The position numbers and the translations under genes were made by a program. This document shows, piece by piece, positions 1 to 64,000 of a DNA stretch of 64,000 nucleotides. The notes under the pieces are model-generated. The model was not told where the DNA came from, searched no databases, and was given only the letters and a program-made list of their open reading frames with translations. The stretch is taken from NCBI RefSeq assembly GCF_000092865.1, contig NC_014151.1:1612001-1676000 (forward strand), written 5' to 3'. The stretch comes from Cellulomonas flavigena DSM 20109 (GTDB lineage Bacteria > Actinomycetota > Actinomycetes > Actinomycetales > Cellulomonadaceae). Within the stretch, counting starts at the first letter, position 1, and every line of letters starts with the position of its first letter.

Positions 1-85
1 GTAGGTCACCATCGCACGACCGTACCCGTGTCACCCGGGACGATCCGGCGGCCCGCGCACGCCTCACGTACGCGACGATGTCCCC

Positions 86-598
86 ATGACGACGACGGAG
101 GCCGGGCCTGGCCAGGAGCTGCCGAGCGACCGCGAGGTCCTGGACTGGGAGACGTTCGGTGCGGCCGCGCGCGAGATCGCGCAGCGCGTCGTCGACTCGG
201 GCTTCGCGCCCGACGTGGTCGTGTCGATCGCGCGCGGCGGTCTGCCCGCGGGCGGTGCCGTGGCGTACGCGTTGGGCACCAAGGCGGTCGGCACGATGAA
301 CGTCGAGTTCTACACCGGCGTCGACAGCACGCTGCCCGAGCCGCTGCTGCTGCCGCCGCTGCTCGACACCGACGCGATGGCGGACCTGCGCGCGCTCGTG
401 GTGGACGACGTGGCCGACTCCGGCGAGACGCTCGCGCTCGTCCAGCGACTGCTGTCCACGCACTGCCGCGAGGTGCGCACGGCCGTGCTCTACGCCAAGC
501 CGCGCTCGGTGGTCGACCCGGACTACGTGTGGCGGCGGACCGACCGCTGGATCACCTTCCCGTGGTCGGCGCTGCCCCCGGTGCAGCCGCAGCGCTGA
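86..598 (+). CDS. Phosphoribosyltransferase family protein
   Basis: A 170-residue type I phosphoribosyltransferase. The PRPP-binding signature VVDDVADSGETL lies near residues 108-119, and an early loop VSIARGGLPAGG near 46-57 fits the pyrophosphate-binding loop of this fold. The small size resembles cytosolic xanthine/guanine phosphoribosyltransferases, so purine salvage is likely, but the substrate cannot be read from the sequence. The ATG at 86 has no Shine-Dalgarno; GACGAT ends six bases before it, consistent with a leaderless mRNA. The 3' end overlaps the convergent HAD gene by about 47 bp, so the two transcripts are antisense to one another there. Family assignment is firm, substrate is inference. 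Confidence 0.85.
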   Translation: MTTTEAGPGQELPSDREVLDWETFGAAAREIAQRVVDSGFAPDVVVSIARGGLPAGGAVAYALGTKAVGTMNVEFYTGVDSTLPEPLLLPPLLDTDAMADLRALVVDDVADSGETLALVQRLLSTHCREVRTAVLYAKPRSVVDPDYVWRRTDRWITFPWSALPPVQPQR

Positions 599-1247
599 GC
601 GCCGCGAGGACACCCGCCGCGAGGTCCGCGACCTCCGCGACCACACCGACGACGCCCGCCGCCGTCAGCTCGCCGGGCTGCGCGTAGCCCCACGCGACAC
701 CCAGGCAGTCGACGCCGTGCGCCCGCGCGCCGTGCGCGTCGTGCTCGCGGTCCCCGACCATGAGCACCTGCCCCGCCGGGCGCAGGGCGTCGAGCGCGGC
801 TCCGACGACGGTCGCCTTGGTCGACGGCACGTGGTCGAGCGGCGCGCCGAAGACGCCCTCGACGAACGGCGCGAGGCCGAACTGCTCGCAGATCGGGCCG
901 GCGAACACCTCGGGCTTGCTGGTGGCCACGGCGAGCCGGACGCCGGCGTCGCGCAGCACGGCGAGCTGGTCCGGGATCCCGGGGTAGACGGTGTTCTCCC
1001 ACATGCCCGTCTCGCGGAAGTACCCGCGGTACGCGGCCACCGCGTCGGGCACGCGCTCGGGGGCCACGCCGAACAGCGCGAACGACTCGACGAGCGGCGG
1101 TCCGACGAAGCGCCGCAGCGCCGCCGCGTCCGGAACCGGCAGGCCGAGGGTGCCGAAGGCGACGCGGGCGCTCGCGGCGATGCCGGGGTACGAGTCGGTG
1201 AGGGTGCCGTCGAGGTCGAGCAGGACGAGGGGCGCGGGGCCCGTCAT
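552..1247 (-). CDS. HAD-family hydrolase (phosphoglycolate phosphatase-like), downstream paralogue
   Basis: A 231-residue HAD phosphatase. Motif I LLDLDGTLTDSYPG is at residues 8-21 (nucleophile Asp in DLDGT), the helical cap follows, motif II/III is seen as VATSKPE, and motif IV as MVGDREHDAHGA. The cap type and length fit the Gph/PGP-like subfamily that dephosphorylates small phosphate esters; the true substrate is unknown. The ATG at 1247 overlaps the stop of the upstream HAD gene as ATGA, so the two are translationally coupled. The upstream protein has nearly the same motif order and length, so the pair looks like a tandem duplication. Confidence 0.85.
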   Translation of the reverse strand: MTGPAPLVLLDLDGTLTDSYPGIAASARVAFGTLGLPVPDAAALRRFVGPPLVESFALFGVAPERVPDAVAAYRGYFRETGMWENTVYPGIPDQLAVLRDAGVRLAVATSKPEVFAGPICEQFGLAPFVEGVFGAPLDHVPSTKATVVGAALDALRPAGQVLMVGDREHDAHGARAHGVDCLGVAWGYAQPGELTAAGVVGVVAEVADLAAGVLAALSAAAAPGAAPTTGR

Positions 1248-1930
1248 CGTGCCACCGGCCCGACGTGCGCCAGCACTGCGGCGGGCACGTCGGCGGGGGA
1301 GTCCAGCAGCTCCACGGCACCCGCCGCGCGCAGCTCGTCGGCGCCGCCGTAGCCCCACAGCGCCCCGAGGCAGGGCAGGCCGTGCTCCGCGGCGCCGTGG
1401 ACGTCGTGCTCGCGGTCGCCGAGCATGACGGCGCGCACGTCCGCACCGTCGACGGCGCTGTGCACCCAGGCCAGGGCGCGCCCGATGATGTCGCCCTTGC
1501 TCTCCGACTCGTCGTCGGGGGCGCCGACCACGTGGTCCAGGAGCGGGGTCAGGCCGACCTCGTCGCAGATCGGAGCGGCCCAGCGCAGCGGCTTGGCGGT
1601 GGCGACGACGAGCAGCACGCCCGCCTCCCGCAGGGTCGCGAGCGCCGCGGGCACGCCGTCGAAGACCCGGGTGTCCCACACACCGGCGCCGGAGAAGTGC
1701 GCGCCGTAGGCGGCGACGGCGGCGTCGAGCTGCTCCGCGCCGACGCCGTGCGTCGTGAACGACCACTGGATCGGCGGGCCGGCGAACGAGCGCATGACGG
1801 CGTCCGTGGGGGCCGGCAGTCCGACGTGCGCGTACGCGGCGCTCACCGAGGCGACGATGCCGGGTGCCGAGTCCATGAGGGTGCCGTCGAGGTCGAGGAG
1901 GGCCACGGGGCGGGTGGGGAGCGGGGGCAT
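1244..1930 (-). CDS. HAD-family hydrolase (phosphoglycolate phosphatase-like), upstream paralogue
   Basis: A 228-residue HAD phosphatase, first gene of a two-gene operon with the overlapping HAD gene downstream. Motif I is LLDLDGTLMDSAPG near residues 9-22, VVATAKPLRWA carries the motif II/III region and MLGDREHDVHGA the metal-binding motif IV. I chose the ATG at 1930 because GGGAG lies about eight bases before it and the catalytic motif then sits near the N-terminus; a longer frame exists back to 2038 but would run into the divergent promoter of the DUF2975 gene. Probable role is clearing or recycling a phosphorylated metabolite; substrate unknown. Confidence 0.85.
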   Translation of the reverse strand: MPPLPTRPVALLDLDGTLMDSAPGIVASVSAAYAHVGLPAPTDAVMRSFAGPPIQWSFTTHGVGAEQLDAAVAAYGAHFSGAGVWDTRVFDGVPAALATLREAGVLLVVATAKPLRWAAPICDEVGLTPLLDHVVGAPDDESESKGDIIGRALAWVHSAVDGADVRAVMLGDREHDVHGAAEHGLPCLGALWGYGGADELRAAGAVELLDSPADVPAAVLAHVGPVAR

Positions 1931-1993
1931 GGCCCGATGGTCTCCCGCGGCGCGGGCTCCGGGCCAATCGCGGGTGCACCGCACCAACGCCTC

Positions 1994-2027
1994 TTGACCG
2001 TCGAGAGGTATCGATTGACAATCGATA
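1994..2027 (+). promoter_or_regulatory. Leaderless promoter with a 19-bp palindromic operator
   Basis: TTGACC (1994-1999) and GACAAT (2017-2022) are separated by 17 bases and form a good -35/-10 pair; the predicted start of transcription falls on the A of the ATG at 2029. The -10 element is embedded in the near-perfect palindrome TATCGATTGACAATCGATA (2009-2027: two 8-bp arms, 3-bp centre), which ends one base before the start codon. A dimeric regulator bound here would block both RNA polymerase and initiation. The AT-rich arms stand out from the surrounding DNA. The bound protein is not identifiable from the window. Confidence 0.65.
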
Positions 2028-2028
2028 G

Positions 2029-2505
2029 ATGACGACACTGCTCCGTGCCCTGCTCCGCGTCGCGCTCGGTGCCCTGCTCCTCGGCGCGCTCGTGCTCCAG
2101 ACGCAGCTGCCGCTGCTCGCCGAGCAGCTCGGCGGTGGCTACGCCGAGACCGCGCACCTGGTCGTGCCCTACGCCGCGGCGGGGATCGCCGCGCTCGCGT
2201 GCCTGCAGGTCGCGCTCGTGGCCGTCTGGTGGCTCGTCACCCGCGTCGAGCGCGACGAGATCTTCGCCCCGCGCGCCCGGCGCGGTCTCGACGCCGGCGT
2301 CGGCGCCCTCCTCCTGGGGGCGGTCTGCGCCGCCGCGCCGATGGTGCACCTGCTGTTCGTCGTCGGCGTCGGTGGTCCCGGGATCCTCCTCGGTCTGCTG
2401 GGGTGCGTCGCGGGCGCGGTCGCGGTCGCGCTCCTCGGCCGGACGCTGCGGGCGGTGCTCGGCGCGGCCGTGGCCGACCACGCCGAGCTCGCCGCCGTCG
2501 TCTGA
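2029..2505 (+). CDS. DUF2975 family membrane protein
   Basis: A 158-residue polytopic membrane protein of DUF2975 type, with four hydrophobic segments near residues 5-27, 44-68, 90-112 and 116-135 and a short polar loop after segment 2 containing RVERDEIFAPR. Function unknown. Such genes are commonly followed by a small XRE-type helix-turn-helix regulator gene; here none follows, because the ileS leader begins about 100 bp downstream. There is no Shine-Dalgarno and the start appears leaderless. Expression is probably governed by the palindrome at 2009-2027. Confidence 0.75.
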   Translation: MTTLLRALLRVALGALLLGALVLQTQLPLLAEQLGGGYAETAHLVVPYAAAGIAALACLQVALVAVWWLVTRVERDEIFAPRARRGLDAGVGALLLGAVCAAAPMVHLLFVVGVGGPGILLGLLGCVAGAVAVALLGRTLRAVLGAAVADHAELAAVV

Positions 2506-2601
2506 CGCGCGGCCGACCTCGCGCCCCGCACGCTCCGGTTGCTCGAGCTCCGCGGCCGCGATCTCGCGGCGCCCATGGTGAGCCCGGGCCCGGGGCGTCG
2601 G

Positions 2602-2843
2602 TATGCTGAGCGCACAGGCATCGACCCGGCCATCACCGGTGAGCCTCCGGAAGAACGGGCCCCGCACCCCGCGGGTCCTCAGTAGAACCGGACGGGGCAG
2701 GCCCGTCACAGCCGCAGGCGAGAGGTCGGGGACGCGTCCCCGGCAAGCGAGGTGGTACCGCGGTGGGGTCCGGACGTCCGGACGTCGTCGTCCTCGTGGC
2801 CGTGCTGCACCCGCACCCGGGTGCGTGAGACCAGGAGCACCAC
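2602..2843 (+). promoter_or_regulatory. T-box leader of ileS (translational, actinobacterial type)
   Basis: This gene-free stretch holds a T-box riboswitch. TATGCT (2602-2607) is a likely -10. A short stem I contains an isoleucine specifier AUC at 2632-2634 (CCGGCCATCACCGG). The conserved T-box AAGCGAGGTGGTACCGCGG is at 2745-2763; its UGGU bulge (2753-2756) would pair with the ACCA end of uncharged tRNA-Ile. There is no terminator with a U-run. Instead GTGCT (2802-2806) can pair with AGCAC (2836-2840), partly hiding the Shine-Dalgarno AGGAG (2833-2837), around an inner palindrome CGCACCCGGGTGCG. That fits translational control, which is known for actinobacterial ileS T-boxes. Confidence 0.9.
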
Positions 2844-2844
2844 C

Positions 2845-5800
2845 GTGGCGTACCCGCTGCACCGCACCTCCCACGACGCCGGCACGACCGTCCCGCCGAG
2901 CCCGGACCTGCCCGCGCTCGAGAAGGACGTGCTCGCACACTGGGCCGCGGACGACACGTTCCGCGCCTCCGTCGAGCAGCGCGACGCCGGTGAGAACGGC
3001 GCGAACGAGTACGTCTTCTACGACGGGCCGCCCTTCGCCAACGGCCTGCCGCACTACGGCCACCTGCTCACCGGGTACGCCAAGGACGTCGTGCCGCGCT
3101 ACCAGACCATGCGCGGGCGCCGCGTCGAGCGCCGCTTCGGGTGGGACACGCACGGCCTGCCGGCCGAGCTCGAGGCCGAGCGCAAGCTGGGGATCACCGA
3201 CAAGTCCCAGATCGACGAGATGGGCATCGCCGCGTTCAACGACGCGTGCCGCGAGTCCGTGCTGACGTACACGAAGGAGTGGGAGGAGTACGTCACCCGG
3301 CAGGCGCGCTGGGTCGACTTCGACAACGACTACAAGACGCTCGACGCGTCCTTCATGGAGTCGGTGATCTGGGCGTTCAAGCAGCTCCACGACAAGGGCC
3401 TGGCGTACGAGGGCTACCGCGTCCTGCCCTACTGCTGGCGTGACGAGACGCCGCTGAGCAACCACGAGCTGCGCATGGACGACGACGTGTATGCCGCGCG
3501 CCAGGACCCGGCGCTGACGGTCGTGCTGCCACTCGTCGACGCGCCCGTCACGCTCGCCGACGCCTCGCTGCTCATCTGGACGACGACGCCGTGGACCCTG
3601 CCGTCGAACCTCGCCGTCGCGGCCGGACCGGACATCGACTACGTCGCCGTGCGCCCCGCCGAGGGCGCGTTCGCCGGTCGCACCCTCGTGCTCGCGGCGT
3701 CGCGGCTCGCGGCCTACGCGCGCGAGCTGGGGGAGTCGCCGGAGGTCGTCACGCGGCTCACGGGCGACGACCTCGTCGGTCTGCGCTACACGCCGCCGTT
3801 CGCGTACTTCACCGGCCGGGAGAACGCCCACCAGGTCCTCGCCGCCGACTTCGTCACCACCGAGGACGGCACGGGCCTGGTGCACCTCGCACCGGCGTTC
3901 GGCGAGGACGACGCCGCGGTGTGCCTCGCGGCGGGCATCGCGACCGTCGTGCCCGTGGACTCCAAGGGCAGGTTCACCACCGAGGTGCCCGAGTACGCCG
4001 GGCAGCAGGTGTTCGACGCCAACCCCGGGCTGATCCGCGAGCTCAAGGAGCGCGGCCTCGTCGTGCGCCACGAGACCTACGAGCACTCCTACCCGCACTG
4101 CTGGCGGTGCCGGAACCCGCTGATCTACAAGGCCGTGTCCTCGTGGTTCGTGCGCGTGACGGAGTTCAAGGACCGCATGGTCGAGCTCAACCAGGGCATC
4201 GAGTGGATCCCCGGCCACATCAAGGACGGCCAGTTCGGCAAGTGGCTCGAGAACGCGCGCGACTGGTCGATCAGCCGCAACCGGTACTGGGGCACGCCCA
4301 TCCCGGTGTGGGTGAGCGACGACCCGGCGTACCCGCGCGTCGACGTGTACGGCTCGTTCGCCGAGCTCGAGGCCGACTTCGGCCGCCTGCCGCTCAACGA
4401 CAAGGGTGAGCCGGACCTGCACCGGCCGTTCATCGACGAGCTGACGCGCCCCAACCCGGACGACCCCACGGGCCGGGCGACGATGCGCCGCATCCCCGAC
4501 GTGCTCGACGTGTGGTTCGACTCCGGGTCGATGCCGTTCGCGCAGGTGCACTACCCGTTCGAGAACCGCGAGTGGTTCGAGCACCACTACCCGGGCGACT
4601 TCATCGTGGAGTACATCGGGCAGACGCGCGGCTGGTTCTACACGCTGCACGTGCTGGCCACGGCGATCTTCGACCGCGCCGCGTTCCGCAACGTCATGTG
4701 CCACGGCATCGTCCTGGGCGACGACGGGCGCAAGGCGAGCAAGTCGCTGCGCAACTTCCCCGACCCCGTGCTCATGTGGGACAAGTACGGCTCCGACGCC
4801 GTGCGCTGGTCCCTCATGTCCTCGACCATCCTGCGCGGCGGCAACCTCGTCGTGACCGAGGAGGGGATCCGCGACGGCGTGCGCCAGGTGCTGCTGCCGC
4901 TGTGGAGCACGTACTACTTCTTCACGCTGTACGCGGGCGCGGCGGACGAGGGGCGCGGGTACACGGCGCAGCGCGTCACCGCGGAGCGGGCCGCGGGGCT
5001 CGCGCCGATGGACCGCTACGTGCTGGCCCGTACGGCCGACCTCGCGTCGTCGCTCACGGCCCAGCTCGACGACTACGACATCCCCGCGGCGTGCGAGGCG
5101 GTGCGTGAGCACCTCGACCTGCTGACGAACTGGTACGTGCGCACGCAACGCGACCGGTTCTGGTCGGAGGACGCCGACGCGTTCGACACGCTGTGGACCG
5201 CGCTCGAGGAGCTCACGCGCGTCATGGCGCCGCTGGCGCCGCTGGTCGCCGAGGAGGTGTGGCGCGGCCTGACCGGAGGCCGCTCGGTGCACCTGGCCGA
5301 CTGGCCGGCGACCGACGAGGCGCTCGTGCAGGACGACGCGCTCGTCGGCGCGATGGACGAGGTGCGGGCCGTGGTGTCCGCGGCGCTCGGCCTGCGCAAG
5401 GCGCACCAGGTGCGTGTGCGGCAGCCGCTGCGCAGGCTCACCGTGGCCGTCACGGACCCCGCAGCGCTCGCGCCGTACACCGACCTGCTCGCGGCCGAGC
5501 TCAACGTCAAGCACGTCGACGTCGTCGAGGCAGACGCGGCCACCGCCGAGCGCTTCGGCATCGTGCAGCGGCTCGCGGTGAACGCACGCGCCGCCGGCCC
5601 TCGCCTGGGGCGCGCCGTGCAGCACGTCATCAAGGCGTCCCGTGCGGGCGCCTGGCGCGTCGAGGGCGAGACCGTGGTCGTCACGACCGACGACGGCGAC
5701 GTCGCGCTCGAGCCCGCCGAGTACGAGCTGACCACCGTGGTCGGGGACGGCACCGGGAGTGACGTCGCGGCAGCCGTGCTGCCCGGCGGTGTGCTCGTCG

Positions 5801-6063
5801 TGCTCGACCTGGCACTGGACGACGCGCTGCGCGCCGAGGGCTACGCGCGCGACGTCGTGCGGGCCGTGCAGGACGCGCGCAAGGGCGCCGGGCTGCACGT
5901 CGCGGACCGCATCGCACTGAGCCTGCAGGTGCCCGCGGCGCACGTCGCGGACGTCGAGGCGCACCGGGAGTTCGTCGCCGCCGAGACGCTCGCCACGTCG
6001 GTGACCGTCGAGGCCGCCGACGTCGCGGAGGTCGCCGTGACCGTTGCGCGGGCCGACGCGTGA
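2845..6063 (+). CDS. ileS: Isoleucyl-tRNA synthetase
   Basis: A 1072-residue class Ia synthetase that charges tRNA-Ile in the cytosol. The ATP-binding HIGH motif appears as HYGH in [10 protein letters not shown] (about residues 68-77) and the KMSKS loop as KASKS in [10 protein letters not shown] (about 630-640). The CP1 editing domain motif [10 protein letters not shown] is near 247-256. Length and motif style fit the longer eukaryal-like IleS form rather than the E. coli form of about 940 residues with a C-terminal zinc knot. The GTG at 2845 is chosen because AGGAG lies 7 bases upstream; an in-frame ATG at 2752 lies inside the T-box. The stop overlaps the folC start. Confidence 0.97.
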
Positions 6064-7445
6064 GCCGCGAGCGCGGTGGCGCCGACCACCTGAGGGACGA
6101 GGCGGCGCGGGCGGCGCGCGAGGCCGCCGACGAGGTCTACCGGGCGATCCTCACGCGCACGCCCGAGCACGACTTCGACCTGCGCCTGGACCGCGTGCGT
6201 GACGTGCTCGAGCTGCTGGGCGACCCGCAGCGCGCGTTCCGTGCGGTGCACCTCACGGGCACCAACGGCAAGACGTCGACCGCACGCATGGTCGAGCGGC
6301 TGCTGCGCGAGCACGGTCTGCGCACCGGGCGGTTCACCAGCCCGCACCTCACGCGGGTCACCGAGCGCATCAGCATCGACGGCGAGCCGATCAGCGACGA
6401 GCGCTTCGTCGAGGTCTGGCAGGACGTCGCGCCGTACGTGCAGATGGTCGACCAGCGGCACGTCGAGCGGGGCGGCCAGCAGCTCTCGTTCTTCGAGGTG
6501 TTCACGGTCATGGCGTACGCGGCGTTCGCGGACGCGCCCGTCGACGTCGCCGTGGTCGAGGTCGGCCTCGGCGGTCGCTTCGACGCGACCAACCTCGTCG
6601 ACGCCGAGGTCGCCGTCATCACGCCGATCGCGATGGACCACGAGCGGTACCTCGGGGACACGCTCGTGCAGATCGCGTCGGAGAAGGCCGGCATCGTCAA
6701 GGACGGCGCGACGCTCGTGCTCGCGCACCAGGCCGAGGACGTCGAGGGCGTCGTGCTGGCGGCCGCCGCCGAGCGCGGCGCGCGAGTCGTGCGCGAGGGC
6801 GTCGACGTCGCGGTGGTCGAGCGGCAGGTCGCCGTCGGCGGTCAGGTCGTCGCGCTGCGTGGCCTCGGCGGTGTCTACACCGACGTCTTCCTGCCGCTGC
6901 ACGGCGAGCACCAGGCGCACAACGCGCTGCTCGCGCTCGTGGCGACCGAGGCGCTCCTGACGGGCGGTGCAGCCCTCGACGGTGGCGTCGTCGAGGCGGC
7001 GTTCGGGGACGCGACGTCGCCCGGCCGACTCGAGGTCGTGCGTGCGAGCCCCACCGTGCTGGTCGACGGCGCGCACAACCCCGCCGGCGCGGAGGCGCTC
7101 GCCGCCGCGGTGGAGGAGGCGTTCGCGTTCCAGCGGCTCGTGGGCGTCGTCGGTGTGATGGCGGACAAGGATCCCGAGGGCATCCTCGCGGCCCTCGAGC
7201 CGCTCCTCGACGAGGTCGTCGTGACCCAGGCCTCGGGCGTCCGGGCCCTGGACGCGGACGACCTCGCGGCGGTCGCCGTCGAGGTGTTCGGCGAGGACCG
7301 TGTGCACGTCGCCGCCCGCCTGCCCGACGCCCTCGACGCCGCCGTGCAGAGAGCCGAGAGCGAGGTCGAGCGCGGCGCGGGGGTCCTGGTGACGGGATCG
7401 ATCCTGCTCGTCGCCGAGGCGCGCGTCCTGCTGGGCAGGCCGTGA
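6060..7445 (+). CDS. folC: Bifunctional dihydrofolate/folylpolyglutamate synthase
   Basis: A 461-residue Mur-ligase-like enzyme adding glutamate to dihydropteroate and then to folates, using ATP. The P-loop [13 protein letters not shown] is near residues 64-76, the family motif [13 protein letters not shown] near 167-179, and the C-terminal ligase signature [13 protein letters not shown] near 336-348. The GTG start overlaps the TGA of ileS, so translation is coupled. ileS-folC is a standard actinobacterial pair, normally followed by a DUF4233 gene and ndk; here the dha operon intervenes. Confidence 0.95.
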
Positions 7446-7523
7446 GCGGCGTCTCGCCTTGACGTCCGTCCGGGGCCGGGGTGAGGTGGGCGGTACACCG
7501 CCGGTACGTCGAGGGAGCCGAGC

Positions 7524-8519
7524 GTGAAGAAGCTCATCAACGACCCGCAGGACGTCGTCGTCGAGACGCTCGAGGGGTTCGCGCTCGCGCACGCCGACCT
7601 CGTGCAGGTGCACACCGACCCGGCGTACGTGACGCGCACCGGCGGCGCCGTGCCGGGCAAGGTGGGCCTCGTGTCCGGCGGCGGCAGCGGGCACGAGCCG
7701 CTGCACGCGGGGTTCGTGGGCGTCGGCATGCTCGACGCGGCCGTGCCGGGCGCGGTCTTCACGTCGCCGACGCCCGACCAGATCGCCCCCGCGATCGCGG
7801 CGGCGGACGGCGGCGCGGGCGTCCTGACGATCGTGAAGAACTACACGGGCGACGTCCTCAACTTCGAGACGGCCGCCGAGCTCGCGGAGGTCGAGGGCAT
7901 CACCGTGCGCCAGGTGCTCGTGAACGACGACGTCGCCGTCGAGGACTCGCTGTACACCGCGGGCCGGCGCGGCGTCGCGGGGACGGTCGCGGTCGAGAAG
8001 ATCGCGGGCGCGGCGGCCGAGCGCGGCGACGACCTCGACGCGGTCGCGGCCCTGGCCCGGCGCGTCGTCGACAACGTGCGCTCCATGGGCCTGGCCCTCA
8101 CGGCGTGCACCGTGCCGCACGTCGGCCGCCCCAGCTTCGACCTCGGCGACGACGAGATCGAGATCGGCATCGGCATCCACGGTGAGCCGGGCCGGCACCG
8201 CGTCGGCCTCGAGCCCGCGGACGCCCTGACGGAGAAGCTGCTCACGCCCGTCGTGGAGGACCTGGGCCTGACGGGTGGCGAGCAGGTGCTGCTGCTCGTC
8301 AACGGCATGGGTGGGACGCCCGCCTCGGAGCTCTACGTCGTCTATCGTCGGGCACGCGCGTTGCTCGCCGAGCGCGGGATCGAGGTGACCCGCTCGCTCG
8401 TCGGCAACTACGTGACATCGCTGGAGATGCAGGGTGCGTCCGTCACCGTCCTCCGGCTGGACGACGAGCTGACCGCCCTGTGGGACGCTCCGGTGCACAC
8501 GGCAGCGCTGCGCTGGTGA
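7524..8519 (+). CDS. dhaK: PTS-dependent dihydroxyacetone kinase, dihydroxyacetone-binding subunit
   Basis: A 331-residue DhaK. It binds dihydroxyacetone covalently through a histidine, most likely the His of GIGIHGEPG near residues 214-222; the N-terminal half has the [13 protein letters not shown] motif (about 52-64). It works with DhaL, which donates the phosphate, and DhaM, which recharges DhaL from the PTS. Length is normal. A TTGACG box at 7459-7464 may be part of a promoter, but no strong -10 partner was found. First gene of dhaKLM; the gap to dhaL is 34 bp. Confidence 0.95.
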
Positions 8520-8553
8520 GCGACACGAGCGGGGACCCGGGGAGGCTGGGCGG

Positions 8554-9195
8554 ATGACGCTGGACGCGGCATGGGCCGTCGACTGGGTGCGGCGCAGCGC
8601 CGCGGCCGTCGCCGAGCACCGGGACGAGCTCGTGGAGCTGGACCGGCAGATCGGCGACGGCGACCACGGCGAGAACCTCGACCGCGGCTTCCGCGCGGTC
8701 GTGGCCAAGCTCGACGCGCTCGACGCCCCGCCCGCGAGCGTCGGCGACGTGCTCAAGCTCGTCGCGACGACCCTCATGTCGACCGTCGGCGGTGCCGCCG
8801 GACCGCTGTACGGCACGGCCTACCTGCGCGCGTCGAAGACCGGCGCCGCCCGGGAGCTCGGTGCGGACGGCGTCGTGGCGCTGCTGGAGGCGGCGCTCGA
8901 CGGGATCGTCGCGCGCGGCCGCGCCGGGGCGGGGGAGAAGACGATGGTCGACGCGTGGACGCCGGCGGTCGCCGCGGCCGTCGAGGCGGCCGACCACGGT
9001 GCTCCGCCCTCGGCAGTGCTCGCAGCGGCGGCGCAGGGGGCGCACACCGGTGCGATCGCGACCGTGCCGCTGGTGGCCACCAAGGGGCGCGCGAGCTACC
9101 TCGGCGAGCGGTCGGCCGGGCACCTCGACCCGGGGGCGCGCTCGAGCGAGCTCATCCTGGTCGCGGCCGCCCAGGCGGCAGCGGCGGCGGACTGA
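8554..9195 (+). CDS. dhaL: Dihydroxyacetone kinase, ADP-binding subunit
   Basis: A 213-residue all-helical DhaL subunit that holds ADP/ATP through magnesium. The metal-binding motif IGDGDHGENLDRG is near residues 34-46, with the conserved GGAAGPLYG later in the chain (about 79-87). It passes phosphate from DhaM to the dihydroxyacetone bound on DhaK. GGGGAGG lies just upstream of the ATG at 8554. Length and motifs are those of the PTS-type subunit rather than the fused ATP-dependent kinases, which agrees with the dhaM gene downstream. Confidence 0.95.
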   Translation: MTLDAAWAVDWVRRSAAAVAEHRDELVELDRQIGDGDHGENLDRGFRAVVAKLDALDAPPASVGDVLKLVATTLMSTVGGAAGPLYGTAYLRASKTGAARELGADGVVALLEAALDGIVARGRAGAGEKTMVDAWTPAVAAAVEAADHGAPPSAVLAAAAQGAHTGAIATVPLVATKGRASYLGERSAGHLDPGARSSELILVAAAQAAAAAD

Positions 9196-9267
9196 CGATC
9201 GACGACCGCTCCCACCCGGGGGCGGCGCGGACGCGCGACGACGACGTCGCGGGGGAGGCAGGATCCG

Positions 9268-10053
9268 GTGACGGACCGCTGGGCGCCGGTGGCGCTGGTG
9301 CTGGTGTCGCACTCGCGTGCGCTCGCGGAGGGCACGGTGGAGGTGGCCGCGCAGATGGCGCCAGGCGTGCGCCTGGTCGCCGCGGGTGGCACGGACGACG
9401 GACGGCTGGGCACGAGCTTCGACCGCGTCGACACCGCCGTGCGCGATGCGACGAGCGACGGCCGGTCCGCGGTGGTGGTCGCCGACCTGGGGTCCGCGGT
9501 CCTGACGTCCGAGGCTGTCGTGGAGATGCTCGACGAGCACCTCGCCGCGCGTGTGCGGATCGCCGACGCGCCGTTCGTCGAGGGTGCCGTGGCTGCGGCG
9601 GTGACCGCGCACGGGAAGGCCGACCTGGCCGCGGTGCTCGCGTCCGCGCACGCCGCGGCGGCCACGTTCCGGCCGGCCCCCGGCGGCCCGGACGTGCCGT
9701 CGGCGCGCCCCGCGGCCGCGATCGAGTCCCTGGGGGCGGTGCCGGTAGCTGCCCCGCCGTCCGTGCCGGCGACGGCGCCGACCGTCGCGCCCGACGGCTC
9801 CGTGCAGGCCTCGGCGGCGCTGCGCAACCCGCTCGGGCTGCACGCCCGGCCGGCGGCGCTCATCGTGCGGATGCTCGCGCACTACGACGCCAGGGTCCAG
9901 GTGAACGGCGTGAACGCCGCGAGCGTCCTGGAGCTGATGAAGCTCGGGGCGACACGTGACGACGTGCTGACCATCACCGCACAGGGCCCGCAGGCGAGCG
10001 AGGCGGTCGAGCGGCTCGTCGCCGACGTCGAGGCCGGCTTCGGCGAGGTGTGA
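9268..10053 (+). CDS. dhaM: DhaM: PTS EIIA-like/HPr fusion phosphodonor for dihydroxyacetone kinase
   Basis: A 261-residue two-domain phosphotransferase. The N-terminal EIIA-mannose-type domain (about 1-135) has the active histidine in LVSHSRALAEG. A Pro/Ala-rich linker (about 135-180) leads to an HPr domain (about 185-261) whose active histidine is in NPLGLHARPA. It takes phosphate from the general PTS and rephosphorylates ADP held on DhaL. It lacks the enzyme I-like third domain of E. coli DhaM. The start is the GTG at 9268, preceded by GGGGGAGG. Confidence 0.93.
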   Translation: MTDRWAPVALVLVSHSRALAEGTVEVAAQMAPGVRLVAAGGTDDGRLGTSFDRVDTAVRDATSDGRSAVVVADLGSAVLTSEAVVEMLDEHLAARVRIADAPFVEGAVAAAVTAHGKADLAAVLASAHAAAATFRPAPGGPDVPSARPAAAIESLGAVPVAAPPSVPATAPTVAPDGSVQASAALRNPLGLHARPAALIVRMLAHYDARVQVNGVNAASVLELMKLGATRDDVLTITAQGPQASEAVERLVADVEAGFGEV

Positions 10054-10141
10054 CGCACGCGACGCCGTGCGCGAGGGTGCTCCGGCGTCCGCGGTGCCCG
10101 GCGGGCGCGGGTGATGGCCCGGCCGCGGCTAGCCTGGTCGG

Positions 10142-10540
10142 ATGAGCGCGCACCAGCCCGCCCCGACCCGGCCCAAGCGTTCGGCGAAGCCGCAGTTCAC
10201 GCAGATGACGCTGCTCCTCGAGGCGTTCGTCGTGGCCTTCGCGACGCTCGTCGCCTTCGGCCTGCGCGTCGCGCCCCCCGCGACCGTGTGGACGCTCGGG
10301 GGTGTGACGTTCCTGATCCTCGTGCTGCTGTCCGGGTACGTGGGCCGTCCCGGCGGCTACGTCGCCGGGACGCTCGCACAGCTGGCCGTGCTCGGCTTCG
10401 GCGTCCTCGTGCCGATGATGTACGGCGTCGGCGCGGTGTTCGTGGCGATGTGGTTCGTGTCGCTGCGCCTCGGCGGGCGCATCGACCGGGAGCGTGCCGA
10501 GTGGGACGCGGCGCACCCGGAGGGGCCCACGCCCGCCTGA
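10142..10540 (+). CDS. DUF4233 family membrane protein
   Basis: A 132-residue membrane protein with a polar, proline-rich N-terminus (about 1-20), three or four hydrophobic segments between residues 22 and 112, and a charged tail. Sequence and position before ndk match DUF4233, a family that in actinobacteria usually follows folC directly. Function unknown. The start is apparently leaderless: TAGCCT (10130-10135) ends six bases before the ATG and there is no Shine-Dalgarno. Confidence 0.8.
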
Positions 10541-10593
10541 GACGGGTGCGCGGTGCGGGCGGCCGCGGGCCGTCCGCCGATAGGGTGACGGGC

Positions 10594-11028
10594 ATGACTG
10601 ACGCACCTGCACCGCAGCGCACTCTCGTCCTCGTCAAGCCCGACGGTGTGCGCCGGGGTCACGTCGGGGAGGTGCTGCGTCGCATCGAGGCGAAGGGCTA
10701 TACGCTCGTCGCCGTCGAGCTGCGGCACGCCGACGAGGCCCTGCTCGCCGAGCACTACGCCGAGCACGCCGGCAAGCCGTTCGTCGGTGCCCTCGTCGAC
10801 TTCATGCGCTCGGGCCCCGTGCTCGCGGCCGTCGTCGAGGGGCACCGCGTCATCGAGGGCTTCCGCTCGCTCGCCGGGGCGACCGACCCGACGGTCGCGG
10901 CCCCCGGCACGATCCGCGGCGACCTCGCCCGCGACTGGGGCACCAAGCTCATCGAGAACGTCGTGCACGGCTCGGACGGCGAGGAGTCCGCGGCGCGCGA
11001 GATCGCCCTCTGGTTCCCCGCGCTCTGA
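10594..11028 (+). CDS. ndk: Nucleoside diphosphate kinase
   Basis: A 144-residue enzyme equalising NTP pools by phosphate transfer through a histidine. The N-terminal [13 protein letters not shown] (about 10-22) is diagnostic. The usual catalytic motif region is seen as [13 protein letters not shown] (about 122-134), with the active His in VHGSD. Length is typical. I chose the ATG at 10594, which is preceded by TAGGGT ending seven bases upstream; this suggests a leaderless or nearly leaderless transcript separate from dhaM. A strong terminator hairpin follows. Confidence 0.96.
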
Positions 11029-11050
11029 CCCACCGGTCCTCGGGCGGACC

Positions 11051-11086
11051 GTGCGGGGGTGCCGTCGCACGACGGCACCCCCGCAC
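11051..11086 (+). terminator. Hairpin terminator after ndk
   Basis: A perfect inverted repeat with 17-base arms, GTGCGGGGGTGCCGTCG and its complement, separated by two bases (effectively a four-base loop). It has no following T-run, as is common for terminators in GC-rich actinobacteria. It separates ndk from the smc promoter. Confidence 0.8.
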
Positions 11087-11158
11087 GCCGTCCCGAGGGC
11101 GCGCCGCGTCGTGCCGCACGTGCGCGGGGAGGGTGCCGACGTTGCCTAGGCTGCCTAC

Positions 11159-14100
11159 GTGCACCTCAAGACCCTGACCCTGCGCGGGTTCAAGTCGTTC
11201 GCCTCGGCGACGACCCTGAGCTTCGAGCCGGGCATCACGTGCGTCGTGGGGCCGAACGGCTCGGGCAAGTCGAACGTCGTCGACGCGCTCGCCTGGGTCA
11301 TGGGGGAGCAGGGCGCCAAGTCCCTGCGCGGCGGCAAGATGGAGGACGTCATCTTCGCCGGCACGTCCGGCCGCCCGCCGCTGGGCCGCGCCGAGGTGTC
11401 GTTGACGATCGACAACACGGACGGTGCGCTGCCGATCGAGTACTCCGAGGTCACGATCTCCCGCACGCTGTTCCGCAACGGCGGCTCGGAGTACGCGATC
11501 AACGGGCGCGCGTGCCGGTTGCTCGACATCCAGGACCTGCTGTCCGACTCCGGTCTGGGCCGTGAGATGCACGTCATCGTCGGGCAGGGGCAGCTCGACG
11601 CCGTGCTCCGCGCGACGCCCGAGGAACGCCGCGGGTTCATCGAGGAGGCCGCGGGCGTCCTCAAGCACCGCAAGCGCAAGGAGAAGGCCCTGCGCAAGCT
11701 CGACGCGATGCAGGGCAACCTCACGCGCCTCGGCGACCTCACGGCCGAGATCCGCCGCCAGCTCGGACCGCTGGGCCGGCAGGCCGAGGTCGCGCGCAAG
11801 GCCGCGGTCGTGCAGGCGGACCTGCGGGACTCGCGCGCACGTCTCCTCGCCGACGACCTCGCGCAGCTGCGCGCCCGGCTCGAGCAGGAGATCGCCGACG
11901 AGTCCGCGGTGCGCGAGCGCCGCGAGCTGGTCGAGGGGGAGCTCGCCGAGGCGCGTGCCCGGCTCGGTGCGCTCGAGCGGGAGGCCGCGGAGGCCGCTCC
12001 CGCCGTGAGCGAGGCCGGGGAGGTCTGGTACCGCCTGTCCTCGCTGCGCGAGCGCGTGCGTGGGACCGCGTCCCTCGCCGCGGACCGTGCGCGTCTGCTC
12101 GGCACGGCGTCCGCCGAGCGCACCGGCGGGCAGGACCCCGCCGATCTCGAGGCCCAGGCCGAGCGGGTGCGTCGCGCCGAGGCCGAGCTCGCCGCCGAGG
12201 TCGACCTCGCGCGCACCGCCGTCGCCGCCGCGGGTGCGGCGCGGCAGGAGGCGGAGACCGCCGCCGCCGCCGCCGAACGCGCGCTGGCCGATCTGCAGCG
12301 GGCGGCGGCGGACCGCCGGGAGGGCGTCGCGAGGCTCGCAGGGCAGGTGGCCGCACGCCGCAGCCGGGTCGAGGCGACCGAGGCCGAGATCGGCCGCCTG
12401 CGCGAGAGCCTCGCGGCCGCCGAGGAGCGTGCCCGCGAGGCGACCACCCGGTTCGCCGCGCTCGAGACCCAGGTGGCGGGTGTCGAGGAGGGCGAGGAGG
12501 GCCTCGATGCCGAGCACGAGGCGGCGGCCGAGGCCCTGGACGCGGCCACGGAGCGCGTCGCGTCCCTCGAGGAGGAGCTGCGCGCCGCCGAGCGCGAGCG
12601 CGACCAGCAGACGTCGCGCGCCGAGACCCTCGAGCTGTCGTTGGACCGCAAGGACGGCGCCGGGGCGCTGCTCGCGGCCGACGGGCTGCCGGGTGTCGTC
12701 GGGTCCGTCGCGGCGCTGCTGAGCGTGGACGCGCGCGACGAGGAGGCGATCGTCGCCGCGCTGGGTGCCGTGGCCGACGCGGTCGCCGTCGAGTCGGTGG
12801 ACGCGGCTGTCGACGCGATCCGGCACCTGCGCACCGAGGACGCAGGCCGCGCGACGCTCATGGTCGCCGGCGCCGGCGAGGTCGCGGTCGCCGACCTGCC
12901 GTCCGGGGTCGAGCGCGCCGTCGACCTCGTGCAGGCCCCGGCTGCGGTGCGAGACGCGGTGCGCGCGCTGCTCGCCGACGTCGTCGTCGTCGACGACCTC
13001 GCCGCCGCGCGCCCCCTGGTCGCCTCCCACCCCCACCTCGTCGTCGCGACGCGCGCCGGCGACGTCCTGTCCCGCTTCCGCGCGTCGGGTGGGTCGGCGT
13101 CCGCGCCGAGCGCGCTGCACCTGCAGGGAGCGCTCGACGCCGCGCGGGCCGCCGCGGCCACGGCCACGGCCGCCGCCGAGCGGCTGCGCTTCGATCTGAC
13201 GGCCGCGCGCGACGCGCGCGCCGCCGCGCAGGCCGAGGTGGACGCGACGCTCGACCGCCTCAACGAGTCCGACGCCGCGCTGGCGGCCGTCGCCGAGCAG
13301 CTCGGCCACCTGGGGTCGGCCGCGCGCGCGGCGCGTGCGGAGGCCGAGCGGGTGCAGCGCTCCCTCGACGCGGCGGGCACGACGCTCGCCGAGGACCACA
13401 CGACGCTCGCCGAGCTCACCGCGCGGCTCGCGGCCGTCGAGGTCGCACCGGAGGACTCCGAGGCGTCGATCGCGCAGGCCACGGGGCGACGGGACGCGAC
13501 GGCCGCCGAGGCGACGGCGGCACGCGGTCGGGAGACCGAGGCTCGCCTGACGCTGCGCACGGGGGAGGAGCGGGCGCGTGCGCTGGCCGGACGCGCCGAG
13601 TCGCTCGAGCGCGCGGCGGCGTCCGAGCGCGCGGCACGTGAGAAGGCCGCGCGTCGGCAGGAGGAGCGCGCCCGGCAGGCGGCCGTCGCGCTCGCCGTGC
13701 ACACCGCCGCCGTGCACACCGGCGGGCTGCTCGACCGTGCGCTGCGTCGCGCGTCCGACGCGCGGGACGCCGCCGAGGCGGCACGCGCCGAGCGGGACGC
13801 GGCGCTCGCGGCGGTCCGCACCCGCGTCGACGGGCTCGCGCGCGACCTCGCCGAGCTCACCGACGTCGCGCACAAGGACGAGGTCGCGCGCGCCGAGCAG
13901 CGGCTGCGCATCGAGCAGCTCGAGACGCGCGCCGTCGAGGAGCTCGGTCTGGACCCGCAGGTGCTCCTCGACGAGTTCGGCCCGCACCGCGACGTGCCCG
14001 TCGTCCCCGTGCCCGGCGCGGAGCCGGACGAGGACGCGCCGACCGCCGTGCCGTACGTGCGCGCCGAGCAGGAGAAGCGGCTGCGCGCCGCCGAGCGCGC

Positions 14101-14719
14101 GCTGGCGCTGCTCGGCAAGGTCAACCCGCTCGCGCTCGAGGAGTTCGCCGCGCTCGAGGAGCGGCACCAGTTCCTCGTCGAGCAGCTCGCCGACCTCAAG
14201 AAGTCGCGCGCGGACCTCCTGGAGATCGTCAAGGACATCGACGAGCGCGTCGAGCGGGTGTTCTCGGACGCCTACCGCGACACCGCGGCGGCGTTCGACG
14301 ACGTGTTCCCGCGGCTGTTCCCGGGCGGTGAGGGCCGGCTCGTCCTCACCGACCCGGACGACATGCTCACCACGGGCATCGAGGTCGAGGCGCGGCCTGC
14401 GGGCAAGAAGGTCAAGCGGCTCTCGCTGCTGTCCGGCGGCGAGCGCTCCCTGACGGCCGTCGCGCTGCTGGTCGCCATCTTCAAGGCCCGGCCCAGCCCG
14501 TTCTACGTCATGGACGAGGTCGAGGCCGCGCTCGACGACGCCAACCTCGGCCGTCTGCTGGGGATCTTCCGCGAGCTGCAGGAGGACTCCCAGCTCATCG
14601 TCGTGACGCACCAGAAGCGCACGATGGAGATCGCCGACGCGCTGTACGGCGTGACGATGCGGGGCGACGGCGTGACGACGGTCATCAGCCAGCGCATGGC
14701 GGAGGACGTGCCGGCGTAG
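11159..14719 (+). CDS. smc: Chromosome segregation ATPase SMC
   Basis: An 1186-residue SMC protein that forms condensin-like rings with ScpAB to organise the chromosome. Walker A GPNGSGKS is at residues 31-38. Long Ala/Glu/Arg-rich coiled coils cover about 170-500 and 670-1000, the hinge about 510-650, and the C-terminal head has the signature LSGGE near 1091-1095 followed by Walker B YVMDEVEAALDD. All catalytic parts are present. The GTG at 11159 follows TAGGCT (11147-11152) by six bases, indicating a leaderless mRNA. smc-ftsY adjacency is standard in this phylum. Confidence 0.97.
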   Translation: MHLKTLTLRGFKSFASATTLSFEPGITCVVGPNGSGKSNVVDALAWVMGEQGAKSLRGGKMEDVIFAGTSGRPPLGRAEVSLTIDNTDGALPIEYSEVTISRTLFRNGGSEYAINGRACRLLDIQDLLSDSGLGREMHVIVGQGQLDAVLRATPEERRGFIEEAAGVLKHRKRKEKALRKLDAMQGNLTRLGDLTAEIRRQLGPLGRQAEVARKAAVVQADLRDSRARLLADDLAQLRARLEQEIADESAVRERRELVEGELAEARARLGALEREAAEAAPAVSEAGEVWYRLSSLRERVRGTASLAADRARLLGTASAERTGGQDPADLEAQAERVRRAEAELAAEVDLARTAVAAAGAARQEAETAAAAAERALADLQRAAADRREGVARLAGQVAARRSRVEATEAEIGRLRESLAAAEERAREATTRFAALETQVAGVEEGEEGLDAEHEAAAEALDAATERVASLEEELRAAERERDQQTSRAETLELSLDRKDGAGALLAADGLPGVVGSVAALLSVDARDEEAIVAALGAVADAVAVESVDAAVDAIRHLRTEDAGRATLMVAGAGEVAVADLPSGVERAVDLVQAPAAVRDAVRALLADVVVVDDLAAARPLVASHPHLVVATRAGDVLSRFRASGGSASAPSALHLQGALDAARAAAATATAAAERLRFDLTAARDARAAAQAEVDATLDRLNESDAALAAVAEQLGHLGSAARAARAEAERVQRSLDAAGTTLAEDHTTLAELTARLAAVEVAPEDSEASIAQATGRRDATAAEATAARGRETEARLTLRTGEERARALAGRAESLERAAASERAAREKAARRQEERARQAAVALAVHTAAVHTGGLLDRALRRASDARDAAEAARAERDAALAAVRTRVDGLARDLAELTDVAHKDEVARAEQRLRIEQLETRAVEELGLDPQVLLDEFGPHRDVPVVPVPGAEPDEDAPTAVPYVRAEQEKRLRAAERALALLGKVNPLALEEFAALEERHQFLVEQLADLKKSRADLLEIVKDIDERVERVFSDAYRDTAAAFDDVFPRLFPGGEGRLVLTDPDDMLTTGIEVEARPAGKKVKRLSLLSGGERSLTAVALLVAIFKARPSPFYVMDEVEAALDDANLGRLLGIFRELQEDSQLIVVTHQKRTMEIADALYGVTMRGDGVTTVISQRMAEDVPA

Positions 14720-14723
14720 GGGC

Positions 14724-14767
14724 GGCCGCCCGCCGCAGGACCCGCGCGGGCCGAGCGGGCGGCGGGC
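14724..14767 (+). terminator. Possible hairpin terminator after smc
   Basis: CCGCCCGC near 14727-14734 can pair with GCGGGCGG near 14755-14762, with a further small palindrome CCCGCGCGGG in the loop. It lies just behind the smc stop and no T-run follows. In DNA this GC-rich such pairings arise easily, so the call is tentative. Confidence 0.35.
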
Positions 14768-14871
14768 GTGTCGGCGCGGCCGGGTGACGCCGTGTGAAGG
14801 TTGTGCGCGGGTTCGGCCCGACGGTCGTGCGTCGCCGGGCGACGGCCACGCGGGCGTCGGACACTGGGAGC

Positions 14872-15210
14872 GTGGCCGTCGTGATCTGGATCCTGCTGTC
14901 CCTGCTCGCCGCTGCCGCGGTGCTCGTCCTGGTGTCCTCGCGTTCCGACGAGGACGGACCATGGCGCACCTTCCGTCGCGGGTGGAAGGCCCGTCGCGAC
15001 CCCGACCCCGAGCAGGCGGCCGCCGCCCGCGCGGCGTCCGCTGCACCGGTCGACCTGTCGCTCGCCGACTTCCTGCGGGCGACCGCGTCGGAGGGGGACG
15101 GCTACCTGAACCCCGACGACCTCGTCGAGAACGTGCGCCACGCCACGGAGCGGGCGACGGCCGTCGTGCGGCCGCGCCGCGGCCGGGAGCTGCACCGCAC
15201 GTCGCGCTGA
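14872..15210 (+). CDS. Small membrane-anchored hypothetical protein
   Basis: A 112-residue protein with one hydrophobic segment at the N-terminus (about residues 2-20, VVIWILLSLLAAAAVLVLV) followed by a charged cytoplasmic-type domain. A conserved-looking block DLSLADFLRATASEGDGYL lies near 65-83. I do not recognise a family. The GTG at 14872 is chosen because GACACT ends six bases upstream, the leaderless pattern seen elsewhere here; an alternative GTG at 14881 would sit ten bases after GGGAG, and a longer frame begins at 14794. Its place between smc and ftsY hints at an envelope role, but this is only context. Confidence 0.6.
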   Translation: MAVVIWILLSLLAAAAVLVLVSSRSDEDGPWRTFRRGWKARRDPDPEQAAAARAASAAPVDLSLADFLRATASEGDGYLNPDDLVENVRHATERATAVVRPRRGRELHRTSR

Positions 15211-15314
15211 CGGCGCGGGGTCCGGCGTCGCCGCGCGGTCCCGCGTCGTGACGTGAGACGCGGCACGCGGGCCTCGGGTCGCCCGGAGGCCGCGGCGCCC
15301 GACAGACTGTCCAC

Positions 15315-16514
15315 GTGGACAACGAACTCCTGCCCTACCTCGTCGGTGCCCCCGTGCTCGTGGCGGCGGCCGCGGCAGTCCTCCTCGGACGCCGTCGCCG
15401 GTCCGACGCCCCGCCGCAGGCCGGCACGGAGCCGACGGGCGACGGCGCGGCGCCGCCGGTCGTCACCGCACCCGAGGCGCCCGCCCCCGTCGACGGCGCC
15501 GCGGCGCCCACCGCCGGCCCCGACGACCTGGTCGTGCCCGACGACCTGGCGGCGCCGCCTCTGGAGACGCCCGAGCCCACCGCCGGCCGGCTGCGCCGCC
15601 TGCGCGAGCGGCTCGCGCGCTCGGGATCGCCGCTGGGGACCCGCCTGCTGGGCGTGCTGTCGCGCGACCACCTCACCGAGGACGACTGGGACGAGCTCGA
15701 GGAGACGCTCCTGCTCGCCGACGTCGGTGCGGGGCCCACGGACGAGCTCATCGACGCGCTGCGCACGCGCGTGCGCGTCGACGGCCTGCGCGACGGCGAG
15801 CAGGCGCGCGCGGTGCTGCGCGAGCAGCTCCTCGCGCTCGTCGACCCGAGTCTCGACCGGACGCTCGCCACGGAGCCGACGACGGCCGAGGACGGGCAGC
15901 GACTCCCCGCGGTCGTGCTCGTGGTCGGGGTCAACGGCACCGGCAAGACCACGACGGTCGGCAAGCTCGCGCGTGTGCTGGTGGCGGACGGCCGCCGCGT
16001 GGTGCTCGGGGCCGCGGACACGTTCCGTGCCGCTGCCGCCGACCAGCTCCAGACGTGGGGCTCACGCGTCGGGGTCCCGACCGTCCGTTCCGACCGGGAC
16101 GGCGCCGACCCGGCCGCGGTGGCCTTCGACGCCGTGCGCACCGGTGTCGCCGACGGCGCGGACGTCGTGCTCGTCGACACCGCGGGGCGCCTGCAGAACA
16201 AGGCGGGCCTCATGGACGAGCTCGGCAAGATCACGCGCGTCATCACGCGCACCGCGCCCCTGTCCGAGGTGCTCCTGGTGCTCGACGCGACGACGGGCCA
16301 GAACGGGCTCAACCAGGCCCGCGTGTTCGGGGAGGTGGCCGGCGTCACCGGCATCGTGCTCACCAAGCTCGACGGCACCGCCAAGGGCGGCATCGTCGTG
16401 GCCGTGCAGCGCGAGCTCGGGGTGCCCGTGAAGCTGGTGGGCCTCGGCGAGGGACCGGACGACCTGGCGCCGTTCGACCCCGAGGCATTCGTCGACGGGC
16501 TCCTGCAGACCTGA
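15315..16514 (+). CDS. ftsY: Signal recognition particle receptor FtsY
   Basis: A 399-residue SRP-receptor GTPase that docks ribosome-SRP complexes at the membrane. An N-terminal hydrophobic segment (about 6-24) is followed by a Pro/Ala/Asp-rich acidic linker (about 30-95), then the NG domain: P-loop GVNGTGKTT near 205-213, DTAGRLQNK near 290-298, and the specificity motif TKLDGTAKGG near 350-359. The membrane-proximal segment is typical of actinobacterial FtsY. The GTG at 15315 follows CAGACT by six bases with no Shine-Dalgarno, consistent with leaderless translation. Confidence 0.96.
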   Translation: MDNELLPYLVGAPVLVAAAAAVLLGRRRRSDAPPQAGTEPTGDGAAPPVVTAPEAPAPVDGAAAPTAGPDDLVVPDDLAAPPLETPEPTAGRLRRLRERLARSGSPLGTRLLGVLSRDHLTEDDWDELEETLLLADVGAGPTDELIDALRTRVRVDGLRDGEQARAVLREQLLALVDPSLDRTLATEPTTAEDGQRLPAVVLVVGVNGTGKTTTVGKLARVLVADGRRVVLGAADTFRAAAADQLQTWGSRVGVPTVRSDRDGADPAAVAFDAVRTGVADGADVVLVDTAGRLQNKAGLMDELGKITRVITRTAPLSEVLLVLDATTGQNGLNQARVFGEVAGVTGIVLTKLDGTAKGGIVVAVQRELGVPVKLVGLGEGPDDLAPFDPEAFVDGLLQT

Positions 16515-16593
16515 CGCGCGAACGGGACGAACCCTCCCGGACGCTGGACATCCGCCCAGCACGAAACCCGATGTTTACGCGGTGATGTCGGCT

Positions 16594-16609
16594 GTCACAC
16601 GCGTGTAAC
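16594..16609 (+). promoter_or_regulatory. GlnR-type nitrogen-control box upstream of amtB
   Basis: GTCAC-N6-GTAAC matches the half-site pair GTNAC-N6-GNAAC described for the actinobacterial nitrogen regulator GlnR. It lies 80 bp before the amtB ATG, in the only substantial gap of the ftsY-amtB-glnK-glnD run. This suggests induction of amtB-glnK(-glnD) in nitrogen limitation. A second full site was not found; a lone GAAAC at 16627-16631 lies downstream. Confidence 0.6.
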
Positions 16610-16688
16610 GCCCGTGCCGGTCCTGTGAAACCGCCCCGCTCCACAGTTGTCCCCGTCCGGCCGCCCGGCTGGCGAGGGGAGTGCAGAC

Positions 16689-18337
<1,649 letters not shown>

Positions 18338-18358
18338 GCGCCGGGTCGTAGCGCGCAG

Positions 18359-20155
18359 ATGACGACCGGACGGCCGCCCGCGGGGGGCGCGGCCGGGTCG
18401 CCGCAGCAGCCGCAGGTCCCGCACCCCCCCGGGGTGCGGGACCTGCGGGCTGCGAGGCTCGACCTGGCGGCACGGATGATGGCACCGGGCAGTGACGGCG
18501 TGGCACGCCGTCGAGCCGTGGCCGACCTGGTGGTCGGCGCACTGGCCCGGCTGTGGACGGAGGCGACCGAGGGGCGCGACGTGCAGGGCGTCGCACTGGG
18601 CGTCGTCGGGAGCGTGGGGCGCGGCGACGCGAGCCCGGTGTCGGACCTCGACCTGCTGCTGGTCCACGAGGGACGGGGGCACTCGGCCGAGGAGCTCGCC
18701 CGCCTCGCCGAGCGCCTGTGGTACCCGATCTGGGACGCGGGGCTCGACCTCGACCACTCGGTGCGCTCGCTCGCGCAGTGCCGGCAGGTGGCGTCGAAGG
18801 ACCTGCCGGCGGCGGTCGGGCTCCTCGAGCTGCAGCCCGTCGCGGGTGACGGGGTGGTCATCGCCCGCGCGACGTCGGCGCTGCTGGCCGACTGGCGCTC
18901 GGCCGCGCGCCGCCGGCTGCCCGAGCTGCTGTCGTCGACGCGGCAGCGGGCCGACCGGCACGGTGAGCTGGCGTACCTCATCGAGCCGGACCTCAAGGAG
19001 GCGCGCGGCGGCATCCGGGACGCGGTCGTGCTGTCGGCGCTCGCCGCGACATGGCTCACCGACCGACCGCACGGCGCGGTCGACCACGCGTACGCACACC
19101 TGCTCGACGTCCGCGACGCGGTGCAGGTGGTCACGCGCCGCCACACCAACCGCCTGTTGCAGGCCGACCAGGACGAGGTGGCCTCGCTCGTCGGGTTCGA
19201 CGACCGCGACGACCTGCTCGCCTCGATCGCGGAGGCCGGGCGGGTCATCTCCTACGCGCTGGACACCACGGCGCGCAACGCGCGCCAGGCGCTGCAGCGC
19301 CCCGCGCGCACGCCCATGATCGTGCGCGGGAGGCGCACGCCGCCGCGTCTGCGCACGATCGCCGAAGGGCTCGTCGAGCACGACGGCGAGATCGTGCTCG
19401 CGGTCGACGCGCGTCCGGCCGAGGACCCGGTGCTGTCGCTGCGGGCGGCGGCGACCGCGACCCGCACGGGCCTCGTCCTGTCGCCGGTCACCGTCGCGAG
19501 CCTCGAGGCGACACCGCCCCTGCCGACGCCGTGGCCGCGCGCCGCGCGTCAGCACCTCGTGCACCTGCTCGGCTCGGGCGCGGCCCAGGTTCCCGTGTGG
19601 GAGGCGCTCGACCTCGCGGGCGTCGCGACCACGTGGATCCCCGAGTGGGCGGGGGTGCGCAACCGTCCGCAGCGCTCGGCGATCCACCGGCACACGGTCG
19701 ACCGGCACCTGATCGAGACCGTCGCGCGCGCCGGCCGGGACCGGCGGGCCGTCGAGACGCCGGAGACCCTGCTGCTCGCGGCGCTGCTGCACGACATCGG
19801 CAAGCGGGCGGGTGCCGGCGACCACTCGGTCGAGGGTGCGCGGCTCGCCGGGCCGATCGTCGCGCGCATGGGCTTCGGCCCGGAGGTCGCGGCGGACGTG
19901 ACGCGGCTCGTGCGCGAGCACCTCACGCTGTCCGAGCTCGCGACGACGGCGGACCACGAGGATCCGCTGACCGTCGCGCGGCTCCTCGACGCCGTCGACC
20001 ACCGCGCGGACCTGCTCGCCCTGCTGCGCGCGCTCACCGAGGCCGACGCGTCGGCCGCGGGGCCCGCGGCGTGGACGGCGTGGCGCGCGGCGCTCGTCGA
20101 CGACCTCGCCGCCCGGGCCACGCGCGCGCTGGCGGGTACCCTGGGACGTCCGTAG
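18359..20155 (+). CDS. glnD: PII nucleotidyltransferase GlnD, short form without ACT domains
   Basis: A 598-residue GlnD. The nucleotidyltransferase motif [17 protein letters not shown] is near residues 82-98 and the HD phosphohydrolase motif [10 protein letters not shown] near 476-485, so both addition and removal of the nucleotide from GlnK look possible. The chain ends about 50 residues after the HD domain. The usual C-terminal pair of glutamine-sensing ACT domains, which brings GlnD to roughly 780-900 residues in most bacteria, is absent, and only 29 bp separate the stop from ffh. No frameshifted ACT coding was seen. Signal sensing must therefore differ or be lost. Confidence 0.88.
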
Positions 20156-20184
20156 CCGTCCCGCCGACCACCGCGAGGCCCAGC

Positions 20185-21795
20185 TTGTTCGCCACCCTGT
20201 CCGACCGCCTCACGTCGACGTTCAAGAACCTGCGCACGAAGGGCCGCCTGTCCGAGGCGGACATCGACGCGACGATCCGCGAGATCCGCCGTGCGCTGCT
20301 CGACGCCGACGTGGCGGTCACGGTCGTGCGCCAGTTCACCGGCGCCGTCCGCGAGCGGGCGCTGTCGGCGGAGGTCTCGGCGGCGCTCAACCCGGCCCAG
20401 CAGGTCGTCAAGGTCGTCAACGAGGAGCTCGTCGCGATCCTCGGCGGGCAGACGCGGACGCTCGCGTTCGCGAAGCAGCCGCCGACCGTCGTGATGCTCG
20501 CGGGTCTGCAGGGTGCGGGCAAGACGACCCTCGCGGGCAAGCTGGCGCTGTGGCTGCGCGAGCAGGGCCACACGCCGCTGCTCGTCGCGGCCGACCTGCA
20601 GCGTCCCAACGCCGTCACGCAGCTCCAGGTGGTCGGCGAGCGGGCTGGTGTGCCGGTGTACGCGCCCCACCCGGGCAACCAGGGTGCCGACGACGTGCTG
20701 CCCGCGGGTGCGGACCCGGTCGCCGTCGCGCGCGCCGGTGTCGAGACCGCGCGGCAGAAGCAGCACGACGTGGTGGTCGTCGACACGGCCGGCCGCCTCG
20801 GCGTCGACGCCGAGCTCATGGCGCAGGCGTCCGACATCCGCGACGCCGTGCAGCCCGACGAGGTGCTGTTCGTCGTCGACGCGATGATCGGCCAGGACGC
20901 GGTCACCACGGCGCAGGCCTTCGCCGACGGCGTCGGGTTCACGGGTGTGGTGCTCTCCAAGCTCGACGGCGACGCGCGCGGTGGTGCGGCCCTGTCGATC
21001 GCGAGCGTCACCGGGCGCCCGATCATGTACGCCTCCACGGGCGAGAAGCTCACCGACTTCGAGGTCTTCCACCCCGACCGGATGGCCTCGCGCATCCTCG
21101 ACATGGGCGACGTGCTCACCCTCATCGAGCAGGCGGAGAAGGCGTTCGACGCCGAGCAGGCCGAGAAGATGGCCGGCAAGCTCGTCGCCGGTGAGGACTT
21201 CACGCTCGAGGACTTCCTCGTGCAGATGCAGCAGCTCAAGAACATGGGCTCGATCAAGAAGATGTTCGGCATGCTGCCGGGCATGGGGCAGATGCGTGAG
21301 GCCCTGGAGAACTTCGATGAGCGCGAGGTCGACCGCATCGAGGCGATCATCCGCTCGATGACGCCGGGCGAGCGGCAGAACCCCAAGATCATCAACGGCT
21401 CGCGCCGCGCCCGCATCGCGCGTGGCTCCGGCACCACCACGAGCGAGATCAACCAGCTCCTCGAGCGGTTCGACGGCGCGAAGAAGATGATGCGCCAGAT
21501 GGCCAAGGGCGGCGGGATGCCCGGCGGCATGCCGGGCATGGGGAACCTGCCGGGCATGGGCGGCAAGAAGTCCCGGGGCCGGCAGGCGCCCCAGCCCAAG
21601 CGTGGCAAGGCGCGCTCGGGCAACCCGGCGAAGCGTGCCGAGCAGGAGCGGGCCGCCGCGGCGCGTGCGGCGGCGGGACCGGCGGCGCCCGCGGGGTCGG
21701 CGTTCGGCCTGGGCGCCGCTCCGGCCACGGAGACCTCCGAGCTCGACCCGTCCAGCCTGCCGTCCGGCCTGGGTGACCTGTTCAAGGGTCGCTGA
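20185..21795 (+). CDS. ffh: Signal recognition particle protein Ffh (SRP54)
   Basis: A 536-residue SRP GTPase that binds signal sequences on the ribosome. N domain, then G domain with GLQGAGKTT near 110-118, DTAGRLGVD near 204-212 and SKLDGDARGG near 260-269, then a methionine-rich M domain. The M domain ends in GGGMPGGMPGMG repeats and a basic, low-complexity tail. The start is assigned to TTG at 20185 because GAGG lies seven bases upstream, the protein then begins with the expected FATLSDRLTSTFKNL, and no ATG or GTG is available at that point. TTG is unusual in this window. Confidence 0.95.
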   Translation: MFATLSDRLTSTFKNLRTKGRLSEADIDATIREIRRALLDADVAVTVVRQFTGAVRERALSAEVSAALNPAQQVVKVVNEELVAILGGQTRTLAFAKQPPTVVMLAGLQGAGKTTLAGKLALWLREQGHTPLLVAADLQRPNAVTQLQVVGERAGVPVYAPHPGNQGADDVLPAGADPVAVARAGVETARQKQHDVVVVDTAGRLGVDAELMAQASDIRDAVQPDEVLFVVDAMIGQDAVTTAQAFADGVGFTGVVLSKLDGDARGGAALSIASVTGRPIMYASTGEKLTDFEVFHPDRMASRILDMGDVLTLIEQAEKAFDAEQAEKMAGKLVAGEDFTLEDFLVQMQQLKNMGSIKKMFGMLPGMGQMREALENFDEREVDRIEAIIRSMTPGERQNPKIINGSRRARIARGSGTTTSEINQLLERFDGAKKMMRQMAKGGGMPGGMPGMGNLPGMGGKKSRGRQAPQPKRGKARSGNPAKRAEQERAAAARAAAGPAAPAGSAFGLGAAPATETSELDPSSLPSGLGDLFKGR

Positions 21796-21802
21796 CCTCG
21801 TC

Positions 21803-22891
21803 GTGATCACCCACCTGCGCGGCACGGTCGTCCTCGGCGACGAGCACGAGGTCGGTGAGGCGTGGGTCGTGGGGGACCGCCTCACGCTGGAGCAGCCGCC
21901 CGCGCCCGCCGAGGCCGTGCTCGAGGGGTGGGTGCTGCCGGGCCTCGTGGACGTGCACTGCCACATCGGCCTGGGCGCCGACGGTGCGGTCGACGACGCG
22001 ACCGCGCGGGCGCAGGGGTGGGCCGACCGCGACGCGGGCGTGCTCCTCGTGCGTGATGCGGGCTCGCCGGCCGACACGCGCTGGGTCGACGCCCGCCCGG
22101 ACCTGCCGCGGCTCATCCGTGCCGGCCGCCACCTGGCGCGCACCAAGCGCTACCTGCGGCACTACGGGCGCGAGCTGACCGACCCGGCGCAGCTGCCGCA
22201 GGCCGTCCGCGAGGAGGTCGCGCGGGGCGACGGCTGGATCAAGCTCGTCGCGGACTGGATCGACCGTGACCTCGGCCCCGACGGCGACCTGCGTCCGCTG
22301 TGGCCGGACGACGTGCTCGCCGAGGCCGTGGCGGTCGCGCACGCGGCCGGCGCCCGCGTCACCGCGCACACGTTCAGCCACGAGGCGCTCGACCCCCTGC
22401 TCGACGCGGGCGTCGACTGCCTCGAGCACGCGACGGGTGCGACGCCCGCACAGATCGAGCGGATCGCCGCGGCCGGCGTGCCCGTGACGGCGACGCTGCT
22501 CCAGGTCGGGCAGTTCGAGGCGATCGCCGCGCAGGGCGAGGCGCGCTACCCGCGGTTCGCGGAGCGGATGCGCACGATGCACGCCCGCCGGTACGACCAC
22601 GTGCGCGACCTGCACGACGCGGGCGTGCGCGTGCTGGTCGGCACCGACGCGGGGGGCACGATCAGCCACGGCCGGATCGCCGACGAGGCCGCCGAGATGG
22701 CACGCGCCGGGATCCCGGCGCACGACGTCGTCGCGGCCGCGTCGTGGCGCACGCGCGAGTGGCTGGGCGTGCCCGGCATCGCCGAGGGGGCGAGCGCCGA
22801 CGTCGTCGTCTACGACACGGACCCACGCGCCGACGTCGCGGTGCTGGCCGCGCCGCGGGCCGTGGTGCTGCGCGGCGCGCGCGTGCGCTGA
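21803..22891 (+). CDS. Metal-dependent amidohydrolase family protein
   Basis: A 362-residue amidohydrolase. The metal-binding HxH is in [10 protein letters not shown] (about residues 50-59), a possible carbamylated Lys in WIKLVADW (about 150-157), further His ligands in [10 protein letters not shown] and CLEHATGA (about 190-216), and the catalytic Asp in LVGTDAGG (about 281-288). This order fits imidazolonepropionase/prolidase-like members. The substrate cannot be deduced. The GTG at 21803 lies seven bases after the ffh stop, so it is probably co-transcribed with ffh. Confidence 0.85.
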
Positions 22892-23005
22892 CGAGAACGG
22901 CGCAGGGGTGCCTCGGCGACGGCAAGTCCTCGGGGTGCTCGAGGTCGGGAGCTGTCGCTGCGGGCGCCCGCACGCGCGGATTCGTTACCGACGCCGTCGA
23001 TCTGG

Positions 23006-23011
23006 CACAAT
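23006..23011 (+). promoter_or_regulatory. Likely -10 element of the rpsP operon
   Basis: CACAAT in a short AT-richer patch of an otherwise GC-rich gap (22892-23141). It would start transcription near 23018 and give rpsP a leader of about 125 bases. No convincing -35 hexamer is visible. The rest of the gap shows no gene. Confidence 0.45.
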
Positions 23012-23141
23012 GGTCGGCTGTACTCGGCCCGTGCAGCCCCTCTACCTGCACGGTGTCCGTGTCCTCCGGCCGGACCAGCGCGCCCACCCCACGGGAAGCG
23101 CCGCGAGGCCACCTCAGCAGACATCAGGAGAACACCACCTC

Positions 23142-23567
23142 GTGGCAACGAAGATCCGTCTCAAGCGCCTGGGCAAGATCCGCGCGCCGTACTACCGCAT
23201 CGTCGTCGCCGACTCGCGCACCAAGCGCGACGGTCGCGTGATCGAGGAGATCGGCAAGTACCACCCGACCGAGGAGCCCTCGCTCATCGAGATCACCTCC
23301 GAGCGGGCGCAGTACTGGCTCGGCGTCGGCGCGCAGCCGACCGAGCAGGTCCTCGCGCTGCTCAAGGTCACCGGTGACTGGCAGAAGTTCAAGGGCCTGC
23401 CGGGCGCCGAGGGCACGCTGCGCGTCAAGGAGGCCAAGGCCGACCCGAAGGCGGCCGTCGAGGCCGCCGCGCTCGACGCCGAGAAGGTGAAGGCGAAGGC
23501 CTCGGAGAAGAAGGCCGCCGCCGCCGAGGCCCCGGCCGAGGCCCCCGCCGAGGACGAGCAGGCCTGA
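23142..23567 (+). CDS. rpsP: 30S ribosomal protein S16
   Basis: A 141-residue S16. The core (about 1-85) begins with the diagnostic [19 protein letters not shown] and contains [13 protein letters not shown]. The rest is an Ala/Glu/Lys-rich extension ending in repeated APAEAPAE-like residues, longer than the E. coli protein (about 82 residues) but usual in actinobacteria. Start GTG at 23142 with CAGGAG 13-18 bases upstream. First gene of the rpsP-khpA-rimM-trmD-rplS ribosome-maturation cluster; its stop shares a base with the khpA ATG. Confidence 0.97.
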
Positions 23568-23806
23568 TGCTCGCCGACGCGCTCGAGCACCTGGTGCGCG
23601 GCATCGTCGACCACCCGGACGACGTGCGCGTGCGTGCGTCGTCGCTGCGCCGCGGCGAGATGCTCGAGGTGCGCGTGCACCCCGAGGACCTCGGCCGCGT
23701 CATCGGCCGCGGCGGCCGGACCGCCCGTGCGCTGCGCACGGTGGTCGGGGCGCTGTCGCCCGACGGTGCGGTGCGCGTCGACGTGGTCGACGTCGACCGG
23801 CGCTGA
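23567..23806 (+). CDS. khpA: KH-domain RNA-binding protein KhpA
   Basis: A 79-residue single KH domain with the GxxG loop in GRVIGRGGRTARALRTV (about residues 44-60). It binds RNA; in other bacteria KhpA (with KhpB) affects cell elongation and small-RNA or mRNA metabolism. The ATG overlaps the rpsP TGA by one base. It is always found next to rpsP in this phylum. A strong terminator lies right behind it. Confidence 0.93.
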   Translation: MLADALEHLVRGIVDHPDDVRVRASSLRRGEMLEVRVHPEDLGRVIGRGGRTARALRTVVGALSPDGAVRVDVVDVDRR

Positions 23807-23819
23807 CCGCCAGACACAC

Positions 23820-23856
23820 CGACGGCCCGGTCCCTCGTCGAGGGGCCGGGCCGTCG
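23820..23856 (+). terminator. Hairpin terminator between khpA and rimM
   Basis: Arms of 17 bases, CGACGGCCCGGTCCCTC and GAGGGGCCGGGCCGTCG, pair fully apart from one T-G wobble around the loop GTC. No T-run follows. It may uncouple the abundant rpsP mRNA from the low-level rimM-trmD mRNA. Confidence 0.8.
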
Positions 23857-23888
23857 TCGTCCCCGACGTGGTCGGGGGAGGGAGAGAC

Positions 23889-24455
23889 ATGCTGCTGACC
23901 GTCGCCCGGATCGGGCGCGCGCACGGCCTGCGCGGCGAGGTCGCGCTCGACGTGCGGACCGACGCACCCGAGGACCGGCTGGTCGTCGGTGCCCGGATCG
24001 CCACCCAGCCCGCGTCCGCGGGACCGCTCGAGATCGCCCGCGTCCGCGAGGCCCAGGGTCGGTGGTACGTGACGTTCGTGCAGGCGACCGACCGCACCGC
24101 GGCCGAGGCGCTGCGCGGCGTCGCGCTGGTCGTCGACAGCGACGACGACGAGGCGGACGAGGACGACGCCTGGTACCCCCACCAGCTCGTGGGGCTGCGC
24201 GCGGAGCACGCGGCCGACGGCCGGCTCCTGGGCGAGGTCGTCGGCCTGGAGCACCTTCCGGCGCACGACGTGCTCGTGCTGCGCGAGGCGGACGGGGCGC
24301 GCACGCTCGTGCCGTTCGTCGCCGCGATCGTGCCCGTGGTCGACGTGGCCGGCGGCCGCGTCGTCCTCGATCCGCCGGGTGGTCTGCTCGCGGCCGACGC
24401 GGCGAACCTCGTCGTCAGCGACGAGACCCGCGGCGCCCCCGGCGGCGAGGGCTGA
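23889..24455 (+). CDS. rimM: Ribosome maturation factor RimM
   Basis: A 188-residue assembly factor that binds S19 and helps form the head of the 30S subunit. The N-terminal barrel begins LLTVARIGRAHGLRGEVA (about 2-19), followed by an acidic linker (SDDDEADEDD, about 91-100) and the PRC-barrel domain starting AWYPHQLVGL. ATG at 23889 has GGAGAG just upstream. It is followed after three bases by trmD. Confidence 0.94.
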   Translation: MLLTVARIGRAHGLRGEVALDVRTDAPEDRLVVGARIATQPASAGPLEIARVREAQGRWYVTFVQATDRTAAEALRGVALVVDSDDDEADEDDAWYPHQLVGLRAEHAADGRLLGEVVGLEHLPAHDVLVLREADGARTLVPFVAAIVPVVDVAGGRVVLDPPGGLLAADAANLVVSDETRGAPGGEG

Positions 24456-24458
24456 GAC

Positions 24459-25250
24459 GTGCGCATCGACGTCGTCTCGATCTTCCCGGAGTACCTCGCG
24501 CCGCTCGATCTGTCGCTGGTCGGCAAGGCGCGCGCCGCCGGCCTGCTGGACCTGCGCGTGCACGACCTGCGGGGCTGGACCGACGACCGCCACCGCACGG
24601 TCGACGACACGCCGTTCGGCGGCGGCGCGGGCATGGTGATGCGGCCCGACGTGTGGGGGCGCGCGCTGGACGACGTGCTCACACCCGAGGCGCGGCTGCT
24701 CGTGCCGTCGCCTGCCGGCGAGCGGTTCACGCAGCGGACCGCCGAGCGCTGGGCCGGCGAGGAGCACCTGGTCGTGGCGTGCGGGCGCTACGAGGGCATC
24801 GACGCGCGCGTCGTCGAGCACTACGCGGCGCGCGGGCGGGTCACCGAGGTCTCGCTGGGCGACTACGTCCTCAACGGCGGGGAGGTGGCGGCGCTCGTGG
24901 TGGTCGAGGCGGTGGCGCGTCTGCTGCCCGGCGTCGTCGGCAACCCCGAGTCGCTCGTCGAGGAGTCGCACGGCGCCGCGGGCCTGCTCGAGTACCCCGT
25001 GTACACCAAGCCGCCGTCGTGGCAGGGGCACGACGTGCCCGACGTGCTGCTGTCCGGCCACCACGCCCGGATCGCGCGCTGGCGGCGCGACGAGGCCCTG
25101 CGCCGGACCGCGGCGCGGCGACCGGACCTGCTGACGCTGCGCGACCCGCAGGGGTGGGACCGCCGTGACCTCGAGGTGCTCGCCGCATGCGGGTGGGAGC
25201 TCGTCGACGGAGGGCTGCGGGACGTGCGTGCCGCGGTGGTCGGCGACTGA
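24459..25250 (+). CDS. trmD: tRNA (guanine-37-N1)-methyltransferase
   Basis: A 263-residue SPOUT methyltransferase that forms m1G37 in tRNAs and so prevents +1 frameshifting. The N-terminus [13 protein letters not shown] is diagnostic; the trefoil-knot SAM site is seen in [12 protein letters not shown] (about 108-119) and [15 protein letters not shown] (about 132-146). Length is slightly above the E. coli enzyme. Start GTG at 24459, immediately after rimM. The gap after it holds the rplS promoter. Confidence 0.96.
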
Positions 25251-25271
25251 GGGCGCGGGAGCGTCCACGGA

Positions 25272-25301
25272 TTGGGTCACCACGTCGCGGTGTGGCAGAC
25301 T
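25272..25301 (+). promoter_or_regulatory. Likely promoter of rplS
   Basis: TTGGGT (25272-25277) and CAGACT (25296-25301) are spaced 18 bases and would start transcription near 25308. This leaves a leader of about 185 bases before rplS. It may hold autoregulatory structure, as L19 leaders do in some bacteria, but no specific fold was verified. Confidence 0.5.
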
Positions 25302-25492
25302 TTCCCCTCGGTGTGCGTCCGCCGCCTCCCTGCCGCAGGGGGGAGCGCCTGTGACGCGCGGACCGGACCGGCGTCGCCGGGAGCCCGGTCCGGACCGACA
25401 GACCCGACCCTCGGGCGCGTGCCCTCGCCACGGCAGCGCGCGCGCCCGTCGATCACGTTCTGACCTGCGGCAGGGCGGGGAAGCGACACGAC

Positions 25493-25858
25493 ATGCACAC
25501 GCTCGACGCGCTCGACGCAGCATCGCTGCGGCACGACCACCCGGACTTCCGCCCCGGTGACACCCTCAAGGTCAACGTGAAGGTCGTCGAGGGCAACCGC
25601 TCCCGCATCCAGGCGTTCCAGGGTGTCGTCATCGCCCGTCAGGGCGCCGGTGTGCGTGAGACCTTCACGATCCGCAAGATCAGCTTCGCCGTCGGCGTCG
25701 AGCGGACCTTCCCGCTGCACACCCCCTCGATCGAGTCGATCGAGGTCGTGACGCGCGGTGACGTCCGCCGGGCCAAGCTGTACTACCTGCGCGCGCTGCG
25801 CGGCAAGAAGGCGAAGATCAAGGAGAAGCGCGAGAACGCCCCGGCCAAGAAGGGCTGA
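25493..25858 (+). CDS. rplS: 50S ribosomal protein L19
   Basis: A 121-residue L19, located at the 30S-50S interface. Recognised by [16 protein letters not shown] (about 19-34), [12 protein letters not shown] and the C-terminal [22 protein letters not shown] at 25493, with GCGGGGAAG upstream. A strong terminator follows, so rplS is the end of the ribosomal unit and lepB starts a new one. Confidence 0.97.
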
Positions 25859-25882
25859 CGCAGCGCGCTCCTGCGCACGTCG

Positions 25883-25918
25883 CGACGGGCGGTCACCCCT
25901 GTGGGTGGCCGCCCGTCG
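25883..25918 (+). terminator. Hairpin terminator after rplS
   Basis: Sixteen-base arms CGACGGGCGGTCACCC and GGGTGGCCGCCCGTCG pair with one wobble around the loop CTGT, 25 bases after the rplS stop. Confidence 0.82.
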
Positions 25919-26026
25919 TCGTCCGCCGGTGTCTGCTGCACAGCGCGCGTCCAGCAGACCCCCGGCCTGGTCTCGCGTCGTGGCGAGCGCACCCCGCGGA
26001 GCGCCTGTCCGTGTCAGAGTGTGTCG

Positions 26027-26899
26027 GTGACCGAGTTCCGAGCCGACGGGACGGTGCCGACGCCGTCCTCGGGCCGCCCCGCCGACGTCCCCCCGAGCGC
26101 TGCACGGCCGCTGTGGACGCCCACGGGTGCGCGGGTCGGCGGCGCCGGGCAGGGGTGGGCGTCCCGCGCCCGCGCGGAGCGCGACGACGAGCCGGGCCGT
26201 GACCGGGACGCGGTGCGCCGGCGCCCGTCCACCGCGTGGTCGTGGGTGCGCGAGACGGCGATCATCCTCGTCAGCGCACTCGTGCTGTCGCTCGTCGTCA
26301 AGACCTTCCTCGTGCAGGCGTTCTTCATCCCCTCGCAGTCGATGCGCGAGACGCTCGTCGAGAACGACCGGATCCTCGTGAGCAAGCTCACTCCCGGCCC
26401 GTTCGATCTGCGCCGCGGTGACGTGGTCGTGTTCAAGGACCCGGGCGGGTGGCTGCCGCCGGAGCTCGAGAAGGAGCGCAGCCCGTTCGGCCAGGCCGTC
26501 AACGACGGGCTGACGTTCATCGGCCTGCTCCCGCAGGACGCCGGCGAGCACCTCGTCAAGCGCATCATCGGCCTGCCGGGCGACCGGGTGGCGTGCGCGG
26601 GACCCGGCGAACCGATCACGGTCAACGGTGTCCCGATCGACGAGCCGTACCTCGCCCCGGGCGCGCAGCCCAGCGAGATGGAGTTCGACGTCGTGGTCCC
26701 CGAGAACTCGTTGTGGGTCATGGGCGACAACCGCCAGCAGTCCGCCGACTCGCGCCGCAACCGGGGCAAGCCCGGCGGTGGCTCGGTGCCGATCGCGAAC
26801 GTCGTCGGTGTGGCGTTCGTGACCGTGTGGCCCGTCGACCGGCTGACGGCGCTGACGAACCCGTCCGAGACGTTCGCGAACGTGCCCGACGCGGGATGA
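26027..26899 (+). CDS. lepB: Signal peptidase I
   Basis: A 290-residue membrane serine protease removing signal peptides from exported proteins. After a polar N-terminal region of about 70 residues, one membrane segment ([19 protein letters not shown], about 80-98) precedes the catalytic serine in [12 protein letters not shown]. The catalytic lysine is in [13 protein letters not shown], and box E is [14 protein letters not shown] chose the GTG at 26027 because CAGAGT ends six bases upstream (leaderless pattern); GTG 26021 is an alternative. The stop overlaps the rnhB ATG. Confidence 0.95.
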
Positions 26900-27735
26900 C
26901 GACGGAGCTCGGGGCGCCTCCCACGCGCCGCGTCGTCGCGTCCACGACACGTCCCGCGCGTCGTGCGGCCCCGCGACCCGTCCCGCACCTGCGCCACGAG
27001 CGTGCGCTGCTGCGGACCGGTCTGCGGTACGTCGCCGGCATGGACGAGGTCGGGCGCGGCTCCCTGGCCGGGCCCGTCTCGGTCGGCGTCGTCGTCGTGG
27101 ACGTCGGGACGCGTTCGGCGCCGCGCGGCGTCGCGGACTCCAAGCTGCTCACCCCCGCCGCCCGCGCCGCCCTGCTGCCCTCGCTGGGCCGCTGGGGCGT
27201 CGCGCGTGCCGTGGGCCACGCGTCCCCCACCGAGATCGACGACCGCGGGATCGTGGCCGCCCTGCGGCTGGCGGGGACGCGCGCGCTGCGCAGCGTCCTC
27301 GAGGTCGTGGAGCAGGTCGACGCGGTCGTCCTGGACGGCTCGCACGACTGGCTGACACCGCCGGAGCCCGACCTCTTCGGGACCCAGAGCGAGCTGTTCG
27401 CGCCCTCGCCGGACCTGCGGGTGCCGGCCGTGCACCTGCGCGTCAAGGCCGACCGCTCCTGCGCCACCGTGGCGGCGGCCAGCGTGCTGGCGAAGTGCGA
27501 GCGCGACGCCCTCATGGTGCAGCACGCCGCTGCCCACCCCGAGTACCGCTGGGACGAGAACAAGGGCTACGCCTCGCCCGAGCACGTCGCAGCGCTGCGC
27601 GAGCTCGGGCCGACGCCGCTGCACCGCCGGTCGTGGCGCCTGCCGACCGTGCAGGAGCCGGCGGTCGCGACGAGCGGTGAGGGGTGGCACACGCAGCCGC
27701 TGCTGCCGGACGAGGTGCTGCGCGCACCGTCGTGA
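26896..27735 (+). CDS. rnhB: Ribonuclease HII
   Basis: A 279-residue RNase HII that nicks RNA in RNA-DNA hybrids and removes misincorporated ribonucleotides. The catalytic DE pair is in [15 protein letters not shown] (about residues 46-60), the next Asp in [10 protein letters not shown] and the last in [21 protein letters not shown]-like context. It is much longer than E. coli RnhB (about 200): there is a basic, disordered-looking N-terminal extension of about 40 residues and an insertion after GSHDWL, about 25 residues rich in Pro/Asp/Phe. ATG overlaps the lepB TGA as ATGA. Confidence 0.94.
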
Positions 27736-27760
27736 CGGCGCGATGGGGGATGATGGTGCG

Positions 27761-28084
27761 GTGAGCGCCGAGGACCTGGAGAACTACGAGACCGACATGG
27801 AGCTCGCGCTGTACCGCGAGTACCGCGACGTGGTCGGCCTCTTCTCGTACGTCGTCGAGACCGAGCGACGGTTCTACCTGGCGAACCACGTCGACCTGCA
27901 GGTGCGTTCGGCGGCCGGTGAGGTCTATTTCGAGCTCTCGCTCGTCGACGCGTGGGTGTGGGACGTCTACCGGTCGGCGCGGTTCGTGAAGTCCGTGCGC
28001 GTGGTGACGTTCAAGGACGTGAACGTCGAGGAGCTCGCGAAGGCCGAGCTGGACCTCGGGACGGGGACGGGCTTCACCCGCTGA
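27761..28084 (+). CDS. DUF2469 family protein
   Basis: A 107-residue conserved actinobacterial protein beginning MSAEDLENYETDMEL with a YREYRDVVGLFSYVVETERR block, matching DUF2469. Function unknown; its place between rnhB and yraN is conserved across the phylum. The GTG at 27761 is chosen because GATGAT ends six bases before it (leaderless pattern) and the family starts at this methionine; an in-frame ATG at 27743 would add six residues. Confidence 0.88.
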   Translation: MSAEDLENYETDMELALYREYRDVVGLFSYVVETERRFYLANHVDLQVRSAAGEVYFELSLVDAWVWDVYRSARFVKSVRVVTFKDVNVEELAKAELDLGTGTGFTR

Positions 28085-28228
28085 CGTCCGCGCCGGTGCG
28101 CGGGTGCGCCGTCGACGGCGCCGAGCCGACCCCAGCCCCGTCCAGCGACGGGCTCCTCCACAGATCCGTCCGGGTGTCGTCCGACGTGCGTCGCGCACCG
28201 GCAGGCTCCGTGGCCGGAGGTGGTCGAC

Positions 28229-28585
28229 GTGCGGGCGAAGGACGCGGTCGGGCGGTACGGGGAGGACGTGGCGGCGAGGTTCGTCGCGGCGCAGGGCTGG
28301 ACGGTGCTCGCGCGCAACTGGCGCTGCGGGGAGGGCGAGCTCGACATCGTCGCGCTCGACGGCGACGAGCTCGTCGCCGTCGAGGTGAAGACGCGCCGCT
28401 CCACGGCCTACGGGCACCCGGCGGAGGCGGTGACGCACCGCAAGCTCGCGCGGCTGCGGCGGCTCACGGCGCGGTGGCTCACCGAGCACGACGTGCGCGT
28501 GCGGTCGGTCCGGGTCGACGTCGTCGCCGTGGTGGTGCCGCGCGCCGGGGCGGCGCAGGTCGAGCACCTCGTGGGGGTGGTCTGA
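28229..28585 (+). CDS. yraN: UPF0102 (YraN) family nuclease-fold protein
   Basis: A 118-residue protein with an endonuclease-like core: GRYGEDVAARFVAAQGW, NWRCGEGELDIVALDGDELVAVEVKTR, where GELDIV and VEVKTR supply the Asp and Glu-x-Lys residues of a restriction-endonuclease-like active site. Function unproven; it neighbours comM and dprA, suggesting DNA processing. The GTG at 28229 is preferred over 28220 because GGAGG (28216-28220) then has an eight-base spacing. Its stop abuts the comM GTG. Confidence 0.88.
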   Translation: MRAKDAVGRYGEDVAARFVAAQGWTVLARNWRCGEGELDIVALDGDELVAVEVKTRRSTAYGHPAEAVTHRKLARLRRLTARWLTEHDVRVRSVRVDVVAVVVPRAGAAQVEHLVGVV

Positions 28586-30103
28586 GTGCTGGGCCGGACC
28601 CGCGCGGTCGCGCTGGTCGGGCTCGTCGGACACCTCGTCGACGTCGAGTCCCACCTGGCGGCGTCCCTGCCGGCGTTCACGCTCGTGGGGCTGCCCGACG
28701 CCTCGCTCGCCGAGGCGCGCGACCGGGTGCGGGCCGCGGTGACGTCCTGCGGCATGACGTGGCCCAACCGCAGGATCACGGTCAACCTCTCGCCGGCGAC
28801 GCTGCCCAAGGCCGGGTCGTCGTTCGACCTCGCGGTCGCCGTCGCCACCCTCGCGGGTGCCGGGACGGTGGACGCCGGCTCCGTCGCGGGCTGGGTGCAC
28901 CTCGGTGAGCTGGGCCTCGACGGCCGCCTCCGGCCCGTCCGCGGCGTGCTGCCCTCGGTGGCGGCTGCCGTCGCCGCGGGGCACCCGCGCATCGTGGTGC
29001 CGCGCGGCAACGCCGCGGAGGCCGGTCTCGTACCCGGTGCCCAGGTCCTCCCGGCCGACAGCCTCGCGCAGGTCGCCGCGCACCACGGCGCCGACGTCGC
29101 GGTGCCGCAGGTGGAGCCCGTGCGCGACGTCGTCACGGCCGCGCCCGTGCGGCAGCATCCCGACCTGGCCGAGGTGCTGGGGCAGGAGGAGGCGCGGTAC
29201 GGGCTCGAGGTGGCCGCCGCGGGTGGGCACCACCTCCTCATGGTCGGGCCGCCGGGCGCGGGCAAGACCATGCTCGCGGCGCGGCTACCCGGCATCCTGC
29301 CGGACCTCGACGAGCCGGACGCCGTCGAGGTCACGGCCGTGCACTCGGTCGCCGGCACGTTCGACCCCGGCGGCGGACTCGTGCGGCGGCCGCCGTTCGA
29401 GGACCCCCACCACACGGCGACACCGGCGAGCATCGTCGGTGGGGGGTCCGGGCTGCCGCGGCCGGGCGCCGCGTCGCGCGCGCACCGCGGGGTGCTCTTC
29501 CTCGACGAGGCTCCGGAGTTCACGTCCGCCGTCCTGCAGACGCTGCGCCAGCCGCTCGAGCACGGTGAGCTCGTGCTGCACCGTGCCGCCGGGAGCGCGC
29601 GCTACCCCGCGCGGTTCCAGCTGGTGCTCGCGGCGAACCCCTGCCCGTGCGGTCACGCGGTCGGCAAGGGCCTGGCGTGCACGTGCCGACCGGAGCAGCG
29701 GCGCCGGTACTTCGGCAAGCTCTCGGGGCCGCTGCTCGACCGCGTGGACCTGCAGCTCGAGGTACCGGCGGCGCGTGCGACGGACGCCGCCGGGGAGGGC
29801 ACAGCCGCGGTCGCCCGCCGGGTCGCCGCCGCGCGCGCCGCGCAGCGCGAGCGGTGGCGCGGCACCGGGTGGCGGACCAACGCCGAGGTGCCCGCGCGCC
29901 GGCTGCACGCGCGCCTCGGGGCCGACCGCGCGCTCGTGGCCGACCTCGACCGTGCCGTCGACCGCGGCACGCTCAGCCTGCGCGGGGCGGACCGTGTCCT
30001 GCGGGTCGCGTGGACCGTCGCCGACCTCGACGGCCGCGCCGCCCCCCACCGGCACGACGTCGCGCACGCGCTGGCGCTGCGGACGCGGGGGCACGGCGCA
30101 TGA
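28586..30103 (+). CDS. comM: YifB/ComM family magnesium chelatase-like AAA+ ATPase
   Basis: A 505-residue ComM-like helicase. The N-terminal lon-protease-like domain (about 1-160) starts with LGRTRAVALVGLVGHLVDVE and contains NLSPATLPKAGSSFDLA. The AAA+ core has Walker A VGPPGAGKTMLA (about 220-231), Walker B VLFLDEAPEF and the cysteine-bearing NPCPCGH. C-terminal Mg-chelatase lid follows. ComM drives branch migration during integration of foreign DNA in naturally competent bacteria; the same role is inferred. Stop overlaps dprA as ATGA. Confidence 0.93.
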   Translation: MLGRTRAVALVGLVGHLVDVESHLAASLPAFTLVGLPDASLAEARDRVRAAVTSCGMTWPNRRITVNLSPATLPKAGSSFDLAVAVATLAGAGTVDAGSVAGWVHLGELGLDGRLRPVRGVLPSVAAAVAAGHPRIVVPRGNAAEAGLVPGAQVLPADSLAQVAAHHGADVAVPQVEPVRDVVTAAPVRQHPDLAEVLGQEEARYGLEVAAAGGHHLLMVGPPGAGKTMLAARLPGILPDLDEPDAVEVTAVHSVAGTFDPGGGLVRRPPFEDPHHTATPASIVGGGSGLPRPGAASRAHRGVLFLDEAPEFTSAVLQTLRQPLEHGELVLHRAAGSARYPARFQLVLAANPCPCGHAVGKGLACTCRPEQRRRYFGKLSGPLLDRVDLQLEVPAARATDAAGEGTAAVARRVAAARAAQRERWRGTGWRTNAEVPARRLHARLGADRALVADLDRAVDRGTLSLRGADRVLRVAWTVADLDGRAAPHRHDVAHALALRTRGHGA

Positions 30104-31308
30104 CCGGGACCCCGCCGGGCGTCACGTGGTGCGTCGCACCGGACGACGAGCGAGCTGCCCGGGCCGTGTGGAGTGCGCTCGCGGAGCCCGGGGACGCCGT
30201 CGCCGGTGCGCTCGTCCAGGCGTGCGGCGCCGCGCCTGCCCTCGCCTGGGTCGCGGACGCCGTGGCGACGCCGCACCCGGACTGGGCGGTTCTCGAAACT
30301 CTCGGAGGAGGTGGCGACGACGCGCTCCGACGCCGGGTGGGGCTCGGCGTCGCCCGTTGGGCGGCCCGGTGGCCCGCGCTCGACCCGGAGCGGGACCGAG
30401 CGGCCGCGCAGCGGTGCGGTGCCCGGCTCGTGGTGCCGGGTGACCCGGCGTGGCCGCGAGGCCTCGACGACCTGGGCGTACTCACACCCTTCGCCCTGTG
30501 GGTCCGCGGCGCGCCGCCCGTCGCGGACCGCACGCTCGCGGTCGTGGGCGCCCGCGCCAGCACGACGTACGGGGAGCGGGTCACCGTGGACCTCGCGGTC
30601 GAGCTCGCCCGCCGGGGGTGGGCGGTCGTCTCGGGCGGCGCCTACGGCATCGACGCGGCAGCGCACCGCGGCGCGCTGCTCGGCGGGGGTGTCACGCACG
30701 TCGTCCTGGCGGGGGGAGTGGACCGGGCGTACCCGGCCGGCAACGCGCGCCTGCTCGAGGAGGTCGTCCGTGCGGGCGGCAGCCTGTTCAGCGAGGTGCC
30801 TCCGGGGGCGACGCCGAGCCGCGCGCGGTTCCTGCAGCGCAACCGGCTGATCGCGGCGTCGGCCCAGGCCACGGTGGTCGTCGAGGCGGCGTGGCGCTCC
30901 GGTGCGGCGAGCACCGCGCACCACGCCGCGCGCCTCCTGCGGCCTGTGGGGGCCGTCCCGGGGCCCGTCACGTCCGCGGCGTCGGCGGGGTGCCACCGGC
31001 TCCTGCGCGACGGCGTCGCGGTGTGCATCACCGACGCGGCCGAGGCCATCGAGCTCGCCGGTGACGTAGGGCCCGACCTGGCTCCGACGCCGGATGCCGG
31101 CGTCACCCGTCCGACTGACGGACTCGATCCGCTCGCGCGCCTGGTCCACGACGGGCTCGCGCGGCGTACCGCGCGTGACGTGACCGTGGTGGCCGCGCGT
31201 GCCGGGACGACGGTTGCGCAGGCGCGTGCGATGCTCGGGCTGCTCGAGCTCGAGGGTCTGGCTCGCCGGACCGCGTCCGGTTGGGTGGTGGCGGACGGGC
31301 ATGAGTAG
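30100..31308 (+). CDS. dprA: DNA-processing protein DprA
   Basis: A 402-residue DprA/Smf, the loader of RecA onto incoming single-stranded DNA. The Rossmann-like core has VVGARASTTYGERV (about 148-161), VVSGGAYGIDAAAHRGAL (about 176-193), LAGGVDRAYPAGN and SLFSEVPPG. A C-terminal winged-helix-like domain (DPLARLVHDGL to the end) is present. An N-terminal SAM-like region of about 110 residues precedes. Translationally coupled to comM by ATGA. The DNA after it is strikingly AT-rich. Confidence 0.94.
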   Translation: MTGTPPGVTWCVAPDDERAARAVWSALAEPGDAVAGALVQACGAAPALAWVADAVATPHPDWAVLETLGGGGDDALRRRVGLGVARWAARWPALDPERDRAAAQRCGARLVVPGDPAWPRGLDDLGVLTPFALWVRGAPPVADRTLAVVGARASTTYGERVTVDLAVELARRGWAVVSGGAYGIDAAAHRGALLGGGVTHVVLAGGVDRAYPAGNARLLEEVVRAGGSLFSEVPPGATPSRARFLQRNRLIAASAQATVVVEAAWRSGAASTAHHAARLLRPVGAVPGPVTSAASAGCHRLLRDGVAVCITDAAEAIELAGDVGPDLAPTPDAGVTRPTDGLDPLARLVHDGLARRTARDVTVVAARAGTTVAQARAMLGLLELEGLARRTASGWVVADGHE

Positions 31309-31445
31309 CGGTTGGGTGAAAAAAACCGGCGTTCGGGGGGATCCGCTCCAACGGATCGGACATTGTCGGCTAATTCGTGCGGTGCATTCTTCGAAAAGTA
31401 TCGCCGCCCTTGTCCGAACGTCGTGGCGCACGTCACCTTAGGGGC
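31309..31445. other. AT-rich intergenic segment between dprA and xerC
   Basis: This gap has clearly more A and T than its surroundings (runs such as GAAAAAAAC and TTCGAAAAG). It contains a small hairpin, GATCCG-ctccaa-CGGATC (31340-31357), which might end the dprA transcript. At its right end CACCTT (31434-31439) lies six bases before the xerC ATG and is the probable -10. Confidence 0.45.
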
Positions 31446-32378
31446 ATGCAGATGGCGGAGATCACGAACGGGGCACCCGAGCGGGTGCGCCTGTGCGGCG
31501 ACTTCGCTCTGCACCTGCGTGCGCAGCGCGGCGTTTCGGAGCACACGGTCCGTGCCTACCTGGGCGACGTGGACCATCTCCTGAACCACGCGGTGCGGCA
31601 GGGTGTCACCCGGGTGGACGAGATCGACCTCACGGTGCTGCGCGGCTGGCTGGCGGCGATGGCGGCGGCGGATCTCAGCCGTGCGACCGTCGCCCGGCGC
31701 GCCGCTGCGGCCCGGACCTTCTTCCGGTGGGCGACGCACACGAGCCGCGTCTCCGCCGACCCCACGCTGCGCCTGGGGACCGCCCGCGCGGGCGGCGCGC
31801 TGCCGACCGTCCTGGCGCTCGAGCCCGTCACGCGGCTCCTGGACGCGGCGCGCGAGCGTGCGGCCGACGGGGACCCCGTGCACGTGCGCGACTGGGCGAC
31901 GGTGGAGCTCCTCTACGCCACGGGCGTGCGCGTCGGCGAGCTGTGCGGCGCCGACGTCGACGACCTCGACCTCCAGGAGCTGACGCTGCGGGTCGTCGGC
32001 AAGGGCGACAAGCAGCGCGTCGTGCCCTTCGGGCGTCCGGCGGCCCGCGCGGTCGGCGCGTGGCTCGCGACGGGTCGCCCGCGTCTGGTGCGCGAGGACT
32101 CGTGCGGCGCCCTGCTGCTCGGCCGGCGCGGTGGGCGGATCGACCAGCGCCAGGTCCGCACGGTCGTGCACGAGCTCGCGGCGCTGGTCGGCGTGGACGA
32201 CGTCGCGCCCCACGCGCTGCGCCACACGGCAGCGACGCACCTGCTCGAGGGTGGCTCGGACCTGCGCACGGTCCAGGAGATCCTCGGCCACGCGAGCCTG
32301 TCGACGACGCAGCGTTACACCCACGTCTCGGCCGAGCGGCTCCGCTCGGCCTTCGAGCTCGCGCACCCGCGGGCCTGA
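31446..32378 (+). CDS. xerC: Tyrosine recombinase XerC
   Basis: A 310-residue site-specific recombinase, with the N-terminal SAM-like core-binding domain (about 15-105: FALHLRAQRGVSEHTVRAYL) and the catalytic domain. Catalytic residues are visible: Arg in TGVRVGELC, His/Arg in HALRHTAATHL, His in ILGHASLSTTQ and the nucleophile Tyr in RYTHV. It would resolve chromosome dimers at dif with XerD, which is not in this window. The ATG at 31446 fits a leaderless start (CACCTT six bases upstream); ATG 31452 is the alternative, seven bases after GGGG. Confidence 0.93.
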   Translation: MQMAEITNGAPERVRLCGDFALHLRAQRGVSEHTVRAYLGDVDHLLNHAVRQGVTRVDEIDLTVLRGWLAAMAAADLSRATVARRAAAARTFFRWATHTSRVSADPTLRLGTARAGGALPTVLALEPVTRLLDAARERAADGDPVHVRDWATVELLYATGVRVGELCGADVDDLDLQELTLRVVGKGDKQRVVPFGRPAARAVGAWLATGRPRLVREDSCGALLLGRRGGRIDQRQVRTVVHELAALVGVDDVAPHALRHTAATHLLEGGSDLRTVQEILGHASLSTTQRYTHVSAERLRSAFELAHPRA

Positions 32379-32457
32379 CGCCATGACCACCCTCCCGGGC
32401 GGGGCCCCTTCCCCCCGCCTCTCCACCAGCACCACCCGCACAGAGACGGAGCCGACG

Positions 32458-33369
32458 ATGACGGCACTGCACGAAGCCCTCGCCGGCGAGGCCCCCGCGG
32501 CGCTGCGGGAGTACCGGCCCGGTACGGCACCCGCCGGTGTGATCCCGCAGCAGCGTTCGGTCGCCGTCGAGGAGGCGCCCGCCGCGCCGACCGCGGTCCC
32601 CGCGCCGACGCCGGTCGACGACGCCTGGTCCCGGTTCACGGCCTCGCGCTGCGCGAAGGCCCGCGAGGTGCTGATCCTGCACTACGTGCCGCTCGTGACC
32701 GCGGTCGCCGGGCGCATCGGCATGCGGCTGCCGTCCACGGTCGAGCACGCCGACCTGGTGTCGTACGGCATGTTCGGTCTCATCGACGCGATCGAGAAGT
32801 ACTGCACCGACCGAGCCGTGAAGTTCGAGTCGTACGCGTCGTCCCGCATCCGCGGCGCCATCATCGACGAGCTGCGGGCCATGGACTGGGTGCCGCGGTC
32901 GGTGCGCACCAAGGCCCGCGCGGTCGACCGTGCCTACGGCGAGCTCGAGGCGACCCTGCACCGCGCGCCGACCGAGGCCGAGGTCGCGCAGCGGCTCGAG
33001 CTGCCCGTGTCCGAGCTGCGCGCCGTCTACTCGCAGCTCGCCTCGGTGAACATCGCCGCGCTCGACGAGATGCTCGCCGGCAGCGACGACCGCCCGGGTG
33101 CGGCCACGCTCGCGGACACGCTCGGTGACCGTCGTGCCGACGACCCCGCAGGCTCCGTGGAGGCCCAGGAGACGAAGTACCTGCTGTCCCGGGCGATCGA
33201 GTGCCTGGGTGAGCGCGAGCGGCTCGTGGTGGTCCTCTACTACTACGAGAGCATGACGCTGGCCGAGATCGGGCGCGTCCTCGGGGTCACCGAGTCGCGG
33301 ATCTCCCAGATCCACACGGCGGCGATGGGACGGCTGCGCACACGCCTGCGGGACGCCGAGCACGCCTGA
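32458..33369 (+). CDS. FliA/WhiG family RNA polymerase sigma factor
   Basis: A 303-residue group 3 sigma factor. A variable Ala/Pro-rich N-terminus (about 1-50) precedes region 2 (HYVPLVTAVAGRIGMRLP; LVSYGMFGLIDAIEKY; SSRIRGAIIDELRAMDWVP), region 3 (RAPTEAEVAQRLEL) and region 4 (MTLAEIGRVLGVTESRISQI). In Streptomyces the orthologue WhiG drives sporulation; in motile actinobacteria it drives flagellar genes. In a non-sporulating cellulomonad the motility role is more likely (inference). I chose the ATG at 32458 with GGAG five bases upstream; an in-frame ATG at 32383 lies four bases after xerC. No anti-sigma gene is adjacent. Confidence 0.88.
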   Translation: MTALHEALAGEAPAALREYRPGTAPAGVIPQQRSVAVEEAPAAPTAVPAPTPVDDAWSRFTASRCAKAREVLILHYVPLVTAVAGRIGMRLPSTVEHADLVSYGMFGLIDAIEKYCTDRAVKFESYASSRIRGAIIDELRAMDWVPRSVRTKARAVDRAYGELEATLHRAPTEAEVAQRLELPVSELRAVYSQLASVNIAALDEMLAGSDDRPGAATLADTLGDRRADDPAGSVEAQETKYLLSRAIECLGERERLVVVLYYYESMTLAEIGRVLGVTESRISQIHTAAMGRLRTRLRDAEHA

Positions 33370-33390
33370 CGCACGCCGTGGCGCGGTGGC

Positions 33391-33419
33391 GCCGGGCGGC
33401 CCTGCGGCCGCTCGCCGGC
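33391..33419. terminator. Hairpin between convergent sigma-factor and M23 genes
   Basis: GCGGCC-CTGC-GGCCGC with outer GCCGG/CCGGC pairing through a small bulge, set in the 56-bp gap between two converging genes. Likely works for both transcripts. No T-run is present. Confidence 0.5.
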
Positions 33420-33425
33420 CGCGTC

Positions 33426-34037
33426 TCACGGCACGGGGAGCAGCACGACCGGGCCACGACCCGGCAGCAGCGCCCACGGGTCGACGTACTCCTCGCCGTC
33501 CCGCACGCCCCAGTGCAGGACGGGGGCGGTGCGTGGATGGCCGTGGGTGTGCCCGTCGACGGTGCCCAGCGGGTCGCCGGCACGCACGCGTGAACCGACG
33601 GACACCTCGGAGCGGATCGGTTCGAGGCTGGACCGGCGCCCGTCGCCGTGCAGGACGCTGAGCACGCCGCGACCGGCGACGGGGCCGGCGAACACGACGA
33701 CGCCGTCGGCCGGGGCGCGCACCGTGGCGCCCGTGACGGTCGCGAGGTCGATGCCGCGGTGTCCGGGGAGCCACGGTGCCGCCGGAAGGTCGAACGCGCG
33801 CTCCACGTGCACGGCGCCGTCCAGCGGCGCCCGGTAGGCGGACGGCTCGACGCCGGACGGCCGTGCGGTCGCTGCCTCGAGGGAGCCTGGCTCGACCCCT
33901 GGCGGCGCAGCCGCCGCGGCGAGCGGCAGCGTCGCGCCGCACAGCGCGAGCACGGCGGCGAGGGTGCGGCGGACCGGGGTCGCGGCGCGGCGCGGCGGGG
34001 ATCCGGTCCATGGCCCGGGGCGGGGGAGCGGGTTCAC
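33426..34037 (-). CDS. M23 (LytM-like) peptidase-fold protein, probably degenerate
   Basis: A 203-residue exported protein. An Ala-rich hydrophobic signal segment (VRRTLAAVLALCGATLPLAAAAA, written here in part: LAAVLALCGATLPLAAA) is followed by an M23 barrel with HRGIDLA (HxxxD zinc ligands). The second motif, HxH in active enzymes, reads VLHW here: the zinc ligand His remains but the catalytic His two residues before it is Val. It may bind the wall or regulate a hydrolase rather than cut, as EnvC/NlpD-type proteins do. I chose GTG 34037 because the minus-strand CACGCT ends six bases upstream; a frame reaches back to 34151. This M23 gene before rpsB is conserved in related genomes. Confidence 0.78.
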   Translation of the reverse strand: MNPLPRPGPWTGSPPRRAATPVRRTLAAVLALCGATLPLAAAAAPPGVEPGSLEAATARPSGVEPSAYRAPLDGAVHVERAFDLPAAPWLPGHRGIDLATVTGATVRAPADGVVVFAGPVAGRGVLSVLHGDGRRSSLEPIRSEVSVGSRVRAGDPLGTVDGHTHGHPRTAPVLHWGVRDGEEYVDPWALLPGRGPVVLLPVP

Positions 34038-34180
34038 CCGAGCAGCGTGCCGCTGTCGCGGCCCCGGGGGGCGCGGGTGCGCGGGTCTGGGGACGGGGCC
34101 CGTCGTCGCGCGGGCTGGGGACGGGTCGCGCCGGCGTGCGTGCAGCGGCACGGACGGCAGCGGCGGGTCCTGCGGTGGGA

Positions 34181-34462
34181 TAGACTCCTGCCACGACCGG
34201 CGTGTGCCGGTCGAATTCGCGTGCCACGACCCCGGTCGTCCACGTCGACGTCGAGCTCCTCGCCCCGCCCTCGGGCCGTGCGGGAGGTCGGCGCAGGCGC
34301 TGACGGCGGGCCGTCGTCCGCAGCGGTCCGGGCCTCGTGCCCGGCGCGGGCGGCGGGTGGCACCAGGGGCGCGGCCGCCGGCCGAGCCGACAACCGAGAC
34401 CGCGGGCCCGGGGGGTCCGCACGAGCGCGCGCACCTCGCGGTGCGCGCCGGAAGGACGTGCC
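34181..34462 (+). promoter_or_regulatory. Promoter and long leader of rpsB
   Basis: The 425-bp gap between the M23 gene and rpsB holds no gene. TAGACT (34181-34186) is a strong -10 candidate, placing the transcript start near 34193. The leader of about 270 bases opens with the hairpin CGACCGGC-gtgt-GCCGGTCG at about 34194-34213. A Shine-Dalgarno GAAGGA precedes the ATG. The length suggests autogenous control by S2, as in other bacteria, but the binding fold was not identified. Confidence 0.55.
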
Positions 34463-35443
34463 ATGGCCGTCGTGACCATGCGCCAGCTGCTCGAGAGCGG
34501 TGTCCACTTCGGGCACCAGACCCGCCGCTGGAACCCCAAGATGAAGCGCTTCATCTTCACCGAGCGCAACGGCATCTACATCGTCGACCTGCAGCAGTCG
34601 CTGTCGTACATCGACCGGGCCTACGAGTTCGTCTCGCAGACCGTGGCGCACGGCGGCTCGATCCTCTTCGTCGGCACCAAGAAGCAGGCGCAGGAGCCCG
34701 TGGCCGAGCAGGCCGCGCGCGTGGGCATGCCCTACGTCAACCAGCGCTGGCTCGGTGGCATGCTCACCAACTTCTCGACCGTCCACAAGCGCCTGCAGCG
34801 CCTCAAGGAGCTCGAGCAGATCGACTTCGACGACGTCGCGGGCTCGGCCCTGACGAAGAAGGAGCTGCTCGTCCTGCGTCGTGAGAAGGACAAGCTCACC
34901 AAGACGCTCGGCGGTATCCGTGACATGGTCAAGGTCCCCTCGGCCGTGTGGATCGTCGACACGAACAAGGAGCACCTCGCCGTCGACGAGGCGCGCAAGC
35001 TCGGCATCCCGGTCGTCGCGATCCTCGACACCAACTGCGACCCCGACGTCGTGGACTACCCGATCCCGGGCAACGACGACGCGATCCGCGCCGTCCAGCT
35101 GCTGACCCGCGTGATCGCCGACGCCGTCGCCGACGGCACGCTGCGCCGTCACTCCGGCGGCAGCTCCGCCGCGCAGGGCGGCGACGCCGACGCCGAGCCG
35201 CTCGCCGAGTGGGAGCGGGAGCTCCTCGCCGGCGCCGAGGCCGGACTGCAGGACCCGGCGCTCGCGCCGGCCGCCGTCGAGGCCGCCGCCGAGAAGGCCG
35301 GTGACGCCGAGGCCCCCGCCGGGGACGCGACCCCGGCCGAGTCGGCCGTCGCGCCCGGTCAGGACGCCGCGCCCGCCGTCGAGGCCGCCGCCGAGGCCGC
35401 CGAGACCGAGGTCGCCGCGGCCGAGGGCTCCGAGCAGGCCTGA
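34463..35443 (+). CDS. rpsB: 30S ribosomal protein S2
   Basis: A 326-residue S2. Core residues 1-235 carry [20 protein letters not shown] and [13 protein letters not shown]. The C-terminal 90 residues are an acidic Ala/Glu/Pro tail (repeated [17 protein letters not shown]), which makes the protein much longer than the 241 residues of E. coli S2. The start ATG at 34463 has GAAGGA seven to twelve bases upstream. Forms the rpsB-tsf pair, with a hairpin between. Confidence 0.97.
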
Positions 35444-35479
35444 CACCGGCGCCCCGACGGGCGCCCGGCACGACCCCAC

Positions 35480-35509
35480 GGGTGCGGCGCGGACCACCGC
35501 GCCGCACCC
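35480..35509 (+). terminator. Hairpin between rpsB and tsf (attenuator or terminator)
   Basis: GGGTGCGGCGCGG and CCGCGCCGCACCC form a 13-bp perfect stem with the loop ACCA, 36 bases after the rpsB stop and 50 before tsf. Without a T-run it may act as a partial terminator that sets the S2:EF-Ts ratio, or as an RNA-stability element. Confidence 0.6.
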
Positions 35510-35559
35510 GGCATGCCGAGGACGTCGGCATGACGAGAACTCGAGGACGGACGGAACTG

Positions 35560-36405
35560 ATGGCGAACTACTCGCTGGCAGACATCAAGGCGCTGCGCGA
35601 GCGGACCGGCGCGGGCATGATGGACGTGAAGAAGGCGCTCGAGGAGGCCGGCGGCGACTCCGACAAGGCGCTCGAGATCATCCGCGTCAAGGGGCTCAAG
35701 GGCGTGGGCAAGCGCGAGGGCCGCGCGGCCTCCGACGGCCTCGTCGCGGCGCACGTCGGCCCGACGGCCGACGGCGAGGGCCAGGCGGGCGTGCTCGTCG
35801 AGGTCAACTCCGAGACGGACTTCGTCGCCAAGAACCAGACCTTCATCTCGCTGGCCGACCGCGTGCTCGCCACGGCGGTCGCGTCCGGTGCGGCCGACGC
35901 CGACGCTCTGCTCGCGGCCGACTCCGACGGCACGCCGGTGCAGACCGTCGTCGACGAGACCGCGGCGACACTGGGCGAGAAGATCGTCGTGCGTCGTGTC
36001 GCCCGCCTCGCCGGCGAGCACGTCGAGGTCTACCTCCACAAGGTCAACAAGGACCTGCCCCCGCAGGTCGGTGTCCTCGTGGCGACCGACGCGGCCGGTG
36101 CCGCGGTCGCCCGCGACATCGCGACGCACATCGCGGCGTTCTCCCCGAGCTACCTGACGCGCGACGAGGTCCCCGCGGACGTCGTCGAGAACGAGCGTCG
36201 GATCGCCGAGGAGACGGCCCGCAACGAGGGCAAGCCCGAGGGAGCCCTCCCGAAGATCGTCGAGGGGCGCCTCAACGGGTTCTTCAAGGAGTCGGTCCTC
36301 CTGGACCAGGCCTTCGCGAAGGACAACAAGAAGTCGGTCGGCCAGGTCGTCTCGGAGGCCGGCGGCACGGTGACGGGCTTCGTCCGCTTCCGCGTGGGAG
36401 CCTGA
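35560..36405 (+). CDS. tsf: Translation elongation factor Ts
   Basis: A 281-residue nucleotide-exchange factor for EF-Tu. The N-terminal UBA-like domain has [19 protein letters not shown] (about 8-26), followed by the dimerisation core with [12 protein letters not shown] (about 88-99) and the C-terminal [11 protein letters not shown]. Nothing is missing. ATG at 35560 is preferred over the upstream in-frame GTG at 35482, which lies inside the hairpin. A strong terminator follows. Confidence 0.97.
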
Positions 36406-36420
36406 TCGCGTGACGACGAC

Positions 36421-36452
36421 GGTGGCCCCGGCCCACGAGGGCCGGGGCCACC
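36421..36452 (+). terminator. Hairpin terminator after tsf
   Basis: Perfect 14-bp stem GGTGGCCCCGGCCC / GGGCCGGGGCCACC with the loop ACGA, 15 bases after the tsf stop. Confidence 0.82.
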
Positions 36453-36540
36453 GCCGCACCGGGCGCCCGCGGTCCGCCGGGCGACCCGCGCCGAGCGAGC
36501 GGCCACGCGCCACGCGGCGCACGAGCGAGGTGGAGGACAC

Positions 36541-37296
36541 GTGAGCCAGCAGCCGTCGTCGCAGGAGACGCACCGGGGGACGCCGGAGGGTGCGCGCCGC
36601 GTGCTCCTCAAGCTCTCGGGCGAGAGCTTCGGGGGTGGTGCGGTCGGTCTGGCGGTGCCGGTGGTCCGGCGTATCGCCACGGAGATCGCGCAGGCCGTGA
36701 GCAACGGCGTGCAGGTCGCGATCGTCGTCGGTGGCGGCAACTTCTTCCGCGGTGTCGAGCTGCAGGTCAGCGGCATGGACCGGGCCCGCGCCGACTACAT
36801 GGGCATGCTGGGCACCGTCATGAACTGCCTCGCGCTGCAGGACTTCCTCGAGCAGGCGGGCGTGAGCACGCGCGTGCAGACCGCCATCACCATGGGACAG
36901 GTCGCCGAGCCGTACATCCCGCTGCGGGCGATCCGGCACCTCGAGAAGGGCCGCGTCGTCATCTTCGGTGCCGGCGCCGGGATGCCGTACTTCTCGACCG
37001 ACACCGTCGCCGTGCAGCGCGCCCTGGAGACGCACTGCCAGGAGGTCCTCATGGGCAAGAACGGTGTGGACGGTGTCTACACGGCCGATCCGCGGCGCGA
37101 CCCCGACGCGCGCAAGCTCGACCACCTGACCTACACCGAGGCGATCGTCGGCGAGCTCGGCGTGATGGACACCTCGGCCCTGAGCCTGTGCCGCGACAAC
37201 GACGTGCCGATGCGTGTCTTCGGCCTGGAGGACGAGGGCAACGTCACGCGTGCGCTCGAGGGTGAGAAGATCGGCACGCTCGTCACCGCGAGCTGA
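36541..37296 (+). CDS. pyrH: UMP kinase
   Basis: A 251-residue hexameric amino-acid-kinase-fold enzyme turning UMP into UDP, regulated by GTP and UTP in other bacteria. Phosphate loop [12 protein letters not shown] (about 22-33), [10 protein letters not shown] (about 62-71) and [18 protein letters not shown] near the C-terminus are diagnostic. GTG at 36541 follows GGTGGAGG. First gene after the tsf terminator, leading pyrH-frr-cdsA. Confidence 0.97.
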
Positions 37297-37360
37297 GCAC
37301 GGAGCGCCCCGCCCGCGGCGGTCGGCGCCCAGGTCCCACGACACAGACGAAGGAGCACCG

Positions 37361-37918
37361 GTGATCGACGACACACTCCTCGAGGCCGAGGAGAAGATGG
37401 ACAAGGCCGTGGAGGTCGCGAAGGAGGACTTCGCGGCGATCCGCACGGGCCGGGCGAACGCGGCGATGTTCGCCAAGATCTTCGTCGACTACTACGGCGC
37501 GCCGACGCCGCTGCAGCAGCTGGCGTCCTTCAACGTCGTCGAGGCGCGCACCATCCTCGTCTCGCCGTTCGACAAGTCGTCGACCACGGCGATCGAGAAG
37601 GCCCTGCGCGACTCCGACCTGGGCGTCAACCCGACGAACGACGGCAACGTCGTACGCGTCGTGCTCCCCGCCCTCACGGCCGAGCGGCGCAAGGACTTCG
37701 TCAAGCTCGCCAAGTCGAAGGCGGAGGACGCCCGGATCTCCGTGCGCTCCGTGCGCCGGCGCGCCAAGGAGGAGCTCGACCGCATCGCCAAGGACGGCGA
37801 GGCCGGCGAGGACGAGGTCGCCCGCGCGGAGAAGGAGCTCGAGGTGCTCACCAAGAAGCACGTCGAGCTCGTCGACCAGCTGCTCGCCTCCAAGGAGAGC
37901 GAGCTGCTCGAGGTCTGA
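37361..37918 (+). CDS. frr: Ribosome recycling factor
   Basis: A 185-residue tRNA-shaped factor which splits post-termination ribosomes with EF-G. Diagnostic segments are [17 protein letters not shown] (about 24-40), LVSPFDKSS and [13 protein letters not shown] (about 128-140). GTG at 37361 has AGGAG about eight bases upstream. The stop shares a base with the cdsA ATG. Confidence 0.97.
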
Positions 37919-38760
37919 TGACGCAGCTCGCCGCACCCCGCAAGACCGGAGCGGGCCGGGACCTCCCGGCCGCGGTCACGGTCGGCGTCGTGCTGCTCGG
38001 TCTCGTCGGCGCGTCGCTGTTCATCCGCAAGGAGGCCTTCGCGGCGCTCGCCGTCATCGCGGTCGCGGCCGCGATGTGGGAGCTCGCGCAGGCCTTCTCG
38101 CGGCGCTCCGTCCACCTGCCGCTCGTGCCGCTGGTCGTCGGATCGGCCGGCATCCTCGTGTCCGCGTACGTCGCGGGGACCGAGGCGCTGTTCGTCGCGT
38201 TCCTGCTGACGGTGGGCGGCGCGGTCGTGTGGCGTGTGCTCGACGGCAGCGGGGAGGCGGCGCTGCGCGACGCGTCGGCCGCGACGTTCGCCGCGGCGTA
38301 CCTGCCGTTCCTCGCCGGGTTCGTCATGCTGCTCCTCGCCGAGCCGGACGGGCCGGCGCGCGTCGCGCTGTTCGTGCTGCTCGCCGTCGCGTGCGACACC
38401 GGTGGCTACGTGGTGGGGTCCCTGCTCGGGCGCCACCCGCTGGCACCGTCCGTGAGCCCCAAGAAGTCGTGGGAGGGCCTGCTCGGCTCCCTCGTGCTCA
38501 CGAGCGTCGTCGGTGTCGTCGGCGTCCAGACGGTCTTCCAGGGCGAACCGCTGGTGGGCGCGCTGCTCGGTGTCGGCGTCGTGGCGAGCGCGACCCTCGG
38601 CGACCTGGCCGAGTCCATGATCAAGCGTGACCTCGAGCTCAAGGACATGGGCCGCCTGCTGCCCGGGCACGGCGGCGTCCTCGACCGCCTCGACTCGCTC
38701 CTGCTCACTGCACCGACCGTGTGGGTGCTCCTCACCGTCCTGCAGCCGGCCGCCGGCTGA
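37918..38760 (+). CDS. cdsA: Phosphatidate cytidylyltransferase
   Basis: A 280-residue integral membrane enzyme (about eight membrane segments) making CDP-diacylglycerol, the precursor of all phospholipids. The CDS signature spans [13 protein letters not shown] (about 180-192) and [18 protein letters not shown] (about 225-242), ending in [15 protein letters not shown]. The ATG overlaps the frr stop. A charged N-terminal stretch of about 20 residues precedes the first membrane segment. Confidence 0.95.
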
Positions 38761-38795
38761 ACGCCCCTCACCACCTTCGGAAGGAGGCGCCGACC

Positions 38796-39923
38796 GTGAA
38801 CGCCACCCCCGTACGTCTCCAGCTCACCGCGACCTCCCGCGGAGCCCGCGGCAAGCCGCCGCGTCACTTCGTCGACCTCACCCCCGAGGAGCGCGTGGCG
38901 GCGGTGACGGCGCTCGGCGAGAAGCCGTTCCGCGCCAAGCAGCTCGCGACGCACTACTTCACGCACCTGACGTCGGACGCCGACGCGATGACCGACCTGC
39001 CGAAGGCCAGCCGGGACACGCTCGTCGCCGACCTCTTCCCGGAGCTGCTGACGACGAGCCGCACGCTCACCGCGGACCACGGCACGACGGTCAAGACGCT
39101 GTACCACCTGTTCGACGGTGCCAAGGTCGAGTCGGTGCTCATGCGCTACGCCAACCGCACGACCCTGTGCGTGTCCTCCCAGGCGGGCTGCGGCCTGGCG
39201 TGCTCTTTCTGCGCGACGGGCAAGATGGGCCTGCTGCGCAACCTGTCGACCGCCGAGATCGTCGAGCAGGTGCGGCAGGCGGCCCGCGCGCTGGCGGACG
39301 GCGACGTCCCCGGCGGGCCGACGCGACTGAGCAACGTCGTCTTCATGGGCATGGGCGAACCCCTGGCCAACTACAAGGCCGTCATGGCGACGGTGCGTCG
39401 GCTCGTCGCACCGGCGCCGGACGGCCTCGGGATGTCGGCGCGCAACGTCACGGTGTCGACCGTGGGCCTCGTGCCGGCGATGGACCGGCTCGCCGGCGAG
39501 GGCATTCCCGTGACCCTCGCGCTGTCCCTGCACGCACCGGACGACGAGCTGCGCAGCGAGCTCGTCCCGGTGAACACGCGCTGGAGCGTCGACGAGGCGC
39601 TCGACTCCGCGCGCCGCTACTTCGACGTCACCGGTCGGCGGGTGTCGATCGAGTACGCGCTGATCCGCGACGTCAACGACCACGCGTGGCGCGCGGACCT
39701 GCTGGGCGAGAAGCTCGTCGCCCGCGGCACCGGCTGGGTGCACTGCAACCCGATCCCGCTGAACCCCACACCGGGTTCGCGCTGGACGGCGAGCGATCCG
39801 CAGGTCGAGGCCGAGTTCGTGGCACGCTTGCGAGCGCACGGGGTTCCCACGACGATCCGGGACACCCGCGGCAGCGACATCGACGGCGCGTGCGGCCAGC
39901 TCGCCGCGGAGGAGGACGAGTGA
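38796..39923 (+). CDS. rlmN: Dual-specificity 23S rRNA A2503/tRNA A37 C2-methyltransferase
   Basis: A 375-residue radical-SAM methyltransferase. The cluster-binding CxxxCxxC is in [15 protein letters not shown] (about 126-140). The acceptor cysteine near the C-terminus is in IDGACGQL, and [10 protein letters not shown] and [10 protein letters not shown] complete the fold. RlmN modifies the peptidyl-transferase centre. GTG at 38796 has the strong Shine-Dalgarno AAGGAGG nine bases upstream. The stop overlaps the next gene's GTG. Confidence 0.96.
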
Positions 39924-40474
39924 GCGACGGCATGTTCCGCACGGTCTCCGGGCTGCGTCGCGGTTACGACCCGGACGAGGTCGACGAGTTCTTCGCTCAC
40001 GCGCGCTCGGTGTACGAGCAGGGACCAGCGACGGCGCTCTCGGGCACCGACGTCCGCCAGGTGGCGTTCGACCTGGTCCGCGGCGGGTACGTGACCGCAG
40101 CGGTCGATGCGGCCCTCGACCGGCTCGAGGCCGCGTTCGTCGCGCGTCACCGCTCGCAGTTCGTCGCGGAGCGCGGGCAGGCCGCGTGGATGGAGCACCT
40201 GGGCACCCAGGCGCGCACGCTGTACGGCCGCCTCGGGCGCCCCGACGGTGACCGTTTCGCGCCCCCCGAGGGTCGCAAGCCCGGGTACGAGCCGGCGGAC
40301 GTCGACGAGCTGTGCCACCGACTCGTCGCGTACTTCGACACCGGGGCGCCCCTGACGGCTGCCGAGGTGCGGGCCACCACCTTCCGGCGCCGCAACGGGC
40401 GCAACGGCTACGCGGAGGGACCCGTCGACGCGTTCGTCGCGCGCGCGGTCGAGGTCCTGCTCGGCGTCGAGTGA
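39920..40474 (+). CDS. DivIVA-domain repeat protein
   Basis: A 184-residue protein with two copies of a DivIVA-like opening motif: [17 protein letters not shown] (about 12-28) and [17 protein letters not shown] (about 112-128). Each is followed by an acidic/hydrophobic block and a [11 protein letters not shown] / [11 protein letters not shown] segment (about 41-51 and 138-148). The repeat structure implies internal duplication. No long coiled coil follows, unlike true DivIVA/Wag31, so it is a short relative. Role unknown; possibly polar or divisome related. GTGA overlap with rlmN indicates coupling. Confidence 0.75.
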
Positions 40475-40496
40475 GCACCACCCTCGGGGCGCGCGC

Positions 40497-41651
40497 ATGA
40501 GCCGGTCGGTCGTCGTGCTGGGCTCCACCGGCTCGATCGGCACCCAGGCGCTCGAGATCATGGGCCCGCGCGCGGGCGACTTCAGCGTGGCGGGCCTCTC
40601 GGCCGGCGGCGCCCACGTCGACCTGCTCGTGGCGCAGGCGCGTGCGCACGCCGTGCCGGTCGTCGCGGTGGCCGACACCGCCGCGGCAGCCGCGGTCCGC
40701 GAGGCGCTCCCGGGCACGCGAGTGCTGGCCGGGCCCGACGCGGCGGCCGAGCTCGCCGCGTCCGGCGCCGACGTCGTCCTCAACGGGATCACGGGATCGG
40801 TCGGCCTGCTGCCCACGCTCGCAGCGTTGCGCGCCGGCAGCACGTTGGCGCTCGCGAACAAGGAGTCCCTCGTGGTCGGCGGTGCGCTCGTGCACGCCGC
40901 CGCGGTCCGGCCCGACCAGATCGTGCCGGTGGACTCCGAGCACTCGGCCATCGCGCAGGCGTTGCGCTCGGGCAGCGAGCGAGAGGTGCGCCGGCTGGTG
41001 CTCACGGCGTCCGGTGGTCCGTTCCGCGGGTGGACGGCCGAGCAGGTCCGCACCGCGACCCCGCAGCAGGCCCTCGCGCACCCGACGTGGTCGATGGGCC
41101 CGGTCGTCACGGTGAACTCGGCGAGCCTGATGAACAAGGGTCTCGAGCTGATCGAGGCGCACCTGCTGTTCGGCGTCCCGGTGGAGCGGATCGCGGTGGT
41201 GGTGCACCCCCAGTCCGTCGTCCATTCGATGGTCGAGTTCGTCGACGGCTCGACGATCGCGCAGGCCTCGCCGCCGGACATGCGGCTGCCGATCGCGCTC
41301 GGTCTGGCGTGGCCCGACCGCGTGCCCGGCGCAGCGTCGGCGTGCGACTGGACGACGGCGACGTCGTGGACGTTCGAGCCGCTGGACGAGGACGTGTTCC
41401 CGGCGGTGGGCCTCGCACGCCGGGCGCTCGCGGCGTCGGCCACGCACCCGGCGGTCTACAACGCCGCGAACGAGGAGTGCGTGGACGCGTTCCTCTCGGG
41501 GCGCATCGGCTTCGGGCAGGTCGTCGACACGGTGGCGTCGGTGCTGGACGAGCACGACGGGACCCCTGCCGGGTCGCTGACCCTCGACGCGGTGCTCGCG
41601 GCCGAGCGGTGGGCGCGCACGCGCGCGCACGAGGTGCTCGCCACCGGCTGA
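40497..41651 (+). CDS. dxr: 1-deoxy-D-xylulose 5-phosphate reductoisomerase
   Basis: A 384-residue NADPH-dependent enzyme making MEP, the committed step of isoprenoid synthesis by the MEP pathway. NADPH loop [12 protein letters not shown] (about 8-19), NKESLVVGG, the metal and substrate residues in [12 protein letters not shown] (about 141-152) and [11 protein letters not shown] (about 163-173) are intact. ispG of the same pathway lies 11 kb downstream, separated by the polyamine block. No clear Shine-Dalgarno precedes the ATG at 40497. Confidence 0.96.
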
Positions 41652-41665
41652 CCGCCTCGCGTCGC

Positions 41666-43054
41666 TCAGCCTCCGGTCAGCGGTGCCAGCGCGGGCTGCA
41701 GGCGGCTCGTGCGTCCGGTCCGTCGCTCGGTGCGGTCCGACCAGGTGGTGGCCCACCGGGCCGCGGTGATCCCTGCCCAGCGCAGCGGCTCCGGCTCCCA
41801 GGCCGGCGAGCGGTGGCCCACCCAGGGCAGCCGGGTGAGCGCGGAGTCGGCTCCGGTGACCAGGTCCGCGAGAGTCCGCCCGGCGAGGTTCGATGCCGCG
41901 ACCCCGTCGCCTACGTATCCTCCGGCCCACCCGATCCCCGTGTCGCGGTCCAGCCCCACGGACGGGTGCCAGTCGCGGGGGACGCCCAGCGGCCCGCCCC
42001 ACGTGTGCGTCACCGCGTGGTCGGCGACCTGCGGGAACAGCTCGACGAGCGCGCGGCGCAGGTGCGCGTGCACGCGGGGCACGCGGTCGTGCTCGGGCGC
42101 GACGCCCGCCCCCAGGTGGTACGGCGCGCCGCGTCCCCCGAACGCGAGGCGGTCGTCCGCCGTGCGCTGCCCGTAGACGACGAGGTGACGGGCGTCGGTG
42201 AACGTCTCGCCCCGCTCGAGCCCGATCTGCGCCCACACGTCCGCGGGCAGCGGCTCGGTGGCGATCATCAGCGAGTACACGGGGACGACGTGCGGTCGGC
42301 CGCGGGTCAGCCCCGCCGTCCACGCCTCGGTCGCGCGCACCACCCAGCGGCACCGCGCCGTCCCGCGGTCGGTGACGACCGCTCGCGGGGAGACGCGCAG
42401 CGCGCGCGTGCCCTCGGCGATGCGGGCTCCGCGCTGCTCGACGACCCGTGCGAGCCCGTGCGCGAGCCGCGCGGGCTGCAGACGCGCGCAGTCGGGGGTC
42501 CACGCACCGGCGAGCACGCCCGACGCGCGCACGTGCTCCGCGACGCCGTCGGGGTCGAGGAGGTGGGCCTCGTCGCCCCAGCGCTGCGCCTGCGCGACCT
42601 CCTCGGCGACCCGCTCGACCTGCGGTGCCGTGCGGGCCAGCGTGACGGTGCCGCCGTACCGGAAGTCGCAGTCGACCTGCTCGGCAGCGACGACGCCGCC
42701 GACCTCGACCACGGTGTCCCGCAGGGCGGCCCGCATCGCGTGCGTCGCGTCGGCGCCGTGACGACGCGCGAGCGCGTCGGCGCCGACGGGGAACAGCGCC
42801 GAGCACCAGCCGCCGTTGCGCCCGCTGGCGCCGTACCCGGCGACGTGCGCGTCGACGACGAGCACGTCGAGCGAGGGGTCGACCTCGAGCAGGTAGTACG
42901 CGGTCCACAGGCCGGTGTAGCCACCGCCGACCACGACGACGTCCGCGGTCGTGTCGCCGTCCAGGGGTGGGCGGGGGTGCCCGGCGTCCGGGTCGTCGGC
43001 CACGACCTGGTCCCACCACAGGGAGACGTCCGCGAGGGTCACAGGCGCGCCCAT
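41666..43054 (-). CDS. FAD-dependent amine/amino acid oxidase (DAO family, PuuB-like)
   Basis: A 462-residue flavoprotein. The dinucleotide motif VVVVGGGYTGLWTAYYL (about 38-54) and GASGRNGGWCSALFP (about 74-88) are those of the glycine oxidase/gamma-glutamylputrescine oxidase branch; the second FAD contact is GWAGGYVGDGVAASN near the C-terminus. It probably oxidises an amine to an aldehyde with release of ammonia and peroxide. A glutamylputrescine synthetase (PuuA), expected if it were PuuB, is not in the window. The ATG at 43054 overlaps the aminotransferase by 16 bp; GTG at 43042 would give a GTGA overlap. Confidence 0.85.
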   Translation of the reverse strand: MGAPVTLADVSLWWDQVVADDPDAGHPRPPLDGDTTADVVVVGGGYTGLWTAYYLLEVDPSLDVLVVDAHVAGYGASGRNGGWCSALFPVGADALARRHGADATHAMRAALRDTVVEVGGVVAAEQVDCDFRYGGTVTLARTAPQVERVAEEVAQAQRWGDEAHLLDPDGVAEHVRASGVLAGAWTPDCARLQPARLAHGLARVVEQRGARIAEGTRALRVSPRAVVTDRGTARCRWVVRATEAWTAGLTRGRPHVVPVYSLMIATEPLPADVWAQIGLERGETFTDARHLVVYGQRTADDRLAFGGRGAPYHLGAGVAPEHDRVPRVHAHLRRALVELFPQVADHAVTHTWGGPLGVPRDWHPSVGLDRDTGIGWAGGYVGDGVAASNLAGRTLADLVTGADSALTRLPWVGHRSPAWEPEPLRWAGITAARWATTWSDRTERRTGRTSRLQPALAPLTGG

Positions 43055-44415
43055 GCGTCGGTGAGGACACCCCGCAGGATCTGCTCGATCTCGTCGAACT
43101 GCGCGGGCCCGCACGTCAGGGGAGGTGCGAGCTGGACGACGGGGTCGCCGCGGTCGTCGGCGCGGCAGTACAGGCCTGCGTCGTAGAGCGCGGGGGTCAG
43201 GAAGCCGCGCAGCAGCCGCTCGGACTCGTCGTCGTCGAACGTCTCGCGGGTGACCTTGTCCTTCACCAGCTCGATCCCGTAGAAGAAGCCCTCGCCGCGC
43301 ACGTCGCCGACGATCGGCAGGTCGAGGAGCCGCTCGAGGGCGGCACGCAGCACAGGGGCGTTCTCGTGGACGTGGTCCACGACGCCCTCGGCCTCGAAGA
43401 GGTCGAGGTTGGCCATGGCGACGGCGGCCGACACGGGGTGGCCGCCGAACGTGTAGCCGTGCGCGAAGCTCGTGGTGCCGCGTGCGAACGGCTCGTAGAC
43501 GCGGTCGGACACGAGGCACGCGCCGATCGGCGAGTAGCCCGAGGTCATGCCCTTCGCGCACGTGATCATGTCGGGCTGGTAGCCCAGGTCGTCACACGCG
43601 AAGATCGACCCGATGCGACCGAACGCGCAGATGACCTCGTCGGACACGAGCAGCACGTCGTGCTCGTCGCAGATCTCGCGCACGCGCTCGAAGTACCCGG
43701 GCGGGGGCGGGAAGCACCCGCCGGCGTTCTGCACGGGCTCGAGGAACACGGCGGCGACGGTCTCGGGGCCCTCGAACTCGATGGCCTCGGCGACACGGTC
43801 CGCAGCCCAGCGGCCGAAGGCCTTCGGGTCGTCGCGCAGTGCCTCGGGCGCGCGGTACGCGTTGGTGTTGGGCACCTTGTGCGCGCCGGGCACGAGCGGC
43901 TCGAACGGCGCCTTGAGCTCGGGCAGCCCGGTGATCGCCAGCGCCCCCTGCGTCGTGCCGTGGTAGGCCACGGCACGCGAGACGACCTTGTGCTTGCCCG
44001 GGCGGCCCCGCAGCTTCCAGTACTGCTTGGCGAGCTTCCACGCCGTCTCGACGGCCTCGCCGCCGCCGGTCGTGAAGAACACGCGGTTGACGTCGCCCGG
44101 CGCGTGCGACGCGAGGCGCTCGGCCAGGTCGATCGCCTGCGGGTGCGCGTACGACCACACCGGGAAGAACGCGAGCTCGCGGGCCTGGGCGGCCGCGGCG
44201 GCGGCCAGTTCCTCGCGCCCGTGGCCGAGCTGCACGACGAACAGGCCGGACAGGCCGTCGATCAGCCGGTGCCCGTCCGCGTCCCAGACGTGGTGGCCCT
44301 CGCCCCGCACGATCGTGGGAACGCCCTGCGCCCACGCGCTCTGCCGCGTGAAGTGGCCCCACAGGTGGTCACGGGCAGCGCTCTGGCGGTCGGTGCCGCG
44401 CGGTGTGGTGCTCAT
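43039..44415 (-). CDS. Class III aminotransferase, probable putrescine/omega-amine--pyruvate transaminase
   Basis: A 458-residue PLP enzyme. The PLP-binding lysine is in TCAKGMTSGYSPIGA (about 283-297), the aspartate in LLVSDEVICAFGRIG (about 252-266), and FFTTGGGEAVETAWKL marks the phosphate cup (about 114-129). Overall it resembles SpuC-type polyamine:pyruvate transaminases, which convert putrescine to 4-aminobutanal. The neighbouring aldehyde dehydrogenase and polyamine importer support this substrate. ATG at 44415 overlaps the regulator stop (ATGA), so regulator, transaminase and oxidase form one operon. Confidence 0.88.
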   Translation of the reverse strand: MSTTPRGTDRQSAARDHLWGHFTRQSAWAQGVPTIVRGEGHHVWDADGHRLIDGLSGLFVVQLGHGREELAAAAAAQARELAFFPVWSYAHPQAIDLAERLASHAPGDVNRVFFTTGGGEAVETAWKLAKQYWKLRGRPGKHKVVSRAVAYHGTTQGALAITGLPELKAPFEPLVPGAHKVPNTNAYRAPEALRDDPKAFGRWAADRVAEAIEFEGPETVAAVFLEPVQNAGGCFPPPPGYFERVREICDEHDVLLVSDEVICAFGRIGSIFACDDLGYQPDMITCAKGMTSGYSPIGACLVSDRVYEPFARGTTSFAHGYTFGGHPVSAAVAMANLDLFEAEGVVDHVHENAPVLRAALERLLDLPIVGDVRGEGFFYGIELVKDKVTRETFDDDESERLLRGFLTPALYDAGLYCRADDRGDPVVQLAPPLTCGPAQFDEIEQILRGVLTDAWARL

Positions 44416-44879
44416 CGGGTTCCCCAGTTGTAGAGCTGCTTGTGCAGCCGCAGGTACACGAACGTCTCGGTGCTGCGGACCCCGGGCAAGGCCCGCACCC
44501 GCTCGTTGAGCAGCGCGAGGAGGTGCTCGTCGTCCTCGCACACGACCTCGACGAGCACGTCGAAGGACCCCGCGGTGACGACGACGTAGTCGACCTCGGG
44601 CACGGCCGCGACGCGCTCGGCGAGCTCGTTGAGGTCGCCGTCGGCACGGATCCCGATCATCGCCTGGCGGCGGAACCCGACCTGCAGCGGGTCGGTCACG
44701 GCGACGATCTGGATGACGCCCGACTCCTGCAGGCGCTGGACACGCTGACGCACGGCCGCCTCGGACAGGCCGACGGCCTTGCCGATCGTGGCGTACGGAC
44801 GGCGTCCGTCCTCCTGCAGCTGCTCGATGATCCCCTTGGCCGCCGCGTCGAGCACGACGGCGCGGTCACGCTGCGTCAT
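44412..44879 (-). CDS. Lrp/AsnC family transcriptional regulator
   Basis: A 155-residue regulator. N-terminal helix-turn-helix (KGIIEQLQEDGRRPYATIG; LSEAAVRQRVQRLQESGVI) and a C-terminal RAM ligand domain (VAAVPEVDYVVVTAGSFDVL). It is divergent to the aldehyde dehydrogenase gene and first in the minus-strand operon, so it probably senses an amine or amino acid and controls both. I chose ATG 44879, preceded by CACGAT seven bases upstream (leaderless pattern); GTG at 44900 is an alternative adding seven residues. Confidence 0.9.
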   Translation of the reverse strand: MTQRDRAVVLDAAAKGIIEQLQEDGRRPYATIGKAVGLSEAAVRQRVQRLQESGVIQIVAVTDPLQVGFRRQAMIGIRADGDLNELAERVAAVPEVDYVVVTAGSFDVLVEVVCEDDEHLLALLNERVRALPGVRSTETFVYLRLHKQLYNWGTR

Positions 44880-44934
44880 GGAGTCGATCGTGGTGGTCAC
44901 ACCCCGGCCGAGGCAAGTGATTCCGTGTTGCCAT

Positions 44935-44975
44935 CGCGTGTCGACACGCGGATCCGCGTCCCGACCGCGTGTCGA
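44935..44975. promoter_or_regulatory. Repeated operator between the Lrp-type gene and the aldehyde dehydrogenase
   Basis: The divergent gap contains the perfect 16-bp palindrome CGCGTGTCGACACGCG (44935-44950). Its half-sequence CGCGTGTCGA recurs exactly at 44966-44975, 31 bp from the first copy, i.e. about three DNA turns. GATTCC and GGAATC flank the whole at about 44919 and 44978. Same-face repeats of this kind suit a multimeric Lrp-type protein. The regulator next door is the obvious candidate. Confidence 0.6.
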
Positions 44976-45083
44976 TCATGGAATCCGGTGCGAGCAGGCC
45001 GGAGTGCTACCGCCGGCGGGGCCGTCCCGCTACGGTTCCCGGGACGAACCGCCGCACACCGGGCGTCACCCAGGAGGAGGACC

Positions 45084-46526
45084 GTGACCGAGCACGCGCC
45101 GATCGAGCTCAGCAACGTCGTCGACGGGAAGGACGTCCCGGCGCGTGACGGCGCGACCACGGCCGTCGTCGACCCGAGCACCGGTCAGGAGTATGCGCGT
45201 GCGCCGCTGAGCGGGTCCGCCGACGTCGAGGCCGCCTACGCCGCGGCCGACCGGGCCGCCGCGGGCTGGGCGCGCACGACCCCGGCGGCGCGGCAGTCGG
45301 CGCTGCTCGCCCTGGCCGACCTCGTGGACGCGCACGCCGACGAGCTCGTCGCCGCCGAGTCGCGCAACACCGGCAAGCCGCTGCACCTGACCGCGACCGA
45401 CGAGGTGCCGCCGTGCGCCGACCAGCTGCGCTTCTTCGCGGGCGCTGCGCGCGTCCTGACGGGGCTGTCGGCGGGCGAGTACCTCGAGGGTCACACGTCC
45501 TGGCTGCGCCGCGAGCCCGTGGGGGTCGTCGGGCAGGTCACGCCGTGGAACTACCCGCTGATGATGGCGGTGTGGAAGATCGCACCGGCGCTCGCGGCCG
45601 GCAACACGGTCGTCCTCAAGCCGTCCGACACCACGCCGGTGACCACGGTGATGCTGGCGCGGCTCGCGGCGCAGGTGCTGCCGCCGGGGGTGCTCAACGT
45701 CGTGTGCGGCGACCGGGACACGGGGCGCGCGCTCGTCGCGCACCCGCGCCCGGACCTCGTGGCGATCACGGGCTCGGTCCGCGCGGGCGCCGAGGTCGCC
45801 CGGGCGGCGGCCGACGGTCTCAAGCGCGTGCACCTCGAGCTCGGGGGCAAGGCGCCGGTGCTCGTCCTCGACGACGCCGACGTCGCCGCGGCGGCGGAGG
45901 GGATCGCGGACGCGGCCTACTACAACGCGGGTCAGGACTGCACGGCGGCGACGCGTGTCCTGGTGCACGCGCGCGTGCGCGACGACCTCGTCGCGGCGCT
46001 CGCGCAGGCCGCACGCTCGCGGCGCACCGGACGCCCGGACGACCCGGACGTGGCCTTCGGGCCGCTGAACAACTCGACGCAGCTCGAGCGCGTGACGGGT
46101 TTCCTCGAGCGGTTGCCGGACCACGCTCGCGTGGTGGTGGGAGGGACGCGGCCGCAGGGCCCGGGGTACTTCCTCGAGGCGACGGTCGTCGAGGGCCTGC
46201 GGCAGCAGGACGAGGCCGTGCAGGAGGAGATCTTCGGGCCCGTGGTGACCGTGCAGTCCTTCGGTGACGAGGACGAGGCGCTGCGCCTGGCGAACGACGT
46301 GCGGTACGGCTTGGCGGCGTCGGTGTGGACACGGGACCACGCCCGGGCGCTGCGTCTCTCGCGCGCGCTCGACGTCGGCGTCGTCTGGGTCAACACCCAC
46401 CTGCCCTTCGTCGCGGAGATGCCGCACGGCGGCTTCAAGAGCTCCGGGTACGGCAAGGACCTGTCGCTCTACGGGCTCGAGGAGTACACCCGGCTCAAGC
46501 ACGTGATGTCCGCGTTCGGCGGGTAG
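45084..46526 (+). CDS. Aldehyde dehydrogenase, probable 4-aminobutanal (gamma-aminobutyraldehyde) dehydrogenase
   Basis: A 480-residue NAD(P)-dependent aldehyde dehydrogenase. Signature residues: VTPWNYPLMMAVWK (about 152-165), LELGGKAPVLVLDDA with the general-base Glu (about 251-265) and the catalytic Cys in YNAGQDCTAATRVL (about 280-293). It resembles PatD/KauB-type enzymes acting on aminoaldehydes. With the transaminase it would give putrescine to 4-aminobutanal to GABA. GTG at 45084 has AGGAGGAGG four bases upstream. Divergent from the Lrp-type gene; 236 bp before the importer genes. Confidence 0.9.
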   Translation: MTEHAPIELSNVVDGKDVPARDGATTAVVDPSTGQEYARAPLSGSADVEAAYAAADRAAAGWARTTPAARQSALLALADLVDAHADELVAAESRNTGKPLHLTATDEVPPCADQLRFFAGAARVLTGLSAGEYLEGHTSWLRREPVGVVGQVTPWNYPLMMAVWKIAPALAAGNTVVLKPSDTTPVTTVMLARLAAQVLPPGVLNVVCGDRDTGRALVAHPRPDLVAITGSVRAGAEVARAAADGLKRVHLELGGKAPVLVLDDADVAAAAEGIADAAYYNAGQDCTAATRVLVHARVRDDLVAALAQAARSRRTGRPDDPDVAFGPLNNSTQLERVTGFLERLPDHARVVVGGTRPQGPGYFLEATVVEGLRQQDEAVQEEIFGPVVTVQSFGDEDEALRLANDVRYGLAASVWTRDHARALRLSRALDVGVVWVNTHLPFVAEMPHGGFKSSGYGKDLSLYGLEEYTRLKHVMSAFGG

Positions 46527-46762
46527 CAGGTCGGGACGAGGGGGCGGGTCCGGAGCGTGGGCGGTCGTGTCAGAGGGGTGGGTCACACCCGTAACATGTG
46601 CGCGCCGTCACACCCTCGCACCGCGGTCTCCGTCGTGAATGCTCCGGGACTGCAAACGTTTCGTTGCGCAGGACGTGCGGCGCGACGGATTCCTTGTGCG
46701 GCCACCACCCGGTGCGCCACGATCCACGCGGGCCGCGTCACGGTCCGCGCGAGAGGAGCGAG

Positions 46763-47968
46763 ATGAGCAGCGACCGACGTGCCCTCCCGGCCGACCCACG
46801 CGTGCGCGAGCTGGTGAAGCAGGCCCGGGGCGTCTCCCGGCGCCGCTTCCTGGCGGGGGCGGCGGGCGCCGCCGGCGCCGCGGCCCTGCTCGGCGCGTGC
46901 GGTACCGCGGGCCCGAGCCGGGCCGGGACGGGCGACTCGTCGACAGGTCCGCTGCGGTGGGCGAACTGGACCCAGTACCTCGACCAGAACGAGGACGGCA
47001 CCAGCTTCCCCACCCTCGAGGCCTTCGAGGAGCGGACGGGTATCGCGGTCGAGTACTCCGAGGACATCGAGGACAACGACTCGTTCTACGGCAAGATCTC
47101 GCAGCAGCTCGAGAACGGTCAGGACATCGGCTACGACGTCGTCACCCTCACGGACTGGATGACGGCGCGCTGGATCCGCCAGGGGTACGTCGCCGAGCTC
47201 GACCGCACCCGCATCCCCAACGCCGCCAACATCCTGCCCAACCTCGACGGCGTCGACTTCGACGACGGCCGCAGGTTCTCGCTCACGTGGCAGTCCGGCT
47301 TCGCGGGCATCGCGTGGGACACGCAGGCCATCCCGGAGGGGCTGCGGTCGGTGTCGGACCTGTGGGACCCGAGGCTCAAGGGGCGGGTCGAGGTGCTGTC
47401 GGAGATGCGCGACACCATCGGCCTCATCATGCTCGAGAACGGCATGGACCCCGCGTCGAACTGGACCACGGACGACTGGTTCGACGCGCTCGACGTCGTG
47501 CGTCGCCACCTCGACGACGGGCAGATCCGCCGGGTGCGCGGCAACTCCTACACGCAGGACCTGGCGTCGGGCGACGCGGTCGCGTGCTTCGCGTGGTCAG
47601 GTGACATCACGTCGCTCAACTACGACTACGACGGCAGGTTCGCGTTCGCGATCCCCGACGCGGGCGGCACTCTCTGGAGCGACAACCTCATGGTGCCGAG
47701 GTCGTCGGGGCGCAAGGCGCAGGCCGAGGAGCTCTTCGACTACTACTACGACCCCGAGGTCGCGGCCGAGGTCGCGGCCTGGGTCAACTACATCACGCCC
47801 GTCCAGGGCGCGCAGGAGGCGATGGCGCGGATCGATCCCGACCTCGCCGAGGACACGAACATCTTCCCGACCGCGGAGGTGCTGTCCCAGGTGCACGTCT
47901 TCCGGACGCTGACGCCGGCCGAGGAGGAGCGCTACAACGGCCAGTTCCTCTCCGTGATCGGCGCGTGA
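46763..47968 (+). CDS. potD: Polyamine ABC transporter substrate-binding lipoprotein (PotD/PotF-like)
   Basis: A 401-residue periplasmic-type binding protein of the PotD family. A twin-arginine signal [14 protein letters not shown] (about 28-41) runs into the lipobox LLGAC (about 46-50), so it is exported folded by Tat and then lipid-anchored. The mature part begins LRWANWTQYLDQNE, matching the PotD start, and GYDVVTLTDWMTA and ISQQLENGQDIGYD follow the fold. Substrate, spermidine or putrescine, is inferred from family and neighbours. ATG at 46763 follows AGAGGAG. First gene of potDABC, with potA four bases downstream. Confidence 0.92.
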   Translation: MSSDRRALPADPRVRELVKQARGVSRRRFLAGAAGAAGAAALLGACGTAGPSRAGTGDSSTGPLRWANWTQYLDQNEDGTSFPTLEAFEERTGIAVEYSEDIEDNDSFYGKISQQLENGQDIGYDVVTLTDWMTARWIRQGYVAELDRTRIPNAANILPNLDGVDFDDGRRFSLTWQSGFAGIAWDTQAIPEGLRSVSDLWDPRLKGRVEVLSEMRDTIGLIMLENGMDPASNWTTDDWFDALDVVRRHLDDGQIRRVRGNSYTQDLASGDAVACFAWSGDITSLNYDYDGRFAFAIPDAGGTLWSDNLMVPRSSGRKAQAEELFDYYYDPEVAAEVAAWVNYITPVQGAQEAMARIDPDLAEDTNIFPTAEVLSQVHVFRTLTPAEEERYNGQFLSVIGA

Positions 47969-47972
47969 GAGC

Positions 47973-49157
47973 GTGACCGCGGTCGGGACGTCGCGCGCGG
48001 CGCCGATGACGGCCGTGCGCGACGAGCGCGGCGCGGCGCTCGAGCTCGCGTCGGTCACCAAGCGGTTCGGCGACTTCGTGGCCGTCGACGACCTGACCCT
48101 GACCGTGCCGTCGGGATCGTTCTTCGCGCTGCTCGGACCCTCGGGGTGCGGCAAGACGACCACGTTGCGGATGGTGGCCGGGCTGGAGCAGCCGTCCGCC
48201 GGGACCATCGGCCTCGCGGGCCGGGACGTGACCGGCGTCCCCGCCCACCGCCGCCCGGTGAACACGGTGTTCCAGTCCTACGCGCTCTTCCCGCACCTCT
48301 CGGTGCTGGAGAACGTCGCGTTCGGTCTGCGACGGCGGCGTGCGCGCCAGGTGCGGGAGCGGGCGCTCGAGGCGCTCGACCTCGTCGAGCTCGCCCATCT
48401 CGCGCAGCGTCGCCCCGCACAGCTGTCCGGGGGACAGCAGCAGCGTGTCGCGCTCGCGCGCGCGGTGGTCAACCGCCCCGCGCTCCTGCTGCTCGACGAG
48501 CCGCTCGGAGCCCTGGACCTCAAGCTGCGTCGACACATGCAGCTCGAGCTCAAGGCGATCCAGGCCGAGGTGGGGCTCACGTTCGTGCACGTGACGCACG
48601 ACCAGGAGGAGGCCATGACGATGGCCGACACGGTCGCGGTCATGAACCACGGGCGCATCGAGCAGCTCGGTCCCCCCGCCGACCTCTACGAGCACCCGCG
48701 GACCGCGTTCGTCGCCAACTTCCTCGGCCAGTCGAACCTCGTGCCGGGCCGGGCGGCCGGCTCGTCGGCCGACGGCACGACGCTCGGGGTCGACGTCGGA
48801 GGAGCATGGGTCCGGGTGCCCGCCGTCCGCAGCGTGGCGTCCTCGCAGCGCGTGCTCGTGGGTGTCCGTCCCGAGAAGATCCGCCTCCTGGGGGAGGGGC
48901 ACCAGCCCCGTGGGGACGAGAACGTGCTCGGTCCCGGCACGGTGGTCGACACGTCGTTCGCCGGCGTCAGCACGCAGTACCAGGTCGAGGTCGCGGGCCT
49001 CGGCCGGTTCGGCGTCTTCGCGCAGAACGTCGGAGGCAGCACGGTGCACGCGCCCGGCGACCGGGTCCTGCTGGCGTGGGACGTGCCGTACACGTTCGCG
49101 CTCGACGGCCACGAGGAGTCCGACGCGGGGACGCTCGGGCCGGACGACGAGCCGTGA
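47973..49157 (+). CDS. potA: Polyamine ABC transporter ATPase (PotA-like)
   Basis: A 394-residue ABC ATPase. Walker A LLGPSGCGKTTTLRM (about 53-67), signature LSGGQQQRVALARAVV (about 151-166), Walker B LLLLDEPLGALD and the H-loop THDQEEAMTM follow in order; a C-terminal TOBE domain (about 300-385) completes the CUT-1/PotA architecture. Start GTG 47973, four bases after potD; ATG 48006 is an alternative. GTGA overlap with the next gene. Confidence 0.92.
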   Translation: MTAVGTSRAAPMTAVRDERGAALELASVTKRFGDFVAVDDLTLTVPSGSFFALLGPSGCGKTTTLRMVAGLEQPSAGTIGLAGRDVTGVPAHRRPVNTVFQSYALFPHLSVLENVAFGLRRRRARQVRERALEALDLVELAHLAQRRPAQLSGGQQQRVALARAVVNRPALLLLDEPLGALDLKLRRHMQLELKAIQAEVGLTFVHVTHDQEEAMTMADTVAVMNHGRIEQLGPPADLYEHPRTAFVANFLGQSNLVPGRAAGSSADGTTLGVDVGGAWVRVPAVRSVASSQRVLVGVRPEKIRLLGEGHQPRGDENVLGPGTVVDTSFAGVSTQYQVEVAGLGRFGVFAQNVGGSTVHAPGDRVLLAWDVPYTFALDGHEESDAGTLGPDDEP

Positions 49158-50080
49158 GCGTCCTCACCGCGCTCGCGCGCCCCGAGCGGACCCCGGGCCC
49201 CGGGGCGGGCACGCCGCCGACCGCGGCACGGCGCGGTCACCGCAGGCTGCTCCTGCCCGGGCTCGTGTACCTCGTCGCGTTCTTCCTCGTCCCGGTCGGC
49301 ACGCTGCTCGCGACGTCGTTCTACGCGTCCGTGCCGGGCGGCGAGCTCGGCCAGTACGTGCCCGCCCTGCGGTGGCAGAACTACACCGAGGCGCTCGCGC
49401 AGTTCTGGCCGCAGCTGGCGCGGTCGTTCGGCTTCGCCGCCGCGGCGACGGTGACCACGCTGCTGGTCGGCTACCCGATGGCCTACGTCATCGCGGTACG
49501 GGCGCGCGGACGCCCCGGGCTCCAGGGTGTGCTCGTCGTGCTGGTCGTCGCGCCGTTCTTCACGAGCTTCATCCTGCGCACCGTCGCGTGGAAGCAGATC
49601 CTGGCCGACCAGGGCGTGGTGGTCGCCGCCCTGCGGTGGCTGCACCTGCTGCCGCCCGACGGGAGACTGACGGCGACCGCCGCAGCGGTCGTCATCGGGC
49701 TCACGTACGCGTTCCTGCCGTTCATGGTCCTGCCGCTGTTCGCGTCGCTCGAGCGGCTCGACCCGCGCCTGCTGGAGGCCGGTGCGGACCTGTACGCGCG
49801 CCCGCTGACGGTCTTCCGCCGCGTGACGCTGCCGCTGTCGATGCCGGGCGTCGTCGCGGGCACCCTGCTGACGTTCATCCCGGCGGTGGGGGACTACGTC
49901 ACCTCGTCGCTGCTCGGCGACAACCGGACGACGGTGATGGTCGGGCAGGTGATCGACGCGCGCTTCTTCCGGGTGCTCGACTACCCGACGGCCGCCGTCC
50001 TGTCCGTGGTCCTCATGGTCTCGATCCTCGTGCTCGTCACCCTCTACGTGCGTCGGGCCGGCACCGAGGAGCTCGTGTGA
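49154..50080 (+). CDS. potB: Polyamine ABC transporter permease (PotB-like)
   Basis: A 308-residue permease with six predicted membrane segments; the first (LLLPGLVYLVAFFLVPVGTL) lies at about 32-51 after a proline-rich N-terminus. The EAA loop contacting the ATPase is seen as EAGADLYARP and RVTLPLSMPG (about 208-232). WKQILADQG and GDYVTSSLLG are PotB-type blocks. GTGA overlaps tie it to potA and potC, so importer subunits are made together. Confidence 0.91.
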   Translation: MSVLTALARPERTPGPGAGTPPTAARRGHRRLLLPGLVYLVAFFLVPVGTLLATSFYASVPGGELGQYVPALRWQNYTEALAQFWPQLARSFGFAAAATVTTLLVGYPMAYVIAVRARGRPGLQGVLVVLVVAPFFTSFILRTVAWKQILADQGVVVAALRWLHLLPPDGRLTATAAAVVIGLTYAFLPFMVLPLFASLERLDPRLLEAGADLYARPLTVFRRVTLPLSMPGVVAGTLLTFIPAVGDYVTSSLLGDNRTTVMVGQVIDARFFRVLDYPTAAVLSVVLMVSILVLVTLYVRRAGTEELV

Positions 50081-50859
50081 GGGGCGCCGGCCGCGCGGTC
50101 GTGCCGACGTTCGCCGCGCTGGGCTTCCTCTTCCTGCTGGTCCCCATCGCGTACACGGTGCTGTTCTCCTTCAACGACGGGGGCAAGACGAACCTGGTCT
50201 GGCGGGGCTTCACTCTCGACGCGTGGCGCAACCCCTGCGGCGCCCCGCGGGTGTGCTCGGCGCTCGTCGGGTCGTTGCAGGTGGGCCTCGTGTCGACCCT
50301 GCTCGCGACGGCGCTGGGCACCCTGCTGGCCGTCGGGCTGGTGCGCGGGCGGTTCCGCGGGCGGGGTGCGGTCAACCTCCTGGTGTTCCTGCCGATGGCG
50401 ACGCCCGAGGTCGTGCTGGGGGCGGCGCTGCTCTCGCAGCTGCTCGCACTGCGCCTGCCCCTGGGTTTCGGCACGGTCGTGGTCGCGCACGTGATGTTCT
50501 GCCTCAGCTTCGTGGTGGTGGCCGTCAAGGCCCGCGTCGCGACGCTCGACCCGGCGCTGGAGCAGGCTGCGGCGGACCTCTACGCGACGCCCTGGCAGGC
50601 GTTCTGGAAGGTCACGTTCCCGCTGCTGCTGCCCGGGATCGGTGCCGCGGCGCTGCTCGCGTTCAGCCTGAGCTTCGACGACTTCATCGTCACCAACTTC
50701 ACGTCCGGCGGCTTCGAGACGTTCCCGAAGTTCGTCTACGTCTCCGCGACCCGGGGCATTCCGCCGCAGGCCAACGTCATCAGCTCTGCGATGTTCGTGC
50801 TCGCGCTGCTCGTGGTCGTGCTGGCGCGTGTCGTCAGCAGGGCACGCGCAGCCCGCTGA
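50077..50859 (+). CDS. potC: Polyamine ABC transporter permease (PotC-like)
   Basis: A 260-residue permease with six predicted membrane segments. EAA loop: EQAAADLYATPWQAFWKVT (about 166-184). SFDDFIVTNFTSG near 205-217 is the classic PotC block. The GTG at 50077 overlaps the potB stop (GTGA). Last gene of the importer; the next gene, rip, has its own promoter. Confidence 0.91.
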   Translation: MRGAGRAVVPTFAALGFLFLLVPIAYTVLFSFNDGGKTNLVWRGFTLDAWRNPCGAPRVCSALVGSLQVGLVSTLLATALGTLLAVGLVRGRFRGRGAVNLLVFLPMATPEVVLGAALLSQLLALRLPLGFGTVVVAHVMFCLSFVVVAVKARVATLDPALEQAAADLYATPWQAFWKVTFPLLLPGIGAAALLAFSLSFDDFIVTNFTSGGFETFPKFVYVSATRGIPPQANVISSAMFVLALLVVVLARVVSRARAAR

Positions 50860-50977
50860 CGGTGCTCCGAGCGGGCGACGGAGGGGTGCGGCCGCCGGCC
50901 CGCCGGCGGACGATGACAGGTGACGGACGTACCCTGTGCGCGCAGGCGGGCCGAGCGGCCCGTGGGAGGTGGGTGTC

Positions 50978-52294
50978 GTGGAGGCCTTCGTCGGGGTCCT
51001 CGTCTTCGTCGTGGTGCTGCTCGGCTCGATCGCGCTGCACGAGGTCGGTCACATGGTGCCGGCCAAGCGGTTCGGCGTACGTGTCAGCCAGTACATGGTC
51101 GGGTTCGGCCCGACGCTGTGGTCGCGCACGCGCGGCGAGACCGAGTACGGCGTCAAGGCGCTGCCGCTCGGTGGCTACGTCCGCCTCATCGGCATGTACC
51201 CCACCGACGAGGCCGTCGGTGCCCCGGCGCCACGCACGTGGTGGCAGCGCGTCGCGGCGGACGCGCGTGCCGCGAGCAGCGACGAGATCCACCCGGGGGA
51301 GGACCATCGGGCGTTCTACCGGCTGTCGACGCCGAAGAAGCTCGTCGTCATGCTCGGCGGGCCCGTCATGAACCTGCTCATCGCGGTCGTCCTGCTGGTC
51401 GTCGCGTACGTCGGCATCGGGGTGCCGACGGCGAGCACCACGGTCGCGAGCGTCTCGCAGTGCATCGTCGCGCTGGACGCGCCGGCGGGCACCGCCTGCA
51501 CGGACGACGACCCCGCGGCCCCGGCCGCCGCCGCGGGGGTGCGCCCCGGCGACCGCCTGGTGGAGTTCGACGGGGTCGCGGTGGAGTCGTGGGCCCAGGT
51601 CGCCGGCCTCATCCGGGACGCGGGTGACCGCACGGTCACCGTCGTGGTCGAGCGTGACGGTGCCGAGGTCGCGCTCACCGCGACCCTGGTGGTCGCCGAA
51701 CGTCCCGTGACCGACGACGACGGACTGGCCGTGACGGACGGCGGTGGCCGGCAGGTCACGCGGGAGGTCGGCTTCCTCGGGGTCGGGCCGGCGGTCGAGG
51801 TCCAGCGGCAGTCCGTGGGCGCCGCCCTCGGGGTGGCGGCCGACGCGACGTGGCAGACCGCCAAGGTCGTCGTCACGCTGCCGCAGCGGGTCGCGGACCT
51901 GGTGGCCACCACGGTGGAGGGCGGCGAGCGCGACGAGACGTCGATCGTCGGGCCCGTGGGCGTCGGCCGGTTCGCCGGAGAGATCGCGGCGATGGACACC
52001 GAGCCGGTGGCCGTCCGTGCGGCGGCGCTGCTCTCGACGCTCGCGATGCTCAACCTCGCGCTGTTCCTCTTCAACCTCATCCCGCTGCCGCCCCTGGACG
52101 GCGGCCACGTCGTCACCGCGCTGTGGGAGGGTGCGCGCCGGCGTCTCGCGCAGCTGCGCGGGGAGGGGCGACCCCGGCCCGCCGACTCGGCGCAGCTCGT
52201 GCCGCTGGCGTACTCCGTGTTCGTCGTCCTCGGCGGCGTGGGACTCCTGCTGGTCTACGCCGACATCGTCAACCCGGTCCGGCTCGGCGGCTGA
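50978..52294 (+). CDS. Site-2 intramembrane zinc metalloprotease (RseP/Rip1-like)
   Basis: A 438-residue intramembrane protease. The first membrane helix carries HEVGH in [15 protein letters not shown] (about 18-32), the PDZ domain spans about 170-255 ([19 protein letters not shown]), and the third-ligand motif is in [13 protein letters not shown] (about 363-375). It probably releases sigma factors by cleaving anti-sigma factors, and may also clear signal-peptide remnants. TACCCT (50930-50935) is a likely -10; GTG 50978 has GGGAGG eight bases upstream. rip-ispG adjacency is standard. Confidence 0.94.
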
Positions 52295-52383
52295 GGTGGA
52301 CGTCCGGTGACGGCCCCGTGCGTATCCGCGTGCGCCCTGTCCCTCCCGGCGCCGTGGCGGCCGCGGGATGGGATGATGACGTC

Positions 52384-53544
52384 GTGAGCACCCCGATCAG
52401 CCTCGGCATGCCGCAGGCGCCTGCCCCCGTGCTGGCCCCGCGGCGAGCGTCCCGCAAGATCCGCGTCGGCAAGGTCGAGGTCGGGGGCGACGCCCCGGTC
52501 TCGGTGCAGTCGATGACGACGACCCCGACGACCGACGTCAACCGCACGCTGCAGCAGATCGCCGAGCTGACGGCCTCCGGCTGCGACATCGTGCGCGTGG
52601 CCGTGCCGAGCCAGGACGACGCCGAGGCGCTGCCTGCGATCGCGCGCAAGTCCCAGATCCCGGTGATCGCGGACATCCACTTCCAGCCGAAGTACGTCTT
52701 CGCGGCCATCGACGCCGGTTGCGCCGCGGTGCGGGTGAACCCTGGCAACATCCGCAAGTTCGACGACCAGGTCAAGGAGATCGCGCAGGCCGCCACCGAC
52801 GCCGGGGTCTCGATCCGGATCGGCGTCAACGCCGGCTCGCTCGACCCCCGCCTGCTCGCCAAGTACGGCAAGGCGACGCCCGAGGCGCTCGTCGAGTCGG
52901 CCGTGTGGGAGGCGTCCCTGTTCGAGGAGCACGGCTTCCGCGACTTCAAGATCAGCGTCAAGCACAACGACCCGGTCGTGATGGTGCGCGCCTACGAGCT
53001 GCTCGCCGAGCGGGGCGACTGGCCGCTGCACCTCGGTGTGACGGAGGCGGGCCCGGCGTTCCAGGGCACCATCAAGTCGGCGACGGCCTTCGGGGCCCTG
53101 CTGAGCAAGGGCATCGGCGACACCATCCGCGTGTCCCTGTCGGCTCCTCCCGTCGAGGAGGTCAAGGTCGGCATCCAGATCCTGCAGTCGCTGAACCTGC
53201 GCCCGCGCAAGCTCGAGATCGTGTCGTGCCCCTCGTGCGGGCGTGCTCAGGTCGACGTCTACACGCTCGCCGAGAAGGTCACCGCCGGGCTCGAGGGCAT
53301 GGAGGTGCCGCTGCGCGTCGCGGTCATGGGGTGCGTCGTCAACGGGCCGGGTGAGGCGCGCGAGGCCGACCTCGGCGTCGCCTCCGGCAACGGCAAGGGC
53401 CAGATCTTCGTCAAGGGCGAGGTCGTCAAGACCGTGCCCGAGTCGATGATCGTCGAGACCCTCATCGAGGAGGCCATGCGCCTCGCCGAGACCATGGACC
53501 CCGTCGAGGCGGGCGAGGGCGCGCCCGTGGTGAGCGTCGGCTGA
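52384..53544 (+). CDS. ispG: 4-hydroxy-3-methylbut-2-enyl diphosphate synthase
   Basis: A 386-residue 4Fe-4S enzyme of the MEP isoprenoid pathway (also gcpE), the penultimate step. The TIM-barrel begins at [17 protein letters not shown] (about 33-49). Cluster cysteines are in SCPSCGRAQ (about 280-288) and [11 protein letters not shown] (about 318-328). Start GTG 52384 follows GATGAT (52372-52377) by six bases, a leaderless pattern that gives it a transcript apart from rip. Confidence 0.96.
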
Positions 53545-53618
53545 GCGACCGGGTGAGACCTGGCGCCGGGGACCGCGAACGAGCGACAGGCCGGTGTGAC
53601 GTAGGGCACAATCGGGAC

Positions 53619-54521
53619 ATGGTGGTGCCACCGACGACGACGCTCTCGGGACGCACCGGCGCGGTCGTGCTCGGCGACGGCGACGTCGCGGCCGCGCTCG
53701 CGGTCTGCGCCACCGACCCGGTCGGCTCGGTGCTGGCCGCGAGCCGCCTCGAGCAGGCCGTCGCCGGCGGCGTCCGCCGCGCCGGCGGAGAGCTGTGGGG
53801 CTACGCCGAGGGCGACGTGCTGCTCGCCGTCTGCTGGGTCGGGGCCAACCTCGTGCCCGTCCTGGGTCCGCTGGACGCGGACGTGGCGTCGCGCGCGCTG
53901 TCGGCCTTCGCCGAGCTCGGACGCTCCCGCGGGCGGCGGTGCTCGTCGATCGTGGGTCCGGCGGACGCCGTGCTCGGCCTGTGGTCCCGGCTGCGGGGCT
54001 CCTGGCCGCTCGAGCGCGAGGTGAGGGCGCACCAGCCGTCCATGGTGCTCGACGGCGACCCGCTCGTCGCTCCCGACCCGCGCGTGCGACGCTCGCGCCC
54101 CGACGAGTACGACATGGTGCTGCCGGCGTGCGTGCGGATGTTCACCGAGGAGGTCGGGTACTCCCCGGCGAGCGGTCCGGGCGGGCCCTACGAGACGCGG
54201 GTGCGTCGGCTCGTCGAGGACGGCCGCTCGTTCGTGCTCGTCGACCGGGTGGGCAGCCTGCGGCGGCCTCGCGTGGTGTTCAAGGCCGAGGTGCCGGCGG
54301 TCGCCGGTGGCGTCGCCCAGGTCCAGGGTGTCTGGGTGGACCCGGAGCGACGCGGTGAGCGGCTCTCGGAGGGCGGCATGGCGCGGGTCGCCGAGCTGGC
54401 ACGGGCCGAGATCGCGCCCGTCGTCTCGCTGTACGTCAACGGCTACAACACGCGCGCCGTGCGGGCGTACCAGGCGGTCGGCTTCCGCGAGGTCGGTGCC
54501 TACGCGACCGTGCTGTTCTGA
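53619..54521 (+). CDS. GNAT acetyltransferase with DUF4081 N-terminal domain
   Basis: A 300-residue protein. The N-terminal half (about 20-140) matches the DUF4081-type domain seen before GNAT domains in actinobacteria; the C-terminal half is GNAT, with the acetyl-CoA loop in VQGVWVDPERRGERLSEGG (about 230-248) and the closing NTRAVRAYQAVGFREVG. Substrate unknown. This gene conservatively follows ispG. Start at ATG 53619: CACAAT (53607-53612) ends six bases before it, with no Shine-Dalgarno, so leaderless. Confidence 0.87.
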   Translation: MVVPPTTTLSGRTGAVVLGDGDVAAALAVCATDPVGSVLAASRLEQAVAGGVRRAGGELWGYAEGDVLLAVCWVGANLVPVLGPLDADVASRALSAFAELGRSRGRRCSSIVGPADAVLGLWSRLRGSWPLEREVRAHQPSMVLDGDPLVAPDPRVRRSRPDEYDMVLPACVRMFTEEVGYSPASGPGGPYETRVRRLVEDGRSFVLVDRVGSLRRPRVVFKAEVPAVAGGVAQVQGVWVDPERRGERLSEGGMARVAELARAEIAPVVSLYVNGYNTRAVRAYQAVGFREVGAYATVLF

Positions 54522-54538
54522 GGCGTCCGGCCCTGGCC

Positions 54539-54937
54539 TCAGACCGGGGACCGGACCGGCCGCAGCTGCCACCAGCGCAGCAGGACGGTCGTCACCGCGC
54601 CGGCGGCGAGGGCGACGAGCGCGGCGAGCCAGGGGAGGTCGGTGACGACGGCGCGTGCGCCCAGGGCGGCCACGACGAGGACCGCGATCACCGTGGCGAG
54701 CAGACCGACGGCGCCGAGCGAGTTCCCGAGCGGGCGGCCGTCGACGCGCCGGCGCCATCGGAGCTGGTTGCCGAGCGAGAGCAGGGTGCCCACCATCATG
54801 AGCGCCCAGGCCGCGACGCCGTGGCCCAGGGTGAGGAGTGCGAGCCCTGCGACGGAGCAGGTCTGCGTGATGCCGCCGAGCACGGCGAAGCTCAGTGGCA
54901 GCGCGTGGTCGCGGACGAGGGCGGGTGCCGCGGTCAT
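54539..54937 (-). CDS. Small polytopic membrane protein
   Basis: A 132-residue protein that is mostly hydrophobic, with about four or five membrane segments (from LPLSFAVLGGITQTC near residue 13 to VALAAGAVTTVLL near 110) and a short charged loop RWRRRVDGRPLGN. I do not recognise a family. ATG 54937 is chosen because the minus-strand TACCGT ends six bases before it. It converges on the GNAT gene with only 17 bp between stops. A longer frame to 55063 lacks support. Confidence 0.7.
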   Translation of the reverse strand: MTAAPALVRDHALPLSFAVLGGITQTCSVAGLALLTLGHGVAAWALMMVGTLLSLGNQLRWRRRVDGRPLGNSLGAVGLLATVIAVLVVAALGARAVVTDLPWLAALVALAAGAVTTVLLRWWQLRPVRSPV

Positions 54938-55005
54938 GGCCTCACGGTAGCGCGCGTGTCGGACGGCGGCGGACGATCCGGGCGGCGACGTCACCCGTGG
55001 GCGGG

Positions 55006-55896
55006 TCAGCGCAGCAGGCGCGACATGCGACGGTCCGCGAGCGGCTTGCCGCCGGTCTGGCACGTCGGGCAGTACTGCAGCGAGGAGTCCGCGAACGACA
55101 CCTCGTGCACCGTGTCACCGCACGGCGTGCCGTCCCACCCGGGGCAGGGCTCCCCGGTGCGTCCGTGCACACGCATGCCGCGGCGCTTGGCGTCCTTGAG
55201 CTCCGCGGCCGGGCGGCCGGCCGCGGTGGTGACGGCCTCGGTGAGGACCTCGCGGATCGCCGTGTGCAGCCTGCGCGTGCGGGCCTCGTCGTACGAGCGC
55301 GTGGGTGCGAACGGGCTCGTCCGCGCGACGAGCAGGATCTCGTCGGAGTAGGCGTTGCCGATGCCCGCGATGGTGCCCTGGTCACGCAGGAGGCCCTTGA
55401 CCTGCTGGTTGCGTGCCGCGAGCAGCTCGCCGAGGCGCTCAGGGGTGAACGCGTCGGACAACGGCTCCACGCCGAGGGTGGCGATCTGCGGGACGTCCGC
55501 CGGGTCCGCGACGACGTGCACGGCGAGCCGCTTGCGCGTGCCGGCCTCCGTGAGGTCGAACCCGGAGCCGTCGTCGAACCCGACCCGCAGAGCGAGCGGG
55601 GACTTCCCCGGTCGTGCCGGTCGCTCCGGCAGCGCGTCGTACCAACGCACCCACCCGGCGCGCGACAGGTGCCACACCACGTGGAGCGTGCCGTCGGCGA
55701 GGGAGCCGACCGAGAGGTCCAGCCACTTGCCGTGCCGGGACGCCTCGAGCACGGTACCCCCGCGCAGCGCGGTCGGTGGGGGACGGAAGGTCTTGAGCGC
55801 GCTGATCGCCGCGACCTCGACGCGCGTCACGGCACGGCCGACCGCCCGCTCGCCCAGGAACTGCGCGAGCGCCTCGACCTCGGGCAGCTCCGGCAC
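55006..55896 (-). CDS. Fpg/Nei family DNA glycosylase-lyase
   Basis: A 296-residue base-excision enzyme acting on oxidised bases. The essential N-terminus PELPEVEAL gives Pro-2 and Glu-3, the beta-turn lysine is in RHGKWLDL (about 54-61), the helix-two-turn-helix is GIGNAYSDEILL (about 174-185), and a C-terminal zinc finger uses CPGWDGTPC and YCPTCQ, ending with the Arg-rich RRMSRLLR. Fpg and Nei cannot be separated with certainty. GTG at 55896 follows the minus-strand GAGGAT by six bases. Divergent from proS. Confidence 0.92.
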   Translation of the reverse strand: MPELPEVEALAQFLGERAVGRAVTRVEVAAISALKTFRPPPTALRGGTVLEASRHGKWLDLSVGSLADGTLHVVWHLSRAGWVRWYDALPERPARPGKSPLALRVGFDDGSGFDLTEAGTRKRLAVHVVADPADVPQIATLGVEPLSDAFTPERLGELLAARNQQVKGLLRDQGTIAGIGNAYSDEILLVARTSPFAPTRSYDEARTRRLHTAIREVLTEAVTTAAGRPAAELKDAKRRGMRVHGRTGEPCPGWDGTPCGDTVHEVSFADSSLQYCPTCQTGGKPLADRRMSRLLR

Positions 55897-55963
55897 GTGT
55901 GCATCCTCGCACCGGGCGCCGACGACGGACAGCGCACCCCGCCGCGCGCACTAGGCTCGTCGC

Positions 55964-57757
55964 ATGCTCCTGCGCATGTCCACGCTGTTCGTCCGCACCC
56001 TGCGCGAGGACCCCGCCGATGCCGAGGTCGCCAGCCACCGGCTGCTCGTGCGCGCGGGGTACATCCGTCGCGCCGCCCCCGGCATCTACACCTGGCTCCC
56101 GCTGGGCCTGCGCGTCCTCGCGAAGGTCGAGCAGGTCGTCCGCGAGGAGATGGCCGCGATCGGGGCGCAGGAGGTGCACTTCCCGGCGCTGCTGCCCAAG
56201 GAGCCGTACGAGGCCACGGGCCGGTGGACCGAGTACGGGCCCAACATCTTCCGCCTGAAGGACCGCAAGGGCGGTGACTACCTCCTCGCGCCCACGCACG
56301 AGGAGATGTTCACGCTGCTGGTCAAGGACCTGTACTCGTCGTACAAGGACCTGCCGCTCGCGCTCTACCAGATCCAGACCAAGTACCGGGACGAGGCGCG
56401 GCCGCGCGCCGGTCTCATCCGCGGGCGCGAGTTCGTCATGAAGGACGCCTACTCCTTCGACGTCGACGACGCAGGGCTCGCCGCGTCCTACGAGGCGCAG
56501 CGGGCCGCGTACCAGCGGATCTTCGACCGCCTCGGCCTGGAGTACGTCATCGTGGCCGCGACGTCGGGTGCCATGGGCGGCTCGCGCTCGGAGGAGTTCC
56601 TCACGCCGACCGCGATCGGTGAGGACACGTTCGTGCGTTCGGCCGGCGGCTACGCGGCCAACGTCGAGGCCGTCACGACGGTCGTGCCCGAACCGGTCGA
56701 CGCGTCGGAGGTGCCCGCCGCCCACGTCGAGGACACGCCCGACACCCCGACGATCGACACGCTCGTCGCCCTCGCGAACGAGCGGTTCGCACGTCCCGAC
56801 CGTCCCTGGACGGCCGCCGACACCCTCAAGAACGTGGTGCTCGCGCTGGTGCAGCCCACGGGGGAGCGCGAGCTCGTCGTCGTCGGGCTGCCCGGCGACC
56901 GTGAGGTCGACCTCAAGCGCCTCGAAGCGGCGGTCGCGCCGGCCGAGGTGGAACCGGCCGGCGACGCCGACTTCGCGGCCCACCGCGAGCTCGTGCGCGG
57001 GTACATCGGCCCCGGCGTGCTGGGCCCGAACGTCCCGGTCGCCGACGGTGCCGAGCGCACCGCGGTGCGCTACCTGCTGGACCCGCGCGTCGTGCCCGGC
57101 ACGCGGTGGATCACCGGGGCGAACGAGGCCGGTCGCCACGTGTTCGACCTGGTCATGGGCCGCGACTTCACCGCGGACGGCACGGTCGAGGCCGCCGAGG
57201 TGCGCGCCGGTGACCCGGCGCCGGACGGTTCGGGCCCGCTCGAGCTCGCGCGCGGCATCGAGATCGGCCACATCTTCCAGCTCGGCCGCAAGTACGCGCA
57301 GGCGCTCGGACTGACGGTGCTCGACCAGAACGGCAAGGCACAGGTCGTCACCATGGGTTCCTACGGCATCGGCGTCACGCGCGTCCTCGCGGCGCTCGCG
57401 GAGGCCAACCACGACGAGCGCGGCCTCGCGTGGCCGGCCGACGTCGCGCCGGCCCACGTGCACGTCCTGGCCACCGGCAAGGACGCCGCGGTGTTCGAGG
57501 CGGCCGAGGCCCTCGCCACGACGCTCTCGGCGCGTGGCGTCGAGGTCCTCTACGACGACCGCCCCAAGGTGTCGCCGGGCGTGAAGTTCGCCGACGCCGA
57601 GCTCCTCGGCGTGCCGCTGGTCGTGGTCGTGGGCCGCGGTCTGGCCGACGGTGTGGTCGAGGTGCGTCCGCGCGCCGGTGGCACGTCGGAGCAGGTCCCG
57701 GTGGCCACCGCCGCCGACCGCGTCGCCGAGCTGGTGGACGAGCTGGTCGCGGGCTGA
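55964..57757 (+). CDS. proS: Prolyl-tRNA synthetase (bacterial type)
   Basis: A 597-residue class II synthetase with the E. coli-type layout. Motif 1 lies in the N-terminal 70 residues ([13 protein letters not shown]), motif 2 is [21 protein letters not shown]-like (about 140-160, seen as [16 protein letters not shown]), an INS editing domain spans about 230-395, motif 3 is [14 protein letters not shown] (about 463-476), and the anticodon-binding domain closes the chain. TAGGCT (55952-55957) is six bases before the ATG: leaderless. Confidence 0.96.
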
Positions 57758-57765
57758 GCGTCCCG

Positions 57766-57785
57766 CGGACGGTACCCGCCGTCCG
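57766..57785. terminator. Hairpin between convergent proS and DUF4439 genes
   Basis: CGGACGG-TACCCG-CCGTCCG, a 7-bp stem just after the proS stop, in the 64-bp gap between converging genes. Weak but suitably placed. Confidence 0.45.
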
Positions 57786-57821
57786 ACGGGCGCCGTCCGG
57801 TGCCCGGCGCGCGCCGTCGGG

Positions 57822-58889
57822 TCAGCCGACGGGCGTCGTCGCGAGCTCGGGCATGCCCGGGAACGCCACGGGTGCGGCGCCGCGGGCGACGGCCGCCGCC
57901 GTCGCGGTGCGCAGCGAGGCGACCGCCTCCGGACGGCTGCCGAACGGTGCGTCCGCGACCGCGGCGCTGCTCGCGTCCGCGACCGCCTGCTCCAGCGTGC
58001 GCAGCAGGGCGTCGCGCACGGCCGGGTCGTCGACCCCGGCGGGGAGCGCGTAGGCGGCGCGACGCGGGTCGTCCGGCCGGTGCGCGACACCGGCCCGGTC
58101 CGCCCACGCGTCGGACGCTGCCCGGTGCCGGGCGGCCTGCTCCAGCAGCGCGCCGCGCTCGGCGTCGGCGCTGCGTGCGGCGAGCACCGTGGACGTCCAC
58201 GCGGCCTCGTCGTGCGCGAGCGCGAGCGCCGCGGCGCCCGGCCAGGCGCGCCCGCCCGCGTCCTGGCCCGTCGCGGCTCCGGTGGCGTCGCCGTCGGGCC
58301 CCCCGGTGGGCGTGGCGGCGTCGCTCGTGGCGTGCTCCTCCGGGGCGGACGGTTCGGGGCGGGGTGCTCCCGTCGCCACGGCGAGCCGGTCCGCCAGGGC
58401 GTCGCGCGCCACCGCGACGGACGCGACGAGCCGGGCGAGCTCACCCTCCGGCGCCGCGTCGGCGTCGCGCGCGGCGCGCGCGGCATCGTCCACCAGCTCG
58501 GCCAGGAGCTCCGTGACGTCGCTCACCACGACCGGCGACGAGGACGCGGTCGGCGTGGGCGCCGGCAGCCCGGAGTCGTAGACGCCGCCGAGCTCCTGGG
58601 CGTGGCGTGTCGAGAACGCCACCACGTCCGTGAGCACGGTGCCCACCGCCTCCTCGGGGCCCCTCGCCGCGAGCCCCGCGGCGGCCTCGGCCAGACCGAG
58701 CGCGTCGTCGACGGTCCTGCCCCGGACCTGCTCGGTCGCGTCCGGCGTGGGCTCCGCGGGCGGCGGCGTCTCGAGCCGCAGGCCGCACCCGGCGAGCACG
58801 GCCGCCACGGCCACCAGCGCGACGGCGCGGCGGGACGACGTCCGGCGAGCGGAGCGGGACGGGAGCAGCAGGGCGCGGTGACGGGACAT
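57822..58889 (-). CDS. DUF4439 ferritin-like lipoprotein
   Basis: A 355-residue lipoprotein: a basic N-terminus, hydrophobic stretch AVALVAVAAVL and lipobox LAGC (about 33-36). The middle part is Ala/Glu-rich and helical; the C-terminal 140 residues (from about AALALAHDEAAWTSTVLAA) match DUF4439, a predicted ferritin-like helical bundle. A Thr/Ser/Pro/Gly-rich linker (about 195-225) separates the two parts. Role unknown. ATG 58889 has CAGGAT seven bases upstream on its strand. The frame stays open far upstream but only as a shadow of rimP. Confidence 0.8.
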   Translation of the reverse strand: MSRHRALLLPSRSARRTSSRRAVALVAVAAVLAGCGLRLETPPPAEPTPDATEQVRGRTVDDALGLAEAAAGLAARGPEEAVGTVLTDVVAFSTRHAQELGGVYDSGLPAPTPTASSSPVVVSDVTELLAELVDDAARAARDADAAPEGELARLVASVAVARDALADRLAVATGAPRPEPSAPEEHATSDAATPTGGPDGDATGAATGQDAGGRAWPGAAALALAHDEAAWTSTVLAARSADAERGALLEQAARHRAASDAWADRAGVAHRPDDPRRAAYALPAGVDDPAVRDALLRTLEQAVADASSAAVADAPFGSRPEAVASLRTATAAAVARGAAPVAFPGMPELATTPVG

Positions 58890-58954
58890 CGGCGCGATCC
58901 TGCCACGACCGTCGCACCGCGCCGGGCACGTCGGACCCAGTACCGGGGAGTCGT

Positions 58955-58960
58955 TAGGCT
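58955..58960 (+). promoter_or_regulatory. Likely -10 element of the rimP-nusA-ylxR-infB operon
   Basis: TAGGCT would start transcription near 58967, leaving a 62-base leader before rimP, which carries the Shine-Dalgarno AGGAGG (59017-59022). No clear -35 is visible. Confidence 0.55.
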
Positions 58961-59028
58961 GGTGGGACAACGTCACAGGGTCGCCGTCTGCGCCCCGCCG
59001 TGCAGGACAGACGACAGGAGGCCAGGTC

Positions 59029-59589
59029 ATGGGCGCGCCAGCTACCGCACCCCGGGTGCGGGAGGTCGTGGAGACCGCCGTGACCGGCGCGGGCCTGCTG
59101 CTCGACGGGCTGGAGGTGGCCGGGAGCGGGCGCAGCACCGTGGTCCGCGTCACCGTGGACCTCGCGGACGACGACCCGGGCACCCTCGACCTGGACCGGG
59201 TGGGCGACGTCACGCGCGCCGTCTCGGACGCGCTGGACGCCGCGGACGTGCTCCCGGGCGCATACACGCTCGAGGTCGGCAGCCCGGGGGCGGAGCGCCC
59301 GCTGACGCTGGCCCGCCACTGGCGCCGCGCCCGCGGCCGCACCGTGCTGGTGCGACGCACGGACGGCACGACGCTCACGGGGCGCCTCGACGGCGTCGCG
59401 GACGGCGACGCGCCGGAGCTCGTCGTGGTGCCGGTGACGGACCCCGGCAAGGGGCGACGCCCGGTCGTGGGCGCACCGGTGACGTTGGCGTGGGACGACG
59501 TGCGCGACGCACGGGTGCAGGTGGACCTCGCCGCGGTGCGCGAGGCCGACGAGGAGGCCGGGCCGCAGGACGGCACGGGGAGGGGCTGA
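59029..59589 (+). CDS. rimP: Ribosome maturation factor RimP
   Basis: A 186-residue 30S assembly factor. N-terminal alpha-beta domain ([20 protein letters not shown], about 10-29; [20 protein letters not shown]) with [14 protein letters not shown] at the domain boundary (about 79-92), then an SH3-like barrel ([18 protein letters not shown]). Length is typical for actinobacteria. nusA follows after one base, so the two are co-translated; this rimP-nusA-infB order is near universal in bacteria. Confidence 0.93.
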
Positions 59590-59590
59590 C

Positions 59591-60685
59591 GTGGACATCG
59601 ACATGCAGGCGCTGCGACTCATCGAGCGCGAGCGGGAGATCAGTCTCGACGTGCTCGTCGAGGCCATCGAGCAGGCGCTCCTGTCCGCCTACCACCGCAC
59701 CCCCGGCGCACGCTCGCGAGCGCGGGTGGAGCTCGACCGCCGGACCGGGCACGTGACGGTCTGGGCGCGGGATCCCGCGCCCGAGGCCCCGGCCCCGGAG
59801 GTGGCCGAGGACGGGACCGTGGTGGCCGTGGCCCCCGCACCCGAGATGCCCGAGTACGACGACACGCCCGAGGGCTTCGGGCGCATCGCGACCGCCACCG
59901 CACGCCAGGTCATCGTGCAGCGGCTGCGTGACGCCGAGGACGACCAGGTGCTCGGCACGTTCCGCAGCAAGGCCGGCGAGGTGCTCGGCGGCGTGATCCA
60001 GCAGGGCCGCGACCCGCGCACGGTCCTGGTCGACGTCGGCGGTGTCGAGGCCGTCCTGCCGGCCCACGAGCAGGTGCCCGGCGAGAGGTACGTGCACGGC
60101 GAGCGGCTGCGGGCCTTCGTGCTGGAGGTCGCGCGGGGGCAGCGCGGGCCCCAGATCACGCTGTCGCGCACGCACCCGAACCTCGTCCGCAAGCTCTTCG
60201 CCCTCGAGGTGCCGGAGATCGCCGACGGGACGGTCGAGATCACCGCGATGGCCCGTGAGGCCGGGCACCGCACCAAGATGGCGGTGCGGGCGAACGTCGC
60301 CGGCGTCAACGCCAAGGGCGCGTGCATCGGCCCGATGGGCGGGCGCGTGCGCGCCGTCATGGCAGAGCTGCACGGCGAGAAGATCGACATCGTCGACCAC
60401 TCGGACGACCCGGCCGAGATGATCGCCCACGCGCTGTCCCCGGCGCGCGTCCTCGACGTGAGGGTCGTCGACGCGGCCGCCCGTGCGGCGCGCGTCGTGG
60501 TGCCCGACTACCAGCTGTCGCTCGCGATCGGCAAGGAGGGGCAGAACGCCCGTCTCGCCGCGAAGCTCACCGGCTGGCGGATCGACATCCGCTCCGACGC
60601 CGAGCCTGCCGCCGGGACGGCCGGTGCGGCCTCCGTGCGCGGTGCCGACGACGCGGGCGCGGGGGCCTCCGGTCACGTCCGGTGA
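59591..60685 (+). CDS. nusA: Transcription termination/antitermination factor NusA
   Basis: A 364-residue NusA: N-terminal RNA-polymerase-binding domain (about 1-125), S1 domain (about 130-200, [16 protein letters not shown]), KH1 (about 215-275, [13 protein letters not shown] and [16 protein letters not shown]) and KH2 (about 285-345, [19 protein letters not shown]). It lacks the C-terminal acidic repeats of E. coli NusA, as usual in Gram-positives, and ends in an Ala/Gly-rich tail. GTG 59591. Confidence 0.96.
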
Positions 60686-60695
60686 CAGGGCGCGG

Positions 60696-60701
60696 TAGAC
60701 T
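60696..60701 (+). promoter_or_regulatory. Possible internal -10 for ylxR-infB
   Basis: TAGACT just after nusA could start a ylxR-infB transcript near 60708. If real, the longer ylxR frame that begins at 60682 would not be translated from it. Confidence 0.4.
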
Positions 60702-60768
60702 CTCCGAGGCTGGGCCGGCTGCCCGGCTCTCCTCGCCGAGCAGGCGGAACCCCGATCCCGCGCATCCC

Positions 60769-61104
60769 GTGCCCGAACCGGGTCCTGTCCGCACGTGCGT
60801 GGGGTGCCGTGCGACCGGTCGCAGGTCGGCCCTGCTGAGGGTGGTGCTGTCCGACGTGGGCGCGGGGGAACCTGCGCTCGTGGCGGACGAGCGCCGCAGG
60901 ATGCCGGGCCGGGGTGCGTGGCTGCACCCCGACCAGCGTTGTCTCGAGCTCGCCGTGCGACGGCGGGCGTTCGGGCGGGCGCTGCGGTACACGGGCCCCC
61001 TGGGGACCGAGGCCGTGGAGCGCGCCGTGACGCGGCTCGCCGCGCAGCAGCCACAGCACAGCACCACGGTGCCGGACCCGACGTCCGGTACCGACCGTCG
61101 ATGA
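60769..61104 (+). CDS. ylxR: YlxR family RNA/nucleoid-associated protein
   Basis: A 111-residue YlxR (DUF448). The family motif RTCVGCRATGRRSALLRVVL (about 8-27) is followed by PGRGAWLHPDQRCLELAVRRRAFGRAL (about 47-70, in part). YlxR binds nucleic acid, and in B. subtilis it acts as a transcription factor and RNase P interactor. I chose the GTG at 60769, which puts the motif at the N-terminus as in relatives; GTG 60682, overlapping the nusA stop, adds 29 residues of low similarity. The stop overlaps an ATG that begins the micro-frame chain before infB. Confidence 0.85.
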   Translation: MPEPGPVRTCVGCRATGRRSALLRVVLSDVGAGEPALVADERRRMPGRGAWLHPDQRCLELAVRRRAFGRALRYTGPLGTEAVERAVTRLAAQQPQHSTTVPDPTSGTDRR

Positions 61105-61181
61105 GGAAAGCGGGTTGGAAGCCGATGGCGACCCGATGAGCACGCACCGATGAGTACCCAGCGATGAGTACCCAGCACTAA
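61101..61181 (+). other. Chain of four overlapping micro-ORFs on a 14-bp tandem repeat, infB leader
   Basis: Starting with an ATGA overlap on the ylxR stop there are four consecutive tiny frames: 61101-61139 (MRKAGWKPMATR), 61136-61153 (MSTHR), 61150-61167 (MSTQR) and 61164-61181 (MSTQH, TAA stop). Each start overlaps the previous stop as ATGA. The last three rest on a tandem 14-mer: CGATGAGCACGCAC (61134), then CGATGAGTACCCAG twice (61148, 61162). The chain ends 43 bases before the infB GTG. A ribosome finishing ylxR could step through by re-initiation. Function is inferred only. Confidence 0.7.
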
Positions 61182-61224
61182 CGACGGTCCGACCCTGTCC
61201 GGGGCGGACCAGGACAGGAGAGAT

Positions 61225-64000
61225 GTGGCCAAGGTCCGCGTCTACGAGCTCGCGAAGGAGCTCGGGGTCGACAGCAAGACCATCATGACCAAGCTCAACG
61301 AGCTCGGAGAGTTCGTCCGCTCGGCGTCGTCGACGATCGAGCCCCCCGTCGTGCGCAAGCTGCGCGACACGTACCCCGTCGGTGGGTCCGGCGGCCGCCC
61401 GACGGCGCCCAAGGCCCCGGCGGCGCCCAAGGCCCCCGCCGCGGCGCGCCCCGCCGCGCCCGCGGCCCCCGCCGCACCGGCGCCGGCTGCTCCCGCGGCG
61501 GCCGCCCCGCAGGCCCCGGCCGACTCCGCGCCGGCGGCTCCGGCACCGGCTGCCACGGCAGCGGTCGCGCAGGCCCCGGCCCCGCAGGCTCCCGCGCCGC
61601 AGGCGCCGACCGCGCGTCCCGCTCCCGCCGCTCCCGCAGCGCGCCCCGGCGCACCGCGTCCCGGTGGTGGCGGCAGCGGCGGTGGCGGTGCACGTCCCGG
61701 CGCGCCGCGTCCTGCGGCCCGTCCGGGCAACAACCCCTTCGCGCCCGCCCAGGGCATGCCGCGCCAGGGCGAGCGCCCCGGCGGGCCGCGCCCCGGTGGG
61801 CCGCGTCCGGGCAACAACCCGTTCGCACCGTCCCAGGGCATGCCGCGTCCCGGCGACCGCCGTCCGGCCGCCGAGGGCGCGCCCGCGGCTGCCGCCGGCG
61901 ACCGTCCCGGTGGGCCCCGTCCCGGCGGTCCGCGTCCCGGTGGTCCGCGCCCGAACCCGGGCATGATGCCCGGTCGCACGCAGAGCGGTGTCGGCCGCCC
62001 CGGTGAGCGCCCCGCGCCCGCCGGTCGCGGAGGCGGCGGCGGTCGCGGCGGCTACGGTGGCGGCCCCGGCCGTCCTGGTGGCGGCGGTGCACCCGGTGGC
62101 GGCGGCGGGTTCGCCGGTCGTCCCGGTGGTGGCGGTCGTCCCGGTGGCGCCGGTCGCGGCTCCACCCAGGGTGCGTTCGGTCGTGCCGGCGGTCGCCCCG
62201 TCCGCGGCCGCAAGTCGAAGCGGGCGAAGCGCCAGGAGTTCGAGCAGATGCAGGCGCCGTCGCTGGGCGGCGTCTCCGTCCCGCGCGGCAACGGCAAGAC
62301 GGTCGTCCGCCTGCGCCACGGCTCGTCGCTGAACGACTTCGCCGACAAGATCGACGCGAACCCCGCCTCGCTCGTCACCGTGCTGTTCCACCTCGGTGAG
62401 ATGGCCACCGCGACCCAGTCGCTCGACGAGGACACGTTCGGCACGCTCGCGGCCGAGCTCGGCTACGTCATCGAGATGGTCTCGGCCGAGGAGGAGGACC
62501 GCGAGCTGCTCGGGGCCTTCGACATCGACCTGGACGCCGAGCTCGAGGCCGAGGGCGACGACGTGCTCGAGGCGCGTCCGCCCGTCGTCACCGTCATGGG
62601 CCACGTCGACCACGGCAAGACCAAGCTCCTCGACGCCATCCGGTCCACGGACGTCGTCGCGGGCGAGGCCGGCGGCATCACCCAGCACATCGGTGCGTAC
62701 CAGGTGCGCACGGAGCACGAGGGCATCGACCGCGCGATCACGTTCATCGACACCCCGGGTCACGAGGCGTTCACCGCCATGCGTGCCCGCGGTGCGCAGG
62801 TCACGGACATCGCCATCCTCGTGGTCGCGGCCGACGACGGCGTGATGCCTCAGACGATCGAGGCGCTGAACCACGCGCAGTCGGCCAACGTGCCGATCGT
62901 CGTCGCGGTCAACAAGGTGGACAAGGAGTCGGCGAACCCCGACAAGATCCGCCAGCAGCTCACCGAGTACAACCTCGTGGCCGAGGAGTACGGCGGCGAC
63001 ACCATGTTCGTCGACGTCTCCGCCAAGCAGCGCATGGGGATCGACGAGCTGCTCGAGGCGGTCCTGCTCACGGCGGACGCCGCGCTCGACATGCGCGCCA
63101 ACCCGGACAAGGACGCGCGCGGTGTCGCGATCGAGGCGAACCTCGACAAGGGCCGCGGGGCCGTCGCCACGGTGCTCGTGCAGTCCGGCACGCTGCAGGT
63201 CGGCGACGCGATCGTCGCCGGCACGGCCCACGGCCGCGTCCGCGCGATGCTCGACGAGCACGGCGAGAACGTGACCGAGGCCGGCCCGGCCCGTCCCGTG
63301 CAGGTCCTCGGCCTGTCGTCGGTGCCCCGCGCGGGCGACACCTTCCTGGTGGCGCCCGACGAGCGCACCGCGCGGCAGATCGCGGAGAAGCGCGAGGCGG
63401 CCGAGCGTGCCGCCCTCCTGGCCAAGCGCCGCAAGCGCATCAGCCTCGAGGACTTCACGCAGGCGCTGCAGCAGGGCAAGGTCGAGACCCTCAACCTCGT
63501 TCTCAAGGGCGACGTGTCGGGTGCGGTCGAGGCCCTCGAGGACGCGCTGCTCAAGATCGACGTCGGCGACGAGGTCGACCTGCGCGTCATCCACCGCGGG
63601 GTGGGTGCCATCACGCAGAACGACGTCAACCTGGCGACGGTCGACAACGCGATCATCATCGGCTTCAACGTGAAGCTCGCGCCGCGCGTCGAGGAGCTGG
63701 CGGACCGCGAGGGCGTCGACGTGCGCTTCTACTCGGTCATCTACCAGGCGATCGACGACGTCGAGGCCGCCCTCAAGGGCATGCTCAAGCCGGAGTACGA
63801 GGAGGTGCAGCTCGGTAGCGCCGAGGTGCGCGAGATCTTCCGCTCCTCGAAGTTCGGCAACATCGCCGGTTCCATCGTGCGCTCGGGCGAGATCCGACGG
63901 AACTCCAAGGCGCGCGTGCTCCGCAAGGGCAAGCTCATCGGGGACAACCTCACGATCGAGTCCCTCAAGCGGTTCAAGGACGACGCGACCGAGGTCCGCG
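61225..64000 (+). CDS. infB: Translation initiation factor IF-2 (3' end outside window)
   Basis: 925 codons are visible; the frame is open to the window edge and only a short C-terminal stretch is missing. IF2-N ([17 protein letters not shown], about 2-18) is followed by a Pro/Ala/Gly/Arg-rich region (about 55-330) containing two PGNNPFAP repeats and long RGGGG tracts. Next come a second N-domain (about 335-450) and the G domain with GHVDHGKT (about 458-465), DTPGHEAFT and NKVDKE, then domains II-IV. GTG 61225 has AGGAG four to eight bases upstream. IF-2 brings fMet-tRNA to the 30S subunit and promotes subunit joining. Confidence 0.96.

Follow-up and report, generated by a model that had tools for sequence, protein, structure and literature searches.

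The window analysed here, 64,000 nucleotides of Cellulomonas flavigena DSM 20109 (contig NC_014151.1, positions 1,612,001 to 1,676,000), ends within infB, the gene for initiation factor IF2. Its gene neighbours, identified by Pfam, are nusA, ylxR and infB, and the features between the last two are collected in Table 1. The first 51 residues encoded by infB match a named Cellulomonas record (L163) at 98%. Between ylxR and infB lie four ATGA-linked micro-ORFs on a 14-bp repeat, all of them present where the initial annotation of this DNA had placed them; TRF reports the repeat at 61134-61176, in 3.1 copies. Nowhere else in the 64 kb, on either strand, do three or more micro-ORFs (starting with ATG or GTG and no longer than 8 codons) overlap in a chain, and the last unit of this one ends 43 nt upstream of infB.

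Table 1. Features of the ylxR-infB region, in window coordinates
Feature	Position	Strand	Remarks
ylxR	60769..61104	+	Pfam YlxR PF04296, E 1.4e-19, over 60769-61101; stop TGA 61102-61104; start GTG 60769 is putative, a guess from the reading frame
Purine-rich block GGAAAGCGGGTTGGAAGCCG	61105..61124	+	Precedes the first conserved micro-ORF
Micro-ORF 1, MATR and stop	61125..61139	+	Shares its frame with the 12-codon extension that starts at ATG 61101; counterpart of MSTR/MSAR/MGTR in relatives
Micro-ORF 2, MSTHR and stop	61136..61153	+	ATGA 61136-61139 overlaps stop 1; stop 61151-61153; three-unit relatives have one unit fewer than the window
Micro-ORF 3, MSTQR and stop	61150..61167	+	ATGA overlap 61150-61153; stop 61165-61167
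Micro-ORF 4 (last), MSTQH and stop	61164..61181	+	ATGA overlap 61164-61167; stop TAA 61179-61181
Hairpin H1	61186..61210	+	GGTCCG 61186-61191 / CGGACC 61205-61210, plus inner CCC/GGG pairs
Alternative hairpin H2	61194..61218	+	CCTGTCC 61194-61200 / GGACAGG 61212-61218; extends into the Shine-Dalgarno AGGAG
infB Shine-Dalgarno AGGAG	61216..61220	+	Read from the sequence; tail ACAGGAGAG is frequent in relatives of the same order
infB (IF2)	61225..64000	+	GTG start; continues past the window end; Pfam IF-2 PF11987, E 8.2e-39, and IF2_N PF04760, E 2.9e-24

The chain had been described as beginning with a 12-codon frame. Such a frame is present: the ylxR stop overlaps an ATG (61101-61103), and the frame from 61101 reads MRKAGWKPMATR, with its stop at 61137-61139. 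The conserved first unit is instead the inner frame ATGGCGACCCGATGA, and the longer frame that starts at the ylxR stop is a local feature, found in 2 of 41 Cellulomonas-type loci tested. The infB start lies inside ATGTG (61223-61227), its GTG being overlapped by an ATG in another frame that begins at 61223; a published study deals with initiation at AUGUG (PMC9841429). A cmscan of 59000-62000 against Rfam, up to E = 1, gave two matches, both sub-threshold and neither overlapping 61101-61224. On the minus strand at 59411-59467, opposite the ORF before nusA, there is a sub-threshold Rfam match to P37 (29.1 bits, gathering threshold 50), which is likely due to chance.

With the first 51 residues of InfB as the query, 377 of 394 genomes of the class Actinomycetes were matched. 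The 120 class loci that we read are a non-random draw, consisting of the 30 best matches, 60 loci hand-picked to spread over families and 30 more picked likewise. At least three overlapping micro-ORFs precede infB in 117 of them, the loci being mutually related, so that the counts are not independent events. All 39 families sampled include at least one locus with a chain of this length; no such chain was found in 40 loci of the phylum's other classes, hand-picked from 129 matches. When the 120 upstream regions were shuffled with dinucleotides preserved, 248 of the 12000 resulting sequences held a chain of at least three units, with ATG or GTG as start and up to 12 codons per unit; a stricter rule (ATG only, at most 8 codons) gave 16 of 12000 against 106 of 120 observed. 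The reverse-complement control has a chain in 5 of 120. Shuffles and control fall far below the observed count, and the earlier judgement that the chain is hard to explain as chance stands. Accident or local duplication without function might be argued from the 14-bp unit, which has been gained or lost within the Cellulomonas relatives, but we regard it as hardly credible: the conservation relative to shuffles and the result for the other-class loci contradict it.

The algorithm that counts units takes the longest chain. Among named loci it finds at least three units in 79 of 80, a few of them mis-chained, and L194 is cut by the contig end. Mis-chaining affects L057, L181, L207, L215, L218, L237, L238 and L240; the usual arrangement can be seen by eye in the first five of these. 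Fewer than three units occur in L013, L065, L081 and L237, the last of which, from Bifidobacterium thermophilum, has two by eye. Typical chains are like MSTR-MSTQR-MSTPQH, or like the MSTR-MSTR-MSTPMN of Streptomyces. The suggestion in the initial annotation that similar repeats precede infB in Streptomyces proved right, Streptomyces sp. HNM0575 (L190) having MSTR-MSTR-MSTPMHK. Family f11, presumably mycobacteria-like, has MSTP-VKSRR-MTMRRS.

In a search within the genus, each of the 30 loci had four units; in 29 every junction is ATGA, and L269 has a single GTGA. The 42 Cellulomonas-type loci comprise the window, 29 from this search (29 of 54 matching genomes) and 12 named loci; the named ones were added after the four units had been noticed, and the fair count is that of the 30 only. 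A MAG labelled Cellulomonas sp. (L176) has three units, as do Oerskovia, Cellulosimicrobium and others. Across the ylxR-infB gaps, the overlaps are thus kept, as had been expected of a conserved element, whereas unit number, spacing and the MST peptides are not strictly kept. Another genome of the window's genus (G588) holds a second match to the InfB N-terminus at C1:1600314-1600463, 78% identical and in a shorter open frame (284 aa).

How the units are joined bears on whether they are translated. In 190 of 196 chains (six loci with the last stop outside 25-75 nt were set aside), the first junction is ATGA in 168, GTGA in 11, TGATG in 6 and TAATG in 5; the second is ATGA in 187 and something else in 3. 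Junctions switch among close relatives, with ATGA in L185, TGATG in L203 and GTGA in L269. The spacing between units varies (8, 11, 14, 17 or 20), and overlap and frame persist. The chain rule itself demands overlap; independent support comes from the shuffles and from the ATGA-to-ATGA spacings, which, counted without that rule, are 2 modulo 3 in 204 of 227. The off-pattern spacings come from in-frame inner Met codons, from a GTGA lying between ATGAs (25 = 11 + 14), from ATGAs further upstream or from adjacent ATGATGA; L096 and L097 are unclear. The peptides differ between families (MSTR, MKSLK, MSTTKS, MRPVR and others), and neither a conserved peptide nor a run of regulatory codons was found among them. 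Since overlap and frame persist while spacing and junctions change, the conserved trait is that of terminating and restarting, with no sequence motif. As far as the compared sequences can tell, this trait appears to be under selection, and the comparison suggests that the chain is a relay translated by ribosomes. The excerpted main text of a mycobacterial profiling paper (PMC9094748) does not mention infB.

The exact 11/14 arrangement of units was matched 39 times in 37 of 60 genomes; 25 of these matches lie just upstream of InfB matches, 9 are relay-like and unplaced, and 5 are apparently unrelated. A reversed-pattern control gave one match. The genome of the window has none, because its spacings differ (11/14/14, with ATGG at the first unit). 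Dispersed copies of the MIRU type were not found, the strict pattern occurring at most twice per genome in the 60 genomes and a chain once in the window. One could take the repeats to be protein-binding RNA or DNA motifs (GATGAG) whose reading frames are incidental; a CGATGAGYACC unit is indeed conserved in the window's relatives, and TRF finds a tandem repeat. This explanation seems very improbable to us. It is at odds with the GTGA, TAATG and TGATG junctions, with the varying peptides, with spacings from 8 to 20 that are still 2 modulo 3, and with three loci in which a last ORF of 23-25 codons still stops 1 nt before H1.

Ribosomes may enter the relay in more than one way. Positions -20 to -11 before micro-ORF 1 have an information content of 0.19-0.68 bit, with purines predominating (85 loci, 33 families), and the purine-rich block of the window is, from its composition and place, a possible ribosome-loading site. 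The position of ylxR was measured from the third-last micro-ORF start in 115 loci, ylxR not being found in 5 further ones. That start is in the -1 overlap with the ylxR stop in 18 of the 115, an undercount for four-unit loci such as the window, where the measure uses the second unit. The ylxR stop is upstream of the third-last start in 80, up to 229 nt away, and the end of ylxR ranges from within the relay to 229 nt before it. On these counts, coupling to ylxR was rejected as the core function. Metering of ribosomes arriving from ylxR, which the initial annotation had suggested, cannot be the general function either, because the ylxR junction is not conserved. The micro-ORFs might instead be a mere ribosome sink that insulates infB from ylxR read-through. 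That ylxR ends within the relay or at a relay junction in some species would suit such a sink, but it is an improbable one, given those 80 loci and the purine block that precedes the relay. In 11 of 41 Cellulomonas-type loci, among them L163, L167, L178 and L243-L245, the ylxR frame continues into the relay and terminates 26 nt beyond the start of the first micro-ORF. Relay DNA there encodes the YlxR tail, and ribosomes can thus join the relay part-way.

At the other end, the last stop lies 31-63 nt upstream of infB in 115 of 117 chains, the outliers being 71 and 116. The data are consistent with the re-initiation relay of the initial annotation; its further idea, that the relay feeds the infB start directly, is unlikely on this geometry because of that distance and of the hairpin that usually lies between. 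Of the best hairpins that end near the infB start, one per locus, 143 in 199 loci begin 0-4 nt past the last stop; shuffling these regions gave that placement in 78 of 995 cases. Median hairpin scores are 24.5 observed and 16 shuffled. In many cases, about 12-17 nt separate the end of the hairpin at this place, H1, from the infB start codon. In the window, it is both the minimum free energy structure of the leader after the last stop and the centroid, with a shuffle z of only -0.40 for 61165-61250. By eye, no U-run terminator was seen in the infB leaders.

The last ORF was called at 10 codons or more in 18 loci; the stop is 1-2 nt before H1 in L091, L117, L198 and L214, and at least five of the remaining loci are mis-chained. 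Adjacency of stop and H1 failed the automated fit in L022, L097, L119, L196, L202, L225 and L239, of which L225 fits by eye. In L091, L117, L196, L198, L202, L214, L225 and L239, the last relay ORF was called at 23-36 codons rather than 5-7; these long ORFs have sequences unlike one another, and several of the loci are named Micrococcaceae.

A second hairpin, H2, can form from part of the same leader. Covariation was scored in all 60 named loci of the window's order plus the window (56 distinct sequences). In H2, 8 of 10 pairs and 33 cells are changed on both sides, against 20 cells in the best slid control; in H1, 3 of 6 pairs and 8 cells. Both scores were reached by none of 500 shuffles, and both are inflated by relatedness. 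Cells are paired in 95.3% for H1 and 74.3% for H2, and a measure based on further pair types was not significant for H2 (68 of 500 shuffles). A first set had held 38 picked sequences (the window and 37 of the 60 named loci of the order, the other 23 being omitted as near-duplicate or diverged), with both-side changes in 3 of 6 H1 pairs and 5 of 10 H2 pairs; there, sliding the H1 partner by one column gave equal numbers of such pairs and cells. H2 arms pair better with their own partners than with exchanged ones (mean -14.57 vs -12.31 kcal/mol, z -7.3, n = 60 window-order loci), a difference that relatedness also inflates. Timonella (L191) is a clear case, with CAGT pairing with ACTG where others have CTGT with ACAG.

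H1 and H2 share bases in the fuller form seen in relatives, and the window's 3' arms are separated by a one-base gap, which from the geometry would be too short for both hairpins to coexist as a full pseudoknot. Mutually exclusive structures, one of them reaching the Shine-Dalgarno, are supported in the window's order only. Elsewhere H2 is weak: z is -2.6 pooled over 87 loci, none of 11 single families is clear, and f26 goes in the opposite direction. An anti-Shine-Dalgarno partner in every order is thus unsupported, within-locus pairing being clear only in the window's order. A first version of that test, discarded since its tail window held the H1 3' arm, had given p <= 0.05 for 3 of the 21 loci from the window's order and for 30 of the other 99.

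Relative to the base that opens the last stop codon, the 5' arm of H1 begins at a median of +6 and that of H2 at +13 (35 of 57 strong-H2 loci). By toeprint geometry, a ribosome whose A site holds a stop codon extends to about +12, so that one positioned on the last stop would mask the 5' arm of H1 and spare that of H2. When the leader alone was folded with 12 nt masked, Shine-Dalgarno accessibility dropped in 37 and rose in 6 of 70 window-order loci, and dropped in 80 and rose in 3 of 100 others, a drop not distinguished from trivial release of the H1 3' arm. Folding with 30 nt of coding sequence gave 11 drops vs 4 rises in 73 window-order loci and 7 vs 10 in 101 others. An earlier folding with an artificial downstream sequence had given 6 drops and 12 rises in 70 window-order loci, and 27 and 6 in 100 elsewhere. 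The masking effect is nearly gone once coding sequence is included, so the folding leaves the sign of regulation undecided.

Our preferred interpretation, to which we give slightly less than even confidence, is that a re-initiation relay here forms a translational attenuator upstream of infB, which exerts negative feedback on IF2. A ribosome would load at the purine block, or come from ylxR where the two overlap, translate 4-5 codons, terminate and re-initiate at the overlapping AUG, and this cycle would repeat over three units, or four in Cellulomonas. Passage through the relay would then fall as a power of the re-initiation efficiency, itself presumably set by IF2 and initiator tRNA, giving a steep read-out. 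A ribosome completing the relay would halt just before H1 and cover its 5' arm; in the window's order, masking H1 would allow the formation of H2, which would sequester part of the infB Shine-Dalgarno, and less IF2 would be made. With IF2 scarce, the relay would fail, H1 would fold first and exclude H2, and infB would be translated. Re-initiation in E. coli requires both initiator tRNA and IF2, the latter perhaps to a greater degree than de novo initiation does (excerpts of PMC2268962). We infer that IF2 is the limiting factor and that the feedback is negative. The data are consistent with the IF-2 autoregulation envisaged in the initial annotation, the sensing itself being our deduction, and there is a precedent in IF3, which autoregulates through its own start codon, ATC in Streptomyces (excerpts of PMC5472188). 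With somewhat less confidence again, we suggest that the relay may act throughout the class as a sensor, in which serial start-stop re-initiation would be a non-linear meter of IF2 and initiator tRNA that sets IF2 through the hairpin switch. The read-out is less certain outside the window's order, where H2 is not established.

The same translated relay could work with the opposite sign: completing ribosomes would melt H1 and open the infB ribosome-binding site, coupling infB positively to initiation capacity. An H1 that ends so close to the start codon could hinder 30S binding, and no H2 is clear outside the window's order, both of which would suit this reading. In the window's order, however, masking H1 would release, not destroy, the covarying partner of the Shine-Dalgarno, and in our judgement positive feedback on an essential factor would be an unusual design; we consider the opposite sign rather unlikely. 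Slightly less likely still is that the relay holds ribosomes on the leader against Rho or RNases, or spaces the ribosomes, with no sensing of IF2. In mycobacteria, translated uORFs have been linked to Rho-dependent termination, and the relay spans about 57 nt of the window's leader. For such protection one ordinary small ORF would suffice, yet at least three overlaps are kept despite changes of length and junction.

NTGA coupling, alternative-hairpin attenuation and control by re-initiation at multiple uORFs are all known. Their combination in the leader of a bacterial initiation factor, as a class-conserved chain of micro-ORFs, was not found described in the literature searched, nor, within the terms used, was any infB micro-ORF relay. 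The relay has the stop-start overlaps of termination-re-initiation coupling, 4 nt (NTGA, -4) or 1 nt (TRATG, that is TGATG or TAATG, -1), the same junction types as in excerpts of PMC12548453 and PMC6728339. That coupling links genes pairwise, whereas the relay consists of 3-4 micro-ORFs, mostly of 4-7 codons, that are not joined to the infB start. Mycobacterial RTGA-coupled small ORFs are likewise joined to the next ORF (excerpts of PMC4633059, and MIRU in excerpts of PMC12548453), but there a single small ORF is linked to a gene start and MIRUs are dispersed, whereas the relay is nearly single-copy, at infB. In attenuators of the ilvB1 type, the position of a ribosome on a leader ORF picks between two structures, as proposed here (M. 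tuberculosis ilvB1; excerpts of PMC13236596); the relay differs in being without evident regulatory codons or an arrest peptide, its proposed signal being the success of re-initiation. At infC, as in the proposed relay, expression of an initiation factor is set by that factor through the step on which it acts (excerpts of PMC5472188), but there by start-codon discrimination, whereas the relay concerns a different factor and is based in the leader. GCN4 and ATF4 resemble it in that several uORFs read the supply of initiator-tRNA ternary complex and set a downstream ORF (excerpts of PMC11550727). They are non-homologous and depend on 40S scanning, whereas the relay has immediate overlaps and would act on the gene of the initiation factor itself. 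Nor is eIF2 homologous to IF2.

To our knowledge, control of IF2 levels in bacteria outside the enterics has been little studied. Micro-ORFs of 4-5 codons are below the usual size limits of gene finders and may have been overlooked for that reason. If the proposal is true, it would open IF2 control in Streptomyces and relatives to direct study and supply a natural assay of re-initiation efficiency; bacteria, like eukaryotes, would read initiation capacity by re-initiation at uORFs, a counterpart of GCN4/ATF4 in logic.

The infB leader was also encountered under unexpected labels. A MAG named Spirochaetaceae CAN_BIN15 (L189) carries an actinobacterial-type infB, with relay peptides and leader identical to those of L006, in family f16; its contig is possibly mis-binned. 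A 4.5-kb record labelled Bacteriophage sp. (MT839133.1) matches the infB leader at 292-397 with 79% identity over 65% of the query, and is possibly bacterial DNA.
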